A stretch of 64,000 nucleotides of DNA from Novipirellula aureliae (lineage in GTDB: Bacteria; Planctomycetota; Planctomycetia; Pirellulales; Pirellulaceae). Under the pieces are notes generated by a model. It was not told the DNA's origin. It did not search any database and worked only from the letters and a program-made list of their open reading frames with translations. Below are positions 1 through 64,000 of this stretch, in pieces (within the stretch, counting starts at the first letter, position 1; each line of letters opens with the position of its first letter). The stretch covers positions 62,001 through 126,000 of the forward strand of contig NZ_SJPY01000005.1 of the NCBI RefSeq assembly GCF_007860185.1. The letters run 5' to 3'. The position numbers and the translations under genes are program-made.

Positions 1-13
1 CACTGCCGACGAT

Positions 14-59
14 TCCTCCACTCCGCTCCCAGACTCCCCCTCTCCCACCTCCCCCTCTT
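14..59. repeat. C-strand short-repeat array at window edge
   Basis: C-rich run made of CTCCC units (for example CTCCCAGACTCCCC) directly upstream of the cusB start. It belongs to the same family as the arrays at 2468-2590, 3881-3998, 7486-7554 and 17473-17584. Any matching G-strand arm would lie left of the window. Confidence 0.7.
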
Positions 60-82
60 CGACGAGCGGAGCTCGCTGGCTC

Positions 83-2086
83 ATGCGCACTGGTGTGCAA
101 GCAGCAACGGTCGTCATCGTCGCCGGTCTTGTGTTTTTCTTACTCGGTGTCGCACAGCGAACGAAGTGGTTGACTGCCGATGGTTTTTCGGACGGCCAAG
201 GCGAATCAATCGCAGAAGCCGGTGGCGGCGAAGACAAACGGTACATCTGCCCGATGATGTGTACGCCACCGTCCACAGAACCAGGTCGCTGCCCCGTCTG
301 TGCGATGGAACTGGTCGAAGCGACAGGTGGCGGTGGCGGCGATGGTATCTCGGTCACCATCGAAGCATCCGCACGGCGATTGGTCGGTATTCAAACCGCG
401 ATGTCGAAGATGGGCGAAGTCAATCGAACGATCCGCACCATCGGCTCGATCGACTTCGATGAAAGCCAACTGTCGACCATCAGTGCGTACATCGACGGCC
501 GCTTGGAAAAGATGTACGCGAACTACGCCGGTGTGAAAGTCAATGAAGGCGACGACCTTGCGTTGATCTACAGCCCCCAACTCTACACCGCACAAACCGA
601 GTTCATCACAAGCATGAACAGCGATGGCAAGATTGGTCGCTTTCAAATCTCTGGCGGCGATCTGAACAAGATGGCTCGGGAGAATTTGACTGAACTGGGT
701 ATGACGGAAAGTCAGATCGACCAATTGGGGAGGTCGGGTAAGCCAATGTCGCGTATCCGTATCAAGTCACCGCAGAGTGGAACAGTGATCGAGAAGTCGG
801 CTGTTGAAGGCGACTACGTCAAAACGGGACACAAGCTCTACCGAGTAGCCGACCTGAGCAGTGTTTGGTTGATGCTTGATCTGTTTCCCGACGACGCATC
901 GGCTGTTCGTTTCGGCCAACAAGTTGAAGCGGAAATTCAGTCGATGCCCGGCGAAGTATTCACGGGCCGCGTCGCTTTCATTGACCCCACCGTGAACTCG
1001 AAGACTCGAACGGTACGCGTCCGTGTCGAGATCATGAACTTCGACGGCAAACTGCGACCAGGCGACTACGCGACTGCTAGGGTCACCGTGCCAGCAATCC
1101 CAATGGACCAAGTTTACGATCCGGCACTGGCGAACAAATACATCAGCCCAATGCACCCGCAAGTCATCCGCGACGAACCGGGGACGTGTCCGCTTTGCGA
1201 TATGGATTTGGTGCCGACGTCGCAGCTCGGGTTCGCATCAGAGCCTTTGCCGATGCAGCAAGTCGTGACTGTGCCGCGCGACGCCGTGCTTCTGGCTGGT
1301 GAAAACAGCGTGATCTATGTCGAAACCGAACCCGGTCGTTTTGAGATTCGCCGAGTGACGGTCGGTCCCATGAATCGAAAAGAAGCAGTGATTGTGGAAG
1401 GACTTTCGGCTGGCGAGACGGTTGCAATAGGTGGCAATTTCTTGATCGACTCACAAATGCAGCTCGCCGGAAACCCATCGTTGATGGACCCGACGAAGGC
1501 ACCGAGCTATTCGCCAGGACCGCTTGAGCTTCCCAATTCCATCCCGGTCATGCTGGCGACCGACGCTGGTAAAACGCTTGATCGCACCTACGACGCCTAC
1601 TTCGAGATTCAATGTGCGATGGCGGCCGACCAAACGCCTCCGCCCGTCGCCTTGAACACTCTGATTGCAGGACTCCGCGAACTGGAAATGTCGGCTGGCG
1701 TCCCCGACGATGCCCAACGCAAGTTCGCAATTGCCCGCCGTGCGGCGTCTCGCATGGATGGATCTTTGGAAACCGCTCGCGAAGCTTACCGCGGCGTCAG
1801 TCACGCGATGTTGAAAGCGGCGACGGTTGCTCGTGGCCCGAAGACGGCCGTGAAGCTAACGCACTACTACTGTCCGATGGTTCCCGGTGGAGGTGGCGAC
1901 TGGATGCAGCCCGGCGGCGATTTGCAGAACCCGTATTGGGGCAGTGAGATGCTGACGTGCGGGGAGCTAGTGAGGGAGTTGGGAGTGAGGGAGTTGGGAG
2001 TGAAGGAGTTGGGAGTGAAGGAGTTGGGAGTTGGAAGTGGCGAGCGTCAGCTTGCTGCTGGTATGCATCCAGGAGACGTGAAATGA
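83..2086 (+). CDS. cusB: CusB-like efflux RND periplasmic adaptor with two heavy-metal-binding modules
   Basis: Membrane fusion protein that would link an inner-membrane RND pump to an outer-membrane channel for Cu(I)/Ag(I) export. Residues 7-24 form an N-terminal membrane anchor. Two heavy-metal-binding modules are visible: residues 54-78 (ICPMMC then CPVCAMEL) and about 353-377 (SPMHPQ then CPLCDMDL), the second inside the adaptor body. A third Cys motif, YYCPMV, lies near residue 594. Barrel-sandwich/lipoyl sequence is visible around residues 230-300. The last ~40 residues are coded by a 15-nt repeat (VRELG/VKELG units) and do not look like family sequence. The TGA stop overlaps the next start (ATGA). 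ATG 83 places the membrane anchor at the N terminus; no clear ribosome site is seen because the upstream DNA is a repeat array. Adaptor assignment is secure; metal specificity (Cu/Ag) is inferred from neighbours. Confidence 0.92.
   Translation: MRTGVQAATVVIVAGLVFFLLGVAQRTKWLTADGFSDGQGESIAEAGGGEDKRYICPMMCTPPSTEPGRCPVCAMELVEATGGGGGDGISVTIEASARRLVGIQTAMSKMGEVNRTIRTIGSIDFDESQLSTISAYIDGRLEKMYANYAGVKVNEGDDLALIYSPQLYTAQTEFITSMNSDGKIGRFQISGGDLNKMARENLTELGMTESQIDQLGRSGKPMSRIRIKSPQSGTVIEKSAVEGDYVKTGHKLYRVADLSSVWLMLDLFPDDASAVRFGQQVEAEIQSMPGEVFTGRVAFIDPTVNSKTRTVRVRVEIMNFDGKLRPGDYATARVTVPAIPMDQVYDPALANKYISPMHPQVIRDEPGTCPLCDMDLVPTSQLGFASEPLPMQQVVTVPRDAVLLAGENSVIYVETEPGRFEIRRVTVGPMNRKEAVIVEGLSAGETVAIGGNFLIDSQMQLAGNPSLMDPTKAPSYSPGPLELPNSIPVMLATDAGKTLDRTYDAYFEIQCAMAADQTPPPVALNTLIAGLRELEMSAGVPDDAQRKFAIARRAASRMDGSLETAREAYRGVSHAMLKAATVARGPKTAVKLTHYYCPMVPGGGGDWMQPGGDLQNPYWGSEMLTCGELVRELGVRELGVKELGVKELGVGSGERQLAAGMHPGDVK
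1961..2036 (+). repeat. 15-nt G-rich tandem array in the cusB 3' end
   Basis: About four copies of a 15-nt unit (GAGTTGGGAGTGAGG and variants). The length is a multiple of three, so the reading frame of cusB is kept and a VRELG/VKELG pentapeptide repeat results. The G-rich strand is the coding strand and has at least four GGG runs with 4-nt spacers, which fits a G-quadruplex pattern just upstream of the next gene's ribosome binding site. Confidence 0.85.
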
Positions 2087-2611
2087 AAGAGAGAGTGAGA
2101 AACCATCGTGAATTGATCGTCTATCAGAAATCGTTTGCGGCGGGAAAACGGGTTTTTGAACTGTCGAAAGCGTTTCCTCGTGAGGAAATGTACTCGTTGA
2201 CGGATCAAGTGAGGCGGGCGTCGCGGAGTGTGAGTGCGAACATTGCGGAGGCTTGGCGAAAGCGACGTTATGAGAAGCATTTCTGTAGCACACTGAATAT
2301 CGCCGAGGCGGAAGCAGCAGAAACGCAAGTCTGGCTGGACTACGCAGCCGCGCATGGCTACTTGGACGAAGCAACTGCGGCAAAAGCCAACGAATACTAC
2401 GAAGAAATTCTTCGGATGATCGTGAAGATGATTCACGGTTCGTCGAACTGGTGCGATTTGAAGAGCAAGGGAGAGTCGGGGAGTCGGGGAGCAGGGGAGC
2501 AGGGGAGTGACTATCGGACGGATGACGAATACGTCGTGGTTGACCAACACAAGCTTCTCTCCCCATCTCCCGATCTCCCAGACTCCCCTTCGAAATCAGA
2601 AGGGGACGGCA

Positions 2612-2619
<8 letters not shown>
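2083..2619 (+). CDS. Four-helix-bundle protein (S23 intervening-sequence / Avd-like family)
   Basis: Residues 1-126 match the small four-helix-bundle family (23S rRNA intervening-sequence proteins, related to the Avd accessory protein of diversity-generating retroelements): HRELIVYQKS near the N terminus, then LTDQVRRASRSVSANIAEAW, then a long Glu/Ala-rich helix pair. Family members are usually about 115-130 residues; here a tail of ~50 residues is coded by G- and C-strand repeats (2468-2590) and is not family sequence. The ATG at 2083 is preceded by AGGAGACGTGAA and overlaps the cusB stop as ATGA; the gene's TAA overlaps the cusA GTG start by 8 nt. It therefore sits translationally coupled inside a cusBA operon where no such protein is expected. 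The molecular function of the family is not established. Repeats lie on both sides, suggesting arrival as a cassette. Confidence 0.85.
2468..2590. repeat. Inverted short-repeat arrays (G arm, spacer, C arm)
   Basis: G arm at about 2468-2507 (units GGGGAGTC/GGGGAGCA), a spacer of about 45 nt, and a C arm at 2555-2590 (CTCCCC, CTCCCG, CTCCCAGA, CTCCCC). The arms are complementary over most of their length, so the RNA could fold into a long hairpin. The element forms the 3' end of the four-helix-bundle gene and ends 22 nt before the cusA GTG. Confidence 0.8.
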
Positions 2620-6208
<3,589 letters not shown>

Positions 6209-6223
6209 AGTTTTCGTTTGCCC

Positions 6224-6319
6224 ATGAAGAAATCAACAACTCGGGCATCTAACATTCACAACCTCACCGACGGACCCAACGGATGGAGTCCTGACTTTCA
6301 CAATGGAGCTCTCCCATGA
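6224..6319 (+). CDS. Possible 31-codon leader peptide
   Basis: A 31-residue reading frame (begins MKKSTTRASN, ends HNGALP) fills the gap between cusA and the YHS protein; its TGA overlaps the next ATG as ATGA (6316-6319). The overlap suggests translational coupling, but there is no recognisable ribosome site for its own start and nothing in the peptide identifies a function. It may be chance. Confidence 0.25.
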   Translation: MKKSTTRASNIHNLTDGPNGWSPDFHNGALP

Positions 6320-7476
6320 AACGAACACTTATTATCACTGCTTTCTCACTCGCGATGACCGCATCGAGCGTGTTTGGGCAAACGATTCAATCGCAGCACG
6401 ATCACGCTCAGCACAACCACGCGATGCCGGGCATGACGCAGGCTCGCGAAGTAACTCAAGCGGGACCGCATGGTGGCAGCTTGAAACAAACCGGCAACCT
6501 GCAAATCGAAACGATCGTTTCCCAAGGCGGGCTGCAAATGTTCGTCTTCGACCGCGCTGGCCAACCAGTCTCGGTCGATCAGGGACGCGGTGCTGTCTCG
6601 GTGCGAGTGGAAGGCAACGCGAAACGTTATCGCTACGACTTGCTTCCCGATGGCAAAGGAGCACTGACGGCTCCGGTGAACCTTTCGCAGCTTGCTGGCC
6701 GACAAATCGACGTCGATATTCAGTTGGTCGGCATAAAGGCCTCCGGCGGGAACACTGTTAGCTTCAATGAAGTTGCAACGGTGCCCGCGAGCGAACAGCA
6801 ACTCGCTGCAGCAGCGATCGCACTTCAGAAAATCTGCCCCGTCAGCGGCAAGCCACTTGGTAGTATGGGCGATCCAGTGGCCGTCGATGTGAACGGACAG
6901 AAGCTCTACGTTTGCTGTGCAGGCTGTGTTAGCGAGGTCGAGTCAAATCCGACCAAGTATGCCGCCGGACGTCCGCAAATCACCGTTACCACCGCAACCC
7001 AAGCCGACGCAGCGGCCATTGCGGCCCAAAAGGTTTGTCCCGTGATGGATGAACCGCTCGGCGGCATGGGCACACCGATCAAAGTGATGGTTGGTGACAA
7101 GCCGATCTATCTATGCTGCAAAGGATGTATCAAGAAGATTCAAGCCGAGCCAGCCAAGTATCTGGCGATGGTTTACGGAGAGCAGATGGGGAGAGGGGGA
7201 GACAAGGAGTCAGGGAGTGTTGCGGCCGGGTCGGAAGCGGTGCGGGAAGGTGTCTTCAAAGTCACCGCGGCCGACGCAACATTCATCGCAGCACAAAAGA
7301 AATGTCCCGTGATGGACGAACCGCTTGATGCGATGGGTGGGCCTTACAAAGTCAACGCGGATGGAAAGGCGATCTACATCTGCTGTCCCGGTTGCGCAAA
7401 GAAGATCGCAGCCGAGCCGCAAAAGTGGTTGGCTGTGTTGAAGTCACAAGGAGTCGAAGCGCCAACAATTCGCTAG
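6316..7476 (+). CDS. Secreted protein with three YHS-like Cys modules, probable periplasmic metal binder
   Basis: Residues 1-21 are a signal peptide ending in SVFGQ. A His/Met-rich stretch follows (HDHAQHNHAMPGM), then a ~120-residue beta-rich domain. Three YHS/TRASH-like modules follow at about residues 173-215, 239-283 and 329-373, each with a C-P-V start, an LG/LD-x-MG middle and a C-C-x-G-C end (YVCCAGC, YLCCKGC, YICCPGC). Such modules bind soft metals, so a periplasmic copper-binding role beside CusBA is likely. Modules 2 and 3 are nearly identical, pointing to a recent duplication; the linker between them holds a repeat-coded stretch (7184-7219). GGAGCTCT precedes the ATG. The gene follows cusA by 107 nt and is probably in the same operon. 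Confidence 0.8.
   Translation: MKRTLIITAFSLAMTASSVFGQTIQSQHDHAQHNHAMPGMTQAREVTQAGPHGGSLKQTGNLQIETIVSQGGLQMFVFDRAGQPVSVDQGRGAVSVRVEGNAKRYRYDLLPDGKGALTAPVNLSQLAGRQIDVDIQLVGIKASGGNTVSFNEVATVPASEQQLAAAAIALQKICPVSGKPLGSMGDPVAVDVNGQKLYVCCAGCVSEVESNPTKYAAGRPQITVTTATQADAAAIAAQKVCPVMDEPLGGMGTPIKVMVGDKPIYLCCKGCIKKIQAEPAKYLAMVYGEQMGRGGDKESGSVAAGSEAVREGVFKVTAADATFIAAQKKCPVMDEPLDAMGGPYKVNADGKAIYICCPGCAKKIAAEPQKWLAVLKSQGVEAPTIR
7184..7219 (+). repeat. G-strand short repeat inside the YHS protein gene
   Basis: GATGGGGAGAGGGGGAG followed by AAGGAGTCAGGGAGTG, in frame, coding a Gly/Arg/Ser-rich linker between the second and third YHS modules. Same family as the other GGGAG arrays, but with no C arm. Confidence 0.65.
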
Positions 7477-7485
7477 GAATAGACA

Positions 7486-7554
7486 GGGAGCTTGGAGAGG
7501 GGGAGTCTGGGAGTTGAATCGCTCCCCATCTCCCAGACTCACTCTCTCCCCCTC
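7486..7554. repeat. Intergenic inverted short-repeat arrays
   Basis: G arm GAGAGGGGGAGTCTGGGAG (7495-7513), 16-nt spacer, C arm beginning CTCCCAGACTCACTCTC and ending in CCCCCTC (7530-7554). The arms pair with a short bulge to form a strong hairpin downstream of the YHS protein gene, where it could also work as a transcription stop or RNA 3' end stabiliser. There is no T-run. Confidence 0.8.
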
Positions 7555-7653
7555 TAACTCACGCGGGGGTGGTGTCGCCGGCCGATTCACGCAAGTGATG
7601 AAGTCACCACGCCACCCCTGCCTTTTATTTCAACCCACGACAAGGAAGTCGTC

Positions 7654-7941
7654 ATGAAATCGCTATGGAAATACTGCGCCACCGCTGCGTTCATCTGCAC
7701 CCTCTCGCTGTCTGCCGGATGCCATTCGCTGCCATGGGTTGGCAATCGAAAGGACGAACCGTCTATGACCGCTCAGCAATATGCCGAACAAGCTGCTGCC
7801 AACATTCAATACGACACGACGGTCGACCTCGATTCTGACTGTCAACCGCCAGTAGCAATCTCGTTCTCCGCTGCTTCCACTTCGGCTTCCACTTCGGCAT
7901 CGCCCCGCCCTTCGTCGGGCGGCGGCAGCTGTTGCCACTAA
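7654..7941 (+). CDS. Small lipoprotein with Cys-Cys-His tail
   Basis: 95-residue protein with a signal peptide and lipobox LSAGC (Cys at about residue 23), so probably lipid-anchored. The mature part is short and low in structure: an Ala/Gln region, a Ser/Ala/Thr-rich tract with a repeated STSAS unit, and a C terminus GGGSCCH. The terminal Cys-Cys-His looks like a metal ligand and fits the copper-handling neighbours; that is inference. No family recognised. ATG is preceded by ACAAGGAAGTCGTC. Confidence 0.7.
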   Translation: MKSLWKYCATAAFICTLSLSAGCHSLPWVGNRKDEPSMTAQQYAEQAAANIQYDTTVDLDSDCQPPVAISFSAASTSASTSASPRPSSGGGSCCH

Positions 7942-8418
7942 CGCTGGCGGAAGCCTTCAAATGAAAATCGCATCCTGATGCCCGCTTCGGTGGTTGCCGT
8001 ATCGAGTGATGCGGCGATCATGAGCAAGATGGCCGATGAGCTCCAAACAGAGAGCGTCCAATCGCTCGTGCTAACCACCGAAGGTTCCCACCATCGAGCC
8101 TTGAAAGCAGTCGACCGCATCGGTTTCCAAAATGTCGCCCAAGCATCACTTTTTCAGCTTGGCCCGATATGCCGAGCAACGTGCCCAACACTCTCAGAAA
8201 CAAGCGGCTTCAAACTTGGCCGCTATGTTGGTGATAAACACTGACAACCGCGGCCGGCACGACCCCCGTACGAACCACCTCGCTCGCAATCGGTCCAGCA
8301 CGGAGAGTGACATCTAAACCAACGGGCCCGATTCTTGTTTTGCATATCGCCAGAGCTAACGCCAACCAAACGAGGTTGTCTCGTTTTCGGATACTTAGCG
8401 ATCTGATAAACTCTGTAA
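7942..8418. other. Gap of 477 nt without a confident gene
   Basis: Only short overlapping reading frames (plus strand 7978-8244 and 8132-8317) with no recognisable domain or ribosome site. They may be remains of a decayed gene. A promoter for the following large gene should lie near 8330-8418, but I cannot point to clear -35/-10 boxes. Confidence 0.5.
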
Positions 8419-11400
8419 ATGAGTCAAGCCAAACTAGCATCTGATGTCTCGCCTACCAGTTTAACGGCTGGCAAAGGTACATTCTTTGAGGTCGACGTCG
8501 TCGCTGCATGTCTAGTCGAACTGCTAGCGGAGCAAACATTTCAAAACCAGCAAGGCACGCGACTGGTGCAGGTTAGCGTCCAGAAGCAAGATGACCGATG
8601 GAAGCTCGACGACCTCTTGTTGCAATATGAGTCGAATGGGGCCGAAGATTGGCTAATTCCGGTAAGCGTAAAGAGTTTTTCGTTATTTTCAAAAACTGCG
8701 GAGCGCCGCGAGTTCGTTCACCATGCGTGGTCAGACCTCATTGCGACAGAAAGAAGGCCTCGAACATTCGATCTTGCGCGTGACCGCCTTGGACTGTTCG
8801 CCAAGTTCGATGGTTCTCCACGGCTAACCCAAATTGAAACCCTGGTCGAGAAAGCACGCGCGCAGAACGACAGCTTTACAACGCGTATTATAGAACCAGG
8901 AAATCTGCAGGATGCAAAGAAATGGCTGCAATGGCTTGAACTACCAGCCTCGCTCGCAGATGTTGCTCCGGACGGCAAGGATTCGCTGCAAAACTTCATA
9001 GCGTCCTTGTTGGTCCGAAACTTTGACTTCGGATCCACAACATCCCTCTCATTGCAGACCGTGCAAGAACATTGCCGCCTAATGTGCGTGCGAGAAGAAT
9101 CTGCCTCGGGAATAAAGTTGTGGCGAGACATCTGGGATATTGCGAAGACGCTTCGATTGTCCGGCGGCGACATGGATCGAGGCAAATTGATTCATTGCTT
9201 GAAAACTTCCATTCAATTGAAGGCATCACCAAGATTTAACGCTGCGTTTCAGATTTTACGTTCAAAGTCTGATGACGACCTACAGCTACAACCAAGAAGA
9301 CTTGGCGGGAAAGTCGAAGTCGCCCGTACCGAGGTTGACACTTTGATCGACGACTACTTGGGCTCTCAAGATCCAATCAACGCATTTGTCCTCGGTGATT
9401 CAGGAGTTGGCAAATCCACGGCTGTTGCAAACGCAATCGACAAAAGTTCTTCACTCACTGAGTCATTCTTTTTTCGTCTCGAAACGGCGTGCGAGATTGC
9501 AGACAATGAATCAACATTGTTCGCGCCATATACGATTCGCGAGATATTTTCGGGAACGTCCGAGCGATCCAAGGTCATTGTGATCGACGGCATCGAACAA
9601 GCGGCAAATCGCAGTCAGATCAGAAACTTAGCGAAATTTGTTCTAGCAGCACAGGATCTTTCAACTTTGCGTGTTGTCTTGGTTTGCCAGCGAGAGCAAT
9701 ACCAACGCGTGTTGCGATTTCTTGATGACAACAATGTTGATGCGAAGACTTGGAAACGCATTATCGTCGATAGCTTTTCGACCACTGAGGCTCTCGCAGC
9801 GATCAAGTCACGGCCATCATTGATGCGTCTTTATCTCTCACCAAACCTTCCGTCACTTTATCGACGCCCCATCATTCTTGACGCATTCTTGCGGATAGCG
9901 AGCGAGCAAGATGTCAGTCATCTGAACGCAATCGGTGAATCCCACCTGATTCATTGGGTTTGGGAGCACCGTATTTCGGTCGAACATGGAACGGACGTCA
10001 GTAATTTGCTACTGGAGCTTGGTCGACGACAGGGGGACGAATCGGAGTTGGAAACAACTCAATCTCTCCTCCCAGCGTTTGCAAGGCCGATTGACACGGC
10101 AGTGAATGGATCACTTTTGGTGCGGAACCAAATGAAGCTTCGTTTTGCTCACGACATTTACGCAGATTGGTCTCGGATGCTGTGGCTTCTCGACCAGGGC
10201 AGTTCGATGTCTGACGCCCTCGAGGTAAAAAGCTCGCGGCCGAAATGGTATCGCGCCATCCGAATGGTTGGCATTCACTTCCTGGAGCAGCATACGTCGA
10301 CAGAGACTTGGCTCCGGTATGTTGGGAAAGGAACCGCTGTTTCAGACCTATTCCTCGATGCCGTTGTCTTCTCTGCAAATCCGGACGAGCTTTTGGAAAA
10401 CCTGTCCGAATCATTGTTTGATTCAGACGCGCTGCTTGCCAAACGTCTCGTACGGCGAGCCATGGTGATTTGCTCGGTCCCCGGATTGCTTGCAGCCCGT
10501 AAAGAAGCGGCTGGCGAAGAGCTGACCTCAGTTCTTCGAACGATACAGCGTGATCCGAAGCCATATTTAGCCGCGTTCGGTTCACTACTGCAGTTTTTGG
10601 AGCGGCACGTTGGGGCTGTCGTCGAACACATGCCACATGATGCCGCGAAAATATCGCAGATGTGGCTTGAAATGACCCCTACACACTGGGACTTCCGCGC
10701 TGAGGCAAGCAAGATCGCTATCGCTGTGTGTGAAAGCCAGATAGCGAGTAAAAGACGGTGGTTTAGATCAGATGATGAGGAACGCGAAGACATCTTCAAG
10801 GCTGTCTTTTTTGCATTTGAAGAGGATCCACAGAGAGTGACTCCACTTCTGCTCGATGCTGCCGGTTTGAACCCAGATCACCATCAAGCGAGACGTGCGC
10901 GAGAGAGAGCATTGGAGTGGGAGAAAGAACGTAGTGAGATTCTTAACGAACCTGTTCGCGATCTAACCCCATGGCCCAATGGTCCGGCATATCCTCCTCA
11001 CGCTGCGTTCCGAAAAGCTTGCCTGGATGGCGACGCGATGTGGCCAATTTTCAAGGACGCCCCTGATCTGGCGACACGCCTTATTCTCGCCGTTTCGATT
11101 AAGGTCCGATCGGAAGATGTCGACGAGGGGTATCACGCTGGTGGCGTAGTCTACAACGAAAATGGCATCGAGAGACTTTTCTTCTCGACGACTGGAAAGC
11201 ACTATCGCCAAGGACCGTACCTATCGTTCTTAGCAATCAACCCAAAAGCTGCCATCAAGCTGATCTGCGAGTTTGCAAATTTCGCTGCTTCCCGTCAATT
11301 GGCAAGCATTGATAGTAGCGGATCAGACGCGGTACTGTCGCGTGTGCGATCTCCGCTGAAACACGGCGTCGATTGGCAAGGAGACGAACACAGCTTTCAC

Positions 11401-13620
11401 TGGAATCGAGGGCTCATGTCGGCGTGCGAGTCCATGGTGCCAGCGTTATCTGCCTTGGAAAAGTATCTTGGCGATCAGATGGAGTCGGGCAAAAACGTCG
11501 ATCAGCTGATAACACAGCTGTTGCAACAATGCGAGTGTGTCGCGATAGCTGGCGTCCTGTTTGACCTTGGGCGGCGTCACCCATTGCTTTTTCAAGGCCC
11601 CCTGAAACCGCTGCTCACTTCGCCTGTTCTTTTGTTGTGGGCGGAAACCATTTCGGCCAACCCAAAACAGCCAGGTTTTTGCAATGTGTCGCTGGACTAT
11701 GACGAATGGTTCTTTGACGAGCATAAAGCGTGGCTTCTCGCAGGATTTCGGTCAAAGAGCATTGTCGAAATCGCGGAATCGGTTCTTGATATTGGTGAAT
11801 TGGACTGGAGTGATCCGGCAACTGAAAATCTGAAGCGCCTGGTGAATTCGACCGATCGCATGAGTGATGTTCTCAATGCGATATCCGCCCTAGCGGCAAG
11901 ACGAGGAGTCGGACAACCTATCGTCCTTGACGAAACGGTCGATCCGAAACTTGTCGAAACCGAAAGCGAGCCGCCGGCTATTGAGCGGAAACTATTGCAG
12001 GATGCAATTGCTGAGGCTCAGGCGATTGAACATTGGTTTTACCTGAACAACCAGTTTCCGGAATCCGAACTATCTAGTCTTGCCAAAGAACTTCTGGCTC
12101 AACGCGTGGAATCGGATGACCCGGTCGTTGCCGCGGTCCAAAGCAACAACCGATTCGGATTGCTTTTGCTTCTTCTGTTACGGCATGAGCAGTGGCTCGT
12201 TGAGAATGGACTCGAGGATGAGACTGTCTCGGCGATTCTGACGTTGGTACAAAAGCCAATGATCGAGCTGCCAGATGAATTGATCGAAGCCGGAGCAATT
12301 CCTCAGTTCTTAGATCAACTGGCCGAATTTTCTGTCTACTTGCTCGCGAGAGATGCTGGCAACATAGATTACAGAAAGTGGGTATTTCAGTGCATCGTGA
12401 GTCATCGCGGTCACTTGCATGGTGCGATCACTCGCGCGGCATGGGGGCGTTGGACGCGACTTGGCCCGTGGGGGCCGCGGATCATCCGACTGATGTTCGA
12501 CACCGCATCCGCTTTCTGGTATTCGCCACCCGGCTATCCGACGCTGCCGCGGGACTCGGCCGGATTTGATAGAGATGCTTGGCTGACGAGCCGCGAAGAA
12601 CAGTTTTTGGCTGGTACATACCAGGACAGCATTCCCGTTTTGGACGAATTGTCACTCACGCCGCCGAAGTTTTTTTGGGCCAACTGGAGAACTTCGCGTC
12701 GGTTTGATGATGATAAACAGTGCTACAAGCAGCTGCCCGTCGAGGAGACGATTCTTGAGACTATTGTCAGGAACACACCTCTATGTGTCCGCGCAGAAAG
12801 TGAGGACCAGCGGTCAGCCAGAATGGCAACGGTCCAAGTTCTGCTCGACTACGAACTCGAGATTCTGAGAGCATATTCGACGGAAGGCGAGCTCATTGAC
12901 CGACAGGATGACGATTATCCAACGATGTATGGTCAACGCGCGATACTGGAACGCATCGGAGCGGAGCTCAAATACACCGTCGATCCAGAACACGCTGCGT
13001 TGCTATGGCGGCAAGTTTTTGATCTCGGCGTTAGATCTCCGAAATGGATTGAGCAACTCATTCATTCCTGGCTGGGACCGATTATTGCTGAGCCGGTCGA
13101 TGCCGCAAAGTTCGCTCAGACCTGGCTGTTAATGCTCCGGTACGTTGAAAACCACGACGGTTGGAAAGATCCAAAGGTCGGTGAAGGTTGGAAACCTGCT
13201 CGTGCCGAATTGCTAGCATTGCTGCTGTGCGTGGACCGGTCGTACGAGAGCTTTTGGAATGATTCTCACGCTGAACTGATCAATTCAATGAGAGAACCGA
13301 TCGAGCCATTTCTCCGAGAGGTGGTTGAGGACCCAACCACGGCAGCGTCTGCTCTTCGATGGCTCAGCCGCAAAGTCGGATCTTGTTTTCTTCCGCAAGC
13401 CATCTCCTGGTGCCAAGAAATTGGAAAGAGGTGCGAGTCGTCAGATGCGAATACCAGGCGAGTTCAGTCGCTTGTCATGTTTCTGGATGTCGCCTATCGC
13501 GAGCACACGAACGCCATGACCGGAGATTACCAAAAAGAGTTCTTCGACCTCGTCTCAAAGGTTGCAAGATCAGAAGATGCGATGGCAATCGAGCTACAGC
13601 AACGGATTGCTGATCTTTGA
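8419..13620 (+). CDS. Large nuclease-STAND NTPase, probable Avs-like antiphage protein
   Basis: 1733-residue single protein. The N terminus resembles the Cap4-type PD-(D/E)xK nuclease fold: GKGTFFEVDVVAA (residues 18-30), paired Asp at 64-65 (KLDDLLLQYE) and VSVK with Lys85, i.e. D-x(~19)-(S/Q)xK. A P-loop GDSGVGKST follows at residues 326-334 and a Walker B VIVID at 386-390. RFAHDIYADW at about residue 575 matches the helical/winged-helix part that follows the NTPase in STAND proteins. The remaining ~1100 residues are alpha-helical with no enzymatic motif and would be the sensor region. This order (nuclease, STAND NTPase, long helical sensor) is that of Avs/AVAST proteins, which cut DNA after recognising phage proteins. 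It stands alone, with gaps of about 480 and 280 nt on its two sides. The DNA in 13621-13897 shows no gene. Assignment to a defence role is inference from architecture. Confidence 0.7.
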   Translation: MSQAKLASDVSPTSLTAGKGTFFEVDVVAACLVELLAEQTFQNQQGTRLVQVSVQKQDDRWKLDDLLLQYESNGAEDWLIPVSVKSFSLFSKTAERREFVHHAWSDLIATERRPRTFDLARDRLGLFAKFDGSPRLTQIETLVEKARAQNDSFTTRIIEPGNLQDAKKWLQWLELPASLADVAPDGKDSLQNFIASLLVRNFDFGSTTSLSLQTVQEHCRLMCVREESASGIKLWRDIWDIAKTLRLSGGDMDRGKLIHCLKTSIQLKASPRFNAAFQILRSKSDDDLQLQPRRLGGKVEVARTEVDTLIDDYLGSQDPINAFVLGDSGVGKSTAVANAIDKSSSLTESFFFRLETACEIADNESTLFAPYTIREIFSGTSERSKVIVIDGIEQAANRSQIRNLAKFVLAAQDLSTLRVVLVCQREQYQRVLRFLDDNNVDAKTWKRIIVDSFSTTEALAAIKSRPSLMRLYLSPNLPSLYRRPIILDAFLRIASEQDVSHLNAIGESHLIHWVWEHRISVEHGTDVSNLLLELGRRQGDESELETTQSLLPAFARPIDTAVNGSLLVRNQMKLRFAHDIYADWSRMLWLLDQGSSMSDALEVKSSRPKWYRAIRMVGIHFLEQHTSTETWLRYVGKGTAVSDLFLDAVVFSANPDELLENLSESLFDSDALLAKRLVRRAMVICSVPGLLAARKEAAGEELTSVLRTIQRDPKPYLAAFGSLLQFLERHVGAVVEHMPHDAAKISQMWLEMTPTHWDFRAEASKIAIAVCESQIASKRRWFRSDDEEREDIFKAVFFAFEEDPQRVTPLLLDAAGLNPDHHQARRARERALEWEKERSEILNEPVRDLTPWPNGPAYPPHAAFRKACLDGDAMWPIFKDAPDLATRLILAVSIKVRSEDVDEGYHAGGVVYNENGIERLFFSTTGKHYRQGPYLSFLAINPKAAIKLICEFANFAASRQLASIDSSGSDAVLSRVRSPLKHGVDWQGDEHSFHWNRGLMSACESMVPALSALEKYLGDQMESGKNVDQLITQLLQQCECVAIAGVLFDLGRRHPLLFQGPLKPLLTSPVLLLWAETISANPKQPGFCNVSLDYDEWFFDEHKAWLLAGFRSKSIVEIAESVLDIGELDWSDPATENLKRLVNSTDRMSDVLNAISALAARRGVGQPIVLDETVDPKLVETESEPPAIERKLLQDAIAEAQAIEHWFYLNNQFPESELSSLAKELLAQRVESDDPVVAAVQSNNRFGLLLLLLLRHEQWLVENGLEDETVSAILTLVQKPMIELPDELIEAGAIPQFLDQLAEFSVYLLARDAGNIDYRKWVFQCIVSHRGHLHGAITRAAWGRWTRLGPWGPRIIRLMFDTASAFWYSPPGYPTLPRDSAGFDRDAWLTSREEQFLAGTYQDSIPVLDELSLTPPKFFWANWRTSRRFDDDKQCYKQLPVEETILETIVRNTPLCVRAESEDQRSARMATVQVLLDYELEILRAYSTEGELIDRQDDDYPTMYGQRAILERIGAELKYTVDPEHAALLWRQVFDLGVRSPKWIEQLIHSWLGPIIAEPVDAAKFAQTWLLMLRYVENHDGWKDPKVGEGWKPARAELLALLLCVDRSYESFWNDSHAELINSMREPIEPFLREVVEDPTTAASALRWLSRKVGSCFLPQAISWCQEIGKRCESSDANTRRVQSLVMFLDVAYREHTNAMTGDYQKEFFDLVSKVARSEDAMAIELQQRIADL

Positions 13621-13897
13621 TCGCTGGTGCAAGCCAATCTCTCGGTGACTGTTTGCCAATAATAGTGGACGCAATTTGCATCTGCGGACAAATAACTTTC
13701 ACGATTTTCGGCGACCACGTCATCCCGCGAAACGAAGACATGTCCAACTCTCATTTGCGAATTGTCCGAGACAAACGCGTTGCCTTCCTCGCGTTGATCT
13801 AACCTATCGCGAACGTCGATGTTCGAGACCTAGCCCGCCCGCGTTGACTCCACAATCGCCCGCACCGTCGGCTATCCGTGAACCTTGGCGACGGGCA

Positions 13898-15346
13898 CTA
13901 CGTAAGTTGCGCGACCAAGAGCGTCGTGTCATCGAACGCTTTGCGACCTTTGCGAAATGTTTCGAGCGATGCCTCGAACTCTTGGATCAGTTCGTGCGCG
14001 TTCACGGTCGGAACGTTGCTCATCAGTTGCTCGATGCGTTCGGTGCCGTATTGCTCATCACTTGGATCAAACGCTTCAGTCACTCCGTCGCTAACAATGA
14101 CTAAGCGAGCCGAATCGCCTATCGGGATTGTTTCTTCATCGTAGTGTGTATCATCCTCGACGCCCAAGATTAGATCGCCCACGTTCAATCGCATTGGCGT
14201 GTCGCTTCCAATCTGCAAGAACGGAAACTCGTGGCCAGCATTGGCGTAGGTCAGTTGCCTTCTTTTCGGATCGACGACCAGTAACGCCATCGTTGCAAAA
14301 TGTCCCATCATCACGTACTCGCAGTAACGTTGATTGACATCTGTCAGTATTGCAGCGGGGCTGGACGACTTCTTTGCCGCTTCCGACACAAACGCTTTCA
14401 ACAACGTCGCCGCCATTGCGGCCGGCACGCCGTGTCCCGATACATCTGCGACGCAGAGCAGGGATTGCCCATCGGACAATGGAATCACGTCGTAGTAGTC
14501 ACCGCCAACATCGTCGGCCGGCTCGAATAATTCGGCGACGTCGATTCCAACCAGTCCATTCACCGTCGGTCGTAGGTTCTGTTGAATTTGACGCGCCTTT
14601 TCCATATGAACGCGATGGTCGCGCTGAGCGTGGTCAAGTGCCTCGGTCATCGCATTGATCTGATCGGCGAGATAGCTCAGTTCTCGACAGCTTCGTGTGC
14701 GTGCAATGACGCTCAGGTCTCCAACCGCAACACTCCGAAGCGCCGAAACGAAACCTTGGATCGGTTTGGCGATCAATTGCCGCAGCACTGCACTGACCAC
14801 GAAGGATGCAATTGCTCCGAGCAACAACACCGCTAACATCTGGATCAACAACGACTGACGTGTTGCGTCCACGACCGCTGAACGTTTCTCGGAAATGTAA
14901 ACAGTGCCCGATGGTCCAGCGAATGCCCCTACGACGATTGCGTCAGTGGCATTTGATTTGTCGACTGCTGAATCAGCAGCCGACCGCATTGCCAGGAGCA
15001 TTTCGTCGGAGGCATGCCCATGCGAAACGGCTTGGTACGGCAGCCCACGCCAATCCGAAGCAATATGGTGACCTGGGGAATCGTCTGCGTTCATTCGAGC
15101 ACAGACGTTGTCTACCAATTTTTGAATTGCCTCGCTGCCGTGGGGTTCAGCGACCAACAGAGACTCGTACATCGTTTTCGCTTCTTCGGTCAGCGCGATT
15201 TGTTTCTCGTTCAGATGCCGATCCATCCGCACGCGGTAGTCAACGACAAGAAACAGGACGACAAACCCAAAGAGAATTGCATTGACGAGGACAAGCAGTT
15301 GCCGGCTGATCGGCAACTGATGCCATCGGTGTTTGAATGTGTCCAT
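13898..15346 (-). CDS. Membrane-bound SpoIIE/RsbU-type PP2C phosphatase with HAMP domain
   Basis: Residues 18-40 and about 168-192 are transmembrane helices enclosing a ~125-residue extracytoplasmic sensor region. A HAMP domain follows (about 193-245), then a linker helix and a SpoIIE/PP2C domain (about 270-482) with FEPADDVGGDYYDV, DVSGHGVPAA and FDDTTLLV, which supply the metal-binding Asp residues. Such proteins dephosphorylate anti-sigma-factor antagonists in partner-switching pathways. No anti-sigma or antagonist gene is nearby, so the target is unknown. It is the last gene of the minus-strand block and is separated from csoR by a repeat element; it may not belong to the copper response. 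Confidence 0.9.
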   Translation of the reverse strand: MDTFKHRWHQLPISRQLLVLVNAILFGFVVLFLVVDYRVRMDRHLNEKQIALTEEAKTMYESLLVAEPHGSEAIQKLVDNVCARMNADDSPGHHIASDWRGLPYQAVSHGHASDEMLLAMRSAADSAVDKSNATDAIVVGAFAGPSGTVYISEKRSAVVDATRQSLLIQMLAVLLLGAIASFVVSAVLRQLIAKPIQGFVSALRSVAVGDLSVIARTRSCRELSYLADQINAMTEALDHAQRDHRVHMEKARQIQQNLRPTVNGLVGIDVAELFEPADDVGGDYYDVIPLSDGQSLLCVADVSGHGVPAAMAATLLKAFVSEAAKKSSSPAAILTDVNQRYCEYVMMGHFATMALLVVDPKRRQLTYANAGHEFPFLQIGSDTPMRLNVGDLILGVEDDTHYDEETIPIGDSARLVIVSDGVTEAFDPSDEQYGTERIEQLMSNVPTVNAHELIQEFEASLETFRKGRKAFDDTTLLVAQLT

Positions 15347-15429
15347 AATGGAACCTTAAACAGAGAAGCCGAGCGAGTTTTCAAGGCTCGCCCGGCTGAT
15401 GTGGGATCGAACCTCTTTGGATGCACGCC

Positions 15430-15545
15430 CCCGACGTTTCTTCACGATTTTTTGGAAAAACGTCGGGAGTTAGGAGTGGAGGAGGTGGGAGCCTACACAA
15501 GGATGCGTCGCTCCTTCACTTCTACCTCCTCCACCCCCAACTTTC
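15430..15545. repeat. Hairpin plus inverted short-repeat arrays between csoR and the phosphatase gene
   Basis: A 10-bp perfect stem CCCGACGTTT (15430-15439) with AAACGTCGGG (15458-15467) runs straight into a G arm (GGGAGTTAGGAGTGGAGGAG, from 15465), an ~25-nt spacer and a C arm (CTACCTCCTCCACCCCCAAC region, to about 15545). It lies just past the csoR stop and may end or process that transcript. Confidence 0.7.
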
Positions 15546-15547
15546 CC

Positions 15548-15868
15548 TCACTCGCCGTACTTCCGAAAGACCTTCATCAGCTCTTCGATCTTCTCGTCAC
15601 GGTCCTTGGCACTGCCACTCTTGATCGCATCACTGACGCAGGTGCGGATGTGCTGTTCCAAGACAATCTGGCCGACTTTGTTGAGCGCTCCCGTCGCGGC
15701 GGACAACTGCATCAGAATATCGACGCAGTATTCCTCATCCTCGATCATACGACCAACCGCTTCGACTTGTCCGATGACTCGTCGAAGTCGGTTGTTAAGC
15801 TTCTTTTTCTCGTCGTCTGAAAGCATTCGTGGAGGCTTTTGAAGAGGTTGGTTTCGCTGAGCGTTCAA
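15548..15868 (-). CDS. csoR: CsoR copper-sensing repressor
   Basis: 106-residue all-helical DUF156 regulator. The copper-binding triad is complete: Cys48, His73 and Cys77, with the spacing 25 and 4 residues that is found in the Mycobacterium tuberculosis CsoR (36/61/65). This identifies the Cu(I) sensor rather than the RcnR or FrmR branches. The helix RLRRVIGQVEAVGRMIED is the conserved DNA-contact region. Apo-CsoR binds DNA and releases it on Cu(I) binding. The gene lies 35 nt downstream of the multicopper oxidase gene on the same strand, and candidate operators are at 19172-19188 and 21769-21785, so it would control its own transcript. Confidence 0.93.
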   Translation of the reverse strand: MNAQRNQPLQKPPRMLSDDEKKKLNNRLRRVIGQVEAVGRMIEDEEYCVDILMQLSAATGALNKVGQIVLEQHIRTCVSDAIKSGSAKDRDEKIEELMKVFRKYGE

Positions 15869-15903
15869 TTTTACACTCTAAACGGCTCCACGGTTAGTCC
15901 GCT

Positions 15904-17400
15904 TCACATCATCATCTTAGTCGCGGCTTCGTACTCACCAGGGTCACCGAAGCGTCGAACGATCTCAGCAAAAACCGCACCTTTTTCAACTGGCTGGTCG
16001 CTGTTCATCACCAACTCATACAGGTCGTCTGGAAGGACACGCAGCACAGTCATCAATCCCTTGACCGACATCGCGTAATTCGCTCGCATTCCGCGAACCT
16101 CTTTTCGGCTCCAAATCGCCTTCATAAATTCCTTGGACATCTCCATGCCCTGCATCTTCTGTGGGTAGCCTGGCGTCGCGAACTTGTCGCCTCGTGAAGG
16201 GTCGACTTGGGGCCGGCTGCTGAGATTCGCGAGGTACTGGTCGACCGAAGCGTCATTGCGAATTCGCGGTCCAACTTGTTTGACCATGTGGTTCATCATG
16301 TGATGGACCATGTGACAATGAAAAATCCAATCGCCGGGGTTGTTGGCGATGAACTCGAAGCTTGATGCTTGAGCGACACCCACCAGTTCATTGTTACGTG
16401 GCACCCAAGCACTCTTGGGAATGCGAGCTCCTTCGTGGCCGGTCACCCAAAAGGTGTGTCCGTGCAAGTGGACCGGGTGGTGTTGCATCGGGGCGAAATT
16501 CAACAGTCGCACACGAACACGTTCGCCGTGCTTGCAAACCAACGGCGTCGTGTAGGGACCACTCTTGCCGTTAATCGTGTGCCAATTCCAATCCATCGCC
16601 CACGAATCGCTGATCGTGTGCGTCGGCGGAACATGAAAATTCTGGAACAGCAATCCGAAATCACGATCCACTGGCGGGTCGAAGACTTTCTTGGGATGGA
16701 CGATGAACCATCCGACTTGCCCAAACGCTTCTTGCATCGCAACATGCGAGTGATAGAAGAACGTGCCTTCTTCATGGATGTCGAACTCAAATACTTTCGT
16801 CTTTCCAGGCTTGATCGGGTTCTGTGTCAACGTGGCGGCTCCGTCATACTGAACGGGCAGCTCAAAACCGTGCCAATGCACGAACGTATCTTCCGGCAAT
16901 TCATTGGTCACGATGATGCGAACACGGTCGCCTTGCGTGACTTCGATCGTCGGGCCAGGCATGCTGCCATTGTAACCGTAGACGTTCATTTTCACGCCGG
17001 GATGGAATTCTTGCTGAACCGCCATCGGCACAAGCTCGAACACCTTGACACCGTTGTCCAGTTTGTAAGGCAGCTTCGCGATGTCGGGAGCCTCGAACGG
17101 CGCAGGGCCATCAGCGGCTTTGCGAAAACCCGGAACCAGCTTGCCGATGTAATAGTCGGAATCGGGATCGAGACCGCGACTGGGCTTGAACCGAGAGAAT
17201 CCGTCGTACTCGGAGGCTGGGAGACGGGGAGAAAGGGAGTCTGGGAGTGAAGGAGTGGGGGAGTTAGGAGTGGGGGAGCTGGAAGCGGGTTGCTGCGCGT
17301 CGATGTTGCCGCCGAGCAAGTTGGTGAAAAAGCCGGTTGCCGCAGCGATCGAGCCCGCTTTCAAGAATTTTCGTCGTTGTTTAGTATTCGACATGTTCAA
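15904..17400 (-). CDS. Tat-exported multicopper oxidase
   Basis: 498 residues. The N terminus QRRKFLKAGS is a twin-arginine signal. All four His clusters are present: HWHG (about 174), HSH (about 216), HPVHLHGHTF (about 304-313) and HCHMVHHMMNHM (about 360-371), giving the trinuclear site and the type 1 copper ligands (Cys in HCH). Such periplasmic enzymes oxidise Cu(I) to the less toxic Cu(II). Residues about 37-62 are coded by GGGAG repeats (17213-17286) and form a Ser/Pro-rich linker between the signal and the first domain. A ~130-residue C-terminal extension after the last copper cluster has no recognised fold. Likely cotranscribed with tolC upstream and csoR downstream. Confidence 0.92.
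   Translation of the reverse strand: MNMSNTKQRRKFLKAGSIAAATGFFTNLLGGNIDAQQPASSSPTPNSPTPSLPDSLSPRLPASEYDGFSRFKPSRGLDPDSDYYIGKLVPGFRKAADGPAPFEAPDIAKLPYKLDNGVKVFELVPMAVQQEFHPGVKMNVYGYNGSMPGPTIEVTQGDRVRIIVTNELPEDTFVHWHGFELPVQYDGAATLTQNPIKPGKTKVFEFDIHEEGTFFYHSHVAMQEAFGQVGWFIVHPKKVFDPPVDRDFGLLFQNFHVPPTHTISDSWAMDWNWHTINGKSGPYTTPLVCKHGERVRVRLLNFAPMQHHPVHLHGHTFWVTGHEGARIPKSAWVPRNNELVGVAQASSFEFIANNPGDWIFHCHMVHHMMNHMVKQVGPRIRNDASVDQYLANLSSRPQVDPSRGDKFATPGYPQKMQGMEMSKEFMKAIWSRKEVRGMRANYAMSVKGLMTVLRVLPDDLYELVMNSDQPVEKGAVFAEIVRRFGDPGEYEAATKMMM
17213..17286 (+). repeat. G-strand short-repeat array inside the oxidase gene
   Basis: Units GGCTGGGAGACGGGGAG, AAAGGGAGTCTGGGAGTG and GGGGGAGTTAGGAGTG read on the plus strand; the oxidase gene is on the minus strand and reads the C-strand, giving Ser/Pro/Leu-rich codons. 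It opposes the C-strand array at 17473-17584, the two enclosing the oxidase start region. Confidence 0.75.
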
Positions 17401-17472
17401 GTTCTCTTAACAGATTGATAGTGTTTCGATTCGCGTAAATTGTGATGAATAGTGGAACGAAAAGGCACGCGA

Positions 17473-17584
17473 CTCCCAGACTCCCCATCTCCCAGACTCC
17501 CCTCCTCCCAGACTCCCCATCTCCCAGACTCCCCATCTCCCAGACTCCCCATCTCCCAGACTCCCCTCCTACCAGACTCCCCAT
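17473..17584 (+). repeat. Seven tandem copies of a 16-nt repeat
   Basis: Unit CTCCCAGACTCCCCAT, seven consecutive copies with few changes (copies 2 and 6 end in TC; copy 7 starts CTACC). Each unit is two 8-mers of the form CTCCCnnn. It fills the gap between the tolC stop (17590) and the oxidase start (17400). Confidence 0.95.
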
Positions 17585-17589
17585 CTTTC

Positions 17590-19122
17590 TCAACGAGGCT
17601 TCGCAACCGCGTCGATGTGACCAGGTGGCGTCGGGCCGGGTGCTGCCATCAATCCACCATGCAGTAGGTAACCACGAACAAGAACTTCGTTCGTGCGGAG
17701 TTGTTCAAGATGTTGCACTCGGGTCAAACGTGAGTCGAAGTACTCCATCTGAGCGTCGAGCACCGTCGGCCAATCCACTCGGTTCGCTTTGTAGCTTTCC
17801 AACAACTCCTGGTAAGCCAATTCGGCTTCGGGGATGATGACGCGATCGTATTCGGTCGCAATTTGCAGTGCTGTTAAATACTGCTGATAAACGTTTGCCA
17901 TCTGCTGCCCGAGCATCAACTCGGTGCGACGAACCTCTTCCTGTTGACGGCGGTAATCCAACTGAGCCTGACGAATCGTTCCCTGGTTGCGATCGAACAC
18001 GGGTAATTGGATCGAAACTCCGGCCGCAGCAACGGTCTCTTTCGCGTCAAAATTGTAACCGGCACCCCCCTCGGCAACGATGTCCGGCACCCACTCAACT
18101 TGTTCTCGTCGAACCGTAACTTGGTCGGCCGCCAGCTTTGCCCGAGCAGCGGCAAGCTCTGGACTTTCCGTCAGCACTAAAGACATCGCTTCCTGATAAG
18201 AAAGCGGTTCACTTTGCGGCATCAGGTCGCCAGATACGACACCGTCGGTCAAGTCGACGCCAACGATCGCGACTAACCGTCGGAACGATTCGCGATAGTG
18301 GTTCTCTGCGGACAGCACGTCTAGCCTCGCTCGCTGAAGTGCAATACTCGACTTGCGAACTTGTGGCCGTGTTGCTTGGCCTTGGTTGTAAAGCTCGCGT
18401 GCAGTGACAGCACCGTCTTCCGCTGTCTTCAACAATTCTTTTCGCAGCTCGACGATTTCGTGAGCCGCTAACGCTCGGAAGAAATGAATGCGAACGTCAT
18501 TGCACACGCGGAACTGTTGAGCCATCGCGAGGTGTTCGGAGATATGCGCACGACGCATGTACTTTTCACGACTCAATTTCAACTTCCCGGCCGTTACAAA
18601 ACGCTGACTCACCGTCATGCCTTGAAACTCGCCCGGCGAATCCTTGTCGCCTTCGACATCAACTCCGATCTGTTCGCCGATGTAGTTCAGGATCGGGTTG
18701 GGGTACAAACCAGCCTGCAATGCCTTCGCAGTCTGTGCTGAAATCTGCAGTCGAGCTTGACGGATTGTGGGATTGTTCTGAGCCGCCAGCGTCAGGAAAT
18801 CATCTAGTCTGTAACCTTGGACCTCTTTTTCCATGGGGAACACTTCCGCGATCATTTCGCCGGCGACGTGAACCGGAACTGGCGTGCCGCCGTAGTCGCT
18901 GCCGTCAATGCGAACACCCGGAAACAGTGGCCCGCTTGGATCGAGCTGATCTAAACCATAGGGCGCTACCGGAACCGGTGGTGGAGGCGTGTATGTGCGA
19001 CCGACCGGCGAAGCCGGGCTGCCCATCGAAGGCATTTGGGCACTGGCGGCGGTACAAAACATTCCGGCAGTCGCAATGACTGTAAGTCCAGACTTGAACA
19101 AAAACGATCGCACTGAAATCAC
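17590..19122 (-). CDS. TolC/CusC-family outer-membrane efflux channel
   Basis: 510 residues with a signal peptide ending near CTAASAQ, then a Pro-rich stretch and two outer-membrane-efflux-protein repeats of long helices (LDDFLTLAAQNNPTIRQARLQ and the corresponding YQEAMSLVLTESPELAAARAKL). It would give the outer-membrane exit duct for the CusBA pump encoded at 83-6208, although it lies in the opposite-strand block. A CsoR-like operator sits 50 nt before its start. No N-terminal lipobox is seen, unlike E. coli CusC. The stop is 5 nt from a tandem repeat array. Confidence 0.9.
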   Translation of the reverse strand: MISVRSFLFKSGLTVIATAGMFCTAASAQMPSMGSPASPVGRTYTPPPPVPVAPYGLDQLDPSGPLFPGVRIDGSDYGGTPVPVHVAGEMIAEVFPMEKEVQGYRLDDFLTLAAQNNPTIRQARLQISAQTAKALQAGLYPNPILNYIGEQIGVDVEGDKDSPGEFQGMTVSQRFVTAGKLKLSREKYMRRAHISEHLAMAQQFRVCNDVRIHFFRALAAHEIVELRKELLKTAEDGAVTARELYNQGQATRPQVRKSSIALQRARLDVLSAENHYRESFRRLVAIVGVDLTDGVVSGDLMPQSEPLSYQEAMSLVLTESPELAAARAKLAADQVTVRREQVEWVPDIVAEGGAGYNFDAKETVAAAGVSIQLPVFDRNQGTIRQAQLDYRRQQEEVRRTELMLGQQMANVYQQYLTALQIATEYDRVIIPEAELAYQELLESYKANRVDWPTVLDAQMEYFDSRLTRVQHLEQLRTNEVLVRGYLLHGGLMAAPGPTPPGHIDAVAKPR

Positions 19123-19171
19123 TCCTTTGATCTGAGCAGCGGCATGTCGGCTTGCCTTTTAGATCGGCAAG

Positions 19172-19188
19172 ATACCTGCGAGGGGTAT
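19172..19188. promoter_or_regulatory. Candidate CsoR operator upstream of tolC
   Basis: ATACCTGCGAGGGGTAT: inverted ATACC/GGTAT half-sites in 17 nt, the layout of the Bacillus subtilis copZA CsoR operator. It lies 50-66 nt before the tolC start, the likely promoter region of tolC-oxidase-csoR. The copA promoter site (21769-21785) has the same half-sites and the same spacing. Confidence 0.6.
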
Positions 19189-19285
19189 ACTTTGCAGCGG
19201 ACTTTCTCGAACTCATTTGCGGGAAGGGGTTCCAGTTGTACGGTCTACCGAGCCTATGCGCTGGTCGCAAATCGACCAACCGGAA

Positions 19286-21733
19286 CTATGTGAGCTTGGC
19301 TGCCCGCAATCTCAATGCATTCGCAATCACCGACACACTGCTAAAACTCATCGCCGCCGCTGCAATCATGGGGCTGAGCAACACACCGAAGATCGGATAC
19401 AGCAACCCGGCCGCGACCGGAATTCCCAAAGCGTTGTAGATGAAGGCGAAGAACAGATTCTGTCGAATGTTGCTCATCGTTTTACGGCTCAAAATCGCCG
19501 CCGCAGCCACTCCACGCAGATCGCCGCCGACGAGTGTGACACCAGCGGACTCAATCGCAACGCCTGTCCCCGTGCCCATGGCAATACCAACGTTCGCTTC
19601 GGCGAGTGCAGGAGCGTCGTTGATCCCATCGCCACACATCGCAACTGTCTTGCCTTGCTTCTTCAGCTCACGAACGAAGTCATGCTTTTCCTCGGGCGAA
19701 ACCCCAGCATGAAACTCGTCGATGCCAAGTTTCGATGCGACGGCTTTCGCAGTCGGCTCGGCATCACCGGTCAACATCACGACTTTCAATCCCAGTTCAT
19801 GCAATGTCGTTAGCGCTGCCGAAGTGCTCTCCTTGATCGGGTCAGTAATCGCGAGAATTGCCGCCAACCTTTTGTCGATCGCCACGAACACAACCGTCGC
19901 ACCCTCGGCCTGATGCGATCCTGCTTTCTCTCGTCCTGCATCGACGCCCTCGATGCCTTGTTCGCCCAACAAGTCAGCTTTGCCGATCAAGACATCATGA
20001 TCATCGACGCGAGCGCGAACGCCACCACCGGTGATACTGTTGAATTCACTTGCCTCCACAAGCTGCAACTCATCCGCCTTCGCTCGGCGAACGACCGCCT
20101 GAGCCAACGGATGCTCGCTCTGCGCTTCGACCGCCGCAGCCAACGTCAACACATCGTTCTCATTCCAGTCACCAAACGTCTCGACGCCCGTCACTTCCGG
20201 TCGTCCCTGGGTCAGTGTGCCGGTCTTGTCGACGACGATCGTGTCAACCTTCTCCATGACTTCGAGGACTTCCGCGTTCTTAATCAATACGCCTTCCTTG
20301 GCACCGCGGCCAACGCCGACCATCACCGACATCGGCGTTGCCAGCCCCAACGCACACGGGCAAGCAATGATCAACACTGCAACGGCCGCTACGAACGCAT
20401 GAGCCAGTTGCGGCTCCGGACCAAACATAGCCCATCCGATGAACGCGAGAATCGAACAAACGATCACCGCCGGCACAAAGTATCGAGCGACCCCATCGAC
20501 AAGTTTCTGAATCGGGGCGCGACTTCGCTGAGCGTCGGCAACCATTTGCACGATACGGTTCAGAACCGTATCCCCGCCAACACCGATGGCCTCCATCACG
20601 AGCGCACCGGTCTGGTTCAATGTCCCGCCCGTGATCTCGTCGCCTTCCACTTTCTTCACCGGCATCGGCTCGCCCGTCAACATTGACTCATCGACGCTGC
20701 TCGACCCGCTAAGAACTTTCCCATCGACCGGAACTTTCTCACCAGGACGAACTCGCAACCGATCGCCCTTGTGGATTGAATCGAGCGAGACGTCTTCCTC
20801 GCCATCGTCTGTGATTCGATGTGCCGTCTCGGGAGCAAGCTTCATGAGTTCGCGAATCGCTCCGCCCGTCTGCTGGCGTGCTCGCAGTTCCAACACTTGC
20901 CCAAGCAGCACCAACGTAATGATCACTGCTGCCGCTTCAAAATACAGAGGCGGGACACCATTCTCGAAGAAGGCTTCTGGGATCACACCCGGAAGCAAAA
21001 CGACGACCAAACTGAACAGATAGGCCGCCAACGTTCCCACGGCAATCAACGAGAACATGTTTAGGTTCATCGTGCGAAACGACTTGGCTCCACGAACCAA
21101 CAATGGCCATCCACACCAGAACACAACCGGCGTCGCAAGAGCCAACTGCAACCAGCCAAAGACGCTTTGACTCATCCAATCCGCGATCCGCAAACCCACC
21201 ATCGGCCCCATCGCGATCACGAGCAATGGCACCGACAACGCAACGCCAACCCAAAAGCGACGTTTCATGTCGGCGTACTGTTTATCTTCACCCTCGTCAT
21301 CCATCGAGACGACCTTCGGCTCCAAGTCCATCCCGCAAATCGGACAATCGCCTGGCCCAACCTGCTCGATTTCAGGGTGCATCGGGCAGGTGTAAATAGC
21401 ATCTGGGTCCGCCGGCGAATCGCTCGCCTTGGTCGATGAGTGACCACCGCAGCACGAGGACTTGTTCGAGGTTTCCCGAATCTGTACCGCTGCGTCTCCA
21501 CCGCAACAAGACGAACCGCTCGATGCCTCTCTCTGTGATCGCTTTGCCAGCACCCCAACTGGATCATCTTGGAACTTTTTCAAGCATCCATTGCTGCAAA
21601 AAACGTAATTCTCGCCGTCATACTCGGTCGATCGTGGGCTATCCGCCGGAACAGTCATTCCACAAACCGGGTCGATCTTTGTCGGCGTAGCGGCAACGGG
21701 CAGCGATGTCTTGTGCTTTTCGGCGTGGTCCAT
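19286..21733 (-). CDS. copA: CopA-type Cu(I)-exporting P1B-ATPase
   Basis: 815 residues. Domain order: an N-terminal YHS domain (about 20-62, DPVCGM and [10 protein letters not shown]), a Cys-pair-rich linker (SSCCGG twice), a heavy-metal-binding module (about 114-138, [11 protein letters not shown] and [10 protein letters not shown]), then the P-type ATPase core with CPC (about 457, [13 protein letters not shown]), the phosphorylation motif [11 protein letters not shown] (about 500), an HP motif (SEHPLAQAV) and [10 protein letters not shown]. The TGE loop reads LTGEPMPV. There is no classical HMA CxxC domain; the YHS and metal-binding modules take that place. It pumps cytosolic Cu(I) out. 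It is the first minus-strand gene behind a CsoR-like operator and is divergent from the Csp gene. The gap of 163 nt to tolC holds a second operator. Confidence 0.95.
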
Positions 21734-21768
21734 GATTTCTCCAGTCGGTCAAAAAGTCATTCTCTAAT

Positions 21769-21799
21769 ATACCCCATAGTGGTATGCAAGTTGCATACC
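21769..21799. promoter_or_regulatory. CsoR-like operator overlapping a 19-bp perfect palindrome, copA/csp divergent promoter
   Basis: ATACCCCATAGTGGTAT (21769-21785) has the same 5-7-5 layout as the site at 19172. It overlaps the perfect palindrome GGTATGCAAGTTGCATACC (21781-21799). Both lie in the 118-nt gap between the divergent copA and Csp genes, so one site can control both. GGAGAAACG precedes the Csp ATG. Confidence 0.6.
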
Positions 21800-21851
21800 G
21801 CTAAGGTAGCGGCAACGGGGCCGTATTAGCAAAATTCCAAAGGAGAAACGA

Positions 21852-22184
21852 ATGAGTACTGCAACCGCATCCATGAAAGAGTGCATCGAAAACTGCCATG
21901 AGTGCCAAACGACCTGTGCTGACATGCTGACCAGGCACTGTTTGTCCGAAGGCGCCGATCACGTCGAGCAGACGCACGTCAAACTGATGCTCGATTGCAC
22001 CGCCGCCTGTGCGGCCTGCGTCGACTTCATGAGTCGCAACAGCGACAACCACGCACTCTATTGCCGGGCCTGCGCGGAAATCTGCAAAGCGTGTGCAGAT
22101 AGCTGCGAAAAGGTCGGCAACATGGACAAGTGCGTTGAGTGCTGCCGCAAGTGCCAAGAAAGCTGCTCGTCAATGGCCGGTTGA
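21852..22184 (+). CDS. Csp3-like cytosolic copper storage protein (four-helix bundle, Cys-rich)
   Basis: 110 residues with 18 Cys, most spaced as C-x2-C or C-x3-C along four predicted helices (CIENCHECQTTC, CTAACAACV, CRACAEICKACADSC, CVECCRKCQESC). This is the pattern of Csp proteins (DUF326), whose Cys line the inside of a helix bundle and hold many Cu(I) ions. There is no signal peptide, so the cytosolic Csp3 type is favoured. AAAGGAGAAACG gives a good ribosome site. Divergent from copA with a shared CsoR-like operator: storage and export would be switched on together. Confidence 0.9.
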   Translation: MSTATASMKECIENCHECQTTCADMLTRHCLSEGADHVEQTHVKLMLDCTAACAACVDFMSRNSDNHALYCRACAEICKACADSCEKVGNMDKCVECCRKCQESCSSMAG

Positions 22185-22386
22185 TGTGAACGGCCACGGT
22201 CCACGCCACTCCTGGATGCTGATGGATGAGGAAGCAAACTCGCACGTGATGAAGCACGCTATTCGCCATATTGACTGCGTTGAAAGTGAAGTCATTCCAA
22301 AGGAGTTTGACATGATTTTTGCGCGAACCGATGCGGTGTGTTTTCCCAAGTCATTTTACATAATTGGGTAGCGGATCGGTTGTTCC

Positions 22387-22896
22387 ATGATTTCTACACC
22401 AAGTTCGCCGAACGTCGATTACCTCAAATTGAATTGCCAGACGTTGGATGATTGGCTGGGAAGGACATGGCAATCAGACGATCTGCATCGAGCCTTTGCA
22501 TCGGGTGTTCTGGATGGAGCAAGAGATGCACTTCTGCTTCACAATAGCGAGAAAACCACCGCCTACGCGTTTTGGCTTGAGGCGGTCAATACCGCGATCA
22601 CAAACTGGAGATTCGCGGACACCGATGATGACGCGAAGGATTTTCCGATTTCGGCGATTTGCGGAGTTTTGGAGAACGAACCAGCGGCCGAATCTCGATC
22701 GACATTATTCCACGGGTTTTCGATGTCATTTGTTCACTTGATGCAGCATGGCTCGCTTGGCGTTTTCTCCAGTGTTCACCATATCATCGGCGAAATGATT
22801 GATGGGCGCTCGCAGCATTCGGAACCACGACAACAGCGTATGGCGATTTCAAACGAAACCGACGCTCCGGCCTGCTTCGGAATAGTACAGAGCTGA
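22387..22896 (+). CDS. Hypothetical protein
   Basis: 169 residues, mostly helical, no recognised motif, no signal peptide or membrane segment. Starts MISTPSSPNVDYLKL. The last ~37 codons overlap an opposite-strand reading frame (22784-23428); both cannot be fully right at full length, and the C-terminal ends of either may be shorter in reality. It lies between the copper block and the recombinase module. Function unknown. Confidence 0.45.
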   Translation: MISTPSSPNVDYLKLNCQTLDDWLGRTWQSDDLHRAFASGVLDGARDALLLHNSEKTTAYAFWLEAVNTAITNWRFADTDDDAKDFPISAICGVLENEPAAESRSTLFHGFSMSFVHLMQHGSLGVFSSVHHIIGEMIDGRSQHSEPRQQRMAISNETDAPACFGIVQS

Positions 22897-23428
22897 ACAC
22901 TATCCGCCCTAACTCTTTCTCCATAAGAAGAAGACTGTTGATTGAAGAATCACAGCCCGATTTCTGGTGGTAACGAAATAGAACATCGTTGATCGCCAAG
23001 CTCTTCTCCGAACCTTGAAGCTGGACAATCTTCCGAAGTCGTCGTTCGAGCAAAATGTCGCAAAATTCTTCGGCCTCTTTTGATTCGAGCCACTCGACAA
23101 GCTTCTCGGGAAGCCGACGGATGTTTGCCACGTGATAGCAAACCGTCGCTTCCGATACCCCCAGCCGATCGGCGGCCGATCGCATGCTCAATCCCTCGAC
23201 GGAAACCAGTATCTCTGTTCTTCGTGCCTTCCGGAAAACTTTCCTAAGCCGTCCCTTTCGCGAGCATTTTCTGTTAACCTGCTGGTTTATTGACGGACGC
23301 GGCAATTCGTGTTTTCCCGAGAGAAGGGCATTCTGGAAAGAAAACCGAAAAGTTGCGTTGGACGTCGTCTCGGGGAGTATCTTTGCCCAGCTACGCAACA
23401 CTTTCATGCGTGAGCTGACAAAGGACAC
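22784..23428 (-). CDS. Helix-turn-helix protein, start uncertain
   Basis: The convincing part is the middle: LSMRSAADRLGVSEATVCYH is a helix-turn-helix (residues about 80-99), preceded by a basic stretch (RLRKVFRKARRTEIL) and followed by a charged helix. The first ~55 and last ~30 residues look weaker, and the real start may be internal. Could be a regulator or accessory factor of the adjacent recombinase element. No family assigned. Confidence 0.45.
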   Translation of the reverse strand: MSFVSSRMKVLRSWAKILPETTSNATFRFSFQNALLSGKHELPRPSINQQVNRKCSRKGRLRKVFRKARRTEILVSVEGLSMRSAADRLGVSEATVCYHVANIRRLPEKLVEWLESKEAEEFCDILLERRLRKIVQLQGSEKSLAINDVLFRYHQKSGCDSSINSLLLMEKELGRIVFSSVLFRSRPERRFRLKSPYAVVVVPNAASAHQSFRR

Positions 23429-23656
23429 ATCTGAGGTGATAGCCTGCCTTCGTATTGCCTCGTCCAGGCTAACTCAAAAGCACTAAAATCATCTAAATTG
23501 AAGCCGAAAACGTGGCATATATGGTGAGGAGAACTTAGCTCTTCCATATTGTGATTCACGGCATCTAAATGGCCGCCGTTTATGCGCCAGATACTTGAGG
23601 GCCTTTAGCTTGAACGAAACAAACTTGCAGCTTCGAGAACTTAGGTAAACAGAAAA

Positions 23657-24832
23657 TTGACTGACAATCTTTCAGATATCGAGTTCGTGAGGCAAATGCT
23701 GCGACGTCCAGAGCGGCATCTCGATCGCTTGACGGTCGAGTTTCGTTGGGAGGTAACGCGGCGGCATCCAGTGTATCTCCAACTCTGGCAGGTCCATCAA
23801 GCATCGCAGGAAATGTCACCGCCAGGCTCATGGCAAGAGCTACGGCAAATCGAAGACGTCATCAGTGCATGCAATGCGATTCGTGTTGTTTCCGAGCCAG
23901 TTGACCCGGCGCTGTCCTTTGCGGAATTGTCGGCGATGGACCCCAGTGGCCTGTTTCATTGCAACGCATTGCAGCCAATCACAGTAAAGATGATGCTCGG
24001 GTTGATCGGAAAACACCTTTCGTCCGATTCGCTTCGTCAAGTTGCCCAGAGTTTCACTCGTCTCGCGGATGGCAAGGATGGCGCACTTGACACGAACGAA
24101 GCATTAATTGCGTTTGCAGAGATTATCAATTCGGTGGAACCAGAAATGGAGGCGGTTATGCCGGGACCGTTCTATGTTGTGAGCCCAGTCGCTCCACGAG
24201 AACAATGGCAAGAAGATATGGCGCGGTGCCAGAACTATTGGCGAGAGCAACTCAATCTTGAACCTAGCCGAGACCGTCCACGTGACTATTCCAACTATCT
24301 TCGAGCGTGGGATTTGAGTGAGGGATTCGGTGGAGGGCGATACAATCGTGATGGTGCAAAGTCGTTCGCCGAAGTCGGGCGTGTGCTGAGTAAGGACGAA
24401 TCCACGATCAGAAGGTGGTACCACCGAGCATTCTTCCTGATCACCGGACACGAATTCTCAAACGAGAACTGGCATTCTGTCATGGGATTCCAACAGCTAT
24501 CTGGGTTCATGGGGCTGACCATCAGTCCTGTGTGCCGCGAAAGACTAAAGCGAGCCAATTCGCAGCAGCACGATGTCGATTTCTCGACGGTGCAGCAGGA
24601 TGCAGATTTTCTCGATACGGCAACAGCACCACTACCGGCAGCGGATCTTAGAGTGATTTGCGCACGCATCTGTCAGCTCATCGAAGACGGGCTCACCGAT
24701 GGGGAAATCATCGACCAAGTTGAAATTGAATTCGGCCCGCAGCAGGACCTTGATGAAGCTGAAATTTGTAATGCCATCAACTACCTGCGTTCGCGAGACG
24801 ATGTCCGAAGAGACTACTTGGGCGAACTCTGA
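23657..24832 (+). CDS. Uncharacterised protein with internal HTH, part of the recombinase module
   Basis: 391 residues from a TTG start (AAATTGACTGAC); no in-frame ATG nearby gives the same N terminus. The middle holds a possible helix-turn-helix (SFAEVGRVLSKDESTIRRWY, about residues 236-255); the C terminus is acidic and helical (ICQLIEDGLTDGEIIDQVEI). No enzymatic motif is visible. It is separated by 109 nt from the tyrosine recombinase on the same strand and likely travels with it. Function not known. Confidence 0.7.
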   Translation: MTDNLSDIEFVRQMLRRPERHLDRLTVEFRWEVTRRHPVYLQLWQVHQASQEMSPPGSWQELRQIEDVISACNAIRVVSEPVDPALSFAELSAMDPSGLFHCNALQPITVKMMLGLIGKHLSSDSLRQVAQSFTRLADGKDGALDTNEALIAFAEIINSVEPEMEAVMPGPFYVVSPVAPREQWQEDMARCQNYWREQLNLEPSRDRPRDYSNYLRAWDLSEGFGGGRYNRDGAKSFAEVGRVLSKDESTIRRWYHRAFFLITGHEFSNENWHSVMGFQQLSGFMGLTISPVCRERLKRANSQQHDVDFSTVQQDADFLDTATAPLPAADLRVICARICQLIEDGLTDGEIIDQVEIEFGPQQDLDEAEICNAINYLRSRDDVRRDYLGEL

Positions 24833-24941
24833 AAAATAGCTTTCGGCTTAAGTGACGGTCGGCAGAGAGTAAGGAATCCACGTTGTTTCCTTGCTCCAGG
24901 TCGTGGCATGAACGACCAACGATTCAGAACGATCTGATTCG

Positions 24942-26531
24942 ATGTCAATTGCAAGCAATTCAGACCGCCCAGAAGGCTGCCTGTCTCCAAAAGAGTTCGC
25001 CAGACGCGCTTTCGTCAGCAAGTCCACCGTTGATCGGTATCTCAATCAAGGACTGCTTACCAAGGTCCAGCGCAAGAAGGGCTACCGCGTTTGGATTCCC
25101 GAACGCGAACTCTACTCTGCGAATTTCGGCACCCCATTCCAACCTTTACCGGATTCGGATGCACGCGATCCAGACGGCATTCCCGAGGAGGAAGCCGCCA
25201 ATCCGCTGCCGGGCAAAATTCCGGCGTGGATGAATCCTTGCGCAACACTAACGAAGGAGGTAGCAATGCCTAAACATAAATCAAAGGGCGACGAGCCCGA
25301 AAAATATCCATGCCAGTTTTTCGACTGGCCGATTTACCAGCGTTCAAGCGGCGTTTGGTATGCGGATGGCCGTTCCAATGGAGCCAGTCTGAAACGAACG
25401 TCGCTTGGAACCAAAGATCGAGATGAGGCGATTGCCAATCTCCATCAACTTGATCGTATCCAGGCCGAAAACTTGGGACTAGTACCGCGAACGAGATCAA
25501 ATCCTGCCGACAAACGCTTGGCCCTGTCGGCTGGTCGCAAACTCTTCGACGCCCACAACGCACGTCCGATCTTGGTCGGAGGCACGAAACCCAGTACGCG
25601 GAAGCGATATCGGGCGATTCTCGACAAATTCTTGGAATTTGCTCCATCGGAACGCATTTCAGAATGGAATCAGGTTACCGAAAGAACCCTAGCGGAGTAT
25701 GCCAAGCACCTCGACGATTTAGGCTACGCGCGAAAGACGATCTATGGAGAGTTGAATTTGCTCAAAACGGCATTCAAATGGCTTTGCAGGGAAGGGCACA
25801 TCGACCGGAAGCCGTTGAAGTTGAAACTACGCAAAGCAGAATGCGAGCGTGCCTACTGCTATACCAGCGAAGAGGTCAACTCGATGCTTCAACATTGCGC
25901 AAACTCGACAGATCTAGGCTGGCTATACAGTGTCATTGTCGCCCTCGCATGCACAGGCCTGCGTATCAGTGAACTTGCATCTCTCAAATGGTCCGACATT
26001 CGTTTCAGCGACCGTACCTTGACGATCGCCGATGAAAGCGGATTCTCTGGTCAGCGCGCAAACGACCGTCGTACCACAAAGAGTAGTCGGAGTCGGCACA
26101 TCCCACTCCGAACCGAATTGCAAGTGCTGCTCCAGTCGCTACCGCAAACCGATACGTATGTGTTCCGGGGGCCGCGAGGTGGCCGACTCAAACCGGACAC
26201 TGTTCGCAACATTCTGGTGCGAGAAGTAATTGAAAAACTCTCACCGCGTTTCCCTAAAAAATTCGCTGGCCAACGAAGCTTCGAGGACGGCCGACTGCAC
26301 AGTCTGCGACACTATTTTTGCAGCGTCTGCGCCAACACAGCCATCCCTGAACGTATTGTGATGGAATGGCTTGGTCACGCCGACAGTGAGATGGTTCGTC
26401 ATTATTATCATCTCAGCGACGAGGAGTCGCGTCGAAAGATGGATCAGTTGCCGCCGATTGGGATCGAACCCAACACATCCGAAATCGAGAAAGATAAAGG
26501 CGAAGGTGACAACCTTGCAGAAGCGAACTGA
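24942..26531 (+). CDS. Tyrosine recombinase (integrase) with N-terminal Xis/MerR-like HTH
   Basis: 529 residues if read from ATG 24942. Residues 14-50 (LSPKEFARRAFVSKSTVDRYLNQGLL, shown in part) match the excisionase/MerR-type HTH used by element directionality factors. From about residue 200 a SAM-like core-binding domain is followed by the catalytic domain with Arg341 (TGLRISEL), HSLRHYF (His453, Arg456), His479 (WLGHAD) and Tyr488 in RHYYHLS. All catalytic residues except the less conserved Lys were located. A very strong ribosome site, AAGGAGG (25254-25260), sits 5 nt before an in-frame ATG at 25266, so a shorter integrase of 421 residues without the HTH is probably made too. The stop lies 113 nt from the 3' end of tRNA-Ser. 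Confidence 0.9.
   Translation: MSIASNSDRPEGCLSPKEFARRAFVSKSTVDRYLNQGLLTKVQRKKGYRVWIPERELYSANFGTPFQPLPDSDARDPDGIPEEEAANPLPGKIPAWMNPCATLTKEVAMPKHKSKGDEPEKYPCQFFDWPIYQRSSGVWYADGRSNGASLKRTSLGTKDRDEAIANLHQLDRIQAENLGLVPRTRSNPADKRLALSAGRKLFDAHNARPILVGGTKPSTRKRYRAILDKFLEFAPSERISEWNQVTERTLAEYAKHLDDLGYARKTIYGELNLLKTAFKWLCREGHIDRKPLKLKLRKAECERAYCYTSEEVNSMLQHCANSTDLGWLYSVIVALACTGLRISELASLKWSDIRFSDRTLTIADESGFSGQRANDRRTTKSSRSRHIPLRTELQVLLQSLPQTDTYVFRGPRGGRLKPDTVRNILVREVIEKLSPRFPKKFAGQRSFEDGRLHSLRHYFCSVCANTAIPERIVMEWLGHADSEMVRHYYHLSDEESRRKMDQLPPIGIEPNTSEIEKDKGEGDNLAEAN
25254..25268 (+). promoter_or_regulatory. Internal Shine-Dalgarno and start codon inside the integrase gene
   Basis: AAGGAGGTAGCAATG: near-perfect anti-SD match with 5-nt spacing before an in-frame ATG (25266). 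It decides the start of a short integrase form and suggests that HTH and recombinase were once two overlapping or adjacent genes. Confidence 0.75.
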
Positions 26532-26559
26532 GCAAGCCAAATCGGCTTCAAGACAACGA

Positions 26560-26595
26560 TCTTGGCACACCTGTGGCACACCGCGGTGTGCCAAG
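26560..26595. repeat. 11-bp perfect inverted repeat after the integrase gene
   Basis: CTTGGCACACC (26560-26570) and GGTGTGCCAAG (26585-26595), with a further direct copy GGCACACC at 26574. Position between the integrase stop and the tRNA target suggests recombinase arm sites, or part of the termination structure. Confidence 0.7.
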
Positions 26596-26636
26596 AAAAA
26601 ACACCCCCAAAAACACGGGGTTTTTGAGGGTGTTTT
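26596..26636. terminator. Bidirectional hairpin terminator
   Basis: AAAACACCC (26598-26606) pairs with GGGTGTTTT (26628-26636); a nested CCCC/GGGG pair extends the stem. A-rich on the left and T-rich on the right, it can stop both the integrase transcript (plus) and the tRNA-Ser transcript (minus). Confidence 0.8.
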
Positions 26637-26644
26637 GACAGAAG

Positions 26645-26727
26645 CGGAGGACACGGGACTCGAACCCGCAACCCCTTACGGGGCAATTGATTTCGAATCA
26701 ACCTGCTTGCCAATTCGCTTATCCTCC
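26645..26727 (-). tRNA. tRNA-Ser(CGA)
   Basis: 83 nt, CCA not encoded. Read on the minus strand: acceptor GGAGGAT pairs with GTCCTCC (one G-T pair) plus discriminator G; anticodon loop TTCGAAA gives anticodon CGA (codon UCG); long class II variable arm GCCCCGTAAGGGG; T-arm GCGGGTTCGAGTCCCGT. The long variable arm confirms Ser. Its 3' end faces the integrase, as expected for an integration site. Confidence 0.95.
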
Positions 26728-26766
26728 GTTCGATTGCACTATTATTCACAACATTGACTGATTTCG

Positions 26767-27240
26767 TCAAGCGGAGGCACCGCTCGCCTCGGAAACTATG
26801 ATCCGATTGACGCCTGAAACGTTGCGAATTTGTCTCCATTGATCCAAAATATCTCTGTTTCCAGATAGGGCGGTTTCAATCCGAGCCGCGTCGGGGTGGT
26901 CATTCGTCACCCGCAAGTCACCATCAGACGGGACCGCTAACTCGACGGGTGGGTTCGCGGCGATCCCAATCGATTCGAGTTCTTTTCTCACCGCCTCCGA
27001 GAAGTCGTTAATCATGCTTTGCAGCTTACCCTCACTTGGCCGTTGAGTATGGGCAAAGGAGGATTCGACTGCATCCGTTTCGGCGGCATGATTCGAAGAC
27101 GGTCCCTGGAGGACTTGCTCAAAACGATCGATCGTTTTCTCGACACCCCCCACGACCTCGCCGGCCACACGACCTACAACCTGCGAACCTAACGAAGCAG
27201 CTTGCATTGCCAAACGCGCGGATGTAATCGGTGAAATCAA
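26767..27240 (-). CDS. Hypothetical protein
   Basis: 157 residues: an Ala/Gly-rich helical N terminus (LAMQAASLGSQVVGRVAGEVVGG), a variable Ser/Glu-rich middle, and a C-terminal region with DHPDAARIETALSGNRDILDQW. No signal peptide, no family recognised. Located just upstream of tRNA-Ser in the same direction; a single small chromosomal gene. Confidence 0.6.
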   Translation of the reverse strand: MISPITSARLAMQAASLGSQVVGRVAGEVVGGVEKTIDRFEQVLQGPSSNHAAETDAVESSFAHTQRPSEGKLQSMINDFSEAVRKELESIGIAANPPVELAVPSDGDLRVTNDHPDAARIETALSGNRDILDQWRQIRNVSGVNRIIVSEASGASA

Positions 27241-27286
27241 AAGTATCTCGACAACTCAAGAGGACAAGAGGCTACGAAAAGAACCC

Positions 27287-27601
27287 CTAGTGTTTGTGTT
27301 CGGTATTGAAGCCGAATGCCTTTAGCCAAGATTCCCACTTGTGTGCTTCATCATGCGTATCGAGCTTCAATGTGTGCCATTCTTTGCAGCGATACTTCAA
27401 GTCGATATGGCCATTGTGTTCGGATCGCTCGACTTCGCATTTGAGTTTTTTGAGCGTCTTTTCGATCGTATCCGCCTTGGCTTCGTCATGAATATGTTTT
27501 GCTTTCCACTCTGGACATTGGTAGCGAACGGTCTCATCCGCGGTAGCCAAACCAGACGACAAAAGCCCAAAAGCGGCAGCCATCAATAAAATGCGAAACA
27601 T
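27287..27601 (-). CDS. Small secreted protein with internal duplication
   Basis: 104 residues from ATG 27601, chosen because it starts a clear signal peptide (MFRILLMAAAFGLLSSGLATA). The mature part has two similar ~30-residue halves: VRYQCPEWKAKHIHDEAKA... and LKYRCKEWHTLKLDTHDEAH..., each with C-x-E-W and a His/Asp-rich helix, ending in HKH. Paired Cys and many His could bind metal, which is only a guess. No family recognised. Confidence 0.7.
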   Translation of the reverse strand: MFRILLMAAAFGLLSSGLATADETVRYQCPEWKAKHIHDEAKADTIEKTLKKLKCEVERSEHNGHIDLKYRCKEWHTLKLDTHDEAHKWESWLKAFGFNTEHKH

Positions 27602-27719
27602 GAACGGTCCTCGATAGGTTGATTTTGAAAGGGAGTGTTGACTCAATAATCGATGTGTTAAAGCATTTTGGGGCATACCGTCAAGGTCTTTGCGAAGTCC
27701 AAGGCAAAAAATCGATTGA

Positions 27720-27923
27720 TCAGCCGCCGCCGACAAGCGTGACGAGTTCCACTTCATCACCGTCATTAATCATCGTCGTTGCATAATCCTCGCGGACAAC
27801 GACGTCCGCGTTGACTTCAACGGCTAAATAGTTTGGCGGCACTTCGATGGTGTTGAGCATTTGTTTGACGCTCATCGTCGTTTCGATTTCAACGGGTTGA
27901 CCGTTGACGGTAATGCTTATCAT
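27720..27923 (-). CDS. thiS: Sulfur carrier protein ThiS
   Basis: 67-residue beta-grasp protein ending in Gly-Gly (TLVGGG), the C terminus that is adenylated and then thiocarboxylated to deliver sulfur for the thiazole of thiamine. Matches the usual ThiS length (about 66). It follows the sugar isomerase gene by 30 nt on the same strand and may be its co-transcript; thiG and thiF are not in the window. A 12-nt direct repeat TGGTATCTAGGC lies in the small gap. Confidence 0.85.
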   Translation of the reverse strand: MISITVNGQPVEIETTMSVKQMLNTIEVPPNYLAVEVNADVVVREDYATTMINDGDEVELVTLVGGG

Positions 27924-27953
27924 TGGGAATTGCCCTGGTATCTAGGCTGGTAT

Positions 27954-28958
27954 CTAGGCTTTACCTTCATCAAACGCCGCGTCAAATGCGATGTTGCTGG
28001 GGGCAAAGTCGAGTTTCTTGGTAAATTCACATGCTTCCTTCGCACCGAAACAACGTTCCATGCCACAGTCTTCCCATTCGATCGAGAGGGGGCCGGCATA
28101 TTCGATTTCGTTCAACGCTCGAATGATTTCTTCGAAATTCACTGCTCCTCGACCTGGGCTGCGGAAATCCCATCCTCGGCGTGAATCACCAAAATTCAAG
28201 TGGCTGCAATTGATCCCGCTGCGACCATCCAAAGTAACAATCGCGTCTTTGATGTGAACGTGGTAAATTCGATCGGGGAAGGCTCGAATGAATTCAACGG
28301 GATCGACTCCCTGCCAAATCAAATGACTGGGATCAAAATTGAAGCCAAACTCTTTTCGATGATCGAGTGCTTCGAGGGCCTTTTGTGCGGTGTAGATATC
28401 GAAGGCGATTTCGGTGGGATGAACTTCCAGGGCAAAATTCACTCCGCATTCGCCAAAAACATCCAAAATCGGGTTGAAGCGGTCTGCTAACAAGGCAAAA
28501 CCGTCATCGATCATGCTCGGTGGCACCGGGGGGAATGAATACAGTAAGTGCCAAATGCTACTGCCGGTAAACCCGTTGACCACGCCGACGCCAAACTTTT
28601 GAGCTGCGCGGGCGGTTTGCTTCAGTTCTTCACATGCTCGCTCATTGACACCCTGGGGATCACCGTCGCCCCAAACGCAATCGGGCAAAATCGCTTTATG
28701 ACGCGCGTCAATGTTGTCCAAAACCGCCTGGCCGACCAAGTGAGCGCTAATCGCATGGCATTGCAACCCGGTGTCGTCAAGCAATTGCCGTTTTTTTTCG
28801 CAGTAATCGTCTTCTGCCATCGCGCGATCGACTTCAAAGTGATCGCCCCAGCAGGCTAATTCGATGCCATCATAGCCAAACTCGGCAACCATTGGTGCTA
28901 ATTCGGAGAGGGGAAGGTCGGCCCATTGGCCAGTGAATAGTGTGACAGGTCGCGCCAT
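27954..28958 (-). CDS. Sugar phosphate isomerase/epimerase (xylose isomerase-like TIM barrel)
   Basis: 334 residues. TIM-barrel features of the AP endonuclease 2 / xylose isomerase-like family: [11 protein letters not shown] near the N terminus, [13 protein letters not shown] with the metal-binding Glu, [19 protein letters not shown] and [12 protein letters not shown] near the end. Planctomycetes carry many such enzymes for sugars and inositol-like compounds; substrate not deducible. No signal peptide, so cytoplasmic. First gene of a probable two-gene unit with thiS. Confidence 0.88.
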
Positions 28959-29322
28959 TGCAGTTGTCTCCGTAAGGAATCGAAAGGTGGGATTGGGTCA
29001 ACGTATGGCTCCCATTGTGCCGTTCTATTGGATCGTATGCAACGGTCCATCGCAATGGAATGTTTATCCGTAGCTTTCTGCTTATTTCGACTGTAGCGAT
29101 TGTAGCGATATCGACGATAAAACCCATGGAACGGATTGTTTCGTCGTCAAAGTTGACAAAAAGGTCGACCATCCTGACCACGAGTTTGATTCGCTTAAGG
29201 AACGCTTTGTCCGATATGGGGTCTGACCCAATAGCGACAAGCTAAAAAAACTGTTGATAAAACGAAAGTCCAATCAAGGGTCAGACCCCTTTTTGGACAA
29301 AGCCTAGGAAAGGTGCTCGCGA
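28959..29322. other. 364-nt gap between divergent genes
   Basis: No gene. Holds promoters for the divergent isomerase and secretin genes, a duplicated TGTAGCGAT motif (about 29093-29107) and the inverted-repeat element at 29205-29302. Confidence 0.6.
29205..29302. mobile_element. MITE-like inverted-repeat element
   Basis: 98 nt. Ends CTTTGTCC...GGACAAAG and inner arms GGGGTCTGACCC / GGGTCAGACCCC form terminal inverted repeats of about 25 nt interrupted by 5-nt AT-rich loops on each side; the centre is ~48 nt. It carries no reading frame. Sits 20 nt before the secretin ATG, so it separates or replaces the promoter. Confidence 0.6.
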
Positions 29323-32300
29323 ATGCGACATGTTACATTATCTGCTGTTGCCGCCCTTTGGCTCACTGTGGGATTTGCGTCAGCAAACGTGATGGCCGAA
29401 ACATCGGGCAGGCCGGAACTGAGGAAGCTCAATATTCCCGGTTCCCAAGTTCAAGCAATTGCCACAAGGTTGAGCATCCGATATCGAGAGGTTCCCGGTA
29501 TCACTATCTCACCTGATGCGCCCAACCACCAATTGGTGGTAATGGCCCCCGCGTCTGCACAACAGCAGATTGCGGCGGATGTTCAAACATTGTTGTCATC
29601 GTCGACCGTTCGTCAGGCATCGGCGTTGGGTCCCGTCAAAGTCCAATTGCATCATCGTTCGTGGGCTCAGTTTGAGGACGACCTCAAACAGATCGCTGGC
29701 ACACCGCTGCCGATCACCACCAGCCGCAATGGCGAGCGAGCATCCTTCCAGCTTCATGCGACGCCGCTTCAAGGCACTACCGTCGAAGTCGATCGCCGAA
29801 ACAATCAGGTTACGGTAACGGCCCCGAACAGTGCACAAGCGGGATGGCGAGAGGTTATCGAAACGATCGATTCGCCAGCAAAACGCCAGTCAGACGTGAT
29901 GAGACTCTTTCGCTTTGAAAATGCGGAAGCGGCACCGGTACAGCGTGCGATTCGCATCCTGGCTGACCTCGAAGCCAACGGCTCAGCCAACGGTCACTTG
30001 ACTCCGGTAGATGCCAACAATTCATTGACCAATGCACTGTTCCAACAGGATGCAGCAGCTGGGAATTCGACACCAGCCCCACAAGCCAGCACGGTTCCGA
30101 ACATCGAGGGCGAAGTGACCGAAGAGGTTACCATCGGTGGCAGTGGAGTGATTGGTGATACGCAAATTCAGTTCGTTCCCGAACTCGGTACAATCATCAT
30201 CCGTGGTGCTAAACGAGACGTGCAACGTGTCATGGATGTCATCAAGGAAATTGAAAAGCAAAGCGAAGTCACTCGGCCCGATATCGAGGTGGTCGAGTTA
30301 CAACATGCCGATTCGAATGCGGTCGCCACCTTATTAGCACAACTCTACAGCGATGTGTTGTCGGCTCGTCAAGGCGAAGTCAGTATCACAGCGCTCGATG
30401 CGCCAAATGCCTTGCTATTGATCGGACGAACCGAAGCGATCAACAACGTTCGCGATTTGATTGCCAAAGTGGATCAGCCGATCGATAGTGCAAGCCGACT
30501 CAGGATTTTCCGGTTAAAGCACGCATCGGCTTCGGATGCAGAGGAAACAATCCGAGGATTCTTCACGGTTCGTCCAGGCGAGGATGACGAGTTGCGGCCT
30601 GCCTTGGGAACGCGTGTTCGCATTTTGGCTGACTACCGAACCAATTCATTGATCGTTGCTGCGGCACCTCGCGACATGAGTGAAGTGATCCGATTGATCA
30701 ACGAGTTGGACGTTCAAAATGTATCGGCCAAGAGTGAAATCAAGATCTTCCCGCTCAACAACGCGATCGCCGAAGACTTGGCTCCCATCATCCAGGAAGC
30801 GATTAGCGGTGAAAGCGACTTTGACGGCGACGGAAACATTACACCACCTTCCTCAAGCGTGTCGATCGTTGCACTCGATGCAGAGGGTGGCCGGGTTTTG
30901 GATTCAGGTATTCTGGCCGGTTCCGTTGTAACCGCCGATCCCGGAGCGAACTCGATCGTTGTACGTGCTCCTGCGAACAGCATGGCGCTTATCGCCGAGC
31001 TGATAAGCCAATTGGACCGAGCACCCGGAATCGATTCACTCGTGAAAGTATTCACCATCGAAAACGGCGATGCGACGCAATTGACGGCAGCTTTAGAACA
31101 GTTGTTTGGTACCGAAGCGGCAACGAGTGGAACCAGCGTGGGAGCCGGCAACTTGGGCGGCCTTCCTTCGACGACAAGCGGTAGCGAAAGCTCGCTCGTT
31201 CCATTGCGGTTCAGTACCGATTTGCGTACCAACAGTATTATCGCCAGCGGTTCTGGAGATGATCTGGAAGTGGTCGAGAGCATTCTACTGAGACTCGATA
31301 CCGAGGGCTTTTCCGAACGGATTACCGAAGTGATTTGGCTGCGACATCAAAATGCTGAAAATATCGCTGCTGCGATCCAAGACTACGTTTCACAGCGTTC
31401 GACTCGTCTGAACACGATCCAACAATTTCAACAAGGCGGTCTCGGTCCGTTTGACCTTCCCGATCGCGATTTGATTGTTGTTGCGGAACCCGTCAGCAAT
31501 AGCTTGCTGCTTAGCGTTTCACCTCGACTGTATGAAGATGTTCGACGCCTGATCGACAAACTTGATCGACGACCACCGATGGTTTTGATCAAAGTCCTTT
31601 TAGCGGAAGTTCGCTTAGGCGACTTCTTCGAGATCGGAGGCGAAGTGGGGTTGCAAGATTCGATGATGTTCGACCGAGGTGTTGCCTCTGGTGCGATCCC
31701 CGGTGCGGGCGCTTCATCGGATCCTGGATTTCTCTTCAACGGCAACGGCACCCCCAATGTCAACTCGTTCGGACAAGAGAATGTAGCTGGCCGAGGTCTT
31801 AGTAGCTTTGGCGTTGGTGCATCAAATGGATCGTTGGGGTACGGAGGATTTGTGTTGAGTGCCGCAAGTGAATCGGTCAGTTTGCTACTGAGGACTTTGC
31901 AGGATTCGGAACGGCTACAGATTCTTAGTCGTCCACAAATCATGACGATGGATAATACCGAAGGCTTCGTCCAGGTCGGCCGCCAAATTGCACGAGTGAC
32001 GGGTGTCATTAACAATGGTATTTCTGGAACTCAGGTCGTGACGGAAGACATCGAAGTCGGTCTGATCATGAATGTCCGACCTCGCGTTGGCGCGGACGGG
32101 TTGATTGTGATGGACATTGACGCCACCCGTTCGGCTCGAGATGAAAATAGCGGAACGACGATTCCTACCGGTGACGGAGGAACTGTAACCATCGACGACA
32201 TCCTGCGGACAACGGCCCAGTCAACCGTCGCTTCCTATAGCGGTCAAACCGTCATATTCGGCGGGTTGATCCAAAAGGTACGGACGAATCAAAGTCGCCG

Positions 32301-33009
32301 AGTACCTTACTTGGCGGACATCCCACTACTGGGATACTTTTTCAAGTATGACCGTGAATTCGAGGAACGAAGTGAGTTGTTGATTGTGATGACGCCAATG
32401 TTGGTCACCGGCGAAGAGGATCTTGAGTATGTCAAGACCGTCGAATCGAGTCGGATGAGCTGGTGCCTAGCGGACGTCGTCGAGATGCACGGAGACGTCG
32501 GACTGAGCGGGGGCTATGGTCTTTGGGGACCAACAACCGGCGGAACGATTTATCCCGATTTGCAACCTACCGTTGATCAGTTCGAAACATCGACTTATCC
32601 CGAGGATGCCTATGCACCTGAATACTCCGCTCCGTCGGTTATTCTGAACGACTCGAACTCGAGCGTTCCATCTGGGGCAATCGATGCAGGTGTTATGAAC
32701 CGCCCATCGGGGACCGTTCCGAGTTCACAGCCGTACCATGAGTATCAGGATAACGGAATGTACACGGCACCCTCCTCATCAGGAATACCGGTACCCGCGG
32801 AGGCCTCAGGACAACGAATGAATCCGTTCCCGAATGGTTCCTCCTCTCAGGGTTCAGGTGAACTTTTGGCTCCACCTGTCCAGAATCCTAATCCATTGGA
32901 TCAATCCAATGCGGCTAAACCGTCAGCGTTGAGCCAAGCCACTTGGCAGGAAGTTATTCAAAAACCTAAGTCGGCCGCTCCAGTGCGACTCGGTGCATCC
33001 GGGAATTAG
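29323..33009 (+). CDS. Secretin (type II/III secretion family, planctomycete long form)
   Basis: 1228 residues with a signal peptide (residues 1-26). About seven N-domain (secretin short) repeats occupy residues ~50-700; each has a pattern like VVELQHADSNAVATLLAQL...ALDAPNALLLIG. The secretin core follows at about 740-1030: VLIKVLLAEVRLGDFFE, RLQILSRPQIMTMDN, and VIFGGLIQ...RRVPYLADIPLLGYFF, ending in LLIVMTPMLV. After that comes a ~190-residue Pro/Ser-rich tail. It would form a ring in an outer membrane. There are no other secretion ATPase or pseudopilin genes here, so the machine it belongs to is unknown; the lipoprotein gene downstream is a candidate partner. Confidence 0.92.
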   Translation: MRHVTLSAVAALWLTVGFASANVMAETSGRPELRKLNIPGSQVQAIATRLSIRYREVPGITISPDAPNHQLVVMAPASAQQQIAADVQTLLSSSTVRQASALGPVKVQLHHRSWAQFEDDLKQIAGTPLPITTSRNGERASFQLHATPLQGTTVEVDRRNNQVTVTAPNSAQAGWREVIETIDSPAKRQSDVMRLFRFENAEAAPVQRAIRILADLEANGSANGHLTPVDANNSLTNALFQQDAAAGNSTPAPQASTVPNIEGEVTEEVTIGGSGVIGDTQIQFVPELGTIIIRGAKRDVQRVMDVIKEIEKQSEVTRPDIEVVELQHADSNAVATLLAQLYSDVLSARQGEVSITALDAPNALLLIGRTEAINNVRDLIAKVDQPIDSASRLRIFRLKHASASDAEETIRGFFTVRPGEDDELRPALGTRVRILADYRTNSLIVAAAPRDMSEVIRLINELDVQNVSAKSEIKIFPLNNAIAEDLAPIIQEAISGESDFDGDGNITPPSSSVSIVALDAEGGRVLDSGILAGSVVTADPGANSIVVRAPANSMALIAELISQLDRAPGIDSLVKVFTIENGDATQLTAALEQLFGTEAATSGTSVGAGNLGGLPSTTSGSESSLVPLRFSTDLRTNSIIASGSGDDLEVVESILLRLDTEGFSERITEVIWLRHQNAENIAAAIQDYVSQRSTRLNTIQQFQQGGLGPFDLPDRDLIVVAEPVSNSLLLSVSPRLYEDVRRLIDKLDRRPPMVLIKVLLAEVRLGDFFEIGGEVGLQDSMMFDRGVASGAIPGAGASSDPGFLFNGNGTPNVNSFGQENVAGRGLSSFGVGASNGSLGYGGFVLSAASESVSLLLRTLQDSERLQILSRPQIMTMDNTEGFVQVGRQIARVTGVINNGISGTQVVTEDIEVGLIMNVRPRVGADGLIVMDIDATRSARDENSGTTIPTGDGGTVTIDDILRTTAQSTVASYSGQTVIFGGLIQKVRTNQSRRVPYLADIPLLGYFFKYDREFEERSELLIVMTPMLVTGEEDLEYVKTVESSRMSWCLADVVEMHGDVGLSGGYGLWGPTTGGTIYPDLQPTVDQFETSTYPEDAYAPEYSAPSVILNDSNSSVPSGAIDAGVMNRPSGTVPSSQPYHEYQDNGMYTAPSSSGIPVPAEASGQRMNPFPNGSSSQGSGELLAPPVQNPNPLDQSNAAKPSALSQATWQEVIQKPKSAAPVRLGASGN

Positions 33010-33395
33010 ATCGCAAGGGGCAATGATGCTCATTGATAACCCTAGGCATCGGTTTTGAAGTTGCGGTTCAATCCGTAATCCTGAATCGATGCCGGGTATT
33101 TGGCCCTGGGTATAAGACCGGAGAGCTGATTCCAATCAGCTCTCCAAGTCTCGATTGGGACGGCATGTTCCAGGCCGGTTCTTACGCAGTTTCCAAAGTG
33201 GGAGTTACGAAAAGAACGGAATACAAGCCCCAGATTCACATCCGGGGCGACAAACTACCGTGCATTTGGCACGCGTAATCGCAACCAAAAAACTCCTCAT
33301 CGGGTAATCAATGTAGCACCCTTTGTAGGAATCCCGCAAATTCGCAAGCCACATAACAACAACTCGAACCGCGTTCCTCGATCATGGAATCGATC
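33010..33395. other. 386-nt gap with a perfect hairpin
   Basis: Contains GGAGAGCTGATT (33120-33131) and AATCAGCTCTCC (33134-33145), a 12-bp perfect palindromic stem 111 nt after the secretin stop. No T-run follows, so it is at best a factor-dependent end or RNA stabiliser. No gene seen. Confidence 0.6.
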
Positions 33396-34304
33396 ATGAA
33401 GTATACAACTCAAATACTGACCACCACTATCGCCTTGGCGTTTCTCATAGGTACAACCGGTTGCACTTCGGTTACCGACAAGAAGCCAACGAAGTCGTTT
33501 TCTGAACGGATGTTTTGGAACAAAAAGAAGGAAGAAATTCCGGAGCCCTATCCGAATCCTGTCAAAATGGCTGTCACTTGGACCCCTGATACGCTCATGC
33601 AAACCGGCCGCACCGCGACCCGTGGCTTTGGCGGTCGGATCTTCTTCTATGATGAGAGGTCACGTCCCGTTCCCGTCGAAGGGACATTGATTGTGCATGG
33701 GTTTGATGAGAATAATCCCAACCCAGAGGCTGCTGTGAAACGCTACGAGTTCACTCCCGAGCAATTCACTCGTCACTTCAGCACGACCGATCTAGGTGCG
33801 TCCTATAGCGTTTGGATCCCTTGGGATGCCGTTGGTGGCGAACCACGCCGGATATCGCTGGTCGCATCCTTCAAACCCGTTGCACCTCAGGCAGAGGAGT
33901 TGAAAGCGGATGGCAAAACTCCTGAACTTCCTAAGTTGGTGCAAGGAATACCCGCGATGGTGATGCTGCCAGGTGTTAAGTCGGAGCTGAACCAGGTTGC
34001 TGAATCACAAGACTACTTGTCGCCACAATTCAAGGCGTATCAGCAAGCATCGACGGGTGTCAACACTCGCACGAGCGGATTGACGACAACAACGATTAAG
34101 CGTCGTCGCACATCGCAAAACGGTCGTGATCAAATTCCGTCGATCCAATTTCCAAATGGCTTCGAACACGGCAATCAAACTCAGATCGCCGCAAACGAGT
34201 CGACGCCATCCCACGAAATCCTCATGGCGCCGTCGACTGCCCAGCCAAGGGGACAGTCCTCCTCCACCGTGTTGCCAGCAAGTGCGACGCAGCCGATTCG
34301 TTAA
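33396..34304 (+). CDS. Lipoprotein of the secretin locus
   Basis: 302 residues from ATG 33396 (a second ATG 12 nt upstream is possible); the inner start gives a compact signal peptide with lipobox GTTGC. The mature part has a ~130-residue beta-rich domain (GFGGRIFFYDERSRPVPVEGTLIVHG, shown in two parts: FFYDERSRPVPVEG and TLIVHGFDE) and a disordered Ser/Thr/Gln tail with TTTTIKRRR. Same strand as the secretin and the only nearby partner, so an envelope role with it is likely. The C-terminal stop overlaps the stop of the convergent lipoprotein gene by 4 nt. Confidence 0.75.
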   Translation: MKYTTQILTTTIALAFLIGTTGCTSVTDKKPTKSFSERMFWNKKKEEIPEPYPNPVKMAVTWTPDTLMQTGRTATRGFGGRIFFYDERSRPVPVEGTLIVHGFDENNPNPEAAVKRYEFTPEQFTRHFSTTDLGASYSVWIPWDAVGGEPRRISLVASFKPVAPQAEELKADGKTPELPKLVQGIPAMVMLPGVKSELNQVAESQDYLSPQFKAYQQASTGVNTRTSGLTTTTIKRRRTSQNGRDQIPSIQFPNGFEHGNQTQIAANESTPSHEILMAPSTAQPRGQSSSTVLPASATQPIR

Positions 34305-34816
34305 CGTTGCTGCTCGCGAGCTTCCTTTCGCGCAGGAAAGTCGACAACGACCAATGCCTGCGCGTCGAAGTCCCACGCGTACTCTTGGTAGTACGGTAAC
34401 ATCGGTAGCGAGATGCCGTTTGGTTCGCCCTTTTTGATGATCTCCGACATGAATTCGTCGTAGGTCAAGGGCTTGGGGTCTTTGATACTTTGTGCATTTC
34501 GAATTTGAATCGCTTGCGTCACTGCCATCCCACCGACCTTGGCAACGGTCGTTCGGTAGGCATCAGCACTTTGCCCAAGCGGATTGGTTGCTTCGATTTT
34601 GGTCGATGCCAAGACCGCTCCGTCCGCTAAAGCTTGCTTCAGATCGAGGACGTTTTGCGTTTTCTTTCCAATCGTTTCTCGCGGTGTCGCCTCCTCGGCT
34701 GTGACACCATTGGAGGGCGATTTGGAATCCTCCGTCGTTGTGCTAGCATCGAAACAACCGCTCAACAATGCGGTAGACATGACTGAGATAACGAAACATC
34801 GGTTTACGTTTTTCAT
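34301..34816 (-). CDS. Hypothetical lipoprotein
   Basis: 171 residues from ATG 34816, chosen for a signal peptide with lipobox LLSGC. After a Ser/Thr-rich linker come a helical middle (VLDLKQALADGAVLASTKIEATNPLG, in parts) and a C-terminal domain with LTYDEFMSEIIKKGEPNG and PYYQEYAWDFDAQALVVVDFP. The last motif is familiar from planctomycete small lipoproteins of unknown function. Convergent with the preceding gene, stops overlapping. Confidence 0.7.
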   Translation of the reverse strand: MKNVNRCFVISVMSTALLSGCFDASTTTEDSKSPSNGVTAEEATPRETIGKKTQNVLDLKQALADGAVLASTKIEATNPLGQSADAYRTTVAKVGGMAVTQAIQIRNAQSIKDPKPLTYDEFMSEIIKKGEPNGISLPMLPYYQEYAWDFDAQALVVVDFPARKEAREQQR

Positions 34817-34868
34817 AACAGTTAGACTTTCTAAGTTTGCCAAAGAAATAGGGTTGGGGAGTACAGGG

Positions 34869-36239
34869 TCAAGCTATTAGTGTAGTGGAAGCGGGCAATT
34901 TTATCTCGAAGGTCGATCCTTTTCCGGGAACACTTTTTAAAGAGACCTCGCCACCGAGTGCCAGTGTTAGATTACGAACGATCGATAACCCGATGCCGGT
35001 ACCACCGGCAGCCAACTCACGTGTCTTTTCGCCTCGATAAAAACGCTCGAAAACCCGCTTTTGTTCGTTCGCCGCGATACCGACGCCCGTATCGGAAACG
35101 CTCAGTATCCAATGTTCTGCCTCTTCGCGACAAGCCAATCGTACGCTGCCTCCATGCGGCGTATAGCGAATGGCATTGCTGACAAGGTTGTTCACGATCG
35201 TCAAAACCGCTTCGTGGTCAGCGACGACTGAGGGCGGGTCGGGGGTTTCTTGTAAATTGGGATCGATGGCCAGCGTGATTTGATTCGCTTCAGCAATTGG
35301 CCGATTCGATCGCAATGACTCCGCAATCACGGTCGGCAGTGACACGACTTTGAAATGAAGATGTTCTCGACCAGCTTGAGCGCGGGCGAGTTGCATCATA
35401 TCGGCGACCAGCCGTTCGAGTCGGACGCATTGACCGTGAATTTGTCCCATGAAGTGGACGGCCGCCCCCGGGTCGTCGTCAATCGCCATTTGTGCTGTTT
35501 CCGCATAGCCTTTGATCGCAGCCAAGGGTGTTTTTATCTCATGCGATAAGTTTGCGATAAAGTCACGGCGTATCGCCTCGATTTGCTGTGCTTCGGTTTC
35601 ATCTCGAAGAATCATCAAAACGTTGGAATTAGCGTCGGACGTGATTCGATCCACCCGCACTTTCACTGGCCGAGTGACGACGCCGTCGACAATTTCGACC
35701 AACACCTTTTGAGGCGTTTGCCCAGCAAACGTGGCATCGACTGCTCTCGTTAATTCGGGAATGCGTACCACTTCACGAAACGAGCGATTGTGATAGGAAC
35801 CATCGGGCGATAACGTTAACAAGCGACGAGCCCATGGATTGATAAGCAATATTGCGGATTCAGGCGACAAAACGACCACGCCGTCACGCATCTTCGTTAA
35901 CGCCATTGTGGCTTGGCTGGCGGAAGCTCTCACCGAACTCAATTCGTGATGGGCGGCATCGCTTCGCTCAAACGCCTCTTGCCGCTGCCGCCGCAGGGAC
36001 CCGATATGCTGTTCATTCAACTTTCGAACCGACACGCCCGTAGCAACGGCCATCGTTAGCAATGTCAAAAAGGAAACCGAAAAGGGTAGGCGATTTGACA
36101 AGAAAAATGCGGCCAACAAAACGATCGCGAACAAGCCGGCAGAGCAAACCGTCATTGCCGAAAACCAAGTGGGTTCCCGTTGCTGCACCGTTCGATCTTC
36201 CGGTTCGCGGTCACCGTGCATATTTAAGAGTTTTTCCAT
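34869..36239 (-). CDS. PhoR-like sensor histidine kinase
   Basis: 456 residues. Two closely spaced transmembrane helices at about 28-70 leave almost no periplasmic loop. A coiled-coil leads to a PAS-like domain (about 115-215), then HisKA with the phospho-acceptor His near 234 (NLSHEIKTPLAAI) and the ATPase domain with N box NNLVSNAIRYTP, G1 DTGVGIA and G2 GTGIGLSIV. PhoR-type architecture. No response regulator gene is beside it in the window, so the partner is elsewhere; assignment to phosphate control is not supported by context. Confidence 0.9.
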   Translation of the reverse strand: MEKLLNMHGDREPEDRTVQQREPTWFSAMTVCSAGLFAIVLLAAFFLSNRLPFSVSFLTLLTMAVATGVSVRKLNEQHIGSLRRQRQEAFERSDAAHHELSSVRASASQATMALTKMRDGVVVLSPESAILLINPWARRLLTLSPDGSYHNRSFREVVRIPELTRAVDATFAGQTPQKVLVEIVDGVVTRPVKVRVDRITSDANSNVLMILRDETEAQQIEAIRRDFIANLSHEIKTPLAAIKGYAETAQMAIDDDPGAAVHFMGQIHGQCVRLERLVADMMQLARAQAGREHLHFKVVSLPTVIAESLRSNRPIAEANQITLAIDPNLQETPDPPSVVADHEAVLTIVNNLVSNAIRYTPHGGSVRLACREEAEHWILSVSDTGVGIAANEQKRVFERFYRGEKTRELAAGGTGIGLSIVRNLTLALGGEVSLKSVPGKGSTFEIKLPASTTLIA

Positions 36240-36291
36240 TTCATGCGGAGCCGTTAGGCGTTAGCCTCGGATTTGCAAGGTATCAACCGGG

Positions 36292-36897
36292 CTAGTGACG
36301 AGGCTCTTTATGAACGTCAATCGGGCCATCCAACAAATCCAGGAACGCTCGCATCCATGCCGGATGGGCGGGCCAAGCGGGGGCCGACACCAAGTTGCCG
36401 TCCACATGAGCCGAATCCATCGTCGCGGCTGGTTCAACAAAGGTCCCTCCCGCCAATGTCACTTCCGGACTCGTCGCCGGATAACAACTGCACTGGCGGC
36501 CAGCCAACACCCCCGCGGCTGCTAGGACTTGAGCACCGTGGCATAACGCTGCCACTGGCTTGTTCTCCGCAAAGAAATGACGAACGATATCGAGTACCCT
36601 TGGGTTAAGGCGTAAATACTCAGGCGACCGGCCACCAGGAATGACCAAGGCATCAAAATCCTTGGCCTCAACCGAGTCAAAATCTGCATGGATTGCGAAG
36701 CGATGCCCCACTTTTTCCGAATAGGTTTGGTCCCCTTCGAAATCATGAATGGCGGTCGCAACACTATCGCCCGCCTTCTTGCCAGGACAAACGGCGGATA
36801 CGTGATGGCCAAAGGTTTGTAGAATTTGTAGAGGGACCATTGCCTCATAATCTTCAACATAATCACCGACCAACATTAATATTTTTTTTGTCGTCAT
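36292..36897 (-). CDS. DJ-1/PfpI family protein
   Basis: 201 residues from ATG 36897 (an upstream ATG at 36924 would add a charged 9-residue leader). Contains the nucleophile elbow ALCHGAQVL with Cys near 120 and following His, and the family's [14 protein letters not shown] terminus. Members act as deglycases, proteases or chaperones; which one applies here cannot be told. Separated by 52 nt from the histidine kinase on the same strand, possibly upstream of it in one transcript. Confidence 0.85.
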
Positions 36898-37082
36898 CCT
36901 GTTTCTCTCACGTGCTTGTTTCATTCAATGGTCGTTTGTTTTCATCCGCCAAATCGGTCCCCAATCGATTCTCGTCACCATTGTGGTCGGGGGTTTCATG
37001 ACGGAATCATCGTAGCGAGCCACCAGTGTAGAAACCATACTGGCAAGCCGCCAGACGGCAGCAGAAAACATCAACGAGGTCG

Positions 37083-38330
37083 TTAGTGCTCGTGCTCTTG
37101 ACTGGGGAGCCGGAAAACTTCGACCAGTTTTCCGATCGGGGCGCCGATCGCAGCAAAGTGAAGACCATCGGGGGAGAATGCGACATATTTGACATAGCCG
37201 CTGTCCCCCATGGGATACTCTCGAAGTTGCTTTCCTGTTTCCGTGTCCCAAATGGAAACCTTGCCTAAACCACCGCTAACGAGCAGTTCCCCACTCGGTG
37301 AAAAGGAGGCGGACCAGGCGATCTCTTTTCCCTTGCTGGTACTTGGCTGCTGTCCAGATTGGGTCTGGAAATAGTGAATGTCGTAGGTTCGCCCCGATGC
37401 GATCAAGCTTCCATCGGACGAGATCGCGGCCGATTGTCCACTACCTCTCGATAGCGACGTCCTTTGAATGATTTTGCGTTTATTTATGTCAATCACTGCT
37501 GCAATTTGGCCATCGGTGACAATCGCTTGCCCGCCATAACGACTGAAGCGAGTTGCACCCAACGAGCCAAAATTGAAGTCGTTGAATCGGGCTAGCACTT
37601 TGCCGGTATCAATATCCCAAAGACAAGCGACGGATGACGAATGAGTCGTCAAGACATGTTGGTTGTCCGGCGACACGACGATCGATTTGATCTCTCCTTT
37701 GAAAATCGAAAATTGACGCTCCGGTTTCAATTCGCCCTTGCCGTCAAACTGCCAAACCAGAACATTGCCGTCGTAGGCGCCGGCAAGTAACCGTTTGCCA
37801 TCGGGCGAAAACGTTAAAGCAGACCGACTGCCGCCATCGAGTTTGTACAGCGTTTTGGTTGATGCCTCGATGTCCATCACCGTGACATTGTCACTGCCGA
37901 GAGTCACTAAGTACGCACCATCGTTTGAAAACGCCAACCCCTTGTAACCCCAACGATCCGACCGAAATTGGCCAACCGACCCTGATCGTGTCAGCTCATC
38001 GATATCGACCGTCACCTTTGGCTGAGCTGGCGATGACGCAGGTTGCAGCAACTTGCTTTTTGGCAAGCGGGCCCTAACCTGCGATTCATATTTGGGGATC
38101 CCAGCAAGGTAGGTAAGGTCCGCACTGCTCAACCTCTCGAGCGGCACCGAGCTGACTTGGCCATCGGACTTTTCTAAATAGACCTTGCCTTGGCGCACCG
38201 TGACCAGTTCCGCTTCGACTTTGAACTGGCCTGTCTGGTCGGTCCATGTTCGACCGAGCGCAGCAGGCACGAAAGAAAGAGCGACGATGTAGATGGTCGT
38301 AAAGACTCGAATCATTGGGGCGGCCGTCAT
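37083..38330 (-). CDS. Secreted SHD1/WD40-repeat protein
   Basis: 415 residues: signal peptide (1-26), an SHD1 domain (about 27-75: RTWTDQTGQFKVEAELV and VPLERLSSADL), a linker, then about six WD40-like blades (for example LTFSPDGKRLLAGAYDGNVLVW, in parts LTFSPDGKRLL and GNVLVW; SVACLWDIDTGKVLARF). Likely a beta-propeller scaffold in the periplasm. Its ATG overlaps the TGA of the protease gene upstream by 4 nt, so both are translated from one transcript and may work together. SHD1 domains are especially common in planctomycetes. Confidence 0.88.
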   Translation of the reverse strand: MTAAPMIRVFTTIYIVALSFVPAALGRTWTDQTGQFKVEAELVTVRQGKVYLEKSDGQVSSVPLERLSSADLTYLAGIPKYESQVRARLPKSKLLQPASSPAQPKVTVDIDELTRSGSVGQFRSDRWGYKGLAFSNDGAYLVTLGSDNVTVMDIEASTKTLYKLDGGSRSALTFSPDGKRLLAGAYDGNVLVWQFDGKGELKPERQFSIFKGEIKSIVVSPDNQHVLTTHSSSVACLWDIDTGKVLARFNDFNFGSLGATRFSRYGGQAIVTDGQIAAVIDINKRKIIQRTSLSRGSGQSAAISSDGSLIASGRTYDIHYFQTQSGQQPSTSKGKEIAWSASFSPSGELLVSGGLGKVSIWDTETGKQLREYPMGDSGYVKYVAFSPDGLHFAAIGAPIGKLVEVFRLPSQEHEH

Positions 38331-40396
38331 TGGTCTGGGTCGAATAGGTTCAAATTGGTTGACTCGGATACCGCCTTGACACTTTGGAACGGCGGATCTT
38401 CCACAGCAGCGGAAGGCGTCGTCGGCTGCGACCGAAACGCGGAGTTCTTCGAAGTACTCGATGATTCTTGCATTCTAGCTTGCTTCCGCTGTTGACTCGC
38501 TAGACGTTCTTTTGCCAGCACCGATTCAGCGACGAGTCGATAGTTCATTTTGACCGGAATTTGCAGTGTGACGTTGTCCTGATTCACCGTGATCGTCATC
38601 TTGTAATCCATGTCCAACATCCGGCCTGAGCGAGGATCAAATTTCCCGGTTCCCGATCCAATCACGCAGAGTGGCAATGAGTCCTCGGACTCACCATTCA
38701 CCCTCAGCGCATAAGACTTCTTTACCTCGATCGCGTCAGGTAGTATTTTGCCGAGCACGACAGTTGTCGATTCGGTACCCAGTAAGACTTTGGACGTCGT
38801 CGATGTTGGGGGGGGATGCCGCATCCAAGGTGGACGGCTGCGTGATGTGTAGCCGCCGAACTCATAAGGGCCGAGCGAAGAATTTCGAGGTTGGCTATCT
38901 GGTAACGGGATCAATACGAGAGCACTCGAAACCGTGCGGCCCGGTGCCGTGCTCGGTAACATTTCGATGCCAACCGAACAGGCCCTGCCGAGCATTAACG
39001 GCAGCATTCCTTCGGCGCTGTCGTCTAGCATTTCACCCGACGCATCGACCAGCAACTTTCCTGAAAAATGCCCGTTGTTAGTGGACGCGGGATGAAAGAT
39101 CCCACTATTCGAGACGGCCGTTTCAAACCAGTAGCCTGAGTACTCCAGTTCACGCGGTAGAACCATCCCGACACCGCGAGGTCCCGTGGTGACTTTTAGA
39201 AACACGGTTGCAGGACGGACCCGATCAACAATGTCGGGGCCTGGCATTGGATTGGCTAGATCATCAACGTCAACGGGAACGCCCAATTCTTTGGCAATCT
39301 CAATCACCTTGTTCGACGGGATTGCGAACCCAACTTCCGAGATACCAGCCCCAGAGAGTAGTGAACTGGTGACGCCGACAAGTCGTCCCGAATCATCGAC
39401 CAACGGTCCACCGCTGTTCCCTGGATTGACGGTCGCATCGAGTTGCAATCCGTCGACTCCATCGGGACCACCACGTCCCGAGACCTCTCCCTTGGTTACT
39501 TTGATCGATTCGCCTAAAACGTCGGACAATGGATAACCGATCGCACGGATTTCCTGTCCCAACCGAACATGATCCGAATTGGCAAGCTTTAAATAAGGAA
39601 GTCCGGTCTCGTCGAGCCGAAGCACGGCCAGGTCATTCGCAAGATCCAGTTTGATAACCGTCGCATCTAGCGACAATTCCCCAATCAATGCCTGAATGCT
39701 CGTTGCACCTTTCACGACATGGGCACACGTCACCACAATGCCTTGCGGATGAATCACAAACCCACTTCCTGTGCCGACGTCCCTCTGGTCGGCGTCGAGT
39801 TGATGCTCCGCCGCTAAGTCTTTCGGCGGCTTGCCTGTTTCCTGAAATGTGTTGCGACCACGATATCCAATTTTCCGTGAACCCAATTGGGCTTCAATCT
39901 CGAAATCGTAAGCCAGTTTGCTGTCAGTGTCCCAGGAATACTTGATAGCTGATTCGGTACGTTCGAGTGATTCGGGAACATTGGGCCCGAGCGCGGGAAG
40001 GTCGTTCGATAGACGAATGTCCGTCCCATCCGAGGCGATGGGGTCGTCGGAACGAGCTAAATCAACCGTACCTATCGGAGCGCTTTTGCCAATACGTTCA
40101 GGGGCGTTCTCAGGAGTGCTTTGCGACGATGAAGCGGGTTCTGCATCGGCTTCTTCAACCGTCGGCACCTCCGCGTGAACCACTTCCGCGGTAGTCTGGC
40201 GAGACGGCAATGGCGTTTGTTGCGAATGACCCTCAGCAAGAATGCTGTAGAGCTTCCATCCCGCAAACGAGACAAGCCCCAGTCCGAGTAGGGCGAATAG
40301 AAGGAAGCCAGTAATAACGAGCAGCACCAAAGTCTTTCGGTTGTCGCGAGTCGTGTTCCTCGTCATCTCTACTTCCACGGGTTCATTGTTTTGCAT
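38327..40396 (-). CDS. Membrane-anchored trypsin-like serine protease (HtrA-like)
   Basis: 689 residues. One transmembrane helix at about 24-50 anchors the protein; the rest is extracytoplasmic. After an acidic linker, a protease domain carries the triad: His near 226 (VTCAHVVKG), Asp near 254 (DLANDLAVL) and Ser near 327 (NPGNSGGPL). There is no PDZ domain; the C-terminal ~300 residues form an uncharacterised beta-rich region and a coiled, Gln/Ser-rich end. Probable envelope quality-control or processing protease coupled to the SHD1/WD40 protein by a 4-nt overlap. A copy of the dispersed ~100-nt repeat lies directly before its start. Confidence 0.88.
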   Translation of the reverse strand: MQNNEPVEVEMTRNTTRDNRKTLVLLVITGFLLFALLGLGLVSFAGWKLYSILAEGHSQQTPLPSRQTTAEVVHAEVPTVEEADAEPASSSQSTPENAPERIGKSAPIGTVDLARSDDPIASDGTDIRLSNDLPALGPNVPESLERTESAIKYSWDTDSKLAYDFEIEAQLGSRKIGYRGRNTFQETGKPPKDLAAEHQLDADQRDVGTGSGFVIHPQGIVVTCAHVVKGATSIQALIGELSLDATVIKLDLANDLAVLRLDETGLPYLKLANSDHVRLGQEIRAIGYPLSDVLGESIKVTKGEVSGRGGPDGVDGLQLDATVNPGNSGGPLVDDSGRLVGVTSSLLSGAGISEVGFAIPSNKVIEIAKELGVPVDVDDLANPMPGPDIVDRVRPATVFLKVTTGPRGVGMVLPRELEYSGYWFETAVSNSGIFHPASTNNGHFSGKLLVDASGEMLDDSAEGMLPLMLGRACSVGIEMLPSTAPGRTVSSALVLIPLPDSQPRNSSLGPYEFGGYTSRSRPPWMRHPPPTSTTSKVLLGTESTTVVLGKILPDAIEVKKSYALRVNGESEDSLPLCVIGSGTGKFDPRSGRMLDMDYKMTITVNQDNVTLQIPVKMNYRLVAESVLAKERLASQQRKQARMQESSSTSKNSAFRSQPTTPSAAVEDPPFQSVKAVSESTNLNLFDPDQ

Positions 40397-40411
40397 CGGA
40401 AAGTAGCCTCA

Positions 40412-40515
40412 GTGCTTTCTCACAGCTTGATTTTAGGATTGCTAGAAAGTCGCTGGGGCATCTTGCCTCTGTACGCTGCGGTTGGAAGCCACAGCCACGA
40501 AAGATTCTTACCCCC
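40412..40515 (+). repeat. Dispersed ~100-nt repeat, copy A
   Basis: Shares with 43006-43108 the series AGCTTGATTTT, GCTGGGGCATCTTGCCTC, GGAAGCCAC and a final CTTACCC. A third copy, shortened in the middle, lies inverted at 62733-62813 and a weak one at 48519-48610. Confidence 0.75.
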
Positions 40516-40583
40516 GTCCAGATTGTAGCAGATTTTGAGAGTGGGTATTAATCGTTGATTCTATTGCGTTTTGCATACGGGGC

Positions 40584-40619
40584 GACGGCGAGACAGACGG
40601 CGAGACAAACGGCGAGACA
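40584..40619 (+). repeat. 12-nt tandem repeat, three copies
   Basis: Unit GACGGCGAGACA, three consecutive copies (third starts AAC). No coding potential. Confidence 0.85.
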
Positions 40620-40710
40620 AACGCAACGGCGATCGTACTCGCTTGTGGGCGAAACGGCAGACGATCACGCATTTGGCCAATCAACGCCGCGATGAATCAT
40701 TCGGCTCACC

Positions 40711-40800
40711 TTGATCGGTGCGGCTTGATCGGTGCGGCTTGATCGGTGCGGCTTGATCGGTGCGGCTTGATCGGTGCGGCTTGATCGGTGCGGCTTGATC
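40711..40800 (+). repeat. 14-nt tandem repeat, six copies
   Basis: Unit TTGATCGGTGCGGC repeated six times without change plus a partial copy TTGATC. Perfect identity suggests recent expansion by slippage. Confidence 0.95.
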
Positions 40801-40817
40801 TGGCGTTTGGCGATAGC

Positions 40818-40933
40818 GGCCTGCTGATTTAATCGGTTTGACTCGACTTATTGTTTAACGCCAAGCCATAGGCGACCGCTTATGGAAAAGCTGACGCCTT
40901 CGGCTAAGCGTTAAACGAATAAATCAGCAGGCC
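40818..40933. mobile_element. MITE-like element with 14-bp perfect terminal inverted repeats
   Basis: 116 nt bounded by GGCCTGCTGATTTA (40818-40831) and TAAATCAGCAGGCC (40920-40933). A second pair, GTTTAACG (40853-40860) and CGTTAAAC, lies inside, so most of the element can fold on itself. No reading frame for a transposase. The sequences just outside (CGATAGC left, CGATAGC right) are not a clean target duplication, as they read in the same orientation: CGATAGC precedes the left end and CGATAGCC follows the right end. Confidence 0.65.
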
Positions 40934-41279
40934 GATAGCCACGACTCTTCCGGTTGTTTGCTCTACGTTCGGGGCGTCCTGTGCCGTACGATGTTCCACA
41001 AATAGATTGCCCTGGATGTAAGCAGCAAATGCGGACTTTGCGACCCGCAGCGTAGCAGGTGAAAGTGAAGTGTTCGCAATGGTGAATCGAAAGTGATCCC
41101 AGGCTACAAAGGGTGGCTCGAAGACGTTACCGAACGGATTGATTTTACCAGGTTGAATCGACCGATGAAGAGAATCGCGTGATTCTTCTCGCCCCTCGAT
41201 AGCGATCATAGGCTTTTTTTGTAAAGCGAACCGCCCGTTGTTCTTTCACGCATTTATCGAAGAGATCCCTTCGTTTGAG

Positions 41280-42929
41280 TCACGGCAGTGGCGGTACATT
41301 GAGCACCTCGACGGGCTCGGGTTGGCGGTTGGAGGCAGTCTCCGAATCGCCATACCAGTACATCCCCACGCCGTAGCCCATGTCGCAATCGTTCCAGGAC
41401 CAGACCTCCATATCCAATTGCAATGACTTGGAAAACGGTATCGTATCCAATGCTCGCGTCCGTGTTTCGGTGCTGTAACCCTGCGTGTTTCTCTCTGCGG
41501 CGTCTTGTTTGCGGTTCAGCTTATTGTACTGATGGCAAAACGGCTGGGCGTGGAAGGGGTGCTCATAAAAATCGGTACTGATTCCACCCCAAGAGTACGC
41601 ATAGTAATCCTCCGTTCCGGTTCCAAACAGAGACGGGAAACTCTCTCCATCGACAAAGATCTTTTCGTCGCCCTCGCCCCACCATTTTGCAACTGGATTC
41701 ATAATCGTCAGGGTGTCCCCCACGTAAACACCTCGCCCTTTGAGTGAAACGTAATTCCAATCCGAGTAGGGTCGAGTCGGGACCGGATACTGGCCGCGCC
41801 AGCCCGCATGAAAGTACATACTGCGATCATCCCAATCCCAATCGCCTACAGTCGCGGACAAGTCCACCTGAACCGGTTGCTCGCCAAGATTGACGACTGC
41901 AACGGTAGCGTTTTCCTGGTAGGGCATTACCCAGCGGCTGGTCAAGGTGCCATCGTCGGATACCGTGCGATACCACCCCTGGAACGGGTTCAGTCCGATA
42001 CCGCAACCAAAGAAGTCTCCAATCGGGCACCACACCGTTTCCTTGCCGTCAAAATCGATCTTGAGTACAACGGAGCGAGTGACCTCTGGATCCTCGTAAC
42101 TGCCCAATTTCACGGAGAGCCTCCGTACGGCGGCTTCGCCCGAGGGGAGCCTTAACGCTGCCTCTGAATTCGGTTCTAAAGTGGCGGATTTCGATAGGAC
42201 ATCCGCCGCCTTGCCGCCCGATCGAACTTCTTGGTGGGTTCCAGAATCGGGGCTTTGCAGCGTCTTGCACGTGGACTGAATCAGCGGTTTGGCAGCTTCG
42301 AAATCCTGCTTCGTGAACGTTTTGACCTGAGTTCCTTCGGCATAATCACGGTAGGTGAACTGAAAGAAGAAGGGATGATCGGACATCGTTACCTTGCACC
42401 CTTTGGCGTAGGGGATCGGAAAGAACGAAACCGCTGACCGTAACGACTCATGGGCCAAAGGGTATGGCACTAGCCCCTTGCCTTGGAACAGAGAGAACAT
42501 GTTGCCCTCCAAGGCTGGCTCGGTTTCACCATCGAGGTAGAAGCGAATGATGATCTTCGAATTGGGATTCTGCTGACCACGCCAAGGGACCCAAATCCGA
42601 GTGATGGCACCGGATCCTTGTTCTTCCATCACTACCCATTCTTTCCGTCCGTCGACCTCTTCCATCCGCACGAAATTGTGATGCTGATTGTTCGTGTTCC
42701 GATCAAAGTTGTTGAACCAGCCTTTGGGTTCTTCCGGTGTTTGGGAAGCGCGGTTGTAACTGCTGGCCTGTTTGAGTCGGAAATCGGTTGCAGGAAACCG
42801 TGCAACCGCATCACGGTCGATCATTTCTTGAAGCAGCGACTCAATGGTTACCGTTTCGGCAGCCCATGTCATCGAAGTGGATGCAATGCTGGAAAGCGTG
42901 AACACTACGATCGGTAAAAAGGATTTCAT
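41280..42929 (-). CDS. Secreted DUF2961 / GH172-like protein
   Basis: 549 residues from ATG 42929, chosen because it starts a signal peptide (MKSFLPIVVFTLSSIASTS, cut near TWAAE). Conserved DUF2961 features are clear: WFNNFDRNTNN, EEQGSGAITRIWVPW, IRFYLDGETEPAL, SAVSFFPIPYAKGCKVT and GTGTEDYYAYSWGG. This family includes GH172 enzymes acting on fructofuranose and arabinofuranose linkages. Secreted glycan processing is likely; the exact substrate is not deducible. A single gene with a copy of the dispersed repeat upstream. Confidence 0.85.
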   Translation of the reverse strand: MKSFLPIVVFTLSSIASTSMTWAAETVTIESLLQEMIDRDAVARFPATDFRLKQASSYNRASQTPEEPKGWFNNFDRNTNNQHHNFVRMEEVDGRKEWVVMEEQGSGAITRIWVPWRGQQNPNSKIIIRFYLDGETEPALEGNMFSLFQGKGLVPYPLAHESLRSAVSFFPIPYAKGCKVTMSDHPFFFQFTYRDYAEGTQVKTFTKQDFEAAKPLIQSTCKTLQSPDSGTHQEVRSGGKAADVLSKSATLEPNSEAALRLPSGEAAVRRLSVKLGSYEDPEVTRSVVLKIDFDGKETVWCPIGDFFGCGIGLNPFQGWYRTVSDDGTLTSRWVMPYQENATVAVVNLGEQPVQVDLSATVGDWDWDDRSMYFHAGWRGQYPVPTRPYSDWNYVSLKGRGVYVGDTLTIMNPVAKWWGEGDEKIFVDGESFPSLFGTGTEDYYAYSWGGISTDFYEHPFHAQPFCHQYNKLNRKQDAAERNTQGYSTETRTRALDTIPFSKSLQLDMEVWSWNDCDMGYGVGMYWYGDSETASNRQPEPVEVLNVPPLP

Positions 42930-43284
42930 TGTTCGAAAACTTTCAAGGGGTATCGTTTCGGAGGACATTGGGCAGCGGATAGCCTAACCGCAATCCGCTT
43001 CACGAGTGCTTTGTCAGAGCTTGATTTTGGCTTGGCAAACTAGTGGCTGGGGCATCTTGCCTCCGTAAGCTGCGGCGGGAAGCCACGGCCACGCAAGATG
43101 CTTACCCTGCTTCTTCGTTGTGACAAAGCGCTCGTAGCAGAATTTTTTTATTATGCACGGATCGGAAGCGAAATCCACTCCCCCCCATTCGACAGCGGCG
43201 CTGCGACGCCATCGGATGATGCTTTGAGCGCTCCAGGATGGGAATGTGGCATTCTGAACGCTAGCTCCTCAATCGCTTCGCCGA
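42930..43284. other. 355-nt gap with dispersed repeat copy B (43006-43108)
   Basis: Copy B of the dispersed repeat (plus orientation, AGCTTGATTTT then GCTGGGGCATCTTGCCTC and GGAAGCCAC). Beyond it, no gene is seen; this is the space between two minus-strand genes. Confidence 0.65.
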
Positions 43285-46131
43285 TCAGTGGGCCTCTAAC
43301 CAATTTTTTCCGATACCCATTTCGACGACGATTGGAACGCTCATCGGCATCGCCGATTTCATTGCCGCTTCGATCACTGGCATCACCGCGGCCTGTTCCG
43401 ATTTCAACATGTCGAAGACGATTTCGTCGTGCACACTTAACAGCATCTTGGTTTCAAACTTGCCATCGCGGAGGGCTCGATGAACGTTAATCATTGCCAA
43501 CTTCAGCATATCGGCAGCGGTACCTTGAATGGGGCTGTTCATTGCCAATCGTTCCGCGGCGCTGACGACGGTACGGTTACGCGAATTGATGTCGCGAATA
43601 TACCGTCGACGTCCGGATTGAGTCGCGACGTACCCATGTTCTTTAGCAAAAGCAATCGTTTGGTCGATGTATTGTTGGACGCCGGGGTACTTGTCGAAGT
43701 AGTTCTTGATGAGCTCGTTCGCCTCGCTACGAGGGATGTTCAAGCGTTGTTGTAAGCCAAAACCAGAGATACCGTAGATAATCCCAAAGTTCACCGTTTT
43801 GGCTTTGTCTCGCATTTCACGAGTCACTTCATCGAGTTCGACTTTATAGACTTTACTGGCAGTGACACTGTGGATGTCCTCTCCGCTACGAAACGCATCT
43901 TGCATCGCTTCGTCACCGCTGAGTTCCGCCATCACGCGAAGTTCTATTTGCGAATAGTCCGCTGAGAGAAGCAAATGGTTCTCGTCACGTGGCACGAACG
44001 CGGCACGGATTTCACGTCCGCGTTGCTTTCGCACAGGAATGGTTTGCAAGTTTGGATCGTTCGATTGAATTCGTCCTGTCGATGTCCAAATCTGATCGTA
44101 TCGAGTATGCAAGCGACCGGTACGTGAATTGACCGCCAACGGCAATTGATCGACGTAAACCGACTTCAGCTTCCGAGCGTTGCGGTAGTCCAATATGTCA
44201 GCAATGATGGGATGACGATTGGCAAGTCGCTCCAATTCCGCTTCGCGAGTCGAGTATTGCCCGGTGGCCGTCTTCTTTGGATTGTCTTCCAATTGAAGCT
44301 CTTCATACAACACGACCCCCAATTGTTTGGGCGAATCGATATTGAACTCGTGCCCGGTTGCTGCGAAAATCTTGTTTTGAAGATCTTCGATCTCCCCGCC
44401 AAGGTGGTCGCTGTACTCGCCTAACGCTTCGGTATCGAGCCGGATGCCTTCATACTCCATATCGACCAATACTCGCACCAATGGAAACTCGATGTTGAAG
44501 CAAACATCACGCGTTTCGGATTGTTCCAAGTCCGAACGCAACACCGACGCCACTTGGAAGGTCACATCCGCGTCTTCACAAGCGTACTCGGCTACCTGGT
44601 CGATGGGGACGTCCCGCATGTTTATCTGGTCTTTCCCCTTGGGGCCGATCAGATCGCTAGTGGGAATCGGACGATAACCGAGATACAACGTCGAAAGGTA
44701 GTCGAGCCCATGACGCATCTCGGGCTCTTTCATGGCGTGAGCCAACATGGTGTCGAACAGTTCGCCACGAACCTGGATGCCATGCCACCGTAGCAACGTC
44801 ATGTCATACTTTAAGTTGTGGCCCACCTTTTCGATCGATTGATCTTCGAAAAGCGGACGAAACTCATCGATCATCGATTGCATTTCATTGGCATCACTTG
44901 GGCAAACGACATAATAGGCTTGATGAGGTTCGATGCAAAATGAGATGCCAAGTGGGATCGCTTCGCGAGCGTCAAGTGAGGTGGTTTCGGTGTCAAAGCA
45001 AAATGATTTCTGTTGCTTCAATCGATTGATCAAGTCGGCACGCTGTTCAGCAGTGCGGATCGTCATGTATTGATGAGGTACATCGTGAATCGTCTTTTCC
45101 CCGACAGGCTCGTCAAATAACGAAGCTTGAATCTCGGATTCCCGTTTCTCTCGGACCACGGCTGCTCTGGCGGACGCAGCTGAAAACGTCTTGCCAAAGA
45201 CACGCTTACCAATGGCATCGAATTCCAATTCGATCATGAATGCCTTGAGAGCTTCGGTATCGAACGACTTCCACGCCAGTGATTCGATATCAACGCTGTG
45301 TGGCACATCCAATTGAATCGTCACCAGCCGTTTGCTCATCGCTGCTTGATCACGGTGTTCCGCGATATTCTGTTTCTGTTTTCCCTTCAGATCATCGAGA
45401 TTCTGATACAAATTGTCGATGGAACCGTACTTGGCAATCAGTTTTTGAGCCGTCTTGGGACCGATGCCGGGGACTCCCGGGATATTGTCGGAGGCATCGC
45501 CCATCAATCCGAGGATATCGATAACTTGGTCGACTCGCTCGATGTCCCATTTATCCAAGACCTCTTGAACACCGAAGATTTCCGCATCGCCTCCCTTTCG
45601 GCCGGGTTTCAGAACATAGATATCGTCGGTAACCAATTGGTCGTAATCTTTGTCGGGGGTTACCATCCAAGTTTTGTAACCTCTATCGGCGGCTTGATGT
45701 GCCAAAGTACCAATCACGTCGTCCGCTTCGTAACCCGGTCTGCGAATCGTCGTAATGTTCATCGCTTCGAACAAACGATCGATCAGCGGCAATTGGATGG
45801 CGATGTCCTCAGGCATCTGATCACGCTGCGCCTTGTACTCCGGAAACATCTCGTGACGAGCGGTTGGATCGGAGGTATCGAACGCGGCTGCCAAATGAGT
45901 CGGTTCTTCGCGTTTGATTAGATCGAGAACGGTGTTAAGAACTCCGAACACGGCTGAGGTACACACCCCACCGGAGGTAAATCGAGGGCTACGTACGAGC
46001 GCAAAGTGCGCTCGATATGTCAACGCCATACCGTCGAGCAAAAACAGCTTTTTTTCGGCACACTCGGGGACGGAGCTTTCCGCCGTTTGGTCGTCGTCGG
46101 TATCGTCTTCGGGAAATAGATCGAGGGTCAT
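43285..46131 (-). CDS. polA: DNA polymerase I with 5' nuclease and proofreading domains
   Basis: 948 residues. The 5'-3' exonuclease domain (about 28-310) starts KLFLLDGMALTYRAHFAL. The 3'-5' exonuclease (about 355-545) has DTETTSLD (Exo I), HNLKYDM (Exo II) and YACEDADV (Exo III), so proofreading is probably active. The polymerase domain carries motif A DYSQIELRVMAELSGD, motif B RDKAKTVNFGIIYG and motif C VHDEIVFD. Involved in Okazaki fragment maturation and repair. Length is typical (E. coli 928). Single gene. Confidence 0.97.
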   Translation of the reverse strand: MTLDLFPEDDTDDDQTAESSVPECAEKKLFLLDGMALTYRAHFALVRSPRFTSGGVCTSAVFGVLNTVLDLIKREEPTHLAAAFDTSDPTARHEMFPEYKAQRDQMPEDIAIQLPLIDRLFEAMNITTIRRPGYEADDVIGTLAHQAADRGYKTWMVTPDKDYDQLVTDDIYVLKPGRKGGDAEIFGVQEVLDKWDIERVDQVIDILGLMGDASDNIPGVPGIGPKTAQKLIAKYGSIDNLYQNLDDLKGKQKQNIAEHRDQAAMSKRLVTIQLDVPHSVDIESLAWKSFDTEALKAFMIELEFDAIGKRVFGKTFSAASARAAVVREKRESEIQASLFDEPVGEKTIHDVPHQYMTIRTAEQRADLINRLKQQKSFCFDTETTSLDAREAIPLGISFCIEPHQAYYVVCPSDANEMQSMIDEFRPLFEDQSIEKVGHNLKYDMTLLRWHGIQVRGELFDTMLAHAMKEPEMRHGLDYLSTLYLGYRPIPTSDLIGPKGKDQINMRDVPIDQVAEYACEDADVTFQVASVLRSDLEQSETRDVCFNIEFPLVRVLVDMEYEGIRLDTEALGEYSDHLGGEIEDLQNKIFAATGHEFNIDSPKQLGVVLYEELQLEDNPKKTATGQYSTREAELERLANRHPIIADILDYRNARKLKSVYVDQLPLAVNSRTGRLHTRYDQIWTSTGRIQSNDPNLQTIPVRKQRGREIRAAFVPRDENHLLLSADYSQIELRVMAELSGDEAMQDAFRSGEDIHSVTASKVYKVELDEVTREMRDKAKTVNFGIIYGISGFGLQQRLNIPRSEANELIKNYFDKYPGVQQYIDQTIAFAKEHGYVATQSGRRRYIRDINSRNRTVVSAAERLAMNSPIQGTAADMLKLAMINVHRALRDGKFETKMLLSVHDEIVFDMLKSEQAAVMPVIEAAMKSAMPMSVPIVVEMGIGKNWLEAH

Positions 46132-46267
46132 AGAGTCTTCTTTAAAAAGCTATACCGCGTGAGCAACGCCCCGCGATTCGGCATGAAAATCGTGAGACCG
46201 TGTGGGCACTCCCCTACGATCCAAAAAACGTATGCGGCCCGCTGGACACGCGGTTAAACAGGGTCTC

Positions 46268-46585
46268 TTAATCAATTTCAACCTGGACTTCGATCCGATC
46301 TTCACGCTCGCGAACAGGAAAGGTTTTCTGTAACGGTTTACGATTGATCGTTTGAATCCCGGTCGGGATTTCGTATTGCCATCCATGCCACGGACAAGTG
46401 ACACAGCCATGTTCGACCCTGCCCTGAGCGACCGGGCCGCCTTGATGAGCACAAACGCCGTCGATTGCAAATAGATCACCATTGAGACGGAAAACGGCGA
46501 TGATTTCGCTATCCGCAATCACTTCGATACCGGCTCCGTCCGAGCAATCTTCCGATGCAGCAACATCGATCCACTTCTTCGTCAT
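46268..46585 (-). CDS. Rieske [2Fe-2S] ferredoxin-like protein
   Basis: 105 residues from ATG 46585. The cluster ligands are visible: CAHQGGPVAQG (Cys-x-His) and CPWHGWQYE (Cys-x2-His), the spacing of Rieske ferredoxins and NirD-like subunits. Small stand-alone members of this type feed electrons to oxygenases or serve redox roles; the partner is not in the window. Upstream in-frame codons would add an unlikely Arg/Trp-rich leader, so the inner ATG is preferred. Confidence 0.88.
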   Translation of the reverse strand: MTKKWIDVAASEDCSDGAGIEVIADSEIIAVFRLNGDLFAIDGVCAHQGGPVAQGRVEHGCVTCPWHGWQYEIPTGIQTINRKPLQKTFPVREREDRIEVQVEID

Positions 46586-46716
46586 TTGGTTCGCTCGTTG
46601 TTGGGGAATATGGGTTGAAGAAAGTGTACCGAACCAGAACCAACCGCTGCAATGGCTGGGGTGGAGCCTTCGAGCGATTCCGCGAGACGCAGGAAGAGCC
46701 AAGTGGCATAGCGAAT

Positions 46717-46775
46717 GCTCCCAACTCCTTTGCTCCCAACTCCTTTGCTCCCAACTCCTTTGCTCCCAACTCTTA
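46717..46775 (+). repeat. 15-nt tandem repeat between mgtE and the Rieske gene
   Basis: Unit GCTCCCAACTCCTTT, three full copies and a partial one. Its reverse complement contains GGGAGC and resembles the cusB-end array, so it is the only member of the GGGAG family found outside the copper region. It ends 3 nt before the mgtE stop. Confidence 0.85.
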
Positions 46776-46777
46776 CG

Positions 46778-48124
46778 TTAAACCAAAAGTACACTGGCCA
46801 TGCTCAACACGAGAAAGAAGCCACACATATCGGTAACGGTTGTCAAGATCGGGCCGGACGCGATCGCTGGATCGAAATGGAACCGTTTCATCAAGAGGGG
46901 AACCATTCCACCGATCGAAACGGCAACCATTGTGTTGAGGCACAAGGCTCCACCGACAACGATTCCTAACATCACGTCGGCCTTCCAAAAAAACGCTGCG
47001 GCTCCAACCAGCATGCCGAGACACATGCCGTTGATCGCTCCCACGGAAATCTCCTTTCCCCAAACTCGCATCAATTCAGCCGGACGGATCAGCCCGAGCG
47101 ACAACTCACGCATACTGACCGCGACGGCTTGGTTCCCGCTACAACCACTCATGTCAGAGATAATCGGCAGAAAAACGGCCAGTGCGATCACGGACGAAAG
47201 TGTGTCCTGGTACATCGCAATCACGCTGGCGGCGAGAATATTGAGCAGGATATTGACGCTGAGCCACGACAACCGCCGACGAGCCCGTTCGAATACCGGC
47301 AGACTACGAATCTCTTCACCGCCAATAATCCCTTGCGATTTCAAATAGTCACTGCGGTCATGTGCTGCTATCGCATGCTCAAGCGACGACCGCTGAACAA
47401 CCCCAAGTAATTCTTGGGACTCGTTGACAACCGGGATGCCAAGAAAACTGTGGTTGTCAAAGACGTCCTCCAAAGCGCTTAGCTGGGTCCTGTCGGTAAC
47501 GGAAATCGGATCCTTGATCATGAGTTCGAAGAGCGGAGTCGATCTCTTGGCGAGAAACAAATCTCGCATCGGCAGCACGCCTACCAACCGCTTTCCATCA
47601 ACAACAAAACTGTATTGAACATCGATATCACGATATTCCTCGCTGTGCTCGGCGAGATCGTCAAAGACGGCTTGGACGGTCGATGTCGACTCGAAAGCCA
47701 ACAATTCAGTAACCATCAAACCACCTGCGGAGTCCGGTTCGTAGCGGCACAGCTCTTTTGTCTCTTCCGCTTCCACCGGTGACATTGCCTGCAGAATATC
47801 GAAGGCGGATTGAGCATCGAGCCCCGCAATCAAGTCGGCTCTCACATCACTTGTTAATTCCTCAAGAATCGATGCGGCAACGTCAGGAGTAAGCTGTTCG
47901 AGAATTTCGGCCGCCTGCTGTTCCAGCAAATGCTCGATCAAATCGGCTGCCGCTTCGGTCGGCAACTCGCCAACCGCTGCCGACCGTTCCTCTTCAGGCA
48001 TGCGGTCAAGTACGACCGCGGCGTCGTTGACAGCATCCGATTCAATCAACCCCCGAAGCTCCTCTGCATTCTCTTGGGCGGTGACGAGGTCGGAATCGGC
48101 AGTATCGGTTTCGGCTAAATTCAT
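46778..48124 (-). CDS. mgtE: MgtE magnesium transporter
   Basis: 448 residues from ATG 48124. Superhelical N domain (about 20-125, EQLTPDVAASILEELTSDVR in parts), a CBS domain pair (about 130-260) that senses cytosolic Mg2+, and five transmembrane helices (about 280-448) with PIISDMSGCSGNQAVAV, the family signature region, and FFLVLSMASVLLV at the end. Mg2+ channel gated by Mg2+ binding to the CBS/N domains. ATG 48154 would add a non-conserved leader. Confidence 0.93.
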   Translation of the reverse strand: MNLAETDTADSDLVTAQENAEELRGLIESDAVNDAAVVLDRMPEEERSAAVGELPTEAAADLIEHLLEQQAAEILEQLTPDVAASILEELTSDVRADLIAGLDAQSAFDILQAMSPVEAEETKELCRYEPDSAGGLMVTELLAFESTSTVQAVFDDLAEHSEEYRDIDVQYSFVVDGKRLVGVLPMRDLFLAKRSTPLFELMIKDPISVTDRTQLSALEDVFDNHSFLGIPVVNESQELLGVVQRSSLEHAIAAHDRSDYLKSQGIIGGEEIRSLPVFERARRRLSWLSVNILLNILAASVIAMYQDTLSSVIALAVFLPIISDMSGCSGNQAVAVSMRELSLGLIRPAELMRVWGKEISVGAINGMCLGMLVGAAAFFWKADVMLGIVVGGALCLNTMVAVSIGGMVPLLMKRFHFDPAIASGPILTTVTDMCGFFLVLSMASVLLV

Positions 48125-48838
48125 TGAGTTATTACGAGGATATCCGGGCAGCAAATTGAGTATCGAGCAACTCCCTTCGAGGAGGAGAGTGCAGATGATA
48201 CCATCGAAACAGAGTCACGCAACGATCGTCTCGCTCGCATCGATCCTCCCTTGCCACAAATCGCTTTGCCCGCAAAATCATTTCAGATCAATCACAATCG
48301 ACGCCTCGCCCTCCGTAGCCGGCTCTTTGGGCAACCCGACGTTTGGGAGGACACGAGGATGAATAACAAAGTGGTCCTGTGAAATCGTAGGGTTCCAAAC
48401 GACTCCAAACGAAGACGTCTTCTAGGGTTCGCTGCTTCTAGGATTCGCTGCTCGAATTATGTGAAAATGAAGACTTTATTCGCTAATCACACCAACTTTT
48501 ACCCTCATGGCGAAACGAATGCTTTGTCCAGATTTAACTTTCAGGTGCGGTATTACGTGACGGGAGCTTCCCGCCCCAGTTCTGCGGCTGGAATCCACAG
48601 TCACAGCAAAACGCAACCTCGAAAGTTCCATTTTTGACGAAGCACTCGTCGACCGCGAATAACGAGCTTTCAGCGAGTTTTTCGCACAACTGCCCGTCCT
48701 CCACTTGTTCCGACGGGTCAGCAATCACCGCACGCCCCTCTTCAAACTGCGTTTGGGGGGGAAGAATGGCGGCCATCAGCGAGAAGTGTCGAAATGGGCA
48801 ACCTTTCTCGATTAAGCATGTCAAATGCGTCAAGTGCT
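48125..48838. other. 714-nt gap without a confident gene
   Basis: Contains a weak copy of the dispersed repeat (48519-48610: GCTTTGTCC, GGAATCCACAGTCACAG) and a direct repeat of GGGTTCGCTGCTTCTAGG type near 48424-48450. Short reading frames here have no recognisable domain. Confidence 0.5.
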
Positions 48839-49489
48839 TTATTGACGCCGAGCCTTTTTCTCCTGATACGTTAACGTATCGAGAACAACGCTCACACGGC
48901 GATGATCCGATCCCGTCAACCGACCAATTCGATGCTCAGTGCAAACGATATCGTTGCTGATCATCACATGGTCGATGACGAGACCAAACGGGAACAGTGG
49001 ATAACGATACCAAGTTGGAGTCAGGTCAAACCGGCTTCCCACTCGTTGCAGTTTAGTGGCGGTTTGAAGCTCATTGAAGTGTGGCGACCATGGTGTCAAA
49101 TTGAAATCACCCAACAATACAATCGGTGAATCCACCTGTTTCGAACCAAACGCCTTGATACGAGTCGCTAGTTGTGTCAATTGCTCATTTCGTAATCGCT
49201 GCTGCACTTCACCGATCGGTGGCAAAGGGTGAGTTGCATACAATCGCAACGAGCGCCCGTTTGGCACCTGAATCGTCGCGGCGATCGATTGGATATCGGT
49301 GTTTAATGTAAAGCGGTCGACTTCCTCCATCGGAAACCGAGAAAACACTCCGATTCCAAAATCCCCTCGGACTTCTGTATGCATCGTTATGTAAGGATGT
49401 CCGAACTGGAACAAGCCCGGCTGAAGCAAAATAGACGAACGATGAAACTCAGACATCAAGCAGTTATAGCCAACGCTTGTGACATCCAT
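48839..49489 (-). pseudogene. Endonuclease/exonuclease/phosphatase-family gene, N-terminally truncated
   Basis: The 216 residues match only the C-terminal two thirds of the family: GDFGIGVFSRFP, LLGDFNLTPWSPHF and VIDHVMISNDI, GSDHRRV at the end. The N-terminal part with the Asn and the metal-binding Glu is missing; only 49 nt separate the start from the next gene. Either it is a deletion remnant, or it is a shortened form that cannot bind Mg2+ in the usual way. The ATG at 49489 is not supported by homology. Confidence 0.65.
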
Positions 49490-49538
49490 GAACGAAAAGA
49501 ATTCCTAGCTTGCTCCGGACGTGGTCGCTCCCCTAAAT

Positions 49539-50045
49539 CTATTGCCGTCCAAGCTTTTCACGTTCATCCTGTTCTGCTTCTGAGATCCCAACGAAGATGA
49601 ACGGTAGATTGATCAAAATTGCGAGTAGAAAAGTCGCTGCAGCAGCAATACCAACAATCGCCCAATCAAAAAAAGCGGCAGCAAGGATAAAGGTTCCTAT
49701 TGCCAATGCCGTGAAAATCTTTAATGCCATTGCAATGCCAGCGGTTTCGGCGTCCAACTCGATCTCTTCGTCGGCTATTTCCGTTTGGCCAGTTCTGCGC
49801 AGTTCCGATCTCCGCGACCGTTGTTCGCAAAAATTGACCAAGGCCAAAGCCACGTAGACGACTGGGATCGGCAAGGCAGCTAGATACGCTGCTGGGCGAA
49901 GAAACAGAAACAATAGAATCGTCGCAACGATTAAGCCCATCAAGATGACACGCAACCCAATCTGCCAATGATGTGACATTCGATGTGCATCCGTGTCACA
50001 TAAACAATGCCCAAATTTCGAATCTTCGCTCGTTGTCGTACTCAT
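49539..50045 (-). CDS. Hypothetical membrane protein
   Basis: 168 residues from ATG 50045, preceded by ATTAGGAG at a good distance. Four transmembrane helices: about 30-48, 50-68, then 108-128 and 130-155, with a charged loop between (RSRRSELRRTGQTEIADEE). There is a Cys/His cluster near the N terminus (HCLCDTDAHRMSHH) of unknown meaning. Not recognised. It lies beside the truncated nuclease gene. Confidence 0.65.
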   Translation of the reverse strand: MSTTTSEDSKFGHCLCDTDAHRMSHHWQIGLRVILMGLIVATILLFLFLRPAAYLAALPIPVVYVALALVNFCEQRSRRSELRRTGQTEIADEEIELDAETAGIAMALKIFTALAIGTFILAAAFFDWAIVGIAAAATFLLAILINLPFIFVGISEAEQDEREKLGRQ

Positions 50046-50066
50046 TTGAATACTCCTAATTTTTGT

Positions 50067-50200
50067 AGCACGGCGGCTTTCCACCGTGCGCTATCTGATT
50101 TTCACGGTGGCGACCACCGTGCGACGCACAAGTGACCGTGCGACGCACAAGTGACCGTGCGACGCACAAGTGACCGTGCGACGCACAAGTGACCGTGCGA
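50067..50200 (+). repeat. Hairpin plus 19-nt tandem repeat, four copies
   Basis: CACGGCGG/CCACCGTG and CACGGTGG/CCACCGTG stems (50070-50118) followed by four exact copies of GTGCGACGCACAAGTGACC (50119-50194) and a partial fifth. A similar CACGGTGGGGACCGCCGTGC stem occurs at about 56951-56970. Confidence 0.9.
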
Positions 50201-50248
50201 ATACGGTTCCGTTTGATCCTGTCGCTGCCTCACCAATAACCGTTTCAT

Positions 50249-50989
50249 TCACCCACCCACTAATCTTACGGCAAGTAACAAACCGATCCCGAGACTAAAC
50301 GCTGCGAAGTGAAGTACGTTTGTCTTGATACTGTGATGATGTTTGATCTCGGGAATCAAATCCGCAGCACCGATGTACAAGAAGTTTCCTGCCGCGAACG
50401 GAACCAAGAACACAACATTGATCTGGTCCGACACCGCGTAGGCCAAAATGCCTCCCGCCAAGAAGGTCGCCGAGCAAAAGAAATTGAAGATCAATGCCTT
50501 CGTTGTTGTCCATCCGCCATGCACCAAGACTCCAAAATCGCCGAGTTCTTGGGGTACTTCATGAGCCGCGGCAACTAACCATGCAGTGATGCCCAAACGC
50601 ACGTCCACCATAAAACTGGCGGCGACAAACATGCCTCCGATCAGATTGTGAATTGCGTCGGCAATCAAAATCAAGTAGGTCAACGGAGGCGTGTCGTCCG
50701 CTGTTGCGTTGTGAGTGTGATGCCAATGCAGAAATTGCTCTAATGCCAAGAACAGCATAAAACCAGCCAACAACCAAAGGTAGATCGCCAGAGAATTGTG
50801 CATCTTGTCTACGGCTTCAGGAATCATGTGAAGTACCGCACCGCCAATCAATGACCCCGCGGCAAAGGCAACCAACGGCAAGAGTAACTTGTCGAGTGTC
50901 TCCTTTTTGATTACCAGCGTCACCGTACCCACTAATGAGATCACACTCATTGCGATGCTAGAGACCACGATCCATGCGAGTGTCGTCAA
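50249..50989 (-). CDS. ZIP-family divalent metal transporter
   Basis: 246 residues with about eight transmembrane helices. TM4 has HNLIGGMFVAASF and TM5 AAHEVPQELGDFGVL, the paired metal-binding motifs of ZIP proteins. A His-rich loop (HWHHTHN) lies between TM3 and TM4. Imports Zn2+ or a related ion; metal not deducible. Its start overlaps the stop of the CBS gene upstream by 4 nt, so the two are translationally coupled. Confidence 0.9.
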   Translation of the reverse strand: MTTLAWIVVSSIAMSVISLVGTVTLVIKKETLDKLLLPLVAFAAGSLIGGAVLHMIPEAVDKMHNSLAIYLWLLAGFMLFLALEQFLHWHHTHNATADDTPPLTYLILIADAIHNLIGGMFVAASFMVDVRLGITAWLVAAAHEVPQELGDFGVLVHGGWTTTKALIFNFFCSATFLAGGILAYAVSDQINVVFLVPFAAGNFLYIGAADLIPEIKHHHSIKTNVLHFAAFSLGIGLLLAVRLVGG

Positions 50990-51465
50990 CTTAGGCCCCC
51001 ATCAGCGGCCAAACGAACGACATCAAAGCTCGAAACGATTCCCAACAAGCTCATCTGTTCGCCTACAATCGGTACATGATGCACATGGTTTTCCAACATC
51101 AACTTCGCCACCTGTTGAAGTGTATCATTGGGCGCAGCGGTTGCAGGAACGGGCGTCATCGCAGTAGCTACCTTGTCGGTACCAAATGTATGCTGAATCA
51201 TCTCGCTAACCCAGAAGCAGTCCTCATACATCGGAAAGTCCACTTTCAGTGTCTGGCTAGCTGTTTGGAGACGCCCAAGCAAATCACTGACCGACAAAAT
51301 TCCTACAAGACAATCGGATTTGTCAACAACCGGAACCGCCGAAATCTGATTCTGCTTCAAAATCTCGATTGCATCATACACGGTGTCGCTCTCCATAACT
51401 TTCCGCGGGTCTCGCTGCATGAATTCTTCAACATGCGTCTGCAGTTTTTGTTTTTCGGCGTTCAT
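50986..51465 (-). CDS. CBS-pair protein coupled to the ZIP transporter
   Basis: 159 residues from ATG 51465, chosen because GGAGGTATCGAGA precedes it; upstream in-frame codons would add an unlikely leader. Two CBS motifs: DPRKVMESDTVYDAIEILKQ with VPVVDKSDCLVGILSVSDLL, and TPVPATAAPNDTLQQVAKLM with VPIVGEQMSLLGIVSSFDVV. Binds adenosine ligands in known relatives. Overlap with the ZIP start suggests it regulates the transporter or shares its control. Confidence 0.85.
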   Translation of the reverse strand: MNAEKQKLQTHVEEFMQRDPRKVMESDTVYDAIEILKQNQISAVPVVDKSDCLVGILSVSDLLGRLQTASQTLKVDFPMYEDCFWVSEMIQHTFGTDKVATAMTPVPATAAPNDTLQQVAKLMLENHVHHVPIVGEQMSLLGIVSSFDVVRLAADGGLS

Positions 51466-51827
51466 TCTCGATACCTCCGAAACAGAATCATACTCATGCC
51501 CCCTAGCGTGGCAAAACAAGACTTCGTTACTGCAACATTGCAATGATCATGCCGCCAGCAATATTATTGATACGGAGGAAACGAATATGTTTGTCGACAC
51601 CAAAGTTGCCCACATCCGCACACCCTAAGTGTCGTTTTCGCACACGTTTATGAGCATGGCGATCACTGGAGTTCTTCCTGGCCAATGGTCTTTCTTACCG
51701 CTGTCTGGGGTGAAGCGTCCGCAAAATGTTGATCCAGCAAGGGTCAATCAACCACCGCGCTAGCCCCATCGATGATTCCGGTTATCATAGCGTCTTCATT
51801 TCTCCATCCGCGAACCCGATTCAAACG
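51466..51827. other. 362-nt gap with a 13-codon frame behind a strong ribosome site
   Basis: At 51587-51628, ATG to TAA encodes a 13-residue peptide (MFVDTKVAHIRTP), preceded by ACGGAGGAAACG (51572-51583). The ribosome site is far better than usual here, which suggests either a leader peptide or the first codons of a lost gene. The rest holds the upstream region of the sigma factor. Confidence 0.4.
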
Positions 51828-52469
51828 ATGCAAACGTTTCCTGGCGACGCCAAGCAGTCGACGCCATCGTCCTTTGCGACGTCGGCATCTCTCCTTCATC
51901 GAGTCCAAGCGAACGACCAGACCGCTTGGTCTCGTTTGGTGGATTTATATGGTGTGATGGTGTACCGCTGGGCGGTTCGAGGTGGGCTATCGCACGATGA
52001 TGCCGCCGATGTCATGCAGGACGTTTTCATGGCGGTTGCCGGCGCAATTCGCCGTTTTGATCTGGCGGCAAAGGGCAAGTTCCGCGCTTGGTTATGGACG
52101 ATCACACGCAACAAGATCAATGATCATTTTCGTAGAAACGTGGCACGCGAGATCGCTCGGGGCGGTTCCACTGAACTGAACCGGATGAGCCAGATTCCCG
52201 AGAGTTGGACTGACAATTTGCCTGACAATTGGGATGAGAATGCTTCACCGATCAATCGAAGCGAAGTCGATTCGCTCTATCGACGAGCGATGCAATTGAT
52301 CGAAGGCGATTTCCAACCGCAAACCTGGCGAGCATTCTATCTGTCCGTGGTTGAGCAGAAGTCGACCGACGAGGTTGCTCGCGAATTGAACTTGTCGCCC
52401 AATAGTGTTCGGCAAGCCAAGTCGAGGGTGCTGCGGCGGCTGCGTGCCGAGTTGGATGTGGATCGGTAA
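51828..52469 (+). CDS. ECF-type RNA polymerase sigma factor
   Basis: 213 residues from ATG 51828; an upstream ATG at 51726 would add 34 weakly conserved residues. Region 2 is clear (WSRLVDLYGVMVYRWAVR, DAADVMQDVFMAVAGAI, FRAWLWTITRNKINDHFR) and region 4 ends with STDEVARELNLSPNSVRQAKSRVL. The gene is followed 93 nt later by a receptor-like kinase with a zinc-finger-like N terminus: the planctomycete ECF/kinase pairing, in which the kinase is thought to control the sigma factor. No classical anti-sigma gene is present. Direct repeats of ATTGTAGCGATCTG lie between the two genes (52497-52525). Confidence 0.9.
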   Translation: MQTFPGDAKQSTPSSFATSASLLHRVQANDQTAWSRLVDLYGVMVYRWAVRGGLSHDDAADVMQDVFMAVAGAIRRFDLAAKGKFRAWLWTITRNKINDHFRRNVAREIARGGSTELNRMSQIPESWTDNLPDNWDENASPINRSEVDSLYRRAMQLIEGDFQPQTWRAFYLSVVEQKSTDEVARELNLSPNSVRQAKSRVLRRLRAELDVDR

Positions 52470-52562
52470 ATTTCCTGTCACACCTTTACGTGATTGATTG
52501 TAGCGATCTGAATTGTAGCGATCTGGTACGATATATCATTCACTGTGGAGAAATAAACCGTG

Positions 52563-55500
52563 ATGACTGCACCCAAATGCCCGACCCAAAGCAAACTGAT
52601 TGATTATCTTTTGGGAAATGTGTCGGGCGACGATTGGCATCGAATCGCGGAACACTTGGATTCCTGTGAACATTGTGAGGCGACGATTTCCGCTCTCGAT
52701 GGCGAATCGGATACGCTGATCGAATCACTACGTAGGCCCGATATTAACGATGAAATCGAGTCAGAGGCGTATCAACGTGCTGTCCAGGGTGCCGTGGCAG
52801 CTTGGAGCGAATCAGCAGCCAAGTCAATGGTTCCATCCGTCAAACTGCGAGATTATGAGCTGATCGAGCCAATCGGATGCGGCGGAATGGCGACCGTTTA
52901 CCGAGCGATCCATACACGACTAAATCGTGAAGTGGCGATCAAAGTTTTACCTGCTCGTCTGCTACACGATGGCGGTCGAGTGGCCCGTTTTCAACGAGAG
53001 ATGCAGGCCGTCGGTTCGCTTCGTCATCACGCAATCGTCCAGGCAACCGATGGTGGTGAGGTCGATGGCGTTCACTTCTTGGTGATGGAGATCGTCGATG
53101 GCCTCGACTGCAATAAATTGTCTCGGTTGACTGGCCAGTGGTCGATCGAGAACGCTTGTCGACTAGCCCATCAAACCGCTTTGGGGATGGCTCATGTTCA
53201 CGAATTCGGAATGGTTCATCGCGACTTGAAACCGTCCAACTTGATGGTCACTCGCGATGGGGAGGTCAAGATTTTGGATCTTGGCTTGGCACGTATCGCC
53301 AGCGAACCGACCGTTGAGGATGAGCTGACCACGGTGGGCCAGCTAATGGGGACTCTTGACTACATGGCTCCGGAACAATTGGAAGACTCGCACGTTGCGG
53401 ATCAGCGGTCCGATATCTACTCACTCGGCGCGACGCTCTTCAAACTGCTGACCGGCGTAGCTCCTCGGGCTGGTGCACCGCGTGAAAGCGTGCTGACAAA
53501 AATTCGACGTATCTCATCGGAGCCAGCGGTTTCGATCGCTTTGCGTCGTGGTGACTTGCCGGGCGAATTGGTCCTGCTCGTTGATTCGATGCTTTCCGCT
53601 TCGCCTGTGGATCGCCCCAAGTCGATGAATGAAGTGGTCGAGCGGATCGAGGGATTGGCTCAGGATAGCGATTTAGGATCGTTAGTCAGCGAAGCGGAGA
53701 AGATCGAGCAATCCGTTGGTCAGGAACGCGAAGCGTCGGTGGGTCCGTTGCCGAGCGAAAGATCGACTCCGAAGGTGCTTCCGGTTGTATCCGAAGCCAA
53801 TGGCAAGCCACCTCGTCGGACATTGCCGTGGATCATTGCAGCGGCAGGTTCAATGGCCGCGTTTGTCTTGGGTGCTGTGATTATTTTGCAAACGAGTTCG
53901 GGGCAATTGGTGATCGAAACCGCTTCGCCCGATGTGGAAGTACGTCTGTTGAAGTCGGGACACCCGCATCAGAACATGACGTTGACGGATCATGCACAAA
54001 CATTCCGGCTCGGTGCGGGTGAGTACGAGATCGAGATTGTCAGTGATGCGGACGGTTTGGTGGTCGAAAATGGTCACTACACGTTGCGGAGGGGAGAAAC
54101 GTGGCTGGCAAAAGTTGGTCCGAAGGATAAACGCAGCGAGCTCGGAGAGCACGCCGACACTACGAAGGTTGACCCGAACCAGCCGACTTATCAAGACAAA
54201 ACAATTGACGAGTGGATCGATCTTTTGGGACGTGAACGCAGTCCCGAACAATTGGTTCACGCAACGAAGGCGTTCGAGCGACTGGCTGAACCAGCACGCG
54301 TTGGCGATGCCGTTGCGGCATTGGTCCAGGTCGTGTCGTATCAAGATGACGATGATACATACACGAGCGGTGGGACGGACACGAACGTCGTCTATGCGGT
54401 GCAGGAGTACTTGGCTAAACAGGATCAGCAAACCGTTGCTGACATGTTGACAAGGAAACTCGGTGACGGCAGTGACCGCGAAAAACAATTCATTCTGAAG
54501 TATCTCAATGGATACACCGCTCGAATAAAAGGCAAGGTCCGCGATTCCTATTTGCCATTGTTAGCGAGCCTATGGGACGACGATTCATTCACGGGTCGAG
54601 AGGAATTGTTGTTTGCTCTGATCAACTATGCACCGGCCGACACACTCCTTCCAAGGCTAGTAAATGCCCTTGATAACAAAGAAGCTTTTATTCGTCTGAT
54701 GGCTGCGGATGAGTTGATTAAGCGAGACGTACACGCTGACGCGGTCGTTGCGACGCTGAGCGAGATTTTAGCACGTGACAAGCAGTCAGCATACCGATTA
54801 AAAGCTGCATGGAGTCTTGGCGATCTTGGACCCAAAGCTGCGTCGGCGTACCCATTGTTAGTCAGTATCGTGCAAAGTGATGATGCCGATTTGGATGTAG
54901 ATGTCCATTCTTTCTTCGCGGGTCCGAAGTCGATGACCACAATCAAAGATGCCTCTATCGGCGCGTTGGCAAAAATCGGCAACATGGATGCGTTTCCCAT
55001 TCTGTTTGACCAGTGGAAAACGCGACTCGATTCGGCTAATGACGGCCGCGGTACCCATAGCGCAGAATCGGTCGCCAAAGCAATCGAAGCGCTTTCTGGT
55101 ATGAAACCAAGGGTTAAAGTGGTCAGTCGGGTAAGGACGATCTACTGGACGATCGAAGGAGTGTCATTAACCCTTATCTATCGTGCTACATTTAATCATA
55201 CCGTTTCCTCCCCGGTTTCCCCGACTTGGGCCGAAAAACTGCTAGCGGTCGAGGAAGATGTTCCAGTAGAAGATTTGATCGGTTATGCGAATCATGTCGA
55301 CCCACGCCCCGATGCTGCTCAAGCGAAGTTGCAAGTTGAGTTGATCTTGCTGTTGGCAAAGTATCAACAGGCCAGCGAAACATTGGCGACTTTGTTGCGA
55401 CACGCCGAAGGGATTAGCCGCAGAAGTCAAACGGAAAATACGGCTGCTAAGTCGAATCGTTCTGATGCGGCCAAAGTCTTCGAGGAAGCAGCAGAAACGT

Positions 55501-56159
55501 GGATTCGTGAACAGGAAGACCAACCCGAATCGCTACTGGAGCAGCTTGTTCAGTCTTGTGAAGCAGGGTCAACGACTTCCTGCGATGTTGCACTTAAACT
55601 GCTCGATCGGATGGATCGAAAAATGCAAACTCGTGCAATCGCCAGTGCACTCCTGTTCGGTGTCCAATACGCAAACGACGATCAATTTGTCGTCGAAACG
55701 GTCGTGTCGTGGCATAAGAACAAAGAGAACCGGCAACAAGTCAATGAATTCATGCGCACTACTAAATCCATTTCTTGGTCCCATATTGCACGCTTTCTTT
55801 TTCAAAACGGGCTTGCCGATGATGACACCCGAGCGATCGTGTTGGATCGATTCAAGGAATACTCCAACATTCGCAATCTTGTGCTCACGGACATATTGCA
55901 ATCGCTTGAAGTCCATCCTGAAAATGTTGATTTCGTCATCGAGCTGTTAAGGCATCCAGCACTCGACGTCGTCAAGAGCGATGATGGAGCGTCCGTGCGC
56001 GCGAGTCACTACCTGCCGCAACTGGAGTTCGTTCCCGAAGATCATCGCCAAGCATTCGTCCCCTGGCTAGAGGAACTCAGAAAATCCGCCAACAAAGCCG
56101 AGTCGGAAGCTGCCAACGCCTGGTTGAAACTCTGGCGTCCTGAATTGGGCTTTGAGTAG
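52563..56159 (+). CDS. Receptor-like Ser/Thr protein kinase with anti-sigma-like N terminus and HEAT-like repeats
   Basis: 1198 residues. The N terminus holds a zinc-binding anti-sigma-like motif (HRIAEHLDSCEHCEATI). The kinase domain spans about 95-365: glycine loop IGCGGMATVYRA, VAIKVLP, HRDLKPSNLMV (about 219), DLGLARI in place of DFG, then APE as MAPEQLE. A transmembrane helix at about 421-442 follows a linker. The outer part has a beta domain and ~650 residues of helical HEAT-like repeats (LPRLVNALDNKEAFIRLMAADELIKRD, in parts). It pairs with the ECF sigma factor upstream. ATG 52563 is preferred to the GTG one codon earlier. Confidence 0.92.
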   Translation: MTAPKCPTQSKLIDYLLGNVSGDDWHRIAEHLDSCEHCEATISALDGESDTLIESLRRPDINDEIESEAYQRAVQGAVAAWSESAAKSMVPSVKLRDYELIEPIGCGGMATVYRAIHTRLNREVAIKVLPARLLHDGGRVARFQREMQAVGSLRHHAIVQATDGGEVDGVHFLVMEIVDGLDCNKLSRLTGQWSIENACRLAHQTALGMAHVHEFGMVHRDLKPSNLMVTRDGEVKILDLGLARIASEPTVEDELTTVGQLMGTLDYMAPEQLEDSHVADQRSDIYSLGATLFKLLTGVAPRAGAPRESVLTKIRRISSEPAVSIALRRGDLPGELVLLVDSMLSASPVDRPKSMNEVVERIEGLAQDSDLGSLVSEAEKIEQSVGQEREASVGPLPSERSTPKVLPVVSEANGKPPRRTLPWIIAAAGSMAAFVLGAVIILQTSSGQLVIETASPDVEVRLLKSGHPHQNMTLTDHAQTFRLGAGEYEIEIVSDADGLVVENGHYTLRRGETWLAKVGPKDKRSELGEHADTTKVDPNQPTYQDKTIDEWIDLLGRERSPEQLVHATKAFERLAEPARVGDAVAALVQVVSYQDDDDTYTSGGTDTNVVYAVQEYLAKQDQQTVADMLTRKLGDGSDREKQFILKYLNGYTARIKGKVRDSYLPLLASLWDDDSFTGREELLFALINYAPADTLLPRLVNALDNKEAFIRLMAADELIKRDVHADAVVATLSEILARDKQSAYRLKAAWSLGDLGPKAASAYPLLVSIVQSDDADLDVDVHSFFAGPKSMTTIKDASIGALAKIGNMDAFPILFDQWKTRLDSANDGRGTHSAESVAKAIEALSGMKPRVKVVSRVRTIYWTIEGVSLTLIYRATFNHTVSSPVSPTWAEKLLAVEEDVPVEDLIGYANHVDPRPDAAQAKLQVELILLLAKYQQASETLATLLRHAEGISRRSQTENTAAKSNRSDAAKVFEEAAETWIREQEDQPESLLEQLVQSCEAGSTTSCDVALKLLDRMDRKMQTRAIASALLFGVQYANDDQFVVETVVSWHKNKENRQQVNEFMRTTKSISWSHIARFLFQNGLADDDTRAIVLDRFKEYSNIRNLVLTDILQSLEVHPENVDFVIELLRHPALDVVKSDDGASVRASHYLPQLEFVPEDHRQAFVPWLEELRKSANKAESEAANAWLKLWRPELGFE

Positions 56160-56539
56160 CTAGCCCGGATGATTCATGGGCTTGCAAATTGTTTTGCTAA
56201 TGTCAACGCCTTCAAGCGTTGACGTTCATTGCTCGAAAAACAGTCTGCGTATTAGCCGGGCTAGAGCGTGGGAAATCAATCGTTCATCGTCTGGCGACGG
56301 TAGCTATCCAAACACGTGCGGCACACGAATTGCTTGATATTCGACCTCCCCCAAAGGCGGGCAGAAGAAGGCAAGGTGGATCGCTGTTCATGAGCTCTGT
56401 GCAACTTCGCACATGTTTCGTTTCGGAAAGAATCAAAAAGTCACACTCGGCCCCAGTCTAGCGAACCGTTCACGGTGTCGATGCGTTCGAAGTAGAATTC
56501 GATGACGCTTCCAATTCATTCTCGGGAGGGAATCAAGCA
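56160..56539. other. 380-nt gap with a small hairpin
   Basis: GTCAACGC (56202-56209) and GCGTTGAC (56216-56223) form an 8-bp stem with a 6-nt loop 40 nt after the kinase stop; no T-run. Short frames here show no domain. GGGAGGGAATC precedes the next gene. Confidence 0.5.
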
Positions 56540-56854
56540 ATGCAGGATTTATCCGCGATTCGACAGCGTCTGCAGCACGATCTTCGAGAACAGATCCAGC
56601 GGGTCGAGAACTTCGAAAATCGCTTGCGGCAACCAGGGGACGAGGATTGGGAGGAACAAGCTACGCAGCGGTCCAATGATGAAGTGCTGCAATCGCTGAG
56701 TGTTCAAGCTCACGAAGAGATCGAACAAATTCGGCGCGCGATCAGTCGTATTGATGAGGGCAGCTACGGACGGTGTGCCAGGTGCGACAAGCCAATATCC
56801 CAGGCGCGGTTAGAGCTAATGCCCTACACAACCACATGTGTTGATTGCGCATAG
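56540..56854 (+). CDS. DksA/TraR-type zinc-finger protein
   Basis: 104 residues: coiled-coil N-terminal part (to about 70), IDEGSYGRCARCDKPIS and TTTCVDCA forming a C4 zinc finger (C-x2-C, then C-x2-C). Small DksA/TraR-family members bind the RNA polymerase secondary channel. GGGAGGGAATCAAGCA is a good ribosome site. The coiled-coil is shorter than in DksA of E. coli (151 residues), as in TraR/YbiI-type proteins. A 15-nt repeat begins at the stop codon. Confidence 0.88.
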   Translation: MQDLSAIRQRLQHDLREQIQRVENFENRLRQPGDEDWEEQATQRSNDEVLQSLSVQAHEEIEQIRRAISRIDEGSYGRCARCDKPISQARLELMPYTTTCVDCA

Positions 56855-56898
56855 AAAATCAAAAGGCGGAAAATCAAAAGGCGGAAAATCAAAAGGCG
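56854..56898 (+). repeat. 15-nt tandem repeat, three copies
   Basis: Unit GAAAATCAAAAGGCG, three exact copies starting at the last base of the DksA-type gene. It contains AAAAGGCGG and would be transcribed between the two genes. Confidence 0.9.
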
Positions 56899-56991
56899 GC
56901 GAAGCGGATAGAACTCGGTGGTCCCCCGCCGTATGATTGTCATCCATCAGCACGGTGGGGACCGCCGTGCTACGCTGAAAAGGTGAGTAAA

Positions 56992-57492
56992 ATGAAACTG
57001 CAACCGGTACCGAATACCAATGATCTAATGAAAGTCGTAACTCACACGGTCGCTCCCGAGACTCGCTTGGCAGACGTGATCGACTATCTGACGCGTTGCG
57101 GCGTGTCCAGCGTGTTAGTGGTCCGGGAGGAAAATGGCAAGCGAGTCTTGTTGGGCTTGCTCTCGGAAGGTGACTGTTTAGAGCATCTTAGCAATGAACT
57201 GTTTTACGGATCGCCCATGCCGATCCAAACGGCGGCTACGATTATGAAACGGCATCCGTTGTGCGTCACGACGGACACTGATGTTTTCGCATTGTCTTCG
57301 ATCTTTGTTAGCCACAACTATCATTACTTGCCAGTCATTGAAGGACAATTTCTTGTTGGGATCGTTTGTCGAAGTGACGTGCTGCGATCATTGGACGAGT
57401 ATTATCGTCAGTGGGTGAAACTGCACGATGATGAACGAACACCGATCGATGTTCATGAAATCATGAACCATCGGTTTCTAGTCAAAGTGTGA
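56992..57492 (+). CDS. CBS-pair protein
   Basis: 166 residues from ATG 56992 with AAGGTGAGTAA before it; codons upstream run through the repeat and a hairpin, so the inner start is preferred. Two CBS motifs: APETRLADVIDYLTRCGVSSVLV with LLGLLSEGDCL, and TDTDVFALSSIFVSHNYHYLPVI with VGIVCRSDVL. Probably a nucleotide-sensing regulator; no partner gene is evident. Confidence 0.8.
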   Translation: MKLQPVPNTNDLMKVVTHTVAPETRLADVIDYLTRCGVSSVLVVREENGKRVLLGLLSEGDCLEHLSNELFYGSPMPIQTAATIMKRHPLCVTTDTDVFALSSIFVSHNYHYLPVIEGQFLVGIVCRSDVLRSLDEYYRQWVKLHDDERTPIDVHEIMNHRFLVKV

Positions 57493-58062
57493 TCCATCCA
57501 TTCCGTTCATCTATCCGAGCCAACCGCGATCGCCGATTGGATCAGGTCAACGATCGCTCCCAAGCCGAAGCCGCTTTCCGCTCCGAGAGCAGAGCGACGG
57601 CTGCAGCGTGATGCCGCTATCCGCTCGGAGGACGTCGATTGTGTTAAGAACCATTAAACTCCAACGGAATCAACATCTTAACCACCTCCACCGAGCGAAT
57701 TAACCACCTCCACCGAGCGAAGCTTGGGGGAGGTCGCAACGGGCCGCCTCCCTCGCGAACGCCTTAAGGGTGTCGCTCGACTTCCTCCCAAACTTCGTTT
57801 GAGGGAGGTTGTTTCGCTCTGTAATACAATCGGCGTCCCGAAAGCTGAGCGACAATCGCGGCGATAACGGTTGATCCGTATCTTGGCAAAGATCTTTGAC
57901 GCGGCTACTGCGGCTTTCGCCAGTCATGAAGACTCGGTAGAATCTGGCAATGTCAAAATTCAGCCGCGGCCATCAATCGCGATTTGCTTGAGACGTGGCG
58001 GAGCTTGTTGTGAATTTCGATTGCAAGTTTATTAATCTGCGCACAAAAAAGTATCGAACAAC
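57493..58062. other. 570-nt gap with hairpin repeats
   Basis: Two copies of AACCACCTCCACCGAGCGAA (from about 57679 and 57705) are followed by GCTTGGGGGAGG and CCTCCCAAACTTCGTTTG then AGGGAGG (57784-57808), a stem with a small loop and a T-rich run after it. The latter could be a terminator. No gene seen. Confidence 0.55.
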
Positions 58063-59085
58063 ATGAAAGCACTTGTCAAACGTCACCCTCAAGTGGGTTT
58101 GTGGATGGAAGACGTTCCAATGCCGGACGTCGGTGTTAACGATGTGCTCATTCGTGTTGACCGAACCGGAATCTGCGGAACCGACGTTCATATCTATTCG
58201 TGGGATGAATGGGCACAAAAAACCATCCCCGTGCCAATGGTTGTTGGACACGAATTTGTGGGTGAGATTGTCGAGGTAGGATCGAATGTGATCGATTTTC
58301 GTATCGGGGATCTCGTCAGCGGTGAAGGGCACGTGGTTTGTGGTCGCTGCCGAAACTGTTTGGCTGGGCGGAGACACTTATGTGCTCACACCATGGGAGT
58401 TGGTGTGAACCGTCAGGGGGCATTTGCAGAGTACGTTGCCCTTCCAATGACGAACGTTTGGGTCCACGATCCCAACATTGACCGCGATGTTGCTTCGGTT
58501 TTTGATCCACTTGGAAATGCCGTTCATACTGCGCTATCCTTTCCGTTAATCGGTGAAGACGTGCTGATCACTGGCGCCGGTCCCATTGGTTGCATGGCCA
58601 CGGCGGTCGCACAATATGCGGGTGCCCGCTATGTTGTCACAACCGACGTGAATCCATGGAGGTTAGCTCTTGCCAAAAAGATGGGAGCCACTCGCGTGGT
58701 AGATGTTCGCACGGAATCCTTACGGGGCGTCATGGATGAACTTGACATGAAAGAGGGCTTTGACGTGGGACTCGAGATGTCGGGCAATGCTGACGCATTT
58801 CGTTCAATGCTCGAGACCATGTGCCACGGCGGAAAGGTGGCGATGCTGGGAATTCCAGCAAAGGGAATGGCGATCGACTGGAACTTGGTCGTGTTCAACA
58901 TGTTGAACATCAAGGGGATCTATGGCCGCGAAATGTACGAAACGTGGTACAAAATGACGGTCATGGTCCAAGGTGGGCTCGACGTCAATTCAGTGATCAC
59001 CCATCGCTACGATTGCGATGACTTTGAGTCAGGTTTCAAAACAATGATGTCCGGCGAATCCGGAAAAGTGATTCTAAAGTGGTAA
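58063..59085 (+). CDS. tdh: L-threonine 3-dehydrogenase
   Basis: 340 residues, zinc-dependent medium-chain dehydrogenase. Catalytic zinc ligands in [10 protein letters not shown] and GHEFVGEI; structural zinc Cys in [15 protein letters not shown]; Rossmann motif GAGPIGCMA. Converts L-threonine to 2-amino-3-ketobutyrate with NAD+. Length equals the usual 341. Followed by kbl with a 14-nt gap, completing the threonine-to-glycine pathway. Confidence 0.93.
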
Positions 59086-59099
59086 AAGTGGTAAACGCA

Positions 59100-60290
59100 A
59101 TGTCACATGTCAATAAACTGATCGACGTCACATCACAAACGCTTGACCAGATTCGTGGTGACGGATTGTACAAATCCGAACGCATCATCACGACACCTCA
59201 AAGTGGCCATGTGGAGGTAAATTCGGGCAACCCCGTTCTTAACCTATGCGCCAACAATTATTTAGGTTTGGCTAACCATCCGCGGGTGGTCCAGGCTGCC
59301 CGCGAGTCGCTTGATCAATGGGGTTATGGGCTTGCCTCGGTTCGGTTTATTTGCGGCACACAATCGATCCATCGACAACTGGAAAATCGTCTTTCGGAGT
59401 TTCTTGGAACCGAGGATACGATCCTTTACGGCTCTTGCTTTGACGCCAATGGTGGATTGTTCGAAACACTGTTGTCGGACCAGGATGCGATCATTTCCGA
59501 TTCACTGAACCATGCTTCCATCATCGACGGCATTCGCCTTTGCAAGGCGAATCGTTATCGCTACGCCAATTGCGACATGGCTGACTTAGAGGCACAACTG
59601 AAGGCTGCTGCGGGCGACCGTGTCCGGTTGATTGCTACCGACGGTGTTTTCTCGATGGACGGATCGATCGCCCGACTTGAACAAATTTGCGAGTTGGCAG
59701 ATCGCTATGATGCCTCGGTTATGATTGACGAGTGCCACGCAACCGGGTTCCTGGGAAAGACCGGCCGCGGAACTCATGAACATTGTGGCGTAATGGGGCG
59801 GATCGACGTGATCACGGGAACGCTCGGTAAAGCTCTCGGGGGCGCAAGCGGAGGTTTCACGAGTGGTCGCAAGGAGATTATCGAACTTCTCCGTCAGCGT
59901 TCACGACCTTACCTGTTTTCTAACTCCGTTGCCCCACCGCTGGTTGCGGGCGGACTCGAAGCGATCGACTTGTTGATGGAATCGACGGAATTGCGAGATC
60001 GATTGATGAACAACGCTACCTTCTTTCGCGAAGGGATGACGCGTTGTGGCTTTGACCTGTTGCCAGGCGAACATCCGATCACTCCGGTGATGCTTGGGGA
60101 TGCGCGGCTGGCGACCGAGATGTCTCAACGACTACTCGAAAAAGGTGTCTATGTGGTAGGGTTTTCCCACCCCGTGGTCCCCAAGGGGCTCGCGCGTATT
60201 CGAACACAAGTCTCCGCCGCTCACTCAACCGACGACTTGCAGTTTGCCATCGATTGCTTTGCTGCTGTGAAGCAGGAATTGGGTATCTGA
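59100..60290 (+). CDS. kbl: Glycine C-acetyltransferase (2-amino-3-ketobutyrate CoA ligase)
   Basis: 396 residues from ATG 59100; the start gives the same N-terminal length as E. coli Kbl (398 aa) before the shared [11 protein letters not shown]. Conserved stretches include VINF-like [47 protein letters not shown] and [14 protein letters not shown] with the PLP lysine. Splits 2-amino-3-ketobutyrate with CoA into glycine and acetyl-CoA. Forms an operon with tdh. Confidence 0.95.
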
Positions 60291-60320
60291 GGGAGCGAGC
60301 TGGATTGAGAGCGGAGCACT

Positions 60321-60794
60321 TCAAGGCAACGCTTTGACTGAATCGATCACCTGTTGGTCATGGCCGTCCACTTTCACTCGTTTCCAAACGTGGGCAACCT
60401 TACCGGAAGAATCGATGAGGTACGTTGACCGCTGAATCCCCATCGATTTTTTGCCGTACATGTTTTTTTCCCGCCATGCTCCGTACTTTTCAGACATAGC
60501 GTGATCAGCGTCGACTAAGAGAGGAAACGGGAGCGAGTGTTTGTCTCTAAACTTCGTGTGGCTCTCGGCACTATCGGTACTGACACCAAATAATTGAGCA
60601 CCTAGCTCCTTTAACTCATCATAGCGGTCGCGAAACGCACATGCTTCTTTGGTGCATCCAGGCGTATTGTCGCGTGGGTAGAAGTAGATCACAACAGGCT
60701 TGCCTTTCAACTCAGACAGTTTTACTTTGTTGCCTGAATCGTCTTGAAGCGTGAATGCAGGGGCTTTTCGCCCAGGTTCTAACCAATCAGCCAT
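60321..60794 (-). CDS. bcp: Thioredoxin-dependent peroxiredoxin (Bcp)
   Basis: 157 residues. [18 protein letters not shown] contains the peroxidatic Cys and a second Cys five residues on, the atypical 2-Cys Bcp arrangement. Reduces hydroperoxides with thioredoxin. Stop lies 30 nt from that of kbl, convergent. Confidence 0.94.
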
Positions 60795-60982
60795 AACCGA
60801 AATACCTTTTTTGGGGGGAAGTGGGAAAGAATTATGCGTGTAAAAGAACTCTCGATGTGTTTTCCGATTTTTTCCGAATCTTTCGCCCTACACAAGGCTC
60901 CTTTGGGCTGTCGCGGTGAATGCTTCTGGGCCATCGCAAAAAAAAGAACGATCTGTTACTCTCATAGTTAGTTGTTGAAACA

Positions 60983-61582
60983 ATGAATTCGATAAACCTA
61001 TCCATGAATAACGCGTCCTCTCGAACCATCTATAACGTCCCCAACGCGCTTACCAGCGCGCGGTTTGCCTTGGCAATTGCTGTCATGGTTTTGATCCCGC
61101 TCGGTTATTTCGGATCGGCCATGGTGGTGTTTTTAATCGCAGCATCCACCGATTGGATGGACGGCTATTGGGCTCGAAAGTACGGGCAAGTGACCAAGGT
61201 GGGGCGGATTTTTGATCCCTTTGTTGATAAAATAATCATTTGCGGTTCGTTCATCGCTTTGGTCGAAGTTGCGGGATCAGGAATCGCGTCGTGGATGGCG
61301 ACCATCGTCGTGGCGCGAGAACTATTGGTAACAAGTTTGCGAGGGATTATTGAAGGCGGTGGTGGCGATTTTTCGGCAAGCCAACTCGGTAAATGGAAAA
61401 TGGTCCTGCAATGTGCTGCTGTGGTCTCCGTGCTGCTATGCTTGAGGTACCAACCTGCAGAAATGTGGCTACAGAGGACAACGACTGTCATCATTTGGTC
61501 AGCCGTTTTGCTGACGGTCTATTCGGGTTATGACTACGTCCTGGCTGCCGCTCGCGTGATGCGAAAACAAGACGATGCTTGA
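60983..61582 (+). CDS. pgsA: CDP-alcohol phosphatidyltransferase (PgsA-like)
   Basis: 199 residues, about six transmembrane helices. The family signature DG-x2-AR-x8-G-x3-D-x3-D is intact (MDGYWARKYGQ then GRIFDPFVDK). Most likely phosphatidylglycerophosphate synthase, first step of PG and cardiolipin synthesis. ATG 60983 or 61004 are both possible. Confidence 0.88.
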   Translation: MNSINLSMNNASSRTIYNVPNALTSARFALAIAVMVLIPLGYFGSAMVVFLIAASTDWMDGYWARKYGQVTKVGRIFDPFVDKIIICGSFIALVEVAGSGIASWMATIVVARELLVTSLRGIIEGGGGDFSASQLGKWKMVLQCAAVVSVLLCLRYQPAEMWLQRTTTVIIWSAVLLTVYSGYDYVLAAARVMRKQDDA

Positions 61583-61601
61583 TGGACCTCGGTGCTAATT
61601 G

Positions 61602-62600
61602 ATGGAAACACAGTTCGCAGCCATCATCGGGGCGATCGTTATCGCCGGCCTTGTCGGTGCCGTCGTTTTATGGACACGCACACTGTCTCGAATCGGGGCT
61701 TCGGACAAACCTTGGTACGAATCGATACTGGCCACCGAAACCGGAGAGCGACCTTTTTGGACCGTCTTTGACTTTCTACTTGCCATTGGGTTGAGTCTCG
61801 TTTTCACGATATTCCTGCAAGCTGCCTTTCTATCGCTTGGTTGGATTTCTCGGCCTGCTCCAGATCAACCGGTTGATTCCTCGGCAATCATTGCCGGTTT
61901 AGCAGCCCAATCGATTGCGGGGCCCCTGGCTGTCTTCGCAACGATTGGTTGGCTGCGACTGATACGTAAAGATGCCCTGCAGCAATTAGGTTTTGCTTGG
62001 AAGGCGGGCGATTTTCAATTGGGACTGAAATGGTCGCTGATGCTCATCCCCGTCGTGCTAATGATCAGTAGCGCGATCGCATTCCTTGTGCCATACCATC
62101 ATCCAATACTCGAATCGCTCGCGGGGGCTAACAGCGTTTTATTGTTTGCTGTGTTGTTTGTTGGCACCGCGATTGTCACTCCTGTCGTCGAAGAATTCCT
62201 GTTTCGCGTGATGCTACAGGGAGGACTTCAGCGGATGGCGGATAGCGATGTTGTTGTCATGCGAACCGACGATACGCTTATCCAAAACAAAACGTTGCCG
62301 GAAGAGCATGCTAGCGATCCCCTCAACCCTTATCAGCCCGCAGAGGAAATCTCTTTACAGTCAACGCCCTCGGGCTGGAAGCCGTCAAGCTTCTGGCCAA
62401 TCGTGGCGGCTAGCTTCGTGTTCGCGATGATGCACTGGGGGCAGGGTGCTGCGCCCATTCCCTTGTTCTTTTTATCGCTGGGACTGGGATTCCTTTATCG
62501 GCAAACCGGTCGCATTACAGGCCCCGTCATCGTTCACATTATGCTCAACAGTTTTACCTTGTCAGTCGAGTTCTTTCGACTTTGGGCAATAGGGGCGTAA
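61602..62600 (+). CDS. CPBP-family intramembrane metalloprotease
   Basis: 332 residues with about seven membrane helices. The three motifs are present: EEFLFRVML (EExxxR), FAMMHWGQG (FxxxH) and HIMLNSF (HxxxN). A charged 45-residue insert lies between motifs 1 and 2 (about residues 218-262). Members process prenylated or other membrane proteins; target unknown. Follows pgsA by 19 nt in the same direction, probably one operon. ATG 61602 is taken over the TTG just before it. Confidence 0.88.
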   Translation: METQFAAIIGAIVIAGLVGAVVLWTRTLSRIGASDKPWYESILATETGERPFWTVFDFLLAIGLSLVFTIFLQAAFLSLGWISRPAPDQPVDSSAIIAGLAAQSIAGPLAVFATIGWLRLIRKDALQQLGFAWKAGDFQLGLKWSLMLIPVVLMISSAIAFLVPYHHPILESLAGANSVLLFAVLFVGTAIVTPVVEEFLFRVMLQGGLQRMADSDVVVMRTDDTLIQNKTLPEEHASDPLNPYQPAEEISLQSTPSGWKPSSFWPIVAASFVFAMMHWGQGAAPIPLFFLSLGLGFLYRQTGRITGPVIVHIMLNSFTLSVEFFRLWAIGA

Positions 62601-62732
62601 GCTCTACAAGCGTAGCCGTTGAGGCGTTTGCCACGGTTTCGCTGAAAAACCGGGACGAACGCCCAAATGGCTAAGCTTGCCAACCCTCGGTTTGAATGGG
62701 TCGAAGCACTCGTGCTTTGCCACAACCAAGAA

Positions 62733-62813
62733 TGAGGATAAGAATCTTTCGTGGCTGTGGCTTCCAGTCGCAGTTCGCTTTGCCAAGCCTAAAATCAAGC
62801 GGTGACAAAGCAC
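62733..62813 (-). repeat. Dispersed ~100-nt repeat, copy C (inverted, shortened)
   Basis: Read on the minus strand it has CGCTTGATTTTAGGCTTGGC, then GGAAGCCACAGCCACGAAAG and ATTCTTA as in copies A and B, but lacks the central CTGGGGCATCTTGCCTC part. Lies between convergent gene ends. Confidence 0.7.
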
Positions 62814-62818
62814 GACGC

Positions 62819-63694
62819 CTAATAGAAGTTGTATTTGGAATTCTTCGGATCGAAGTCAGCATCGGTTAGGCCCACGTTCACCTTTACATCCAAGTAGGTG
62901 TATTCTTCAATCACATTCAATTCCCCACCCGGTCGACTCGGCCAGTCATAGGCCACGTAGCGAATCGGAATATTGTGGGCGTCGTCCATAAAGACCTGCG
63001 CTTGATGAAATTCGGCACCAGGCGTTTTGACGGGTTGCGTGACATGCAGCACCGTACAAGTACGGTCCTTGACTCGCGCATTTTTGCGAAACTCGCAAGT
63101 GACTCCTGGGCAATGCTTTGCCTGCTCACCCCGTTCAAGTAACTTCACCATCAAATTTTCGATACCAATTTCGGTCATCGGGTACCGTTGGCCCCGCATC
63201 GCCAACATGCCGGTCGGAGGTACCGTGACGGTCGGTAGGAATTTGCCTTTGAAACCGCCCTCATGAGCAACAATGTTTCCGTCGTTTTGGTTTTCAACGT
63301 AGATCACCTCGCGGCCTTGGACGGAGGAAGGTTTTAGGAAATTAAGGTAGACACTCAATGGCTGCGTGATCTGCCCACCACTCGTTTTCCGGTTTCGTAC
63401 TTTGGCAAAAATATACTCGTGGCCACCGAGCGAATCGCCAACCCTTTCCCGTTTCACCAAAATGGCGGTGTAGTCATCAATCTGCTTGCGACTTTTCTCG
63501 AGTCCGTAGCGAGCCATTTCCATCGCCCGGTCGAGTGGGTGGGTCATCGGTGGCGGTTCAGCATTGGCAGCATTGGCGACACGGTGTACCGGCTCCACCA
63601 GTTCAGCTTCCTCGGCAAATAAGCGAGGTGCGGCCTGCGTCGCAGCGAGCGTTCCGATTAGAGCAAAGAAATTTCGGCGTGGAATAGTCATCAA
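62819..63694 (-). CDS. DUF1571 protein, probable Tat substrate
   Basis: 291 residues. The N terminus IPRRNFFALIGTLAATQAA carries a twin-arginine-like signal, so export is likely. The main domain has YTAILVKRERV, FAKVRNRK and SVYLNFLKPSSVQGREVIYV, then VTCEFRKNARVKDRTC and HQAQVFMDDAHNIPIRYVAYDWP, the pattern of planctomycete DUF1571 proteins of unknown function, perhaps lipid-binding. ATG 63694 or 63691. Confidence 0.82.
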   Translation of the reverse strand: MMTIPRRNFFALIGTLAATQAAPRLFAEEAELVEPVHRVANAANAEPPPMTHPLDRAMEMARYGLEKSRKQIDDYTAILVKRERVGDSLGGHEYIFAKVRNRKTSGGQITQPLSVYLNFLKPSSVQGREVIYVENQNDGNIVAHEGGFKGKFLPTVTVPPTGMLAMRGQRYPMTEIGIENLMVKLLERGEQAKHCPGVTCEFRKNARVKDRTCTVLHVTQPVKTPGAEFHQAQVFMDDAHNIPIRYVAYDWPSRPGGELNVIEEYTYLDVKVNVGLTDADFDPKNSKYNFY

Positions 63695-64000
63695 AAGGTT
63701 CTCTCATTGGCGTGGGCGGTCCTCTGCCTACTTTCATCGCCGAAAACGACTCGACCCATGACCGCAACGGTGCCGAGGTGATAAGGGTACCGCAATCGAT
63801 GGTTTCCGGATAATCCAACCAACCCCCATCTTCGTGCTACCTTAACCTGGGAAGAACGTAACAATCTTGACCATACAAAAAACTCATTCGGTTTTACTAG
63901 GACAATCCGATGTCTCTGAGACTTTTTTTGAGTTTTCTGATGAAACAACCAAAAATTGCCGATGAGTATTAAGACGCCAATCCGCAATGTTTCCCTAAAT
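63695..64000. other. 306-nt end region without a gene
   Basis: Only the promoter side of the DUF1571 gene and short frames with no recognisable domain. Confidence 0.5.

Follow-up and report, generated by a model that had tools for sequence, protein, structure and literature searches.

A repeat-framed S23/IVP four-helix-bundle gene between cusB and cusA of Novipirellula aureliae: a candidate selfish cassette outside rRNA

A four-helix-bundle gene inside a copper efflux operon

The copper efflux operon of the planctomycete Novipirellula aureliae contains an additional gene, wedged between cusB and cusA, which encodes a four-helix-bundle (4HB) protein and is bordered by short tandem repeats. The window, i.e. 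the whole stretch of DNA that was analysed, comprises 64,000 nt of contig NZ_SJPY01000005.1 (positions 62,001 to 126,000), and all coordinates refer to it. The features at the locus are:

26..53, minus strand: CTCCC array close to where the cusB frame begins; its partner is a GGGAG array just upstream of the window (L218)
83..2086, plus strand: cusB, periplasmic adaptor of a CusBA-type metal pump (PF16576, E = 4e-69; start position uncertain)
1961..2038, plus strand: left arm, a tandem array of GGGAGTT/GGGAGTGA units whose coding strand is rich in G (Tandem Repeats Finder score 112)
2083..2466, plus strand: S23/IVP four-helix-bundle core (PF05635, 105 bits; AlphaFold2 pLDDT 94.4)
2467..2619, plus strand: C-terminal tail of the 4HB ORF, the right arm in translation; it ends in an 8-nt overlap with the start of cusA
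2468..2508, plus strand: right arm, direct part, GGGAGTCG/GGGAGCAG units (Tandem Repeats Finder period 8)
2559..2590, minus strand: right arm, inverted part, CTCCC units that are the reverse complement of the left-arm core (arm score 13.5)
2612..6208, plus strand: cusA, RND pump (TIGR00914, 849 bits), with a GTG start within the end of the 4HB ORF

The 4HB gene (2083-2619) encodes 178 amino acids and is coupled to both neighbours, as the original prediction had stated: it shares an ATGA with the end of the cusB frame (4 nt, 2083-2086), and its TAA codon at 2617-2619 overlaps the cusA frame, which begins with GTG at 2612, by 8 nt. The proposal that the repeats supply the ends of both proteins is likewise borne out, since the C-terminal extensions of CusB and of the 4HB protein are frames running through stop-free arrays. 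The left arm begins at the CusB codons for CGE, and the final ~40 codons of cusB are the translated left array. An overlap of 8 nt with cusA is present in 10 of 12 other cus-associated 4HB ORFs despite unequal lengths of their right arms; of the two exceptions, one locus is rearranged and the other lies at the end of a contig. Across these non-independent loci, stop-free arrays probably keep the frames open, while selection on cusA translation probably keeps the lengths in frame.

Tandem Repeats Finder places the left array at 1969-2031, with a unit of 15 nt (7+8) and 97% matches, and the right array at 2468-2508, with a unit of 8 nt. On the right-hand side, a direct GGGAG array (2469-2507) is followed by a spacer of about 50 nt and by CTCCC units (2559-2587). 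Both arms have the GGGAG core in common and differ in the exact unit, so that their complementarity score reaches only 13.5, compared with 14.96 for the 99th percentile of the control. Repeats at both ends were thus correctly recognised, but an exact unit common to both ends is not found. The window is a degenerate example of the mirrored frame described below, and its own arms are a weak case (cut-off 15); the arms of a second 4HB copy, located in a second operon of the same genome, score 46. The window contains 12 clusters of at least three GGGAG/CTCCC motifs, 11 of them within its first 17.6 kb, while 50 mononucleotide shuffles gave a mean of 0.1 and a maximum of 1.

The assignment of the protein to the S23/IVP family is supported by PF05635 (105.3 bits, cut-off 33.8) and TIGR02436 (99.7 bits, cut-off 24), and the nearest named matches of the genome that carries it are Rhodopirellula, Neorhodopirellula and Aporhodopirellula. 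The modelled core (AlphaFold2, monomer) consists of four helices, and its best fold matches in Foldseek are 2gsc (Xcc0516; query TM 0.80-0.84) and 2rld (0.74-0.76), followed by the Bordetella phage Avd, 4dwl (TM 0.75, 14% identity). The Avd models score below their cut-offs on this protein (bAvd 21.8 of 40, DivGenRetAVD 23.2 of 80). The proposed relation to Avd is, as judged from the model, a matter of fold; the matches in sequence are weak. A homopentameric ring has been reported for Xcc0516 (PMC4990558). The core carries a charge of +3 (median 0 over 107 domains), and because it is near neutral it would not be an obvious nucleic-acid binder. Profile searches matched neither a catalytic nor a transposase domain in the cassette.

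Occupied and empty cusB-cusA sites

A search with the C-terminal part of CusB in 149 Pirellulaceae genomes yielded 67 places in 58 genomes, all of which were inspected. Eight carry a 4HB gene in sense orientation (L152, L163, L167, L168, L173, L186, L217 and L044), one carries it reversed (L169), and 50 are empty, meaning that cusA starts at most 300 nt downstream; the remaining eight were left uncalled (five contig ends and three long gaps lacking a 4HB gene). Eight more occupied loci (L072-L078 and L080) came from the 4HB search; they lie outside the 67 and are included in the trees, which brings the sense-oriented occupied sites to 16. Intact cusB-cusA pairs lacking the gene, for which a search had been suggested, account for 50 of the 67 sites, and entry without disruption of the operon agrees with these pairs and with the conserved overlap at cusA.

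Mapped onto a 74-row CusB tree, occupancy changes a minimum of nine times, and well-supported branches force five of these changes; shuffled labels require 13.8. Such interleaving alone cannot separate gains from losses. Three empty sites (L153, L157 and L159) have a CusB that is 96% identical to that of the window. L153 matches the window up to TGCGGGGA (about 1965), has no array, and rejoins the window sequence at the first cusA codons; the insert therefore took the place of the terminal 20-22 codons of CusB and of a 16-nt spacer. The 4HB gene at this site is an insertion. No target-site duplication was recognised at the cusB-cusA insert, where the CusB tail is replaced. L174 has a remnant of an array and lacks the gene.

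At closer range, the divergence of the gene was compared with that of CusB. L168 and L169 belong to the same genus and have CusB proteins that are 90% identical, while their 4HB proteins share 67%; in L169 the gene is reversed, the arrays have a different unit and the native CusB tail extends further. CusB and 4HB identities, compared over the 120 pairs from 16 rows of occupied operons (including L169 and excluding L072), are uncorrelated (rho 0.17, p 0.06). Close relatives also occur elsewhere: one of 80% identity lies outside the cusB-cusA gap, about 3 kb from a cusB (L079, strain TBK1r), and one of 72% is found at another place in Neorhodopirellula pilleata (L081).

These data bear on the idea that the cus operon has domesticated the gene as a subunit or regulator. 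The overlaps with both neighbours, the retention of the cusA overlap in 10 of 12 ORFs with varied right arms, and the 16 sense-oriented sites would fit such a role, which is nevertheless very unlikely, given that the gene is absent from 50 of 67 sites and reversed in one, and that relatives with 50-62% identity occupy other contexts in several phyla. Among the downstream ORFs of ten distant loci, an RND pump, a UDP-GlcNAc 2-epimerase, an NAD-dependent epimerase and a nucleotidyl transferase each occur twice and a cytidylyltransferase-like protein once, and one ORF has no match. The two genes preceding an RND pump, both from planctomycetes, are L129 (59% identity), with strong arms of another unit (score 40), and L142 (56%), with weak arms (13.0), so that a distant 4HB gene between adaptor and pump that is free of repeats was not clearly found. 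A phage table lists the gene order guanylate kinase-4HB-adenylyltransferase (PMC5524665).

Copies within one genome were also considered. L326 and L327 are intragenomic copies on different contigs, which have a common left arm and are 84% identical over 710 bp. Seven similar 4HB copies in N. pilleata (82-98% identical DNA) were considered as proof of transposition, which was dropped; the two at C7:61-69 kb lie in a cassette array that has a similar right end behind another gene, and are therefore not counted as self-mobility.

Mirrored arrays across the PF05635 family

To detect arms, the upstream flank of every gene was aligned to its downstream flank in reverse complement. In a first set of 109 loci, which counts one gene twice (L002/L004, the latter with an arm score of 13.0), the own-locus median was 18.5 compared with 9.0 for swapped loci, and 71 loci scored above the 99th percentile obtained from 416 shifted windows. 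A cut-off of 15 was applied to all later sets. A phylum-wide planctomycete sample (30 loci, the best of each genome; four dropped because of cut or incomplete flanks) contained mirrored arrays of 6-9-nt units at 23 of 26 PF05635 loci. Twenty of 30 loci scored above the cut-off in ten genomes reached via earlier loci, a set in which seven loci had already been seen and some genomes had been picked for their arrays. The genome of the window contributed 8 of 10 loci, one of its 11 PF05635 genes being cut and L001 being shared with the first set. Arms below the cut-off form a minority (3/26 in the phylum sample and 10/30 in the ten-genome set). Under the same test, the cut-off was passed by 0/29 ParE toxin loci taken from the same phylum sample (one dropped; one scored 13.5), by 5/380 shifted windows, and by 0/9 loci with bAvd only (7 of 19 dropped for cut flanks); two of three bAvd places that also listed PF05635 matches have arms. 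The mirrored frame, i.e. a gene between arrays that are reverse complements of each other, is a feature of the gene family at large.

PF05635 genes are present in 58 of 119 sampled planctomycete genomes and carry no annotation beyond 'four helix bundle protein' or 'S23 ribosomal protein'. Among four loci on plasmids, the arrays of L388 are direct, and L390 lacks arrays. A cluster of 28 tRNA genes in the genome of the window contains three PF05635 genes, all in antisense orientation. No rRNA match was obtained in 20 sampled loci, nor in the window at the Rfam gathering score.

The array unit is private to each locus. In two genomes with 10 loci each (G182 and G183), 19 of 20 loci match their own arms and only 2 of 180 crossed comparisons within a genome do so, both of them from L349 and L350, a recently duplicated pair with 88% identity over 452 bp. 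GGGAG is the unit of the present lineage, and a family-wide array search must not be limited to it: GGGAG arrays accompany only 2 of the 11 PF05635 genes in the genome of the window, and a definition of 'array' restricted to this motif was rejected since it misses most of the family. The predicted enrichment of arrays near 4HB genes is strong once arrays of any unit are counted (23/26, compared with 0/29 for ParE).

A clear period was obtained for 107 distinct proteins, and the periods of the two arms agree in 69 of 72 cases. Window-type proteins (at least 48% identity) have a period of 8 in 52 of 59 cases, and the others a period of 7 in 31 of 48 and of 8 in 12 of 48. On the protein tree, unit length requires 20 changes compared with 36.4 for shuffled labels (0 of 200 shuffles as low); G182 and G183 weaken the simple 7-versus-8 picture, which remains significant; a set of 87 rows from before their addition gave 9 changes compared with 26.1. 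Unit length hence tracks the protein tree, for which co-inheritance of arms and gene could suffice, with no action of the protein.

Two further explanations are addressed by these comparisons. Small orphan genes might simply persist in slippage-prone spacers, with the arrays as by-products and the protein lacking any role. Heptamer arrays described in Xanthomonas and Nostoc (PMC4692102), for which no link to the PF05635 family was noticed, and the occurrence of GGGAG arrays far from PF05635 genes in the same genome agree with this explanation; the absence of mirrored arms at ParE and bAvd-only genes under the identical test, the private units matched between arms and the agreement of unit length with the protein tree make it improbable. 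The Avd-like fold (4dwl, TM 0.75) could alternatively place the protein in a reverse-transcriptase system resembling a DGR. Three RVT_1 matches are present in the genome of the window, on contigs C9 and C14 and none on C5, which carries the window. RVT_1 had no match in 4 of 17 family-carrying genomes, one of them with 14 copies of the gene (two of the four are less than 97% complete or of unstated completeness). As bAvd-only genes also lack arms, membership of such a system is the least probable of the explanations considered.

How the two arms of a locus stay alike was approached through their differences. Pairing of the arms as RNA would be expected to leave an excess of G.U over A.C differences; none was seen on the sense strand of 125 loci (185 versus 208, p 0.27), where the ambiguous register within arrays blunts the wobble test and adds no bias. 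The arms mirror each other's order of variant units beyond the level seen for swapped loci (gains averaging 4.15 over 84 loci versus 2.14 over 150 swaps, p 7e-6); swapped loci served as the control because a shuffle test is biased, the segment being chosen as the best alignment. Mirrored unit order together with the missing wobble excess favours copying of the arms onto each other at the DNA level.

The same results weigh on an RNA-level explanation, in which the two arms form a stem within the operon mRNA that RNase III cleaves, and the element persists since the transcript either loses it or tolerates it. The published 23S IVS carries an S23 ORF and heptamer repeats, has an inverted stem at its ends and is cleaved by RNase III (PMC4990558). 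The sister cassette, i.e. the second copy in the same genome, folds far beyond its shuffles (z -8.6, 0/20 as good), and the upstream neighbour is co-directional in 82 of 93 loci and the downstream one in 76 of 93, counts that come from a crude ORF caller with no matched control. The cassette of the window folds hardly better than its shuffles (z -1.5, 2/20 as good), the genes in the tRNA cluster are antisense to the tRNAs, and L169 is reversed. Together with the lack of a wobble excess, this renders an RNA-level role rather unlikely.

Gene-less arrays and a candidate cassette

The window also contains arrays that do not enclose a 4HB gene:

3874..4005, plus strand: solo array hairpin, GGGAG at 3885-3953 and CTCCC at 3970-3998, in frame in a CusA loop, no 4HB gene
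7486..7550, plus strand: solo array hairpin, GGGAG at 7486-7513 and CTCCC at 7522-7550, from the GGGAG/CTCCC cluster count
17219..17581, plus strand: array pair, GGGAG at 17219-17278 and CTCCC at 17473-17581, gap of 195 nt, no 4HB gene in between

Sixteen pairs of neighbouring arrays do not span a 4HB gene, two of them being right arms that adjoin one; GGGAG precedes CTCCC in 14 pairs, two are on the same strand, and the opposite order does not occur. GGGAG arrays distant from any PF05635 gene are also found in the genome of the window.

By a fixed criterion, arrays in the CusA loop are present in 10 of 16 operons with a 4HB gene (L169 included) and in 2 of 45 without (L162 and L187; p 5e-6), an association that is not phylogenetically independent, as five supported contrasts gave on average 2.8 in the same direction, 0.3 in the opposite one and 1.9 equal (median p 0.5). 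L343, L345 and L346 have long CusA loops that fail the criterion. In 4 of 13 cases, the 4HB arms that the loop unit resembles most are those of the same operon (mean rank 4.8 of 13). By eye, both insertion points, in CusB and in the CusA loop, start at native codons containing GGGAG. For the original idea that the 4HB protein may act in spreading the repeats, the loop arrays, the loop units and the unit-length tree are suggestive only.

The reading that we prefer, with a probability of roughly 0.6, is that of an IVS-type selfish single-gene cassette which lies outside rRNA, between operon genes, consists of an S23/IVP gene and two inverted short-unit arrays, and would have moved as one unit. 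The unit, here about 8 nt (GGGAGTNN), would be kept alike in both arms at the DNA level by slippage and by inverted copying from arm to arm, through a hairpin or template-switch synthesis. The 4HB protein, probably a ring, may bind the arrays and promote this copying, and could seed new arrays at GGGAG-like spots such as the CGE codons of CusB and the E/D-W-E codons of CusA, with the host operon presumably driving expression of the cassette. A further-reaching proposal, advanced tentatively and as less probable than the cassette itself, is that S23/IVP proteins act as writers and rulers of DNA repeats, each building and homogenising its own mirrored array, free in sequence and with a unit length set by the protein, and seeding gene-less hairpins.

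Several known systems resemble parts of this picture. REP-RAYT and MITE-type elements combine a gene with terminal repeats and smaller gene-less hairpins, as seen here; they differ from the cassette, which has no matched transposase domain and whose unit is private to the locus rather than genome-wide. The Avd proteins of DGRs have the four-helix-bundle fold in common with the 4HB protein, whereas its sequence falls under the Avd cut-offs and bAvd-only genes lack mirrored arrays. The 23S rRNA IVS with S23 of Coxiella, Leptospira and Brucella is alike in protein family and terminal inverted repeats (PMC4990558); the inverted repeats around the S23 ORF score 13.5 in the window, below the cut-off of 15, and 46 in the sister cassette, and 23 of 26 loci of the phylum sample exceed the cut-off. 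The Coxiella IVS has an inverted stem, RNase III processing and tandem heptamers before the ORF; it is called selfish, earlier hypotheses of its mobility are reported, and the role of IVSs is described as unclear (PMC4990558). The present cassette, in contrast, lies between protein genes (cusB and cusA) and not inside 23S rRNA, and its arms are arrays with private units and show no RNA-pairing signature.

Dispersed short tandem arrays, as seen here, have been described as heptamers GGGAATC and GGGGAYT in Xanthomonas and Nostoc (PMC4692102) and as TAACTGA repeats in Beggiatoaceae (PMC4679880), and the Xanthomonas heptamers often form convergent inverted pairs that resemble the solo hairpins (PMC4692102). 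The terms 'four helix' and 'S23' are absent from the main texts of PMC4692102 and PMC4679880, and no link to S23/IVP genes was noticed there. Within the literature covered, to which bioRxiv and most subscription papers did not belong, no paper was found that links mirrored arrays to the PF05635 family outside rRNA.

The cassette offers an origin for some of the heptamer and octamer arrays that were reported without explanation, and its arrays can lengthen host proteins, as in the CusB tail and the CusA loop, while the operon stays intact. A mirrored frame with private units throughout the family is a general clue that gene and arrays form one unit, and its presence at most examined relatives from several bacterial phyla points to a widespread, little-noticed mobile unit. 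If S23/IVP proteins do write and measure their own arrays, they would represent a new class of transposase-free selfish element in several bacterial phyla.

Variant cus operons and a further array in the window

The cus operon of Rhodopirellula europaea 6C (locus L072, 3881-9385) is rearranged, with the CusB C-terminus and a four-helix-bundle (4HB) gene facing an inverted cusA and more cusB, and arrays lie close to it. This rearrangement may alternatively be an assembly error. Two distant cus operons (loci L213 and L216) carry a different small ORF between cusB and cusA, which encodes a cysteine-rich CPVSGEP/CCAGC motif and, compared by eye, resembles the gene at window positions 6316-7476. 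The window itself contains an array located away from the cus operon:

46716-46772, perfect tandem array with a 15-nt unit, TGCTCCCAACTCCTT

No partner for this array was found within the 64-kb window.

4HB copies and their flanks in other genomes

Neorhodopirellula pilleata contains seven 4HB copies of ~610 bp each, which are 82-98% identical (loci L311-L317; L331, 3545-4172 and 10571-11195). Two of the seven are located on contig C7 within an integron-like array of small genes, where a right end similar to that of the 4HB copies is also found after another gene. At three loci of a single genome, G250 (L324, L326 and L327), the ~150 nt upstream of the 4HB genes, from a heptamer array to the start codon, are well conserved. 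A 4HB gene on a plasmid of Oscillatoria nigro-viridis PCC 7112 (L388) has short arrays on each side, which by eye are direct instead of inverted.

4HB genes opposite tRNA clusters

In Novipirellula aureliae, 28 tRNA genes are clustered on the same strand of contig C5 (L219, 244000-256000), and three 4HB genes occupy the opposite strand within this cluster. One 4HB gene in another genome (L058) is likewise antisense to 14 tRNA genes.
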